Shown here one piece after another: positions 1 through 27,154 of a stretch of DNA of 27,154 nucleotides (position 1 is its first letter; each line of letters opens with the position of its first letter). The notes beneath the pieces were generated by a model. The model ran no database searches. It was given only the letters and a program-made list of their open reading frames with translations, and was not told the origin of the DNA. The position numbers and the translations under genes were made by a program. Source of the DNA: a virus; IMG/VR virus record IMGVR_UViG_3300007735_000559, positions 1 to 27,154 of that record; one strand, written 5' to 3'.

Positions 1-1515
1 AGATGCCCCGCTCGCGCCGCCGCCGCCTCCAGCGTAAGTAACGCTGCTACCAGAAATTGTAGATGCAGTTCCAGCGCCACCATTACCAGCAGCAGATGGG
101 CTTGTCGTGGCCGCGCCTCCTGCTGCTGATGCGCCACCGCCACCGCCGCCACCGCCATTTCCACCAGAACCAAGTCCAAGACCGCCGTTATTTCCTTGAC
201 TTGGCGAAACTGACGGAGTATTTCCAGCGCCACCGGGAGCGCCCGGTGAATCTAAACTATAACCACCGCCGCCAGAGCCGCCAGATGCGCTAGTTGTATT
301 GCTAGCGCCACCGCCCCCAGCCGATGTAATGCTGCTAAAAACAGAATTGGAGCCATTTGATCCGTCGCTACCACCAGAAGAACCACCAGCACCGCCGCCG
401 CCAACAGTAATAGTGTATTCAGTACCGGCAGTTACAGATAATGCTGTACCTGTGCGAAAGCCGCCTGCTCCTCCGCCACCGCCACCTCGTCCACCACTTG
501 TGATTTGTGATGCCCCCCCGGCACCACCGGCTACAACAAGGTAGTCAACGGTACTTGCGCCAGTCGGGGCTTTCCATGTGGCCGTAGATTTGAAAATGAT
601 TGGCGTGCCGATTGCCATGCTGTAGGACAGGATGACGATGCCGGAGCCGCCTCCTGCACCAGTTGCGCCGCTAACTTTGCCACCGCCACCACCTCCGGTA
701 TTGGCAGTTCCAGAAGTTGCCGGAGTTGTACCGGGTGACGAATTTCCACCGTTGCCGCCGCCGCCGGCTCCGCCAACTCCTGCGGTATTGTTTCCAGCAA
801 CGCTTCCGCCACCGCCACCGGCATAAGTGACGCTGCTGCCGGAAATTGTAGAGGCCGTGCCTGCGCCGCCGTTGCCTCCGGTTGATGCTGTTCCTACTGC
901 GCCAACGGCTCCTGCACCACCGCCACCGCCGCATCCATAAGGCGCTGCGTCTGGGCCGCCAGTCCCACCATTACTGCCTTGAGATGGTGAAGTTGAAGGC
1001 GTATTTCCAGCGGCTCCCGGCAGTCCAGAACTTGCGCCGCCTCCAGACCCGCCTGTTGCGGCACCATTAGGAGTGTTTGCGTATCCGCCACCTACGCCGC
1101 CACCCGTAGATGTAATGGTGCTAAATACGGAATTTGAGCCAGAAGTTCCCGCTGCGTTTGGCGACGTAGTTGCACCGGAACCACCGCCACCAATCGTAAT
1201 GGTGTAGTCAGTTCCTGCTGTTACAGATAACCCGGTGCCAGTACGAAAGCCTCCTGCGCCACCGCCACCGCCATCATTTGAACCACCACCGCCGCCTCCA
1301 GCGACAACTAAATAATCAACGGACGATACGCCGGTCGGAGCCGTCCAAGTTCCAGAGGCAAGGAACGACTCAATTACGGTGTATGGAAGTCCCGGCCAAA
1401 GACCAGCGGCAATTGCTTGGAACTGCTGTTGCAGAGTCCAAGAGCCAGAGGCCGCAGTCGTACTAGACGTTGCGGCGGTAGCCGAAAGGATTGAACCTTT
1501 GTAACGAAGACTCAT
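1..1515 (-). CDS. Glycine-rich tail fibre protein, 3'-truncated by window edge
   Basis: The frame is open for 505 codons from the ATG at 1515 to the window edge, so the C-terminus is missing. Residues 1-50 form a non-repetitive head (MSLRYKGSIL...SWTLQQQF) that probably attaches the protein to the virion. Two tandem glycine-rich modules of about 257 residues follow. Each opens with TW-APTG...VDYLVVAGG (residues 57 and 313) and shares the blocks GGFRTGT-LSVTAGT-YTIT and TASTISGSSVTYAGGGGG. The first closes with SGIVILSYS near residue 298. Glycine-rich modules of this kind are known from phage adhesins and tail fibres, so a receptor-contact role at the fibre tip is inferred. The SD is weak (AAGAG). 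The opposite strand is open only because of the GGN codon bias. Confidence 0.85.
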   Translation of the reverse strand, partial: MSLRYKGSILSATAATSSTTAASGSWTLQQQFQAIAAGLWPGLPYTVIESFLASGTWTAPTGVSSVDYLVVAGGGGGGSNDGGGGGAGGFRTGTGLSVTAGTDYTITIGGGGSGATTSPNAAGTSGSNSVFSTITSTGGGVGGGYANTPNGAATGGSGGGASSGLPGAAGNTPSTSPSQGSNGGTGGPDAAPYGCGGGGGAGAVGAVGTASTGGNGGAGTASTISGSSVTYAGGGGGSVAGNNTAGVGGAGGGGNGGNSSPGTTPATSGTANTGGGGGGKVSGATGAGGGSGIVILSYSMAIGTPIIFKSTATWKAPTGASTVDYLVVAGGAGGASQITSGGRGGGGGGAGGFRTGTALSVTAGTEYTITVGGGGAGGSSGGSDGSNGSNSVFSSITSAGGGGASNTTSASGGSGGGGYSLDSPGAPGGAGNTPSVSPSQGNNGGLGLGSGGNGGGGGGGGASAAGGAATTSPSAAGNGGAGTASTISGSSVTYAGGGGGASGAS

Positions 1516-1549
1516 AGCGTTGCTCTTTTGTTAATCAAAACGGGCAAAA

Positions 1550-1942
1550 CTATGATATGTCCTCATACGAAATACTGTAGGTAAGCGCACTAGCCGTGCC
1601 AGAAGTCACCGTGATGGATGTGCCTTCCATCAAGTAAATCGCGGTCGTTTTATCCACCGCCACCAGCGAAGCGTTTGCCGGGACGGAGATTGTGGACACC
1701 ACCGGATATGCCGTGCCGCCAGCAGGCGCAGAGCCTTGGGCTACCGCGCCGTTGGTGTAGATCGAAACCGTGGCGTTTGCCGCACTGCCGGTCGTGTTTG
1801 CAACGACGAGCTGGTTGATCTTAAACACCTTGCCGCTTGAGGCGGCGTTTGGCAGCAGCACAACAGCGGAGGTACCGGTCGGCGTGTAATACGTCGTCGT
1901 TCCGTAAATCGTTGTGACGTTAACAATGTTTGGATTTGCCAT
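1550..1942 (-). CDS. Small virion-associated protein, beta-rich, unknown function
   Basis: A 130-residue protein starting MANPNIVNVTTIYG with a clear SD (GAGGAAGG) 6 bases before the ATG. It is rich in Thr, Ser, Val and Ala with alternating hydrophobic residues, which suggests an all-beta fold. It contains no Cys, membrane segment or enzyme motif. It lies between the repeat-rich fibre gene and the glycine-rich fibre gene in the late operon, and it resembles in composition the 111-residue protein at 26815-27150. Small proteins of this type recur in phage tail and fibre modules, so a structural role (fibre connector, decoration or cap) is inferred from context only. The name of the family is not known to me. 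Confidence 0.75.
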   Translation of the reverse strand: MANPNIVNVTTIYGTTTYYTPTGTSAVVLLPNAASSGKVFKINQLVVANTTGSAANATVSIYTNGAVAQGSAPAGGTAYPVVSTISVPANASLVAVDKTTAIYLMEGTSITVTSGTASALTYSISYEDIS

Positions 1943-1951
1943 TTGCCTTCC

Positions 1952-4429
1952 TCAAAACCCGAAGATCATGCTCAAAGCGATACTTTTGCCAGCAGATACT
2001 CCGCTCGATGCGATTGTAATACTGCCGGCGCCGTTCGTAATAGAAATGTTTGAGCCTGCCGTCAAAGTAGTACGGGTAAAGCCCGAACCGTTACCAATGT
2101 CGAGCTGGCCGTTTGTCGGGGTGCTCGTAAGCCCCGTACCGCCTGCAGCCACAGATACGGTGCCGGTTAGGTCGGCGGCTGCCAATGCCGACATTGATAC
2201 GTTAGTCCCGTTACCGCGCAAGTAATACGCAGAGGTGGTTGCCCCTGCCAAAGCGTTTAGCGCACTTTGTTGCGTGGTTGCGCCCGTACCGCCATTGGCG
2301 ACTGCCAACGTGCCGGCAAGCGTGACTGCGCCAGTAGTCGCCGTAGAGGGCGTAAGGCCGGTCGTACCACCGCTGATGCTCGTGACACCCGCCGAACCCA
2401 CGGACGTAAACGACCAGGCGGCATACGTTCCAGAGCCGCCCACTACGTCGACGTTAACCGTCATGGACGTACCGCTAAACGCGGTAATCGTGCCTTCCAT
2501 GAAGTTTGACGGCGTGGTGGTGTACGCCACACGCACTCGAGAGCCGACCGTAAACGCCGTGTTAGTAGCGTTAAGGTTAGTCGTAAAGGTTTTGCTACCC
2601 GTGCCGATTAGTACCGACGACGAGGACGACAAACCGTAGTACCCAATGCCGATCTGCGTCAGCTGGTTTGCGGTGACAATGACGCTCGCAGCCGTTGGCG
2701 AAGTCGGAGACGTGCCAGCGGCATACGGTTGCAGCGTGACGGCAGTAGACGTTGACGACCAATAAAACTCAATGTAATCGCCAGCCGCCAAATCCAGAAC
2801 ATAGTTCCACGCCGCGATCATGTGACCGTCGGTGCCACCATGGCTATTCGGAATGGAGAGGTATCCGGTAGTGCCGGCAACATCAACACCGTTTTTGCGA
2901 ATCCATACGCGCACGTCTTGCAACGACACGCTGGTATTTTGGAACTGGCCCGACCATTGAATGTTGTACAGGCCGGCATTAGCAAACACGATGCGCGAAG
3001 TGGGCGAACCACGGGTTACGCCGTTGACGTAATCGTCCGTATTAAGCGTGATCGGATATGCGGTTGTGACACTCGCAATGCTTTGCGTCGTGGTGTCTTG
3101 GAACGCACCGGAATACGCGGTCGAACCCACGCCCGACGAAATGCTTGACCAGACCGGCGTGCCGGCACCCGCAGATTGCAGATACTGCCCTGCCGTGCCA
3201 ACGCTTGAGTACACCAACGCAGTACCGTTGCCATACGCCACGCCGCCCGCAGTCGGGGTCGCCGTGCTATTGGTGCCGCCATTGGCAATCGGCAGTACGC
3301 CGCTAACTTGGCTCGTAAGGCTAACGCCCGAAAGCGTGCCACCAAGTGTCAGACTTCCAGACGACGTGACCGTGCCGGAAAGCGTAATGCCGTTGACCGT
3401 TCCGGTGCCGGCGACCGACGTAACCGTGCCGACACCACCTGCGCTAATCCACTCAACGTCCGTGCCGCCCACGTTAAGGGCGAGCACTTTGCCGGCGTTG
3501 CCGGTATAGGACGGAAGCAGGTTTATACGCGCATTAGGAGCCGTTGTAGCGCCCGTACCGCCGTACCCTAGGCCAAGGGTGCCGGCCATCGTCAGCGTGC
3601 CAGAACCCGTTATAGGGCCGCCGCTAAAGGTAAGGCCGGTTGATCCGCCCGAAGCGTCAACGGACGTGACCGTGCCGACACCAGAAGCCGAAATCCATTG
3701 AACGTCGGTTGCGCCGGGATTGACCGATAGCACTTTGCCGGCGTTACCGGTGTAAGACGGCAACAAGTTCGTTCGAGCGCCCGCAGCGGTTGACGCCGCC
3801 GTACCGCCCGATGCAATCGCAACCGTGCCGGTTAATTTAGATGCGGACAGCGAGGTGAGCCACGTCGGGTCGGCATACGAACCGGTCGTGTACACGCCGT
3901 TCGTAACCGTTGCGGCATTGCCATTAACGCTAATGCTCCAAGTGCCCGAAGCACCCGTGCCGGTGGGCGATGGGACATCTGTGCCGATGACCAAACCAAG
4001 ATTTGTGCGAGCACCCGACGCAGTTGTTGCGCCGGTGCCGCCATTTGCAACCGCTACCGTGCCGGTGACATTTGCGGCGTTGCCGCTAACGCTGATGCCC
4101 CAAGTGCCGGTTGCGCCGGAACCAGAGGTGCTCGGAACGTCAAGATTCGTGCGGGCATTGGCTGCGGTCGTCGCGCCAGTGCCGCCGTTATCAACATCTA
4201 GTGTTCCGGCAAGCGTGATCGTACCAGATGTAGTGATCGGGCCACCGGAGGTGGTCAATCCCGTCGTGCCACCCGAGACATTGACCGACGTGACCGTCCC
4301 CGCACCAGCGGAGGCCAAAATGTTGGATACGGTGGTCTTTTTGGTAACGTCGCTTTGAACGACCGGGACGAGTTCCGCGCCCGTAAGCGTACTAGCTGAC
4401 GGTAAGTCAGATATTTTAGTCCCGGCCAT
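1952..4429 (-). CDS. Repeat-rich tail fibre with internal C1q/TNF-like domain
   Basis: An 825-residue protein. The N-terminus (MAGTKISDLPSASTLTGAEL) is the kind of short anchor seen on phage tail fibres. A long repeat region follows, with the hexad GGTGAT or a variant near residues 82, 130, 208, 290, 384, 713 and 763, alternating with TVTSV..GG-TGL blocks. Such repeats are typical of trimeric fibre shafts. Residues about 435-595 differ in texture: they contain TTAYPITLNT, a glycine-rich turn, VWIRKNGVDV and DYIEFYW, a pattern like the C1q/TNF-like jelly-roll heads in many phage fibres. GGTGAT repeats resume after it, so the domain sits inside the shaft. SD GAGG precedes the ATG. The role, host recognition, is inferred from family and position. 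Confidence 0.85.
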   Translation of the reverse strand: MAGTKISDLPSASTLTGAELVPVVQSDVTKKTTVSNILASAGAGTVTSVNVSGGTTGLTTSGGPITTSGTITLAGTLDVDNGGTGATTAANARTNLDVPSTSGSGATGTWGISVSGNAANVTGTVAVANGGTGATTASGARTNLGLVIGTDVPSPTGTGASGTWSISVNGNAATVTNGVYTTGSYADPTWLTSLSASKLTGTVAIASGGTAASTAAGARTNLLPSYTGNAGKVLSVNPGATDVQWISASGVGTVTSVDASGGSTGLTFSGGPITGSGTLTMAGTLGLGYGGTGATTAPNARINLLPSYTGNAGKVLALNVGGTDVEWISAGGVGTVTSVAGTGTVNGITLSGTVTSSGSLTLGGTLSGVSLTSQVSGVLPIANGGTNSTATPTAGGVAYGNGTALVYSSVGTAGQYLQSAGAGTPVWSSISSGVGSTAYSGAFQDTTTQSIASVTTAYPITLNTDDYVNGVTRGSPTSRIVFANAGLYNIQWSGQFQNTSVSLQDVRVWIRKNGVDVAGTTGYLSIPNSHGGTDGHMIAAWNYVLDLAAGDYIEFYWSSTSTAVTLQPYAAGTSPTSPTAASVIVTANQLTQIGIGYYGLSSSSSVLIGTGSKTFTTNLNATNTAFTVGSRVRVAYTTTPSNFMEGTITAFSGTSMTVNVDVVGGSGTYAAWSFTSVGSAGVTSISGGTTGLTPSTATTGAVTLAGTLAVANGGTGATTQQSALNALAGATTSAYYLRGNGTNVSMSALAAADLTGTVSVAAGGTGLTSTPTNGQLDIGNGSGFTRTTLTAGSNISITNGAGSITIASSGVSAGKSIALSMIFGF

Positions 4430-4437
4430 GGGCTACC

Positions 4438-4713
4438 TCACTCAAAAACGACAGTTGCGGATACGGTCCCGCCCAAAACGACGTACAACCCCTTGTTGAA
4501 GAACATTCCACCGTCGCCGCCAAGGTAGCAATACTGATTGCCAGCAGCCGGGGTGAACGTCCCAACCATCGTAGTGTTGGTAGTCGTGCCGTCAAACGTG
4601 TCGTAAATCGTAATCGTGGGCGTGCTCGACGCGGCGCTCACGAAAATGCCCTTAAACTTGCCGGCGGCAGGCTTTACCTGCTGACTCGCCGTAATGTAGT
4701 GATAATTAGCCAT
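4438..4713 (-). CDS. Small virion protein of unknown function
   Basis: A 91-residue protein starting MANYHYITASQQVKPAAG, with SD AGGA 8 bases before the ATG. The sequence is rich in Gly, Thr and Val, with the pattern ITIYDTFDGTTTNTTMVGTF and a C-terminal hydrophobic strand (YVVLGGTVSATVVFE). This suggests a compact beta-sandwich. It has no signal peptide, membrane segment or catalytic motif. It lies between the small helical protein gene next to the portal and the long fibre gene, so it is probably a capsid-decoration or tail-associated structural protein. That is inference from position; I do not recognise a named family. Confidence 0.75.
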   Translation of the reverse strand: MANYHYITASQQVKPAAGKFKGIFVSAASSTPTITIYDTFDGTTTNTTMVGTFTPAAGNQYCYLGGDGGMFFNKGLYVVLGGTVSATVVFE

Positions 4714-4722
4714 TTTAATGTC

Positions 4723-5085
4723 CTATGCGAGGAATCGGAGCTTGTACAAAGTGGACAAATACTGCCCGACGATCTCGTCGATGATGTTTTGGATGGCAGT
4801 ATCAGCTTCTTCACAAACCTTGTAGCGGTTTGCCTCGATTTCAGCGAGTTGGTCTTGCAAAAACTCGGTGACGTTGCTGGTTTTCTTAGCAGACATCAAC
4901 GAAATAGGGCCAATCAGACCGTGACGGCCTTGATAAGCCTCTGCAAACTTGTCAGCGAGGTCGACAATCGCGTCGTAAAACTCGTTTAGCGCGACGTGTT
5001 TGGCATACGAACGGGTGTTGAGATGCACGCTATGCGTGACATCCCGCGCTAGGAACAACAAACCTACGAAATCAGCCGGTTTCAT
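4723..5085 (-). CDS. Small helical protein with Dps/ferritin-like metal-ligand pattern
   Basis: A 120-residue, almost wholly helical protein. Its start overlaps the end of the portal gene by 4 bases (ATGA). It resembles a set of uncharacterised phage proteins that I recall as DUF5856. Residues H18, H30, N34, D45 and E49 fall at exactly the spacings of the Dps ferroxidase ligands H31, H43, D47, D58 and E62 (Listeria numbering, from memory). Y37 and A48 also match the Dps positions Y50 and A61. Only D47 is changed, to Asn. The C-terminal helix (about 93-120) would complete a four-helix bundle. The protein is shorter than a normal Dps (about 150-160). A metal-binding or virion-associated role is inference. 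Confidence 0.75.
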   Translation of the reverse strand: MKPADFVGLLFLARDVTHSVHLNTRSYAKHVALNEFYDAIVDLADKFAEAYQGRHGLIGPISLMSAKKTSNVTEFLQDQLAEIEANRYKVCEEADTAIQNIIDEIVGQYLSTLYKLRFLA

Positions 5086-7259
5086 TGCATACCCTCGCCC
5101 ATATTGGGCATTTCTTCACCCATTTGCGGCATTTCACGCTCTGGCATCATGCCAACGATGTCACCCGTAGCAACCGCTGCGTGGATTGTACCGCGAACGA
5201 TGTCTTGAATCTGTTCTTCGTTCATCCCCGCTTGCACAGCGGCGATACGACGCGTCTCGGCCTCATACGCCTTGATGTTGGCTTCGTAGGCTTTGATCTC
5301 GTTCTGCTGCGCTTCGATGGACTGATGCACGGCTTGAAGCATCTGGTGCATCTGATCCATTTCTGCCGACATGGCTTGAATCTGCTGATTCGCCGCCTGC
5401 AGCGCCGGGTCTTCCTCGTCCGCCAAGAGCTTCGGATCAATCATCTTGGAAAGACGCTTGCTGATTTCCTGCGCGCCCGGCCAGTCCATGTTCTTCACGA
5501 ACAGGTCGCCTGCGACTTGCCACAACTGCGGGTTGCCCTGCAGCAACTGACCCATCGCTTCCATCGACTCTTGACGCTTGGTCATATACGACGGGCCGGT
5601 CGTGACGCACACGTCGTATTTACCGACAGACGGGTTGTAAATCTTCTCAATAACAACGCCAGCCTGGTCGGTGATCTTACGCACCGGCTCGGGTTGAGTT
5701 GGATCAATCTTGACCGTGCTGATTTCCCCGTCGATGCCGATGATGCGAGCAATGCGCTGCGTATCGTAAATCTTGGGGATAAGGTCAACGAGTTGGCGCG
5801 TGGAATAGCGAATGGCGCGAGCCAGGTTGTCTACAAAATGATATGTGCCTGTGTCGCCTTGCCTTTCACGCGCCAGAATGGCTCGACCCGAACGCTCGTT
5901 AGACGTGGCGCCTAGGCTCGAATCATATTGACCCGTTGTAGCTTTAATGTCGTCCGACGCGCCCATCTTGGCTTGAATCAAGCCGGTTTGGGCAAGCGGA
6001 GGCGGTGCGCGCTGCGGAAGCGGCAACGTATTGCCGGCGCCATCCGTTACGTCGGGATTGACCTCAAGATACGGCCAGTTGGTCGTGTTAGCAGTTTTCC
6101 ACTGCTGTTCGTACCCTTCAAACTGACCGCCGTAGCCGATGAACGGAGCCTTGGGCGCAAGAGCCAGCATTTCGGCTTCCTGCGATACCCAGTAGTTGTA
6201 CATACGCTGGGCGTCCTTGGCGTTACGCACAAGGCCAGAGATGTACACCTGCCCATCGACTTCAAATTCGTTGCCGATGACGCGAATGACGGGAATGAAC
6301 TTGCCCGCCCAGTCGCGCTCCTCAAGGATTTCGTAGCCGTTCGTCTTCATCCACTTAACTTTGCGGACATCGACTTCGCGGGTACGGATCGGCTCCATGC
6401 CGACCATTTCAAACTGCTTGGCTTCCGGCGAACCCTCAAACGCGGTCTGGTTGCCGGGATACAGGTTCAGCGTCTGTTTTTCGTGCTGAATGTAGAAATA
6501 TTCAGCGATGCGGACGGTGTTCTCGTCAATCCACTGCGAGATGGACGAATCGCCCACGCCTTGCGCCATGATTGAGGAGATCGGCTGCGCGTCGGGAAAC
6601 ATCCGCTCGTATTCTTCCCGAGGAATGTCCTCGGTAATGAAACACCACTCGGCATCCTCACCGCACGGGTCTTGGATCGTGGGGTCCATGTAGACGCTAA
6701 ACGAGTTACGGATACGGGCGATACGCACGTCTTGGTCAAACGTGTTGTCGTCGCAGTATTCGGTGAGCAGGCGGAAGTAACCTTCGCCATACGTCACTTG
6801 GTTCTCGCACGCGGTGTCGTAGGCTACGTCGGCATTTGAGATGTACTCAATGTGCCGCACCATGCCGTCGAACACTTCTGCCACTTCGATGTCGGCGGCG
6901 TCGTCGACCGGAATAACTTTACCCGCAGGGCGGTTCTGGCGCTGATCGTTAGTCACCTGCCGGACGTGCTGCGGGAGCTTGTTAATCGTGAGGCACGGGC
7001 GCGCATTGATCGTCTGACCCTGCACTGAACCACGAGTGGCAAGCACGTCCGCCGGCCATTGCCACTGATTGTCGGGAGAACCTGCCATAAAGCGCAGGTC
7101 GTCCAATTCGTCTTCTCGGCTATCCGAATAAGCCCCCAAGGCCATCGTCAATCGGTGACGAGCCTGCGCCAGAATGTCGGCAGGGTCTTTGCCCCCACGC
7201 CTAGTGGGCGTGTTAGCAACCTTTGCCGCGCCTGCTATGCCTGTGGGGTCTTTCGCCAT
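5082..7259 (-). CDS. Portal protein, P22-type
   Basis: A 725-residue protein of the length and pattern of the P22-like portal family. The twelve-subunit ring sits at the capsid vertex, docks the terminase and conducts DNA. Recognisable parts are the N-terminal DDLRFMAGSPDNQW block, INKLPQHVRQVTNDQRQNRP, a hydrophobic and acidic core (VYMDPTIQDPCGEDAEWCF), and DIKATTGQYDSSLGATSNERS in the wing/stem region. A long Gln/Met-rich coiled coil (about 620-680) precedes a Met-rich acidic tail, in the place of the P22 barrel. The ATG shares one base with the stop of the upstream tiny gene (TAATG), and the stop overlaps the next start (ATGA). This places the gene in a coupled packaging operon with the large terminase. 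Confidence 0.95.
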   Translation of the reverse strand: MAKDPTGIAGAAKVANTPTRRGGKDPADILAQARHRLTMALGAYSDSREDELDDLRFMAGSPDNQWQWPADVLATRGSVQGQTINARPCLTINKLPQHVRQVTNDQRQNRPAGKVIPVDDAADIEVAEVFDGMVRHIEYISNADVAYDTACENQVTYGEGYFRLLTEYCDDNTFDQDVRIARIRNSFSVYMDPTIQDPCGEDAEWCFITEDIPREEYERMFPDAQPISSIMAQGVGDSSISQWIDENTVRIAEYFYIQHEKQTLNLYPGNQTAFEGSPEAKQFEMVGMEPIRTREVDVRKVKWMKTNGYEILEERDWAGKFIPVIRVIGNEFEVDGQVYISGLVRNAKDAQRMYNYWVSQEAEMLALAPKAPFIGYGGQFEGYEQQWKTANTTNWPYLEVNPDVTDGAGNTLPLPQRAPPPLAQTGLIQAKMGASDDIKATTGQYDSSLGATSNERSGRAILARERQGDTGTYHFVDNLARAIRYSTRQLVDLIPKIYDTQRIARIIGIDGEISTVKIDPTQPEPVRKITDQAGVVIEKIYNPSVGKYDVCVTTGPSYMTKRQESMEAMGQLLQGNPQLWQVAGDLFVKNMDWPGAQEISKRLSKMIDPKLLADEEDPALQAANQQIQAMSAEMDQMHQMLQAVHQSIEAQQNEIKAYEANIKAYEAETRRIAAVQAGMNEEQIQDIVRGTIHAAVATGDIVGMMPEREMPQMGEEMPNMGEGMQ

Positions 7260-7396
7260 TACTTCTTACCTTTTGCGGCTTTTCGCTTGACGCTGTACGC
7301 GATTGCGACTGCCTGCTTTGGCGGTTTTCCCGCCTTTACTTCCGCTCTTACGTTTTTTCGGAACGCGGACTTGCTCGATGACTTCACCAGGGGCAT
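7259..7396 (-). CDS. Very small basic phage protein (45 aa), MPLVKSSSK type
   Basis: A 45-codon gene between the 53-codon gene and the portal, sharing one base with each neighbour (TAATG at both ends). The protein begins [16 protein letters not shown] and continues with [19 protein letters not shown], a short Lys-rich helical protein. I recognise this pattern as a recurrent but uncharacterised tiny protein of podovirus-like phages, found near terminase and portal genes. About a third of the residues are Lys or Arg, so DNA or RNA binding is plausible but unproven. A longer alternative frame over the same bases (7266-7535) has no such relatives or junctions and is a shadow. Confidence 0.8.
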
Positions 7397-7557
7397 TACT
7401 TACGTCCTCGTTTCTTGGCAGTGCGGGCAGAAGCACGAAAAGCTTTAGCCGTAGGAGCGCCCTTTGTGCCAGGTTTACGCATTTTCTCGCCGCTACCCGC
7501 AGCAATTCGTGCGCGCTTTGCATGGATATTGTCATATAGCCCTTTCTTGTGACTCAT
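7396..7557 (-). CDS. Very small basic phage protein (53 aa), [15 protein letters not shown] type
   Basis: A 53-codon gene. The ATG overlaps the stop of the upstream gene (ATGA) and its TAA overlaps the next ATG (TAATG). The product starts [20 protein letters not shown], continues [20 protein letters not shown] and ends in a Lys/Arg-rich helix. This sequence pattern recurs in many podovirus-like and metagenomic phage genomes beside terminase and portal, without known function. The extreme basic charge and the packaging-operon setting suggest a nucleic-acid-binding or packaged protein, which is inference. Confidence 0.82.
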
Positions 7558-7814
7558 TTGCACTTCCACCGCCGCAGTGACGCTTTAGCGCGCTCTGCCG
7601 GCCCTTTAGCATTACGGACAACACCTTTCATGCGGGCACAGAAGGACTTTTTCCTTCCGGCGTCGGCTTTCGTTTTAGGGTTTGGCGCAGGTGCTTTCAG
7701 TTTCGATCCGGTCGCACGGTTGTACTTTGCGCGCCCTTTGGCGGTGAGTCCGGCTCCCGATTTCGTCGAGAGCTTCTCCCCGCGCTTGACCGACAGTGAC
7801 ACAGACTTTGCCAT
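7554..7814 (-). CDS. DUF6321-like small basic protein
   Basis: An 86-residue protein. The start chosen is the ATG that shares a base with the terminase stop (TAATG), giving MAKSVSLSVKRGEKLSTKSG. An in-frame ATG 15 bases upstream would lie inside the terminase gene. The core GLTAKGRAKYNRATGSKLKA followed by RKKSFCARMKGVV and [19 protein letters not shown] matches my memory of the DUF6321 phage family, of unknown function. It is strongly basic with two Cys (one near the C-terminus). It is the first of three coupled tiny basic genes between terL and the portal. A role in packaging or DNA binding is only inferred. Confidence 0.85.
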   Translation of the reverse strand: MAKSVSLSVKRGEKLSTKSGAGLTAKGRAKYNRATGSKLKAPAPNPKTKADAGRKKSFCARMKGVVRNAKGPAERAKASLRRWKCK

Positions 7815-9340
7815 TACGACCCCATCCACGAAGTAAGCACGCCCGTCTGTGTATACGACCGGCGCACTTCCGCTTGCCTATATTCGCGTGATGCAACAGG
7901 AAATGCAAATGTGATAGCGATAGCGTCGGCGGCGTCGGGCGAGGCCAGCCCTCGGGCTTTCATTTCTTTCTTGCCTTCTAGCTGCACGGCGCCCATCGAA
8001 TCGAACTTATAGTGGGGGCCGCAGAGGTCGGACTTCAGCACCCGGTCTTGCGGAAGGCTCGCATCCTTGAGCCATTCGCGCATATTGCCCCAGAGTTCGG
8101 CGCGTTTGTTTTTCCACATAATCGGGTTCTTGGCTTTCCAGCCGAAGTTCACGCCACGCACTTCCTTGTACCGCTGTTCCTTCAGTCGGTCGAGGATGCC
8201 GTACCCCAAACCCCCCTCGTCGATCACCGCTAGCACCGGGCGGTACTTCTCGATGTTTTCGATAACGCGCCCGACGACTTCCATCGTGTCCTCGCCCTTA
8301 TAGCGGTGGATGGCAACGATGTCGCGTCCCTGGCGCACGGCGATTACGGTAGAGTCCGCACCACCACGGGCGGGGTCGATTCCAATAACGATAGGAGCAG
8401 TTTCATCTTTATATCGCGGGCGAACCATCGCGGCGTCCACAACAGTAGGCGATATAAATTGCTCATCACCATCCGACGGAAATTCGCCATAAACCTCTAC
8501 CTTGGCTTGGACGGAATCGGGGCCGTATTCGTCAATAATCTGTTCGTAAACCGCCTTATCGGTGTCTTCCACCGAGCGGGCGTCGATATTCTGGGTACGC
8601 CAAAAAGCACGTTTCCCGTGGAACGTCTCAAAGAAGTACCCCTCGTTACGGCGGGGGTTACTGAACGCAAACCAGAAGCGGTTGGGCGTGTTTTCGGTAA
8701 AGAAACCGGCGGTCACTGACCAGATGGGGTCGGGGATACCGGAGGCTTCGTCGAAGATCACCATTACGCCGTCGTGGTTGTGGACACCGGCATACGAGTC
8801 GGGGTTCTCTTCCGACCACAGGCGACCCTCAACCGACCAGTAGCGGGTACCTTTCTTAAGGTCACGCTCGACCAGTTCTGCGAGCCATTTAGCCGGCATG
8901 ACGCGGGTAGCCGAGATTTCAAACCAATGGGAGTTCATCAGAAGGGCAGCCCACTTGGTGATTTCTGCCCACGTCACCGAGCGCAGCTGGGCTTCCGAGT
9001 TAGCCGAGACAATGGTTGTCGAGCCTATGCGGGTCGAGAGCATCCAGAGGATTAGCCACGACACCAGCGCAGACTTACCGATACCGCGACCCGAGGAAGT
9101 CGCCATACGCATCACTTCGTAGGCCGTAGCCTGTTTATTCGCAGCAATATGTTCTGCGATGTCCCGAAGTATCTTGCGTTGCCATTTACGGGGGCCGTGG
9201 AAGTGCTCGAGGGGCGTACCTTTCTGTCCCCACGGAAAGGCGAACATAACGAACGCCTCGGGGTCGTCTTTGACCTTAGGCGCCCATAGCTTTGCCATGA
9301 GCAGTTGTTCGTCTTCGGGACTATAGATCGGCAGTTGCAT
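7814..9340 (-). CDS. terL: Terminase large subunit
   Basis: A 508-residue packaging motor: an N-terminal ATPase and a C-terminal RNase H-like nuclease that cuts concatemeric DNA at the start and end of packaging. The Walker A motif is GRGIGKS (84-90) and Walker B is VMVIFDE (192-198), ending in the catalytic Glu. Nuclease acidic residues are visible in GIDPARGG (D322), VIDEGG (D374) and SPDAADA (D469/D472). Length is normal. No Shine-Dalgarno is visible before the ATG; the preceding 8 bases are AT-rich and border the methyltransferase gene. The stop overlaps the next start (TAATG). Function is secure from family; the packaging type (headful or site-specific) cannot be read here. Confidence 0.97.
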   Translation of the reverse strand: MQLPIYSPEDEQLLMAKLWAPKVKDDPEAFVMFAFPWGQKGTPLEHFHGPRKWQRKILRDIAEHIAANKQATAYEVMRMATSSGRGIGKSALVSWLILWMLSTRIGSTTIVSANSEAQLRSVTWAEITKWAALLMNSHWFEISATRVMPAKWLAELVERDLKKGTRYWSVEGRLWSEENPDSYAGVHNHDGVMVIFDEASGIPDPIWSVTAGFFTENTPNRFWFAFSNPRRNEGYFFETFHGKRAFWRTQNIDARSVEDTDKAVYEQIIDEYGPDSVQAKVEVYGEFPSDGDEQFISPTVVDAAMVRPRYKDETAPIVIGIDPARGGADSTVIAVRQGRDIVAIHRYKGEDTMEVVGRVIENIEKYRPVLAVIDEGGLGYGILDRLKEQRYKEVRGVNFGWKAKNPIMWKNKRAELWGNMREWLKDASLPQDRVLKSDLCGPHYKFDSMGAVQLEGKKEMKARGLASPDAADAIAITFAFPVASREYRQAEVRRSYTQTGVLTSWMGS

Positions 9341-9348
9341 ATAATTTG

Positions 9349-9774
9349 TTAAGACTTGTTATTAAAAACAACAATTGCTGATGGGAATGGAGCGTTCCAC
9401 ATTGCTCCGCCAAATTTTAATCTGCCTCGAATAAAAGTAATTTCCCCTTTCATAGCGTAGTCATGCCACCAACCGCTATCTGTTCGCGCAGGAACCAAAC
9501 AAACAACCGTTGCTCCATTTAACGATGATTCGTAAGCTTTTTGCATCCACCGTTTGATTTGTTTGCCGTATGGGGGGTTCATCCAGCATTTCCCAACCCA
9601 TTGTTGCTCTAAACCATTTTGTTCTTTTGTAAAAAATGTTGCGCATTTTGCATTGGTTTCATTTGCGCAAACATCTATTTCAAATGGGCCGTGTAAAGAA
9701 TTTTGTTGGTTAAAAAAATCTTGCGGGGTTGCCCATTCATCAGTTGCACTTGAAAAAATGCCAGAGTTAATCAC
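9349..9774 (-). CDS. dam: Phage DNA N6-adenine methyltransferase (Dam-type)
   Basis: A 141-residue protein that resembles the compact phage Dam family (PF05869 type). These transfer a methyl group from S-adenosylmethionine to adenine N6, often to escape restriction. The catalytic NPPYG motif is at 66-70, preceded by WATPQDFF (14-21) and FEIDVCANETNAKC, and followed by VVCLVPARTDSGWWHDY and FGGAMWNAPFPSAIVVF. The start is GTG, overlapping the upstream stop (GTGA). The gene is visibly richer in A+T than its neighbours (first 60 bases about 38% GC) and splits terS from terL, so recent insertion is likely. The target sequence cannot be predicted from this; GATC is a guess from the family name. 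Confidence 0.9.
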   Translation of the reverse strand: MINSGIFSSATDEWATPQDFFNQQNSLHGPFEIDVCANETNAKCATFFTKEQNGLEQQWVGKCWMNPPYGKQIKRWMQKAYESSLNGATVVCLVPARTDSGWWHDYAMKGEITFIRGRLKFGGAMWNAPFPSAIVVFNNKS

Positions 9775-10268
9775 GACATAGGCTCCCGAGAAGCCGTAAT
9801 GGTTAGACGCTCTCCAGAGATAGCGGAGCCAGAGGATACGGCAGGCGAGGTCAGTGCAGGTTGTTCAGCGTCATATACGCGGCCAGTGAGGACGCGAGAC
9901 TCCGCTTCCTGCAAAGCCGCAACGATGCTGATCTGCGACTTAACATCCACCTGCACTTGAGTCTTGGCAACCCATCCGTGAAGGTGTTTAAGCAACTCAA
10001 GGGCGGACTTCGCGTCACCATCGAGCGCAGCGTTACGCAATACCGACGCCGCCTCAACCTCAGAGTCCGCACGACCCTTCGACTCGGCAATCGACGCAGC
10101 GTTGTCTAATTGGCATAACTGGCGAAACTCCACAGGCTGCAAACCCGCAGCATACGCCAACGCATCACCCTTCAGCCCTAACCGGGACGCCTCGTAAATC
10201 TTCTCCAGAAGGTCTGGCGAAGCCTTGATCTCACGAGGAGCAAACGTAATCGACTTAAAAGAACTCAT
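9771..10268 (-). CDS. Probable terminase small subunit
   Basis: A 165-residue helical protein, first in the leftward late operon. Residues about 20-55 (EKIYEASRLGLKGDALAYAA, then GLQPVEFRQLCQLD) look like a helix-turn-helix for DNA recognition. The segment GDAKSALELLKHLHGWVAK resembles the oligomerisation region of small terminases, where WLK..-W patterns are common. The C-terminal 50 residues are Ser/Thr/Ala-rich and probably disordered. It precedes terL with only the methyltransferase between, the expected place for the DNA-recognition subunit. No SD is visible before the ATG (preceding bases are CTCCCCCGTA). Similarity is too weak to be certain. Confidence 0.65.
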   Translation of the reverse strand: MSSFKSITFAPREIKASPDLLEKIYEASRLGLKGDALAYAAGLQPVEFRQLCQLDNAASIAESKGRADSEVEAASVLRNAALDGDAKSALELLKHLHGWVAKTQVQVDVKSQISIVAALQEAESRVLTGRVYDAEQPALTSPAVSSGSAISGERLTITASREPMS

Positions 10269-10324
10269 TACGGGGGAGTGTAATGGAATGTTATGTAAAA
10301 AAAAGAAAAAGTTTTTGTGGGGGG

Positions 10325-10330
10325 ATTATA
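10325..10330 (-). promoter_or_regulatory. Perfect -10 box (TATAAT) upstream of the leftward late operon
   Basis: On the minus strand TATAAT lies about 57 bases before the probable terS start. No good TTGACA is found 16-18 bases upstream (bases there are C/G-rich), so an activator or phage factor may be needed, as at many late promoters. Bases 10269-10320 between it and the gene are mostly A/T tracts. Confidence 0.4.
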
Positions 10331-10367
10331 ACTATGACCGGTAACCCCTCGGCCCTACCCCCCCCCA

Positions 10368-10383
10368 TTACGTTATAACGTAA
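10368..10383. promoter_or_regulatory. Perfect 16-bp palindrome, operator candidate
   Basis: The sequence TTACGTTATAACGTAA is perfectly self-complementary. It follows a run of nine C (10358-10366) and lies about 40 bases upstream of the leftward -10 box. A dimeric regulator site controlling the late promoter is the simplest reading; this is inference. Confidence 0.5.
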
Positions 10384-10420
10384 CGTCCAGGCATGACGCC
10401 TGCACCAAGTGTGGCACCAG

Positions 10421-10585
10421 CGCAACAACCATCAGGCAGTTGTTGCATCCACGCAACACATGTAGATACGTTGTAGATACGCAACACCAGTAGCATCTAC
10501 GCAACAACCGCAGCGTGGACGTTGGCATCACGCAACAAGCGTAGGGATTGTTGCATTAGAGCAACAATGTGCGTTTTATGCAACG
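10421..10585. repeat. GCAACA iteron-like array, two diverged 79-bp units
   Basis: GCAACA starts at 10422, 10453, 10481, 10501, 10532 and 10561, with GCAACG at 10580. Inverted copies (TGTTGC) are at 10441 and 10549. The spacings are 31, 28, 20, 31, 29 and 19, so the pattern repeats with a 79-base period and all spacings are near two or three helical turns. Bases between the hexamers are diverged. There is no coding frame. Candidate roles are a replication origin with initiator iterons or a multi-site operator between the divergent operons. Confidence 0.7.
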
Positions 10586-10613
10586 AAAGGGGGCGGTGTG
10601 GGCGTTGTGGTAG

Positions 10614-10671
10614 GCAATTTTTAAATTGCATCTATATATATTCCTACACTACTTTTTTTTTCAATTTTTAA
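10614..10671. other. AT-rich tract with palindrome next to the iteron array
   Basis: This holds a perfect inverted repeat, GCAATTT-TT-AAATTGC (10614-10629), then TATATATA and a run of eight or more T (about 10653-10660). The A+T content is far above the surroundings. Together with the adjacent iterons it resembles a DNA-unwinding element of an origin. The rest of the 300-base stretch to 10815 holds no gene I can support. Confidence 0.45.
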
Positions 10672-10814
10672 CCAACCTACCACACATACCACACTCGAGT
10701 TTTATTCGACAATTTCAGTAGGTTAGGCGTGGGTTGTCTTTTCACCTTTCCGCATACCCTAACTACCCACACTTTTAGAATCAGTCTAAAGGTATAAAGC
10801 ATTGCTTTGCCATT

Positions 10815-10850
10815 GTGGGTGGTTGTGGTCGGTTTCGTGGGTGGTTGTGG
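10815..10850. repeat. G/T-rich direct repeats
   Basis: GTGGGTGGTTGTGG occurs at 10815-10828 and 10837-10850, followed by further GTGGTT and GTGGTAGG units. One strand has almost no C. Strand-asymmetric G-clusters of this type could bind a single-strand-specific protein or form unusual structure. The function is unknown. Confidence 0.5.
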
Positions 10851-10857
10851 GTGGTTC

Positions 10858-10888
10858 GTGGTAGGTAATTTTCCGTTTTGCCTACCAC
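10858..10888. repeat. 11-bp inverted repeat (GTGGTAGG...CCTACCAC)
   Basis: The arms GTGGTAGGTAA (10858-10868) and TTGCCTACCAC (10878-10888) pair along 11 bases with one G-T pair, around a 9-base loop. A direct copy of GTGGTAGGCAATTTT lies at about 10606-10620, and CCTACCAC recurs at about 10676-10683. The GTGGTAGG box is therefore a repeated motif of this control region. Confidence 0.6.
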
Positions 10889-10890
10889 AA

Positions 10891-10922
10891 TTTATGCAAG
10901 ATTTGTTTGCATAAACTTTTTT
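10891..10922 (+). terminator. Hairpin with T-run, terminator-like, upstream of early promoter
   Basis: Perfect 9-base arms TTTATGCAA (10891-10899) and TTGCATAAA (10907-10915) surround a 7-base loop and are followed by C and six T. The stem is AT-rich, so termination would be weak; the site could instead be an operator. It stands 11 bases before the early -35 box and could shield the early promoter from upstream transcription. Confidence 0.4.
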
Positions 10923-10933
10923 GCTGTTAGGTG

Positions 10934-10963
10934 TTGACATGCCATAAAACAATGTTTTATCAT
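10934..10963 (+). promoter_or_regulatory. Early rightward sigma70-like promoter with embedded operator palindrome
   Basis: TTGACA (10934-10939) and TATCAT (10958-10963) are separated by 18 bases. The perfect palindrome ATAAAACA-A-TGTTTTAT (10944-10960) fills the spacer and reaches into the -10 box, so a bound dimer would block RNA polymerase. Transcription would begin near 10970 and produce the plus-strand operon up to the terminator at 14023-14045. Confidence 0.7.
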
Positions 10964-10997
10964 TATTCCCGTCGACACAATTACTAGGAGAAACACG

Positions 10998-11084
10998 GTG
11001 CAAATTCAGATTCTGAACATTATCCAGGTTGTCTTTCCGATCATTTTTCTTTTCGGCCTTTGCGCCGCAATCGTCAAAAAGTAA
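10998..11084 (+). CDS. Membrane microprotein (28 aa)
   Basis: A GTG start lies 8 bases after a strong SD (AGGAG). The product, MQIQILNIIQVVFPIIFLFG and then LCAAIVKK, is one hydrophobic membrane span ending in two Lys. It is the first frame after the early promoter. The next gene is also a tiny membrane protein with an almost identical ribosome-binding leader (ACTAGGAGAAA-CAC), which argues that both are translated. Single-span phage microproteins can act as early membrane effectors, for example on superinfection or holin timing. Nothing in the sequence decides between these. Confidence 0.6.
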   Translation: MQIQILNIIQVVFPIIFLFGLCAAIVKK

Positions 11085-11090
11085 CCGGAA

Positions 11091-11106
11091 GGGGGCGCAA
11101 GCCCCC
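11091..11106 (+). other. Stable RNA hairpin GGGGGC-GCAA-GCCCCC
   Basis: A perfect 6-bp G/C stem is closed by a GNRA-type GCAA tetraloop, without a following T-run. It stands between the two microprotein genes. It probably stabilises or processes the early mRNA, or attenuates transcription partially. It is not a classical terminator. Confidence 0.6.
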
Positions 11107-11131
11107 GACCATTTCACTAGGAGAAAACACA

Positions 11132-11233
11132 ATGTTTTATGATGCAATGCTTGCCCTTTCTCTGCCGCTGATAGGTTTCGGCATCCTCGCCAGCATCTAC
11201 GGCATCCTCGCTTTTATCTTTAACTGGGAGTAA
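11132..11233 (+). CDS. Membrane microprotein (33 aa)
   Basis: Starts MFYDAMLALSLPLIGFGILA and ends NWE, with one long hydrophobic stretch rich in Leu, Ile, Gly and Ala. The SD AGGAG lies in a leader (CACTAGGAGAAAACACA) that nearly copies that of the upstream microprotein. The next gene follows after 5 bases and its SD (GGGAG) is made by the last codons of this gene. No family is recognised. A single-span inner-membrane early protein is the best description. Confidence 0.6.
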   Translation: MFYDAMLALSLPLIGFGILASIYGILAFIFNWE

Positions 11234-11238
11234 TCAAA

Positions 11239-11604
11239 ATGGTTAGTTTTAAACCTTTCCGCACTGATGCAATGGTCGGCGATAGCGTATCGGTCGATTA
11301 TGGTCCTTTGACCATTCGGGCGACGATTGTTTCAGACAATGAAACTTCGCCCGCAGAATTCGACTGCTATTCCGAGTCCGAGCTTAAAGCATTTAATCGT
11401 GGTGACTGGTGTTATGTGGGGGTGATGTTGTCGATTCACCTTGACGGCATCACCTTGGATAAATGCGCCGCAAGCTTGTGGGGTATCGATTCGCATGGCG
11501 ATTCCGGCCCGTACTTGACTGAAATCGCAAACGATCTACTAGTCGATGCTCTGGTGGTCGCGGATAACCTTATCGCAACCATGCGGAACAAGTTTGCAGC
11601 CTAA
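11239..11604 (+). CDS. Early phage protein of unknown function (121 aa)
   Basis: Starts MVSFKPFRTDAMVGDSVSVD, with SD GGGAG 8 bases before the ATG. The first half is beta-like (YGPLTIRATIVSDNE). The second half has WCYVGVMLSIHLDGITL and a helical C-terminus (LTEIANDLLVDALVVADNLI). It has three Cys, many acidic residues, and no membrane segment or motif that I know. It lies directly upstream of the mini-clamp gene in the early operon and its stop codon is inside the first conserved box of the two-hairpin RNA element. A soluble early protein; function unknown. Confidence 0.75.
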   Translation: MVSFKPFRTDAMVGDSVSVDYGPLTIRATIVSDNETSPAEFDCYSESELKAFNRGDWCYVGVMLSIHLDGITLDKCAASLWGIDSHGDSGPYLTEIANDLLVDALVVADNLIATMRNKFAA

Positions 11605-11680
11605 CCCGTTCGCACCTGGTAGCCCATGCGTTTGCGTGGGTTATCGGATGCGCTGGGCATCGTTTTAACTTCGGAGAATC
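11600..11680 (+). promoter_or_regulatory. Two-hairpin RNA element, copy 1 (before mini-clamp gene)
   Basis: Box CCTAACCCGTTCGCA (11600-11614) is followed by a 14-bp stem with G-U pairs (11616-11629 with 11634-11647, loop GTTT). A second hairpin follows directly (11648-11651 with 11657-11660, loop GCTGG), then TTCGGAGAATC (11670-11680), which contains the ribosome-binding site. The second copy at 12315-12388 has the same boxes, order and GCTGG loop but different stem sequences. A cis-acting RNA controlling translation or processing is inferred. Confidence 0.7.
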
Positions 11681-11686
11681 TAGATT

Positions 11687-12319
11687 ATGAAATTCGCCAT
11701 TGAAGCTGACACCATCAAAGCTCTGCTACTGGCTGCCGCGAAGAAAGACGTGCGGTATTACCTTAACGGCATCCTGTTTGACGTGCGTGCGACCGATGCC
11801 GTAGCCGTCGCCACGGACGGACACATAATGCTGGCCGTCCCCATTGCGCCCGAGCTTGACGAAAACGGCACCGGATCATATTTTCCCGGCCAGTACATCG
11901 TTCCGCGTGACGTACTCGAGAGTATTAAGCCGAATAAAATCTTCCCCCTGTTTTTTACATTCGACCCTGCTGCCCGTACCGTCACTATTGCCAATGCTGG
12001 CACGGAAACGACGGTAAAGCTGGTGGACGCGACGTACCCCGAATGGCGCCGGGCAGTGCCGAAAACGGTAACCGATACCGTCGCGCAATTCGATGCCGAA
12101 TACGTCGCAACCTTCGGAAAGATTCACAAGCTTTTGGGCGGTAAGTATTCGCCTGTCATTCGCCACAATGGCGACGGTAACGGCGGCGGCGGCGCCGGTC
12201 GCGTGATATTGGCCGACAATGCCGTGGGCGTCATTATGCCCATGCGATACGATCGCCAGCCGCTCGAGAACCCGTCCTGGCTCGAGTATCCGTCTGCCAG
12301 TGTGTCCGCAGCGGCCTAA
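11687..12319 (+). CDS. Shortened DnaN-like sliding clamp (210 aa)
   Basis: The sequence follows domain II of the bacterial replication clamp: KKDVRYYLNGILFD (19-32), VATDGH (41-46), YIVPRDVLESI and KLVDATYPEWRRAVPK (111-126). It then jumps to a single further beta-alpha-beta unit ending GVIMPMRY, which matches the clamp C-terminus (VVMPMRL). A normal clamp has about 366 residues in three domains; here domain I and half of domain III are absent. Residues of the partner-peptide pocket are kept (L26, T43, H46, P125, VIMPMR). It may be a minimal clamp with another subunit number, or a decoy that binds clamp partners. Family assignment is strong; ring formation is unknown. SD GGAG. Confidence 0.8.
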   Translation: MKFAIEADTIKALLLAAAKKDVRYYLNGILFDVRATDAVAVATDGHIMLAVPIAPELDENGTGSYFPGQYIVPRDVLESIKPNKIFPLFFTFDPAARTVTIANAGTETTVKLVDATYPEWRRAVPKTVTDTVAQFDAEYVATFGKIHKLLGGKYSPVIRHNGDGNGGGGAGRVILADNAVGVIMPMRYDRQPLENPSWLEYPSASVSAAA

Positions 12320-12388
12320 CCCGTTCGCAGCCTGGTGCGCCTTCACTCGAGGGCGCACTGGGGTACGCTGGGTACCTTTCGGAGAATC
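12315..12388 (+). promoter_or_regulatory. Two-hairpin RNA element, copy 2 (before antirestriction gene)
   Basis: The same plan as copy 1: box CCTAACCCGTTCGCA (12315-12329), an 11-bp stem (12331-12341 with 12352-12362), a 5-bp hairpin (12362-12366 with 12372-12376) with the same GCTGG loop, then TTCGGAGAATC (12378-12388) with the SD of the next gene. In the second hairpin two base pairs change in a compensatory way relative to copy 1 (A-T to G-C and G-C to A-T), which supports pairing in RNA. Confidence 0.7.
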
Positions 12389-12392
12389 GACC

Positions 12393-12779
12393 ATGCAAAC
12401 GACTACGCTTGACCTTTCCGCCGACGTGATCGACGTGCGCGACATTATCGCCCGCGTCGAAGAGCTCGAAACGATTATCGGTGATTCCCTAGACGCGGAA
12501 TCTGTACAAATGGCAATGTCGGAACACCAGGAACTTACCGCCTTACTTAACGAGCTGGCCGGCAATGGTGGCGACGAGCAATGGCGCGGCGACTGGTACC
12601 CGGTAACTTTAATCCGCGATAGCTATTTTATTGACTATGCGCGCGAGTTACTTGAAGAATGCGGCGACATTCCGCGCAACCTTCCGCGCTATATTGCAAT
12701 CGACTGGAAAAAAACGGCGATGACCATTCGCCAGGATTATTCGCATATCAGTCTCGACGCAACCTACTGGTATCGATAA
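12393..12779 (+). CDS. Probable ArdA-type antirestriction protein (128 aa)
   Basis: The ATG at 12393 was chosen because it follows the SD (CGGAGAATC) of the RNA element; the longer frame from 12219 runs back into the clamp gene. Residues 10-60 form an acidic coiled coil (VRDIIARVEELETIIGD). Residues about 72-128 (WRGDWYPVTLIRDSYFIDYA, RELLEECGDI, YIAIDWKKTA, YWYR) match the C-terminal module that I know as phage/plasmid antirestriction proteins of ArdA type. These acidic proteins mimic DNA and inhibit type I restriction enzymes. The protein is acidic throughout, as a DNA mimic needs. Early expression fits. The assignment is from memory of the pattern. Confidence 0.55.
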   Translation: MQTTTLDLSADVIDVRDIIARVEELETIIGDSLDAESVQMAMSEHQELTALLNELAGNGGDEQWRGDWYPVTLIRDSYFIDYARELLEECGDIPRNLPRYIAIDWKKTAMTIRQDYSHISLDATYWYR

Positions 12780-12789
12780 GGGGGCTGCC

Positions 12790-13077
12790 ATGACGCAGGA
12801 ATACATTAGCCCTTGGTTTGTCGACGATACAGTGCCTCGAGCAAGTATTGGTTATCGCGCAATAATTACGCTTGACGGCGATACAGTCTGCAATCCGTCA
12901 CCAATGGGGGCGGACAATGCTCGCTTAATCGCGTCGGCGCCCGTATTGCTTGACGCATTGCAGTGGCTCTTAAAGCATGACCCAGACGGCGACGGCGGTA
13001 TGCCCGACTATAAAGAATTGCGCCATGTTTGCGACCGCGCTCGCGCTGCTGTTCGTTGCGCGATAGGTGACGCATGA
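12790..13077 (+). CDS. Small phage protein with DNARLIASAP motif (95 aa)
   Basis: Starts MTQEYISPWFVDDTVPRAS, with SD GGGGGCTGCC before the ATG. The core ADNARLIASAPVLLDALQWL belongs to a very common type of small phage protein of unknown function in which this helix is the conserved part. The C-terminal half is Asp/Gly-rich and then helical with Arg and Cys. The gene at 13249-13560 has a related helix (DATLLASSAYMLAALEGVV...DPDG), so the two may be diverged duplicates. The stop overlaps the next start (ATGA). Function unknown. Confidence 0.75.
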   Translation: MTQEYISPWFVDDTVPRASIGYRAIITLDGDTVCNPSPMGADNARLIASAPVLLDALQWLLKHDPDGDGGMPDYKELRHVCDRARAAVRCAIGDA

Positions 13078-13256
13078 TTCGCTACGTTGTCGTCCTGCAC
13101 ATTGCGGCCGACCGAAAGGTCGACCCGACCGGCTGGCCGTGGGATAAGTGGACCGAATCGGCCCTTTGTCGCGTCGACAATGTGGCGACGTTTTTTGAGA
13201 ATGAGCTACCAGCAGACGTGCATATAACCCAGAGGGAGATCTACGAGCATGAGTGA
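13074..13256 (+). CDS. Small phage protein of unknown function (60 aa)
   Basis: Starts MIRYVVVLHIAADRKVDPTG with its ATG overlapping the upstream stop (ATGA), and ends 8 bases inside the next gene. The first strand is hydrophobic; the remainder has WPWDKWTESALCRVDNV and an acidic C-terminus. It lies between the two DNARLIASAP-related genes. No motif or family is recognised. Coupled junctions on both sides support it as real. Confidence 0.6.
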   Translation: MIRYVVVLHIAADRKVDPTGWPWDKWTESALCRVDNVATFFENELPADVHITQREIYEHE

Positions 13257-13560
13257 ACATCGACGCTTTCATATCGTGGACGATGCCTGGAATGGATACG
13301 AAATCCGAGAGGGTGACGGCTACGGGGGCCGGACTATCGCCACGCATATATCCAGCTACCATGACGCTACCTTGCTCGCGTCCTCGGCATATATGCTGGC
13401 CGCGCTCGAAGGGGTTGTCCGCGCCCTTGATCCCGATGGAGTGGCCGCCCCCGACTCTGCTCGGTGCAAGGTTTGCGGCGTCCATCCGGCAGCCCATTCC
13501 ATGACGTGCGCCGTTAAAGGCGCTCGAGACGCCTACAATGCCGCAAGGGGCCGCATATGA
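13249..13560 (+). CDS. Small phage protein with Cys/His zinc-like cluster (103 aa)
   Basis: Starts MSEHRRFHIVDDAWNGYEIR, with SD GGGAG 9 bases upstream inside the preceding gene. The middle (DATLLASSAYMLAALEGVVR and DPDG) resembles the conserved helix of the protein at 12790-13077. After it comes C73-x2-C76-x2-H79-x3-H83-x3-C87, a compact cluster that could bind one zinc ion. The neighbour lacks this cluster, so this is a related helix with an added metal knuckle. The stop overlaps the next start (ATGA). Function unknown; a DNA- or protein-binding knuckle is possible. Confidence 0.7.
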   Translation: MSEHRRFHIVDDAWNGYEIREGDGYGGRTIATHISSYHDATLLASSAYMLAALEGVVRALDPDGVAAPDSARCKVCGVHPAAHSMTCAVKGARDAYNAARGRI

Positions 13561-13694
13561 GGGCTTTTCTGACGTGGGTGCTATCCCTGCTTTACGCGCC
13601 CCCGTGGCCGCCGCAGCCGGCCATACGCGACGATTGGCGCGGCTTACCGGAGCCTAACTGGGCTTGCAGGCGATGGGGGACTGACTATCTATGA
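13557..13694 (+). CDS. Very small protein (45 aa), signal-anchor then Pro/Trp-rich
   Basis: The gene overlaps both neighbours by 4 bases (ATGA at each end). The product starts MRAFLTWVLSLLYAPPWPPQ, a short hydrophobic N-terminus like a signal anchor followed by a Pro-rich turn. It continues with four further Trp (W27, W35 and W40 among them) and one Cys. No family is recognised. The two exact coupling junctions are the main evidence that it is expressed. A membrane-tethered or secreted peptide is possible. Confidence 0.55.
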   Translation: MRAFLTWVLSLLYAPPWPPQPAIRDDWRGLPEPNWACRRWGTDYL

Positions 13695-13951
13695 GCCGAT
13701 TGACCGAAGAAGAAATGCAGGAGCTTTTCAGCGACCCCGAGCCGGCTGGCGAAGTGTGGGAGTCTGCACACGTTCGCGCAGACCGGTACCAGACGGCATT
13801 AGAGGCGATCCTGCGGTGCGAGAGTCGCGACCCCCAAGTGTTGATCGTGCAGGCGATAGCGGCCAGAGGGTTAGGCTTAAAAGAACTGGCCGACCGTCTG
13901 CTATCGGACGCCGAGGACGAAATAGGCCGCGACTTTGACGGGGACCGGTGA
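13691..13951 (+). CDS. Small acidic helical protein, unknown function (86 aa)
   Basis: Starts MSRLTEEEMQELFSDPEPAG and is predicted almost entirely helical and acidic (YQTALEAILRCESRDPQVLI; LKELADRLLSDAEDEIGRDF). It has one Cys and no membrane segment. It overlaps the upstream 45-codon gene by 4 bases and precedes a 20-codon hydrophobic frame, the last one before the operon terminator. Small acidic early proteins often act as inhibitors of host factors, but nothing specific is visible. Confidence 0.65.
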   Translation: MSRLTEEEMQELFSDPEPAGEVWESAHVRADRYQTALEAILRCESRDPQVLIVQAIAARGLGLKELADRLLSDAEDEIGRDFDGDR

Positions 13952-13952
13952 C

Positions 13953-14015
13953 ATGGCCGCCCTGTTGGCCGTTATCGTGGCCGCTATCGTGGCCGAATTG
14001 ATCGCAGGCGACTAA
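13953..14015 (+). CDS. Possible membrane microprotein (20 aa)
   Basis: An ATG one base after the previous stop opens MAALLAVIVAAIVAELIAGD, a single hydrophobic helix. The SD is poor (GGGACCGGTGAC). It is the last frame before the terminator and resembles in size the two microproteins that begin the operon. It is only weakly supported. Confidence 0.35.
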   Translation: MAALLAVIVAAIVAELIAGD

Positions 14016-14022
14016 CTGACCC

Positions 14023-14045
14023 CCCCCGCTTTCGCGGGGGTTTTT
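14023..14045 (+). terminator. Intrinsic terminator of the early plus-strand operon
   Basis: A perfect 7-bp stem CCCCCGC-TTTC-GCGGGGG (14023-14029, 14034-14040) is followed by TTTTT. It ends the operon that starts at about 10970. The T-run overlaps the stop codon of the convergent helicase gene. In the other direction the hairpin has no T-run. Confidence 0.9.
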
Positions 14046-15405
14046 ATTTCACCACCGTAAGCGACGGCGGCGCGGCTTCAAGCATATCGCGCAAGACCGC
14101 CCCTTTCGTATCCGCCAATTCCGGCGCGCACCAGACGTGCCGTTTGGTCGTGTAGCGGCGCGAGTGGACAAGCCCTCGGTCCATCCATCCGGCCTCTTTC
14201 AAAGCGACTAGGATCGCGTCTCGGGAGATTTTAGGGGCGTCCCTGTGGTTCTTTACGATTCGCAGGGCGATTAGGTTAAGGGGCGCCGCTTTAACCCCAC
14301 GCTCGAACATATCCACACGATCGCGTGCCATCTGCGTGACGTAGCTCTCGGCATTGTTCATTGCGAGGTCGACTAGGGCGAGCTTGGCGTCGGTCACGGG
14401 CGGCGTAGCGCCTGGCAGGAACTGGCGCACGTCGCGTGCGTCGAGCCACGCGGTCACGGCCTCAAACCCGCCATCGTGATACCACCGCCAGAGGCGTGAT
14501 GCGTCCTCGTCGGCCATGCGCGGAGCGTGCGACCAGATAACGAACCATCGACGGTCATCACTTGGCAGACTGATGGCGGCGCGCTCGTTGCTGAACGCAA
14601 GCAGGAGCAGTCGGTTTAATGCGTTGTAGGGGTGCGCGTGTTTCCGGTTCACTTGCAGAAACTCTGGCGGCGCAGCGATGAGCGGCTTGAGCGTATTTTC
14701 AAACCCCTTTTTGTCCATGCGCTCGTTCTGGCGCAATTCGTTGATGACTAGAACCTCGGACTCCAGCGCGTAACCCCACGCGCCGGTCAGTTCATCGTGC
14801 CGGATCACCTCGACGTTCACGTTTTGGTCGGTGCCGATTGACCACAGGAACGGCGCCCACAGGGAGTCTTTACCCGACCCCGGCACGCCGCCATGTAGAA
14901 CGGCGTGATTTATCTTGATGTTCGCGTGCTGGCGCTTGTGTGCCATCACATTGAAAACGTGCTCGCGGTCGCTTTCGGACGGAATCATGCGCTCGGCGTG
15001 CTTGAGCCAGAGCGATACGTCACCAGGGCGCCCTTTCGGACGGGCATCGCGCCACCGGTTGCCGAATACCTCACCGTTGCGGGAGACAAGGTTTCCCTCG
15101 CCTGCGGCAAACGTGACCCCCGACAGAGCGTGCCCCCCTCGAGCTTTGCGGTTCTCGTCAAACCATAGAGCAGGGTCGCAACGCTTGTTCTCCGAGTGGA
15201 TGCTCGCCAGTTTCGGTTCGTGCCGATAAAGGGCGTTAAACGTCCCTCGGGGGTACTCGGTGCGCTCTACCAGGTCGAAATAGGAATCGTTCGTTTTGAC
15301 ATAGGCGAAGCGCCCGTGCCAACGATCTTTTGTCAGATTCGACACGTCCCGTTCGTTAATTTCGGCCAAGATGGCGGCGTCTGTTATCGGGCTTGCGTCG
15401 GTCAT
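14044..15405 (-). CDS. SF3/DUF5906-type phage helicase (primase-helicase family)
   Basis: A 453-residue ATPase. Walker A is GGVPGSGKDS (172-181), Walker B is EVLVINEL (217-224), and the sensor-type segment LLLLAFSNERAAISLPSDDR follows. This order matches the DUF5906 helicases of phage and viral primase-helicases. No zinc finger or primase catalytic motif is visible in the first 150 residues, so it is a helicase without the usual primase part. It would unwind DNA at the phage fork. The gene starts at the stop of an 11-codon leader (ATGA). It lies between two plus-facing terminators, convergent with the early operon. No phage DNA polymerase is in the window. Confidence 0.85.
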   Translation of the reverse strand: MTDASPITDAAILAEINERDVSNLTKDRWHGRFAYVKTNDSYFDLVERTEYPRGTFNALYRHEPKLASIHSENKRCDPALWFDENRKARGGHALSGVTFAAGEGNLVSRNGEVFGNRWRDARPKGRPGDVSLWLKHAERMIPSESDREHVFNVMAHKRQHANIKINHAVLHGGVPGSGKDSLWAPFLWSIGTDQNVNVEVIRHDELTGAWGYALESEVLVINELRQNERMDKKGFENTLKPLIAAPPEFLQVNRKHAHPYNALNRLLLLAFSNERAAISLPSDDRRWFVIWSHAPRMADEDASRLWRWYHDGGFEAVTAWLDARDVRQFLPGATPPVTDAKLALVDLAMNNAESYVTQMARDRVDMFERGVKAAPLNLIALRIVKNHRDAPKISRDAILVALKEAGWMDRGLVHSRRYTTKRHVWCAPELADTKGAVLRDMLEAAPPSLTVVK

Positions 15406-15437
15406 GGCGATACCTTACAGTTCATCTCGTTCTCCAT
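15402..15437 (-). CDS. Candidate 11-aa leader peptide coupled to the helicase gene
   Basis: The frame MENEMNCKVSP starts 8 bases after GGGAG and ends in the ATGA that contains the helicase start. The SD lies in a small hairpin, TTCTC-TTGG-GAGAA on the minus strand (15443-15456). This arrangement could make helicase translation depend on reading the leader. It is too short to call on coding statistics. Confidence 0.4.
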   Translation of the reverse strand: MENEMNCKVSP

Positions 15438-15461
15438 GTTGATTCTCCCAAGAGAAGTTAG
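15434..15461 (-). promoter_or_regulatory. Leader motif shared with the phosphoesterase gene
   Basis: On the minus strand TAACTTCTCTTGGGAGAATC continues AACA. The leader of the phosphoesterase gene (20984-21013) carries TAAGTTCTCTTTGGGAGCAT and then TAACA. Both place CTC/GAG around a TTGG or TTTGG loop just before a start region. Both genes begin after a gap in the minus-strand gene array. A common translational or transcriptional signal is inferred. Confidence 0.5.
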
Positions 15462-15494
15462 CCCCGGTAGTCTCCTAGCTGCCGGGGCTTTTTT
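15460..15494 (+). terminator. Plus-facing intrinsic terminator in a minus-strand gene array
   Basis: An 8-bp stem AGCCCCGG/CCGGGGCT (15460-15467, 15482-15489), whose large loop has an inner TAG/CTA pairing, is followed by six T. It faces rightward although both neighbours are leftward genes. It may block antisense read-through from the early operon into the recombination operon. On the minus strand it could pause or process mRNA. Confidence 0.75.
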
Positions 15495-15775
15495 CATTGC
15501 CGCTCTAGGCTGGCAATCTCCCGGTCCAGATACCATCGTGCCTTCTTCAGATCGAGCAGGGCATCATGTTTGTGCGCGGCTCGGGCAATGTACTTCACCA
15601 CATTCCCCAAGCAAAAATTTAATTCTTTTGCTTCGATAAAGTCTATGGTTTCCACCCCGCCGACCTTGTAATGCGGCGGGTGATTGACCATATCCGTCCG
15701 AGGTTGTCCGCGACCGTCCGTTAACGTCTGGCCGACCACTACTGGCGGCTCCCATTTATGCTCATGTTGCGGCAT
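15494..15775 (-). CDS. DUF3310 (SaV-like) phage protein
   Basis: A 93-residue protein. The start MPQHEHKWEPPVVVG was chosen over the ATG 42 bases upstream because that would extend deep into the preceding gene; the chosen start still overlaps it by 14 bases. The block VNHPPHYKVGGVETIDFIEA, then FCLGNVVKYIARAAHK and DLKKARWYLDREI, is the signature of DUF3310, a common small phage protein of unknown biochemical role. It is found in phage early/recombination regions. The stop codon lies in the T-run of the plus-facing terminator. Confidence 0.88.
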   Translation of the reverse strand: MPQHEHKWEPPVVVGQTLTDGRGQPRTDMVNHPPHYKVGGVETIDFIEAKELNFCLGNVVKYIARAAHKHDALLDLKKARWYLDREIASLERQ

Positions 15776-15941
15776 TGACTTTTTTCCATCCCTTCTCGGT
15801 TTTAGTGAACCCTGCAAAGTTCAGCGCCTCTTCGGATCGGCAAAAGCCGCCCTTATGCTTGTGTTGCAGGAAACTCTCTGGATTTACAAACGTCTGCTTG
15901 CAGTTTGAGCAACGACGGATGCGTGACACTTTATATCCCAT
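15762..15941 (-). CDS. FDXHR-like small zinc-binding protein (59 aa)
   Basis: The start chosen is the ATG that shares one base with the upstream stop (TAATG), giving MGYKVSRIRRCSNCK. A longer version from 15983 would overlap the upstream gene. The C11-x2-C14 pair, the ESFLQHKH segment (H27, H29) and C34 form a zinc-binding pattern like the FDXHR family of small phage proteins, here with SFLQHK in place of FDxHR. The C-terminus (FAGFTKTEKGWKKV) is also typical of that family. It is probably a nucleic-acid- or protein-binding knuckle; exact function unknown. Confidence 0.75.
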   Translation of the reverse strand: MGYKVSRIRRCSNCKQTFVNPESFLQHKHKGGFCRSEEALNFAGFTKTEKGWKKVNAAT

Positions 15942-16057
15942 TACTTTCTTACTAGCCTCGTTACTTTTCCGACTTTTGTGCAAAACGAATTGATCCAGGC
16001 TTGCTTGCTTTCACGCATCACCGTGCGCCCGCAATGTTTGCAATAGTATTTGCTCAC
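15941..16057 (-). CDS. Small zinc-ribbon-like protein (38 aa), GTG start
   Basis: A 38-codon gene starting at GTG, which overlaps the upstream stop (GTGA), and ending in TAATG with the next gene. The product starts MSKYYCKHCGRTVMRESKQA and contains the C6-x2-C9 pair and C26. I recognise the YYCKHCG...W..S-C pattern as a recurrent tiny phage protein. With three Cys and one His (H8), it may bind one zinc. It lies directly before the FDXHR-like gene, so two tiny metal-binding proteins are made in tandem. Confidence 0.75.
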   Translation of the reverse strand: MSKYYCKHCGRTVMRESKQAWINSFCTKVGKVTRLVRK

Positions 16058-16221
16058 TGCGGCAATCCCCACTTAAACTCGCCCGTGCGCCCATCGTAAT
16101 GCGCGCAGGACTGCTCAATTGCCGAGCGGTGAGCGTACTTCGACGCAATGATGCACCCGAGCGTTACGCCCACGGCCAACGCAAACGTAATCACAAACGC
16201 TAGTTCGTTGCGCTTAATCAT
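16054..16221 (-). CDS. Small membrane protein (55 aa)
   Basis: Starts MIKRNELAFVITFALAVGVT, with a membrane span at about residues 7-25 preceded by Lys-Arg. A soluble tail follows with SCAHYDGRTGEFKWGLPQ. The tail with C-AHYD-TGEFKW is a pattern I have seen in small phage proteins of unknown role. The start overlaps the upstream HTH gene (ATGA) and the stop overlaps the next start (GTGA). The orientation is probably N-in with the conserved tail outside, by the positive-inside rule. Function unknown. Confidence 0.75.
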   Translation of the reverse strand: MIKRNELAFVITFALAVGVTLGCIIASKYAHRSAIEQSCAHYDGRTGEFKWGLPQ

Positions 16222-16436
16222 AAGCCCGCCATTTGCAACTGGCCGCGCAAGGCATAGCGGGCGTACTTCTTGCCATTGCGCTTTTCCGTAATGGTTTCAA
16301 TGTCGACGCCGCGCCCTCGAAGGTCGTCGATCCTCGCCGCCAACCGAAAGCATCCAAACTCACGCAAAGCGTCAACCGGCGTAATGCTATTACCTGCCAA
16401 CAAATACTCGTGAATCATGTCGTTTTGCGACTTCAT
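16218..16436 (-). CDS. Helix-turn-helix protein, HTH_39-like (72 aa)
   Basis: The start MKSQNDMIHEYLLAGNSITP was chosen because SD AGGAG lies 7 bases before it and the ATG overlaps the preceding stop (ATGA). The fold is a winged helix: helix MIHEYLLAGN, turn SITPVDALREFGCFRLAARI, recognition helix, then the wing IETITEKRNGKKYARYAL. This is the pattern of PF14090 (HTH_39), small phage DNA-binding proteins. It may regulate this operon or act in replication. No target site is identified. Confidence 0.85.
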   Translation of the reverse strand: MKSQNDMIHEYLLAGNSITPVDALREFGCFRLAARIDDLRGRGVDIETITEKRNGKKYARYALRGQLQMAGL

Positions 16437-16747
16437 TGCTGTCTCCTGTTCGCACAGATCGTGCGCCATGTGTCCAGAACAATGCGTTCTGTCTCCCGTT
16501 TATTTGCGATATGACCGTAGTGCGCCAGGCACGATACATAATGCTCGTGCGCCTCTTTGCTTTTAGCGTGCATCGTTGCCGTGGCCTGCCGCTCTGCGAC
16601 CGTTCCCTCGGCGTGGATAAACACCATCTCCTTCGTGCGCTTGTATGCGTACTCGGCGCGCTCTACGTCCGCCTTCGCCGCCGCGCAAGTCTCGTCGGTG
16701 TCGACGAGAAAGCGCAGGGCTTTTTCTGCTCGTTCTTCGCTTATCAT
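16433..16747 (-). CDS. Coiled-coil phage protein of unknown function (104 aa)
   Basis: Starts MISEERAEKALRFLVDTDET and is helical throughout, with a long charged stretch (KADVERAEYAYKRTKEMVF; ATATMHAKSKEAHEHY) that suggests a coiled coil or helical hairpin. It has three Cys and several His. The start shares a base with the stop of the SSB-like gene (TGATG), and the end overlaps the HTH gene (ATGA). Proteins of this type sit beside ERF/SSB genes in many phages, so a role in the recombination complex is possible but unproven. Confidence 0.7.
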   Translation of the reverse strand: MISEERAEKALRFLVDTDETCAAAKADVERAEYAYKRTKEMVFIHAEGTVAERQATATMHAKSKEAHEHYVSCLAHYGHIANKRETERIVLDTWRTICANRRQQ

Positions 16748-17022
16748 CAGAACGGAACGTCGTCATCGACAAACTTTTCTTCGACCGGATCGGGCTTCTT
16801 CGTCGGCGTTGCCGCACGAAGTCCGTCCTTCGGGCGCACAGAAAGCGAAAAGTATTTCTGACCGGCGAGCTTGCCGCCGTCCTTGCCCGTCTTGAGCCAC
16901 GCCGAAAGCCAGTATTCCGTGCCGCCGACGTTAATCGAGCCGGTGTAGTCGGGATGCATCTCGGCTGCCTTCTTTTCGTTCTTCGCCAGCAGGCCGGTGT
17001 TGGTGTTGTCGTATTGCTTCAC
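16747..17022 (-). CDS. Putative single-stranded DNA-binding protein (91 aa)
   Basis: Starts MKQYDNTNTGLLAKNEKKAA. The centre has strands typical of a small OB-like or DUF736-like fold (YTGSINVGGTEYWLSAWLKT; KYFSLSVRPKD). The C-terminus is acidic and ends DDDVPF, closely like the DDDIPF tip of bacterial SSB that recruits repair and replication partners. The gene follows the YqaJ exonuclease gene (4-base overlap) in an ERF recombination cassette, the usual place for a phage SSB. It is shorter than classical SSB (about 170), so assignment rests on tail and context. Confidence 0.65.
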   Translation of the reverse strand: MKQYDNTNTGLLAKNEKKAAEMHPDYTGSINVGGTEYWLSAWLKTGKDGGKLAGQKYFSLSVRPKDGLRAATPTKKPDPVEEKFVDDDVPF

Positions 17023-17633
17023 AGGGCTAACTCCTTCAGTTTGTTGACTTTGGTTTCCAGTTCCACGAGGAACTCGTAAATTTCGTGCTCAAGCATCTTT
17101 ACTGCGTCGTCGTCACGCGGGATTCGGACGGTGAGCAACTGCAAGTGCTCGGGCATACGCGGGTCGTATGACACCCAATCGCACCATTCCGCACCGACGC
17201 ACGCCATTTGCCATTGCATCTGCAAATAGTATTTCTGCGGCGGCTCTTGGTTCAGCAGCCATTCGATGTGTGTGGCGGTGTTCGCGCATTTTATTTCGAG
17301 GCAGCCGCCCGGTGTGATAAGGCCATCCGGTGACGCGCCAGACATCGCAATACGCGGGTGCGGGGCAAAGCCTGTTTCAATCACAAGGTTGCCGGTGCGA
17401 GCAGCGTAGGCATCACGCGCAAACGGCTCTTGGTCAATGCCCCACTGCATCGCGGCATTGATGAAACCCTCCTCACGTTTGCCCGTGAGGCGCTCGCAAA
17501 CCAATTCTGCCATGTAGTTCGCTCGAGAGGCCGCGTATCCCGACTTCGTGCGCGCTACAACGTCGGCCACCCGGCTAGCCGTCACCTTGCCGATCCGCTC
17601 GGCAAACCATTCTGTCGTTCTCTGTTCCATCAC
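17019..17633 (-). CDS. YqaJ-family viral exonuclease (lambda Exo type)
   Basis: A 204-residue PD-(D/E)xK exonuclease that makes 3' single strands for annealing. Visible motifs are RIGKVTASRVADVV (13-26), WGIDQEPFARDAY (64-76, with the conserved E69), the catalytic set D103 (GASPDGLI) and E113-x-K115 (CLEIKCA), and YYLQMQWQMA (135-144). Length is normal. It overlaps the ERF gene upstream and the SSB-like gene downstream by 4 bases each. Annealing protein, exonuclease and SSB are therefore made together, as in other phage two-component recombination systems. Confidence 0.93.
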   Translation of the reverse strand: MMEQRTTEWFAERIGKVTASRVADVVARTKSGYAASRANYMAELVCERLTGKREEGFINAAMQWGIDQEPFARDAYAARTGNLVIETGFAPHPRIAMSGASPDGLITPGGCLEIKCANTATHIEWLLNQEPPQKYYLQMQWQMACVGAEWCDWVSYDPRMPEHLQLLTVRIPRDDDAVKMLEHEIYEFLVELETKVNKLKELAL

Positions 17634-18211
17634 GCCCCCAACTTAGTTTTGCGAGCGGTGAACAACGCTTGATGCGCTTTGCGTTCCTCGGGCGACAATT
17701 GCTTAAAGAGCGAAGTCAGTTCCGCCATGTTCGCCGCAAGGTCAATCGCGGTTTCAATGGCAGGATCGGTCACAGGCGCCGCAGCAACCTCATGCGTCGT
17801 TGCATCGGCGTCATTGTCCGCCTCGGTCGGGATGCAGAAAGTTTGAAGCGCACAGTATTTATAAGCCGCCGACATAGCCTTATTGCTTGATTTATCACCG
17901 GAGTCCATAGCCTCCCCGACTGTTATAACAGTGTGCTTACTGCCATCTTCGGCAGCCACAAAATCGAACTCGACGATTAGCGTCGTGTAGAACAACGCGC
18001 CGCCCGACTTGGTTTGCCGCTCCAGTACCTGCCGATCCTTGACGCGAGGCAGGATGCAGAGGCCGTGCTTTGACAGTAACGGCGACAAAGCGCCGTACAC
18101 CTGGTCGATTCCTCTGAACTGATAGCCCTGCTGGGCGTTCTTGGAATCCTTAGAAATGCCAATACGCGACAGGTCAGCGGTGACCGCCGCAATCTTTTCG
18201 TAAACCTTCAT
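17630..18211 (-). CDS. erf: ERF-family single-strand annealing protein
   Basis: A 193-residue protein with the ERF core. Residues 1-110 carry MKVYEKIAAVTADLSRIGIS, KNAQQGYQFRGIDQVYGALS and GLCILPRV, then the block MDSGDKSSNKAMSAAYKYCA followed by LQTFCIPTE, the conserved centre of the family. The C-terminus is variable (Ala/Thr-rich, then LTSLFKQLSPEERKAHQALF). ERF proteins anneal complementary single strands, and P22 Erf circularises incoming DNA. It works with the overlapping YqaJ exonuclease. The first gene of this operon lies upstream with a 4-base overlap. Confidence 0.93.
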   Translation of the reverse strand: MKVYEKIAAVTADLSRIGISKDSKNAQQGYQFRGIDQVYGALSPLLSKHGLCILPRVKDRQVLERQTKSGGALFYTTLIVEFDFVAAEDGSKHTVITVGEAMDSGDKSSNKAMSAAYKYCALQTFCIPTEADNDADATTHEVAAAPVTDPAIETAIDLAANMAELTSLFKQLSPEERKAHQALFTARKTKLGA

Positions 18212-18423
18212 TTGCCCTCCGAGAGCTTTGCGATTGCAATGTCGATGTTTTTGAGAACGTCACCGAAAAGTGAATGGAGCTCGACTGCTCCTTCGGCGTC
18301 TATGCGGTTTAACTCGTTGACGGCTTCAATGACGTTAAACATCGCCATCTCCGCCTTGTCCTGCTCCATGCGAAGCGCATCGCGCTCCATCTCAACGAGC
18401 ATTTGTTCGTGAATGTCATCCAT
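18208..18423 (-). CDS. Small acidic helical protein at head of recombination operon (71 aa)
   Basis: The start MDDIHEQMLVEMERD was chosen for its SD (GGAG) 6 bases upstream. MEIQMDD at 18435 is the alternative. The open frame to 18543 crosses the promoter and the divergent repressor gene and is not used. The protein is helical and Met/Glu-rich (DALRMEQDKAEMAMFNVIEA) with no known motif. It lies 28-35 bases after the predicted start of transcription and overlaps erf by 4 bases. It may modulate ERF, but nothing in the sequence shows how. Confidence 0.65.
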   Translation of the reverse strand: MDDIHEQMLVEMERDALRMEQDKAEMAMFNVIEAVNELNRIDAEGAVELHSLFGDVLKNIDIAIAKLSEGK

Positions 18424-18457
18424 TTGAATCTCCATACGAGGCCAATCCTCGGGGACA

Positions 18458-18498
18458 AGTATGTCTAGGTTGACATCCCCTGTCAACACTCTTAGCCT
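18458..18498. promoter_or_regulatory. Divergent promoters overlapped by operator GTTGACA-TCCCC-TGTCAAC
   Basis: The inverted repeat at 18469-18487 supplies a -35 box to each strand. Leftward: TTGACA (18486-18481), 17 bases, CATACT (18463-18458), for the recombination operon. Rightward: TTGACA (18470-18475), 17 bases, TAGCCT (18493-18498), for the Cro-like gene, whose ATG follows 6 bases later. A dimer on the palindrome would cover both -35 boxes. The divergent Cro-like protein is the obvious candidate. Confidence 0.75.
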
Positions 18499-18504
18499 GT
18501 TCGC

Positions 18505-18669
18505 ATGACTCCAAAAGATTTGATTAAAAAGTATGGCTCTCAAAACGCCGCTGCGAAGGCGCTTGGGATCACACGCCAGTCAATCAACAAGTGGTTTCGG
18601 GACAACAAAATTCCGAAACTGCGGTTGTATCAGATATTGCTTATGCAACAGGAAAACACGAAACAATGA
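18505..18669 (+). CDS. Cro-like HTH regulator (54 aa)
   Basis: Starts MTPKDLIKKYGSQNAAAKAL and continues with the helix-turn-helix GITRQSINKWFRDNKIPKLR (21-40). This is close in pattern to P22 Cro and YdaS-type repressors (MYKKDVIDHFG..., LGISDAAVSQW). No SD precedes the ATG, and the predicted -10 box ends 6 bases before it, so the mRNA may be leaderless, as lambda cI mRNA from pRM is. It probably binds the palindrome 18469-18487 and controls itself and the recombination operon. No CI-type partner or integrase is in the window. The stop overlaps the next start (ATGA). Confidence 0.85.
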   Translation: MTPKDLIKKYGSQNAAAKALGITRQSINKWFRDNKIPKLRLYQILLMQQENTKQ

Positions 18670-19010
18670 ACGCGGAAAAATCAATTGTCAGTAGCGACAT
18701 TAGCTACATGGTCGCCGGCAACGTCCAAATGTGGGCGGAGATCGCCACTACCCCTATGGGCAAGTTGCGCCTGGCCGACGCCTATCTCGGGCGCATCACG
18801 GTTGGCCCGTGGGAAACCCGTAAGATGATGACCGACGAACTGAAAGGCATGATCGGCGGCATAGTGCGTGAGGCAAACCCAAAAGACGTGCTAGGCGACC
18901 CACACGTCCGAGGCTTAGTTCGGCACCTGTGGGGCGAAATGGGCGTCACTCGATTACAACGACGGATGGAAGAAAATGCACGCAATACCGATAGAACTCA
19001 AGGAGGCTAA
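18666..19010 (+). CDS. Phage protein of unknown function (114 aa)
   Basis: The start MNAEKSIVSSDISYMVAGNV was chosen because it overlaps the Cro-like stop (ATGA); an ATG at 18591 would lie inside that gene. The sequence is mostly helical (MGKLRLADAYLGRITV; TRKMMTDELKGMIGGIV; HVRGLVRHLWGEMG) and ends in a basic, probably disordered tail. It has no Cys and no membrane segment. It overlaps the XF1762 gene by 35 bases. I do not recognise the family. Co-transcription with the regulator suggests an early or switch-linked role. Confidence 0.7.
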   Translation: MNAEKSIVSSDISYMVAGNVQMWAEIATTPMGKLRLADAYLGRITVGPWETRKMMTDELKGMIGGIVREANPKDVLGDPHVRGLVRHLWGEMGVTRLQRRMEENARNTDRTQGG

Positions 19011-19491
19011 TGCTTTTGTCCTGTCGTATCACCGTCATAACAAACCGACTGTAGGGCATCGTTTCAGCATCGGGGCAAGTGACGGGGATAAGTTGATTGG
19101 CGTAGCAATTATCGGCCGTCCGATTAGTCGACATTTGGATGATGGCGCGACAGCGGAAGTATTGCGATGTTGCGTATTGCCGGATGCGCCGAAAGGAACG
19201 TGTTCATTTCTTTATAGCAGAGCATGGAAGGCATGGGCTGCGATGGGCGGCAACAAACTAATTACCTACACGCTTGACTCTGAGCCTGGCGCATCTTTAC
19301 GCGGGGCAGGGTGGAAAATCGTAAACCAGGCTCCGCCGGTAAAAGGCAAAGGATGGACTAACCGTCCCGGCAGAGAATGGCAGTCTGTGCATGGTCAAGG
19401 CCGATTAAGGTGGGAAATAAATGCGCTACGCGAAACGCAGGGACAACAACCACAAGGAAATAGTGACCGCGCTACGGGCGGCAGGGTTTGA
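18976..19491 (+). CDS. XF1762-family protein (171 aa)
   Basis: Starts MHAIPIELKEANAFVLSYHR with SD GGAAGAAA. The N-terminal HRHNKPTVGHRFSIG, the central LIGVAIIGRPISRHLDDGAT and EVLRCCVLPDAPKGTCSFLY, and YTLDSEPGASLRGAGW form the known XF1762 phage pattern. The strand order and the LIGVAIIGRP segment look like a GNAT acetyltransferase fold, but the substrate is unknown. The first 35 bases lie in the preceding gene and the last 71 bases overlap the VRR-NUC gene in another frame. The overlapped C-terminus (Gln/Asn-rich) is probably not conserved. Confidence 0.85.
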   Translation: MHAIPIELKEANAFVLSYHRHNKPTVGHRFSIGASDGDKLIGVAIIGRPISRHLDDGATAEVLRCCVLPDAPKGTCSFLYSRAWKAWAAMGGNKLITYTLDSEPGASLRGAGWKIVNQAPPVKGKGWTNRPGREWQSVHGQGRLRWEINALRETQGQQPQGNSDRATGGRV

Positions 19492-19729
19492 CGTAATCGA
19501 CTTCGGTTCGGCGGGGCACAGTATCCCCGACCTGCTCGTATCCAGAGAGGCGCAGATCGGCGCACCGTGGACCTGCTGGGTAGAGGTCAAGGATAGCGGC
19601 GGACGGCTCAGAGACGGCCAGAAGCGGTTTCAGAGCCTGTTTGAGCCGAAGGGAGAGTGGTACGAGGCTCGAAACGCCGCAGACACCGTATGCGCCCTGC
19701 AAGCCCTGTACTTGAGCCGTGTAAAATAA
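19421..19729 (+). CDS. VRR-NUC domain nuclease (102 aa)
   Basis: A compact PD-(D/E)xK nuclease. After MRYAKRRDNNHKEIVTAL come GSAGHSIPDLLVS (D37) and WVEVKDSGGRLRDGQKRF (E55, K57, Q67), the full catalytic set of the family. Stand-alone VRR-NUC proteins of phages cut branched DNA such as Holliday junctions, so the likely job is trimming recombination or replication intermediates before packaging. The start lies 71 bases inside the XF1762 gene, with a GGTGGGAAATAA leader. Length is typical. Confidence 0.88.
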   Translation: MRYAKRRDNNHKEIVTALRAAGFDVIDFGSAGHSIPDLLVSREAQIGAPWTCWVEVKDSGGRLRDGQKRFQSLFEPKGEWYEARNAADTVCALQALYLSRVK

Positions 19730-19747
19730 ATTGTTACAGTAGCGTCT

Positions 19748-20014
19748 ATGATTAAGAACTGGTCAGAACTGAACGCTACGCTCAACAACCTGTCCGAGGA
19801 TGAGGTCAAGGCGGCGTTGCTTGAGGAAGTGGATGGGGCGAAGCGCGGTACGTTCGTGAAGCGTCTCCACCAACGGTACTGCGCGCTCCGCGCCACCCGT
19901 GAGCGTCGGGAGCTTAAAGCCCTCGTCGCAGGAACTTCAGATAGTCCGCACCTTCCTCCGGCTGCCACCATACCTTCACCAGGTCTGGATGCTCCGGCGG
20001 TAGCGCAGGGTTAA
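19748..20014 (+). CDS. Small phage protein (88 aa) overlapping convergent gene
   Basis: Starts MIKNWSELNATLNNLSEDEV and continues EVKAALLEEVDGAKRGTFVK and RLHQRYCALRATRERRELKA. It is a helical protein that recurs in phages without known function; its conserved part ends near residue 60. The remaining Pro/Ala-rich tail is read from bases that also encode, on the other strand, the last 34 codons of the phosphoesterase, an overlap of 101 bases. The tail is probably a by-product of that overlap. It is the last gene of the plus-strand island; no terminator is visible after it. Confidence 0.7.
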   Translation: MIKNWSELNATLNNLSEDEVKAALLEEVDGAKRGTFVKRLHQRYCALRATRERRELKALVAGTSDSPHLPPAATIPSPGLDAPAVAQG

Positions 20015-20975
20015 TCGTCGTCAAGACGCAGGGCGAAAGCGCGTTGTCGCGGAAGCCCTTGTCCTTTGCAAACCGGTCGTACACCTTGTAGCTCGCAACC
20101 TTGAGCGCGTGCATGGTTATGCCAGATATTGCATCTTTTAGGACGCTGTAGGCCGACTCGTGCTTATGGCCGGCGACGTAGATGTGGTCGCGGGTTCCCA
20201 TAATCGCCGCCTTCATCGGCCCGTGCGCCGGGTTCCAGATCGACGAACCGGAGTGGTCGTGTCGAGCGTTCACCCGCACTTCAAGTCCGTTCGGGAACTT
20301 GAGCGCAATGCGCGCCTCGGACGACTTGTAGAGCGCGTCCTGTTGCTTGGCGATCCAGCGTAGCGGGTCACCAGCGCCCGACCAGGCGTCATGGTTGCCC
20401 GAGATCATATATAGCCAGTTGCACCGGCCAACGAACCATTCGGCCAACCGCCAGGCCTGCGCCGCTGACGTACTCTGATCGGCGTATAGCCGCGCTAGGC
20501 GCCCGACCCAGTTGTTCGTGGTATCGCCCACGTTGACCGCGAAAAGCCCTTTGGTGGCGTTTACGAGCGCCGTATGACGTTCTAGGGCTTCAATGTCGGT
20601 GCCGTCGTCGTCGACGTGCGGGTCGCCAAAGTGCAGGATGCCAATGGCGCCGTCTATCTTAATGCGGATCGGGATTAGCTTTGACGCTTCCTCGTAGTTC
20701 CGTTTGTTGGCGAACTGACGTTTGCGGTGAGCAATCAGTTCTTCGATGGACACGTCGTCCATCGGCAGCGGGGTGAACTCAAAGTCCTTTTCGATAATTT
20801 CGGGCTTTTGGTAGCTCGACTCTAGCCCCTCAACCCCTTTTGCAATTAGGTCGTTAACTCGAACCGAGATGTTACGGGTGCTAATCCCTAGCTCTCTGGC
20901 AGCTACCGCCCTAATTCCTTTGTTCTTCCGTAAGCAAGCAATCAGTCTTTCGTCAGAAACAACTCGCCTAGGCAT
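19914..20975 (-). CDS. HTH domain fused to calcineurin-like metallophosphoesterase
   Basis: A 353-residue protein. Residues 1-45 (MPRRVVSDERLIACLRKNKG, IRAVAARELGISTRNISVRV) are a helix-turn-helix of the Fis-like or resolvase type. From about 110 a metallophosphoesterase follows: GDPHVDDDG (117-125), GDTTNN (150-155), GNHDAWSG (193-200), RHDHSG and AGHKHES, a complete two-metal set. Such phage proteins hydrolyse phosphodiesters; the DNA-binding head suggests a DNA-directed role, which is inference. SD GAGG lies in a hairpin leader (20986-21015). The 3' end overlaps the convergent gene by 101 bases. Confidence 0.88.
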   Translation of the reverse strand: MPRRVVSDERLIACLRKNKGIRAVAARELGISTRNISVRVNDLIAKGVEGLESSYQKPEIIEKDFEFTPLPMDDVSIEELIAHRKRQFANKRNYEEASKLIPIRIKIDGAIGILHFGDPHVDDDGTDIEALERHTALVNATKGLFAVNVGDTTNNWVGRLARLYADQSTSAAQAWRLAEWFVGRCNWLYMISGNHDAWSGAGDPLRWIAKQQDALYKSSEARIALKFPNGLEVRVNARHDHSGSSIWNPAHGPMKAAIMGTRDHIYVAGHKHESAYSVLKDAISGITMHALKVASYKVYDRFAKDKGFRDNALSPCVLTTINPALPPEHPDLVKVWWQPEEGADYLKFLRRGL

Positions 20976-20985
20976 AAGTCCTCTG

Positions 20986-21015
20986 GTGTTAATGCTCCCA
21001 AAGAGAACTTAACAC
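20986..21015 (-). promoter_or_regulatory. Leader hairpin GTGTTAA...TTAACAC before the phosphoesterase gene
   Basis: Perfect 7-base arms (20986-20992 and 21009-21015) enclose a second CTC/GAG pairing. The inner part matches the leader of the helicase gene (15434-15461) at most positions. The gap 20976-21039 also holds the inverted repeat ATAGGT...ACCTAT on the minus strand, a weak terminator candidate for the endolysin gene. Confidence 0.5.
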
Positions 21016-21039
21016 AAAACAATAGGTTGTAACAAATAC

Positions 21040-21375
21040 CTATACGGTTCGCTGAAAATGAGGCACGTCGACAAAGCGCCACTTGCCGCCCCACTGATTC
21101 TTTGGGTGCAGCGACTCCCAGTATTCACCAACCGGCGCTAGGGTCTTTACGTCGTAAACCAGCTTGCCGTCTTTGAAGAAATTGAGGTCGATGGCGCATC
21201 GCTTGATATGGATGCTATTCATCGTCTTCGACCGGCCAGTCTTAACGTAAATCTGCTGCTGGTCGATGGTTCGAGCCAGTTCGCCGCCCGTAACGGTAAA
21301 ACCGAGTTCCGTAGCCTTGGCGATCAGTTTGCAGGCGTCTAGCAGGAACGCCGCCTGTTCAGCGACAAGACTCAT
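21040..21375 (-). CDS. Endolysin, M15-type L-alanyl-D-glutamate peptidase
   Basis: A 111-residue peptidase of the VanY/T5-endolysin type that cuts the stem peptide of peptidoglycan at lysis. The zinc site is H56-x6-D63 (SIHIKRCAIDLNFF) and H106 (PHF), with YWESLHPKNQWGGKWRFVD between them. The length is that of a catalytic domain alone, with no wall-binding domain, as usual for phages of Gram-negative hosts. There is no signal peptide, so it depends on the holin, whose gene overlaps the start by 4 bases (ATGA). Confidence 0.92.
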   Translation of the reverse strand: MSLVAEQAAFLLDACKLIAKATELGFTVTGGELARTIDQQQIYVKTGRSKTMNSIHIKRCAIDLNFFKDGKLVYDVKTLAPVGEYWESLHPKNQWGGKWRFVDVPHFQRTV

Positions 21376-21848
21376 TTGGTCTTCATCTCCATGACCTTTT
21401 CAACCGTGCGGCCACCAAAGTAAGCCAGCATCACGATCTGCCCCCAGTTGCCGAGCAGAGTCACATACGATTCGTTCGCTTCCATACCGAAGGCGGACAT
21501 AAAGGCAAACAGGAAATAACCGGCAAGGATGGCGATTAGCGTCATAGGCCGGATGTTTTTCGACAACCACGAGTCCGACGACATATCGGCAGTCCAACGA
21601 TCCGTAACCGCAGCCGCCTCTGCCTTGAACGCCTCAATGTTGAGCTTGTTTTCCTCAAGGCGGAGTTTCATCAACTCCTCCTCGTGTTCCATCTCGGCAA
21701 TCTTAATCTGAGCAATCGGCTCGGGCGGCATATCAGCGGCTAGCTTAACGCCGAGCTTGTCTTCGACAAATTCCTTGCCCTTCGCCATGACGGCGTTTGC
21801 CACCAACCCTAGCCCGTTAGAAAGCAGGGTCTGAATCAACGGCATCAT
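21372..21848 (-). CDS. Holin, 3TM superfamily (GTA-like)
   Basis: A 158-residue protein. The N-terminal hydrophobic part (MMPLIQTLLSNGLGLVANAV) is followed by a charged coiled coil (EMEHEEELMKLRLEENKLNI). After this, WLSKNIRPMTLIAILAGYFL and FAFMSAF form one membrane span, and VTLLGNWGQIVMLAYFGGRT a second. This is the arrangement of the GTA_holin_3TM family (PF11351), where IRP before the span and YFGGRT near the end are typical. It makes the membrane lesion that releases the endolysin. It overlaps the endolysin gene and the next upstream gene by 4 bases each. Confidence 0.9.
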   Translation of the reverse strand: MMPLIQTLLSNGLGLVANAVMAKGKEFVEDKLGVKLAADMPPEPIAQIKIAEMEHEEELMKLRLEENKLNIEAFKAEAAAVTDRWTADMSSDSWLSKNIRPMTLIAILAGYFLFAFMSAFGMEANESYVTLLGNWGQIVMLAYFGGRTVEKVMEMKTK

Positions 21849-22105
21849 CGCTTTTCGCGCTCCTCAAGCAGACGCAGGCGGACGTTCAAGTCGTTAATCT
21901 CGCGCTGCAGGTCTTCACGCAATTTGGCACGCTTCTCGGCAGACAACGGCGAATCAGTCGGGACGCCTTCGGACGTAATCAACGCCGGCAATTTTGACTC
22001 AATACTAATGAGCCTGTTGCTAAACGAGGACACCTGCCCGAGCAGCCAGCCAATGCTGACTACCAGAATCGGTATCACCATCTTGAGGATTTCGCCCCAG
22101 TTCAT
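21845..22105 (-). CDS. Membrane-anchored coiled-coil protein, lysis cassette (86 aa)
   Basis: Starts MNWGEILKMVIPILVVSIGW, an N-terminal membrane span with few residues before it, then a periplasm-like part ending in a long charged coiled coil (AEKRAKLREDLQREINDLNV, RLRLLEERE). An inner-membrane anchor with a long coil is the design of an i-spanin (Rz), and the position next to the holin fits. No lipobox-containing o-spanin was found, embedded or separate. Spanin is therefore a possibility, not a conclusion. Junctions on both sides are ATGA. Confidence 0.7.
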   Translation of the reverse strand: MNWGEILKMVIPILVVSIGWLLGQVSSFSNRLISIESKLPALITSEGVPTDSPLSAEKRAKLREDLQREINDLNVRLRLLEEREKR

Positions 22106-22248
22106 TTTTTGTTCACCAAGTCAAACAACGCCTTAACTTTTTCTTCCAACACGGCAACTCGCAGGTCAAGTTTCGATAAGACAATAATCAAGGTAATGAT
22201 CGCAAATAGAACCGGCCACGCCTTAATGAGCAGTTCTACAACGTCCAT
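22102..22248 (-). CDS. Small membrane/coiled-coil protein (48 aa)
   Basis: Starts MDVVELLIKAWPVLFAIITL with a membrane span at about 5-24, then LDLRVAVLEEKVKALFDLVN, a heptad pattern. The stop overlaps the next start (ATGA) and the start shares one base with the preceding stop (TAATG), which supports a gene of this size. It is the middle of three consecutive genes of the same design (86, 48 and 76 residues) between the ejection proteins and the holin. It may be a holin partner, antiholin or spanin part. Confidence 0.65.
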   Translation of the reverse strand: MDVVELLIKAWPVLFAIITLIIVLSKLDLRVAVLEEKVKALFDLVNKK

Positions 22249-22478
22249 TACTTGTCGGCCTTCGTCTCTAGCCGGTCAAATATCTTCTCAAGCATTGCCT
22301 TGATGTCACGCACGTCCTCACGGTAGTCGTCTTTAGCGACATACTGTTTCGGCAAGTCCTCGCGTAACTTGGACAGGTCTTGGCGCAACTCTCGGTCGGC
22401 TTCCCATAGCACACGGCCAAACCAACCGAGAGCAGTCATTACGCCGCCGTAAACCCAGTTGAGTAGAGTCTGATCCAT
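22248..22478 (-). CDS. Membrane-associated coiled-coil protein (76 aa)
   Basis: Starts MDQTLLNWVYGGVMTALGWF with an amphipathic/hydrophobic N-terminus. LSKLREDLPKQYVAKDDYRE follows, then a terminal coil (VRDIKAMLEKIFDRLETKAD). This LPK-YV-KDDY-DIK-ML-KIFD-L pattern recurs in phage lysis regions. The shared part is the acidic coil, with function unknown. The upstream ejection-type gene ends 2 bases before the ATG and the stop is TAATG with the next gene. Probably another accessory of the lysis cassette. Confidence 0.75.
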   Translation of the reverse strand: MDQTLLNWVYGGVMTALGWFGRVLWEADRELRQDLSKLREDLPKQYVAKDDYREDVRDIKAMLEKIFDRLETKADK

Positions 22479-22480
22479 TA

Positions 22481-24442
22481 TTAGCGTCTCTGCGGTTGCA
22501 CCAATGCGTTAACACTTCCCGCCGGAGTTGCCGCTCGCATCGCCCCTCCGCCAGCGGTACGCAATACGTTTATCGGCGTGCCAACAATGTCTGCACGGCG
22601 CATTGCCTTTTCCATTGCGTTTGCAGCGGTTTGAGGATTCAGCATTTGAGTTGCAATCTCAATAGCCGTATCACGGTCAATCTTAATTGCAAGACGCTTC
22701 AAGATTGCATTAGCAAACGTGGTAATAACATTAAGCATAGACGGAACTTGCGTTCCGCCGAACGCTTCTTCTAGCGTTGCGCTTCCTGCTCTAGACGCTT
22801 GCGGGCCTGCCGCCTTTCCTTTTGCGGCCATGCTTTGAAATTCAGCCTGCCGCGCCAAGTCGTCTCTAATGTTTTCAACAACCTTAATTTGCTCTGGCGT
22901 CAGAATGTCTGAAAGGTTTGTAAACCCCATCGGAACGCCAGTGGCTCGCTTAATAGTTGTCGGCGCAGCCTCAACGGCTCCGGCAAATACCCCAGGGCGC
23001 AATTTGTTTTCGCCCTGCAAGCCAGACATTAACTTGTTTTCAAGGTATTGGCCGACTTCCATTTGGTTGATGGGCTTGCTTTGCGCGGCAAACGTCTCAC
23101 GAGCGTTTTTGTAAGCGTCCGCTTTGCCTTCAACCCAATTAAGAAACTCTTTACGAGTTCCGCTAATTGCACCAGCTTCTGCCTTGCCGATACCAAACGT
23201 GGTGGGGTCACGAATCAAATCGTCAAACGCCAGTTTCATAAAGTGCAGGCTTTGCACCGGATACTTGGCTTGCGTGGCAGGAATGACGGTTTCTTGAGCA
23301 GGCGTTCCTTCCGCAGACAAGATTGTCGATTTTTCGACACGCTCTGGCGCGGTTTCGCCAATCACAAAAGGCTGATTACGCTCTGCCGCAAGTTGTCGCG
23401 CACGAGCAATAACCTTGTCCATCGACGGACGATCTAGCAATGATCCAAACGTCTCGTCCGTTTCGACAAGTTGCTTGCCAGCCGTTCTGTAGTTGGTATT
23501 AGCCGTTGCTTCACGCAACTTTTTTGCAGTATCTAACTGCAACTCGGTTCCGCCTACTTCACGAATAGCGGCAAGTCGTGCCGCGTCTTGTTGCTTTGCA
23601 CGCTGGGCATATTCAGAAGGCAGGATTTTTTGCGCGCTTTCTTGCAGAGCAGCATACCTTGCAACAGGTTTGCGCTCTCCGCTCATGCCGATGGTTGCGG
23701 CAGCTTCGCCTGCGATTGGCGTAGCGCCAGGCACAATTTCTGTCGTAGCAAAAGGAGAAGGAGGGCCGATTTGAGGTTGATTACGCAGGGCGTTGATAAT
23801 TTCTTGCCCACGCCCTTCAGCAGATTCCATCAATACGTTGGTTCTGCCGCCGCGCAGCGCCGTTTCGGCAGCATTGGCCGCAATGCGCCCGCCGCCGGCA
23901 AGGACGCTAGTCACAGGGCGAAGCGGATCAGTTATTGTTGAAAGCGTGCCAGCGACCTGCCCAGCTCGTCCCGGCAGAGTGGCGCCACCTATGCCTGCAA
24001 TAGTAGAAACATCGCCCAAAAACCCAACTGGGTCGGTGGCAATCGTGTTCTTTAGGGCTTCAACGCTACCGTACCGGTCACGGTACATTCCGCCAACAGC
24101 GTTAGCCTTTGCAATAAATTCTTGCGCCTTGTCTGGTCGCGCCATCCATTCTTGCGGAATGAATCGAGCGTATGCGCCAGTAAAAATTTCGCCTAGCTGT
24201 TGAGCCGTTTGAACCGGACTAGCAAGTGCTTCAGCCGCGCCTTTTGCAAAACGCAAAGCACTGGGGCCAACATTATATATGGCCTCTTTACCGGTTTGCG
24301 CCCAGGTTCGGGAGGACGGAATAGCGTCATCCCACTGCACCGCAGACGGGTCAATGCCCGCCCCAGAAACCGGCTTATCTCCGATTTTAGTTACGGTAAC
24401 AGCAGGCTCATCCCATTTAACCTTGGATGCGTCAAGGGGCAT
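22481..24442 (-). CDS. Large ejection-type internal virion protein (about 653 aa)
   Basis: The start MPLDASKVKWDEPAV (24442) overlaps the upstream gene by 11 bases. An in-frame ATG at 24472 (MFNTATELPN) would add 10 residues and a 41-base overlap. The N-terminus has two copies of a V-WD motif (SKVKWDEPAV; SAVQWDDAIP) seen in phage internal proteins. The body is Ala-rich helical with Gly-rich hydrophobic stretches (GFLGDVSTIAGIGGATLPG) that could insert in membranes during DNA ejection. The last of three similar-type genes before the lysis cassette. Ejection role is inferred from order and composition; no enzyme motif is visible. Confidence 0.75.
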   Translation of the reverse strand: MPLDASKVKWDEPAVTVTKIGDKPVSGAGIDPSAVQWDDAIPSSRTWAQTGKEAIYNVGPSALRFAKGAAEALASPVQTAQQLGEIFTGAYARFIPQEWMARPDKAQEFIAKANAVGGMYRDRYGSVEALKNTIATDPVGFLGDVSTIAGIGGATLPGRAGQVAGTLSTITDPLRPVTSVLAGGGRIAANAAETALRGGRTNVLMESAEGRGQEIINALRNQPQIGPPSPFATTEIVPGATPIAGEAAATIGMSGERKPVARYAALQESAQKILPSEYAQRAKQQDAARLAAIREVGGTELQLDTAKKLREATANTNYRTAGKQLVETDETFGSLLDRPSMDKVIARARQLAAERNQPFVIGETAPERVEKSTILSAEGTPAQETVIPATQAKYPVQSLHFMKLAFDDLIRDPTTFGIGKAEAGAISGTRKEFLNWVEGKADAYKNARETFAAQSKPINQMEVGQYLENKLMSGLQGENKLRPGVFAGAVEAAPTTIKRATGVPMGFTNLSDILTPEQIKVVENIRDDLARQAEFQSMAAKGKAAGPQASRAGSATLEEAFGGTQVPSMLNVITTFANAILKRLAIKIDRDTAIEIATQMLNPQTAANAMEKAMRRADIVGTPINVLRTAGGGAMRAATPAGSVNALVQPQRR

Positions 24443-25643
24443 ATTCGGTAGTTCCGTCGCTGTATTGAACAACCTTCTTCCCGGTTACTGTGTCCGTTCC
24501 TGTGCGAACTACGGTTCGCCCCTCGTTGCTTGCCGTTTCTCCAGAAATTTCTGGGTAGTAATTAAATACTTCAGGCTCTTTTTTGCCCAAGAACTTGCGT
24601 TCTTCATTGTATTTCTTAACTGCATACTTCGCGCTTTGATCGTTAATTCTCATAATTTTGGCAATGCCTTCAGCAGACAAATCTGGTTTGCCGCCAGCCC
24701 ATGCCAATGCGTATTCACGATCAGCGTTGGACAAACCAGAGCCGGCGCCAAACGCTTTAATGCGCGAAGCAACCTGCTCCGCCATTCCAGAAAAGAACGA
24801 CTCCGTTGTAGAAACGTCCATTCCAAGTGCGCGAGCAACTGCGGTTCGTGCGTCTGCAAACGTGCCAGAAATAAATTTCGGGTCATCAAGCAATGGCCTC
24901 AATCGCTTGTTCGTTTCAATTGCGCGAACCGCTTGTTCGGCATTATCTCTAAACGAATCAAGCCGTTTCCCCGCGCTTTCGCCAAGGGTTTCGCCAAATT
25001 TCTTGCTAGTGTTTACACCAACATTAACAGACGTTTTGCCGGCAGCCGCTTTCTCAAGTTCCTGCTTCATCACTGCCGGTGACTTCGGAGTGACATAAGG
25101 CATCATTGCTTCATTAAACTTTTGCGCTCCCATTGACCATTCCTGCGCCCATTTCTGGTAGTCCGCAGGGTCTTTGGGAATAGTTTTAATAACTTCTTCC
25201 GCCGTGCCAATCTTATTAAGAATTGGCGCAACAACTGGATCGCTATAAACGCCAGCAACCCAATTCGCAGCCATTGCAGGATTATTGGGAATTGAACTCC
25301 GCCAGTAATTCATGCGGTTCGTAATTGTCTCGCCGCTGATTTTCCCGCTTTCTGCAGTTTGCCGTAATGCTTCTGCTTGGGTTTTTGCCAAGTCGGCTTG
25401 AGACTTTTGGATACCGGGAATAGCCGTGCCCATGCCTTGCGCGGCAAGTCCACCATACAACTGATTAAAGTCAACGTTACCCGTTTGCTTGTTATAAGCC
25501 TGCTGGTATAGCTGATTGAGCATTTCGCGCTCACGCTGACCGCGAATAATGTCGGCTTCTTGAATGTCGGCCAAACGGTTAGCCCGCGCTCGGTTAGCGC
25601 CGACCTGCATCGCTTCCATCGGATTAAGAACTTGGAATGGCAT
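24432..25643 (-). CDS. Ejection-type internal virion protein (403 aa)
   Basis: Starts MPFQVLNPMEAMQVGANRAR. The first 130 residues are a Gln/Ala-rich helix (ADIIRGQREREMLNQLYQQA; KSQADLAKTQAEALRQTAES), as in the helical internal proteins of P22- and T7-like phages. Residues about 240-340 form a second helical domain (VARALGMDVSTTESFFSGMA). The C-terminus is a small strand-rich end, GKKVVQYSDGTTEYAP. No transmembrane segment or enzyme motif. With its two neighbours it probably forms the channel or core for DNA ejection; that is family and context inference. Confidence 0.78.
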   Translation of the reverse strand: MPFQVLNPMEAMQVGANRARANRLADIQEADIIRGQREREMLNQLYQQAYNKQTGNVDFNQLYGGLAAQGMGTAIPGIQKSQADLAKTQAEALRQTAESGKISGETITNRMNYWRSSIPNNPAMAANWVAGVYSDPVVAPILNKIGTAEEVIKTIPKDPADYQKWAQEWSMGAQKFNEAMMPYVTPKSPAVMKQELEKAAAGKTSVNVGVNTSKKFGETLGESAGKRLDSFRDNAEQAVRAIETNKRLRPLLDDPKFISGTFADARTAVARALGMDVSTTESFFSGMAEQVASRIKAFGAGSGLSNADREYALAWAGGKPDLSAEGIAKIMRINDQSAKYAVKKYNEERKFLGKKEPEVFNYYPEISGETASNEGRTVVRTGTDTVTGKKVVQYSDGTTEYAP

Positions 25644-25646
25644 AAG

Positions 25647-26375
25647 TTACCCCGGATACCGACGGCCAGTTACAGTTACGCCAGGCAGAAGTTGGTCAAG
25701 CGTGGTGCTTCCCGGCCCTTGCGATTGGCCGTAAGCCTGCGCGCCAACATTCAGCAACTGATTCAGAATGTTCCCTTGGTTCTCGTAGTTCGACGCACGA
25801 GCCGCGCCCATCGTGCCGTAAGCGCCAGATGCGCCACCGGCATAGTTCTGCGATGCGCCGGACAGATTGCCAAGCGTCGATGATCCAAGTTGCCCAAGGC
25901 TCATATACGGAGCAAGCGTGTTAGCGCGACCGGTGTAATACCGGTTAAAGGCGTTCTCGTATTCCTTGCCCTGCACGCTTTTGTAGCCACGAATGGTGGC
26001 GCCAGACAACAATCCGCCTCGAGCAGCAGCCGTGCGCTCAAGGTCTTTAATGCCTTGGCCGAGACTGTACTGATAGAACGGATCGGCTTGAAACGTCTCC
26101 ATCGTGAACGGGCCACCAAGCGAGCCGTATCCGGCTGCGCCCGTGTCTCCGCCAACGCCAAGCAGTTCTGACAGGCGGTTAACGCCACCCTGTCCTGCTT
26201 GCAGGAACGGTTGTGCGCGAGCGACTTGCTCGTCGTACATTTGCTTGCGTAGCGCCAAGTCCTGCGCGGCGGCGTTAGATTGCGCCCGTGCCGCTTTGCT
26301 TGACGCGCTAGAGCCAATGGCTGCACTAGCAACCGTTGCGGCTGCTTGGATTGCTGCTGCTGCTGGAACTGGCAT
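25647..26375 (-). CDS. DNA transfer / ejection-type protein (242 aa)
   Basis: Starts MPVPAAAAIQAAATVASAAI, an Ala-rich helix that could interact with membrane. QSNAAAQDLALRKQMYDEQV follows, and then a Gly/Ala/Tyr-rich body with DPFYQYSLGQGIKDLERTAA and ARGGLLSGATIRGYKS. The FQADPFYQY...G...LERTAAARGGLLSG block is typical of phage DNA-transfer proteins (injection proteins). It starts at a base shared with the stop of the upstream gene (TAATG) and ends 3 bases before the next gene. It is the first of the three-gene ejection set. Confidence 0.82.
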   Translation of the reverse strand: MPVPAAAAIQAAATVASAAIGSSASSKAARAQSNAAAQDLALRKQMYDEQVARAQPFLQAGQGGVNRLSELLGVGGDTGAAGYGSLGGPFTMETFQADPFYQYSLGQGIKDLERTAAARGGLLSGATIRGYKSVQGKEYENAFNRYYTGRANTLAPYMSLGQLGSSTLGNLSGASQNYAGGASGAYGTMGAARASNYENQGNILNQLLNVGAQAYGQSQGPGSTTLDQLLPGVTVTGRRYPG

Positions 26376-26818
26376 TAGGGAAATTCCTCGCGGTACTTTG
26401 CGTAATCTTCGCCGTAAAGGGCCATCACAGACTCTGCTTTCTCAATCGCCGCAACCGGCCCGTGACACAGCAGAATCACTAACAATACAACGTCGTAATA
26501 GGACGAGCGCCACACGAAAGACTTGGCATCAGCCCGTCCACCGCGTTCTGCATCGTCGGATGCTTTCCATTTGAAAAACGCAGTCGCCACCACCGGTTGC
26601 AGTTCTGCGGCAAAGCGCCGATAGAACGTGTTGGCCGGCATGGCAATCAACGCTTTCCAAATGGTCAAATCAAGGTCACGGCGCGTTACAGGGTCGCCGT
26701 CGGCAATGTCGTCGAACGTCTGTATGACGTGCCACATATCAAGCAGCCACATAGACGCATCCTCGGGAAGCCCGAGTTGCTGGAAGTGCGTGGCTAACTC
26801 GCGTGCGTGGTCGGTCAT
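26375..26818 (-). CDS. Helical phage protein of unknown function (147 aa)
   Basis: Starts MTDHARELATHFQQLGLPED and is helical throughout: WLLDMWHVIQTFDDIADGDP, then DLDLTIWKALIAMPANTFYR and SSYYDVVLLVILLCHG. The TFDDIAD segment resembles the DDxxD metal motif of prenyl synthases, but there is only one such motif and the protein is half their length, so I do not assign enzyme function. I have seen this type of protein next to structural genes in phages. Starts with ATGA overlap to the virion protein upstream and ends in TAATG with the ejection gene. Confidence 0.72.
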   Translation of the reverse strand: MTDHARELATHFQQLGLPEDASMWLLDMWHVIQTFDDIADGDPVTRRDLDLTIWKALIAMPANTFYRRFAAELQPVVATAFFKWKASDDAERGGRADAKSFVWRSSYYDVVLLVILLCHGPVAAIEKAESVMALYGEDYAKYREEFP

Positions 26819-27150
26819 GTAATCTGCCGCCCGTTGGCGCGAATGTTAATCGCAGAGGCCGCACTTGCAATCGTGGAGATAAAGCCACCGGTGGCAAGCG
26901 CAGAGCCAACGATCTCGGGGAACGTGTAGCACTCACCAGGCTGCAGCGTCTTGGTCTTAACGATCAAGTTGTCGTTGCCCGCCGTGCCAGCCGCCGTGAC
27001 GAGGTTGACCGAGAGCGTAGCCGCAGTGGCGCTGTAATTCGTAGCCGTGAACTTGTCGATGATGGTGGTGACGCTCGCGGACGTATATTGCGTCGTCTGC
27101 GAGTTCTCCGCCGTCTTGGCCGGAATCAATACAGCAGCGGTTACACTCAT
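26815..27150 (-). CDS. Virion-associated protein of unknown function (111 aa)
   Basis: Starts MSVTAAVLIPAKTAENSQTT; the ATG is 4 bases from the window edge, so its SD is not visible. The sequence is Thr/Ala/Ser-rich with alternating strands (TIIDKFTATNYSATAATLSV; TKTLQPGECYTFPEIVG). This suggests a beta-sandwich similar in style to the protein at 1550-1942. It is the first complete gene of the rightmost leftward block, upstream of the ejection set. A head or tail decoration role is plausible; function unproven. The start is consistent with the reading frame but could lie further upstream outside the window. Confidence 0.7.
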   Translation of the reverse strand: MSVTAAVLIPAKTAENSQTTQYTSASVTTIIDKFTATNYSATAATLSVNLVTAAGTAGNDNLIVKTKTLQPGECYTFPEIVGSALATGGFISTIASAASAINIRANGRQIT

Positions 27151-27154
27151 GTGA

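Follow-up and report, generated by a model that had tools for sequence, protein, structure and literature searches.

Two copies of a short element in a phage operon belong to a family of about 150 distinct intergenic RNA elements, in which pairing is conserved rather than sequence. The structure is well supported by comparison between homologues; comparative evidence also supports the presence of three helices, the competition between two of them (P0 and P2) and the position of the element between genes. As judged from sequence comparison, the use of a gene is probably tied to the ribosome finishing the previous one. The reading preferred here, which is given a probability of roughly 0.4, is a cis-acting, bistable intercistronic RNA gated by the ribosome that terminates on the upstream gene (translational coupling). 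Held more tentatively is the wider proposal that termination toggles this bistable RNA as a portable, protein-free phage device, a coupling part that unrelated phages reuse ahead of dozens of genes with no relation to one another.

The two copies in the window

The window, i.e., the whole stretch of DNA analyzed, is a virus record of 27,154 nt from IMG/VR (IMGVR_UViG_3300007735_000559) and encodes a P22-type portal, a terminase, Erf-like and RecE-like recombination genes, a primase, a holin and an endolysin. Within its rightward operon of small genes, element 1 occupies the gap between an ORF at 11239-11604 and a gene with a beta-clamp domain (11687-12319), and element 2 the gap between the latter and an ArdA-like gene at 12393-12779 (Table 1). 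A first-pass annotation of this DNA had described a box and an SD-containing leader shared by the two gaps, and both were recovered: CCTAACCCGTTCGCA is found at 11600-11614 and 12315-12329 with zero mismatches, the count of its near-matches being reached by no shuffled window, and TTCGGAGAATC is found at 11670-11680 and 12378-12388. The compensated changes reported for hairpin 2 (A-T to G-C and G-C to A-T) are exactly as described when 11647-11661 is compared with 12362-12376. For stem 1, lengths of 14 and 11 bp had been given; 14 pairs fold in both copies, so that the first figure stands and the second does not.

The genes that follow the elements had been named as a mini-clamp and an antirestriction gene. 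The clamp assignment holds, with a PF02767 score of 35.5 bits over a cut-off of 27; the second protein is ArdA-like, but its PF07275 score of 24.7 bits falls under the cut-off of 27. The ArdA-like protein matches PHROG 25535 (E 2.7e-40), for which the function label is unknown. The best PHROG for the clamp-like protein, PHROG 3007, is labeled 'RusA-like Holliday junction resolvase', a label that looks wrong, as Pfam and PHROG 947 give a sliding-clamp domain.

Two other features of this operon were observed. The ArdA-like frame is open upstream of the SD-preceded ATG at 12393, through element 2 and up to an ATG that lies within the clamp gene at 12219, and a longer read-in product (12219-12779, 186 aa vs. 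128) is possible. At 10981-11136 a leader repeat, ACTAGGAGAAA(A)CAC, lies directly 5' of the starts of two tiny ORFs (10984 and ~11118); this leader is of a second type, without structure, within the operon that carries elements 1 and 2.

Table 1. Coordinates of the two elements and of the adjacent genes in the window.
Feature	Position	Strand	Details and evidence
TAA stop of upstream ORF 11239-11604	11602-11604	+	5' edge of element 1; ORF list, sequence
Element 1, box	11604-11614	+	Loop-pairing strand (A)CCCG 11604-11608; P0 strand CGCA 11611-11614
Element 1, stem 1 (P1)	11620-11643	+	TAGCCCATGC / GCGTGGGTTA; MFE stem 14 bp, 11616-11629 with 11634-11647
Element 1, hairpin 2 (P2)	11647-11661	+	GATGC-GCTGG-GCATC; 5' arm and loop alternatively pair with box
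Leader TTCGGAGAATC with SD, and ATG of beta-clamp-like gene at 11687	11670-11689	+	Sequence, Pfam
Beta-clamp-like gene (sliding clamp, domain 2 only), after element 1	11687-12319	+	PF02767 E 1.4e-8; PHROG 3007, 947
TAA stop of beta-clamp-like gene	12317-12319	+	5' edge of element 2
Element 2, box	12319-12329	+	ACCCG 12319-12323; CGCA 12326-12329
Element 2, stem 1 (P1)	12335-12358	+	GTGCGCCTTC / GAGGGCGCAC; MFE stem 14 bp, 12331-12344 with 12349-12362
Element 2, hairpin 2 (P2)	12362-12376	+	GGTAC-GCTGG-GTACC; two compensated changes vs. element 1
Leader TTCGGAGAATC with SD, and ATG of ArdA-like gene at 12393	12378-12395	+	Sequence, Pfam
ArdA-like (antirestriction) gene, after element 2	12393-12779	+	PF07275 E 4e-5, under curated cut-off; PHROG 25535

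Collection and distribution of the family

The family was collected on phage contigs of IMG/VR with the two window copies as starting point. Relatives of the two downstream proteins were detected in a scan on 82 contigs, and the DNA located 5' of many of them shows the same plan with a different sequence: a stem closed by UAG/CUA, a 3-base spacer (mostly UGG), a 5-bp hairpin, a short leader, the SD and an ATG. In one contig (L002) the clamp gene is also flanked by two copies of the element. Patterns describing half of the element as degenerate DNA each matched dozens of viral contigs. A covariance model, R1, was built with 14 seeds (subset A3), a subset being used because the MAFFT alignment placed the 5' arms of type B elements wrongly. 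The search with this model on the collected loci, of the kind that the first-pass annotation had proposed, yielded 93 distinct elements, with one to four per contig. A second collection, obtained by two scans defined by stem 1 and the arms of hairpin 2 only and blind to box and loop, added 64 further distinct elements after filtering for SD and stem. Further homologues with covariation were thus looked for and many were found; the possibility that the two gaps are only a recent duplication is contradicted by the number of distinct elements on other IMG/VR phage contigs.

Elements were assigned to three types, namely A (that of the window), B (TGACCCATCCGCC-TAGG...) and C (CCGGCACCTATAG...). 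Types B and C share genomes, in most cases with B first and C ~1 kb farther on; in five contigs (L167, L016, L124, L195, and L206) this order is constant, C lying ~0.9-2.5 kb downstream of B, and in these contigs each type has its own leader (CAGGAGA.. or GGAGATTGACCTATG). Carriers include P22-like podoviruses (the window and G006) as well as siphovirus-type phages (G001 and G005). Related copies are not independent events, and lineage-reduced tests were applied where possible. In two contigs (L055, 4507-4564; L017, 4098-4154) the element is almost a palindrome and gives a score on either strand; the copy on the - strand has no SD or start after it.

Rfam 15 gave no match at the gathering cut-off for the window and 20 further loci, nearly all with elements, which supports within Rfam 15 the earlier statement that the layout belongs to no named family; a permissive Rfam search of 11590-12400 returned only a chance miRNA match (E 4.4). 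In blastn searches with the region and with three consensus sequences of the element, the 50,697 named phages gave no match, nor did the clamp protein match any named phage. The ArdA-like protein matched Burkholderia phage Paku and others, and no such element occurs 5' of the ArdA gene of Paku. In this named T7-like phage (L172) a different leader with a small hairpin, GGCG-CATGA-CGCC followed by GATAGGAGCC, was observed repeated 5' of two genes (~3125-3240 and 3738-3808). One pattern searched in 84,980 prokaryote genomes gave two matches with R1 scores at chance level (E 0.39-0.84), and no prophage copy was found with this pattern in those genomes.

Two groups of pattern matches were discarded. 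About half of the distinct matches to the first pattern correspond to a conserved protein-coding gene (CTATGGGATGCGCCGCAAGCATC) in which stem 1 is absent. A lambdoid group of ~22 contigs that matches the second pattern inside exo (phi80 exo) was excluded from the family. This exo DNA reads as two tandem hairpins, TAGCCAG...CTGGCTA and GGTGC-GAAA-GCACC (L278 at ~7000 on the - strand; phi80 28418-28618), which are coding and have neither SD nor box match, hence their exclusion; the region is similar in more than 100 phage records.

Stem 1 and hairpin 2

Strong covariation is seen in both stem 1 and hairpin 2; on this comparative evidence the element acts as RNA. The homologues support the earlier claim of a functional RNA whose structure is kept over sequence. 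In an alignment of 66 distinct rows every pair (13/13) changes on both sides in at least some rows, and 99.5% of the cells pair, compared with at most 48% in slid controls. This alignment leans on the covariance model; two other tests are independent of it. When matches were selected by the 3' half only, leaving the 5' arm free, seven of seven Watson-Crick pairs in stem 1 were present in 28 of 33 intergenic matches and in none of the 31 protein-coding look-alikes that share this 3' half. In type C elements, 84 free inner pairs were distributed as 68 Watson-Crick, 16 G-U, no A-C and no other combination; as the deviations are G-U only, they indicate RNA, since a DNA palindrome would not give such a pattern. 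Comparison of the fold with shuffles gave z-scores of -3.0 (copy 1) and -3.2 (copy 2) for the + strand, and of -1.1 and -1.0 for the - strand.

A third helix between the box and loop 2

The pairing of the box with the loop of hairpin 2 forms a third helix, which was missed by the first-pass annotation. The last 20 bases located 5' of stem 1 are more complementary to their own 3' flank than to the flanks of other elements, and the box matches its own loop better than swapped partners (0 of 50,000 permutations; 4 of 50,000 when reduced to 16 lineages). Because some cases had been seen before this first test, the second, blind set was used for an out-of-sample comparison, in which the 64 new elements gave 0 of 20,000 permutations (z 8.5) and 23 lineages gave a z of 5.3, about one third of these lineages having only a partial match. 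The register is fixed, with the paired box strand ending 8-9 nt 5' of stem 1 in 43 of 52 clear cases. In 23 gap-free composites (inner stem 1 trimmed), four of the five box-loop pairs change on both sides, one of them appearing as UA, CG, GC, and AU. Examples include TGAGCCG with CGGCTCg (L235), AACAGC with GCTGTT (L047), ACATT with AATGT (L226) and TGATT with AATCA (L225), as well as TAATCG (L221) vs. TAGTCG (L003), both with CGATTA.

In the window copies the box-loop pairing amounts to only ~3 bp if P2 is intact, and in type C the box is conserved and its pairing partner is weak. Three copies in another contig (L060, at 5739, 6453, and 6821) occur without hairpin 2, their box pairing perfectly with the 3' flank (ACCUAUCCC with GGGAUGGGU), and represent a long-hairpin-only variant. 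The type C boxes and these copies are not fully explained by the proposed model.

Competing helices and alternative folds

Both hairpins of the two-hairpin layout proposed earlier are present; the layout was incomplete in that a helix between the box and loop 2 and another between the box and the 5' arm of P2 are also conserved. Relative to P1, box positions -13 to -9 pair with the P2 loop and positions -7 to -3 (P0) complement the P2 5' arm. P0 and P2 share this arm and therefore cannot both form. The arm GATGC goes with the box triplet ATC (16 vs. 1) and GGTGC with ACC (10 vs. 0), and the P2 3' arm changes in step with the 5' arm (GCATC and GCACC, respectively), resulting in a three-way covariation. 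On comparative grounds, one strand with two conserved partners looks like a bistable RNA.

The lowest-energy fold of the window copies is one long imperfect hairpin in which stem 1 is extended by the box, CCCG-UU-CGCA of the box pairing with UGCG-C-UGGG (P2 5' arm and loop); hairpin 2 is therefore one of two competing folds. In copy 2, a G to A change in the P2 5' arm is compensated in the 3' arm and spoils the pairing with the box. Since this change keeps P2 at the expense of the box pairing, selection acts on hairpin 2 itself. The lowest-energy fold is the long hairpin for type A and two hairpins for types B and C; with 16 nt of upstream flank, 63 of the 93 elements favor at least 18 pairs in one unbranched hairpin, and type C and some type B elements prefer two short hairpins. 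The SD stays outside both folds in the two window copies, thus simple SD masking does not explain an effect on gene n+1.

Position between genes

Both window boxes begin at the stop codon of the upstream gene (Table 1). In the first set, the stop codon of the upstream ORF is located 4-16 nt 5' of stem 1 in 87 of 93 elements (mode 10), and in the new set at 0-17 nt in 61 of 62; in both sets together the distance does not exceed 17 nt in 148 of 155 elements. The loop-pairing strand of the box includes 2-3 bases of this stop codon in 39 of 52 clear cases. An SD and a start codon are found downstream in 86 of 93 elements, as a rule 13-40 nt after hairpin 2, and in 62 of the new set, and the downstream proteins belong to ~40 and ~35 unrelated families in the two sets. 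Against a link to termination, the compactness of phage genomes would by itself put any intergenic element beside a stop codon.

The frame of the downstream ORF relative to the upstream stop is random (23, 20, and 17 of 60), and a stimulator of programmed readthrough or frameshifting was excluded because this frame is not constant. An intrinsic transcription terminator was also rejected: there is no immediate U run, and hairpin 2 is followed by a varied leader, SD and ATG in the 86 elements mentioned above.

Proposed mechanism and alternative explanations

The location of the box at the upstream stop codon and the unrelated genes downstream point to coupling with translation termination, a reading absent from the first-pass annotation. 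In the resting state, pairing of the box with the loop and through P0 would bury the region of the upstream stop and form one long imperfect hairpin. A ribosome at a stop codon covers about ten bases beyond it; as this is the distance to stem 1, termination on gene n would have to strip the box. On reaching the stop of gene n the ribosome would thus release the box from loop 2 and from the P2 arm, P2 could form, and the RNA would refold and be reset once the ribosome has departed. Close to the SD of gene n+1, the fold adopted by the element would indicate whether gene n had recently been translated and would govern how gene n+1 is started, by reinitiation or by fresh loading of 30S subunits, the element being a putative portable switch for coupling or insulation before many unrelated, mostly small genes.

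Structured RNA families with covarying pseudoknots usually serve a single pathway, as riboswitches, ribozymes or protein operators. The element described here is tied to a position, with a stop codon on one side and an SD on the other, and not to a gene family, and it is spread among podovirus- and siphovirus-type phages, without a cultured match in the searches of named phages. If true, the termination-gated mechanism would explain how translation is set gene by gene in compact phage operons without proteins, and would add a compact component for the design of coupled operons. Should one of the rival readings hold instead, the analysis still provides a family of ~150 distinct copies, the covariance model R1 and clear two-sided mutants, and the role of the element is testable with ordinary reporters.

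The explanation that survives best after this one, although unlikely, is mRNA punctuation, in which the long imperfect hairpin would be cut by RNase III or another endonuclease so that each gene has its own stabilized mRNA, as in T7; in a variant of the same reading the cut would fall between the two hairpins, which would cap the resulting ends. The elements lie as the T7 sites do, starting at the upstream stop and ending before the SD, with several per early region and before unrelated genes, and the T7 gaps also fold into upper stems of ~10 bp with an internal loop. The single unbranched hairpin of at least 18 pairs favored by 63 of 93 elements and the SD that is not sequestered are consistent with such cleavage. 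However, hairpin 2, the UAG/CUA closing pairs, the UGG spacer and the covariation of loop 2 with the box are all conserved and none of them is needed by RNase III, and type C elements prefer two short hairpins.

Also improbable is a translational (or antitermination) operator, by which a phage or host RNA-binding protein would read the pseudoknot and coordinate the early genes. Several copies per genome before unrelated genes and the conserved unpaired letters of the UGG spacer agree with this role, and pseudoknots do serve as operators, as in T4 gene 32. On the other hand, with types B and C in one genome (L167, L016, and L124) one protein would have to read several loops, and the link to the upstream stop codon is left unexplained.

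An element acting on the transcribing RNA polymerase by protein-free antitermination, like putL/putR of HK022, is very unlikely: put has two stem-loops of about the same total length and occurs twice per phage, but it lies downstream of early promoters (PMC9378689), whereas the elements here are found between genes and beside stop codons, and R1 detects no homologue in the HK022 genome (best E 1.3). A metabolite riboswitch, an option raised in the first-pass annotation, would fit a compact pseudoknot 5' of the SD and is nonetheless scarcely credible, as the box is built around the upstream stop codon, the ~40 and ~35 unrelated downstream families have no metabolic theme, and loop 2 and the box vary freely if paired, so that few unpaired positions are invariant and could form a ligand pocket. 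A DNA-level element (a binding site made of repeated GGATG half-sites) or a recent duplication that has no role as RNA, suggested by the box and both hairpin 2 arms being often copies of one word (CATCC / GGATG), is given next to no weight and is already contradicted by a stem 1 of arbitrary sequence that is yet paired, by the 16 G-U and zero A-C on the + strand of type C, by the presence of elements in unrelated phages and by good fold z-scores on the + strand only.

Comparison with known systems

Cluster K mycobacteriophages contain SAS/ESAS, short intergenic elements that recur at the ribosome-binding site of many unrelated non-structural genes; they are in part an inverted repeat with a variable spacer, and no function is assigned to them (PMC3203893). 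SAS is a fixed 13-bp sequence, GGGATAGGAGCCC, located at the SD, 3-7 bp 5' of the start codon, and according to its authors the ESAS repeats do not support RNA pairing (PMC3203893). Like SAS/ESAS, the elements of this family are repeated before unrelated genes, with 1-4 copies per contig and ~40 and ~35 downstream families; in contrast, they keep pairing and not sequence, their third helix lies at the stop codon of the upstream gene, and GGGATAGGAGCCC is absent from the leaders read, which differ between types.

The put RNA of HK022 comprises two stem-loops in ~70 nt, is present in two copies per phage genome and is cis-acting (PMC9378689). Its own feature is the binding to the zinc-binding domain of the beta' subunit of RNA polymerase, by which termination is suppressed. 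The element resembles it in having two stem-loops in ~60 nt and differs in lying beside the stop of an upstream ORF (148/155) and not downstream of early promoters. The put RNA, SAS and the named riboswitches were set aside on the basis of sequence, position or Rfam score.

The RNase III processing sites of T7 (R0.5, R1, R1.1, R1.3 and others) are likewise imperfect hairpins, the T7 type being intercistronic and about two helical turns long, that extend from an upstream stop to just before an SD, several per genome and before unrelated genes. They have neither hairpin 2 nor a known covariation between loop and box, and cleavage is shown for T7 whereas the elements were compared by fold. In the leader of T4 gene 32 a pseudoknot also lies upstream of a phage SD; there, in contrast, a single gene is autoregulated by its own protein.

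In the translational coupling of repY and repZ, termination of the ribosome on the upstream frame sets which fold forms. We know of no sequence relation between the repY-repZ pseudoknot and the phage element. In IncI-type plasmids (ColIb-P9), an RNA pseudoknot just upstream of the ribosome-binding site controls repZ translation (Asano and Mizobuchi 1998, cited in PMC8383071). The position and the pairing of the element fit this arrangement when the two are likened by sequence layout. The plasmid system concerns one gene in one plasmid family and involves an antisense RNA, whereas the element is portable and precedes many genes. By analogy, the repZ pseudoknot of ColIb-P9 would be the nearest known precedent for a termination-gated switch placed between phage genes.
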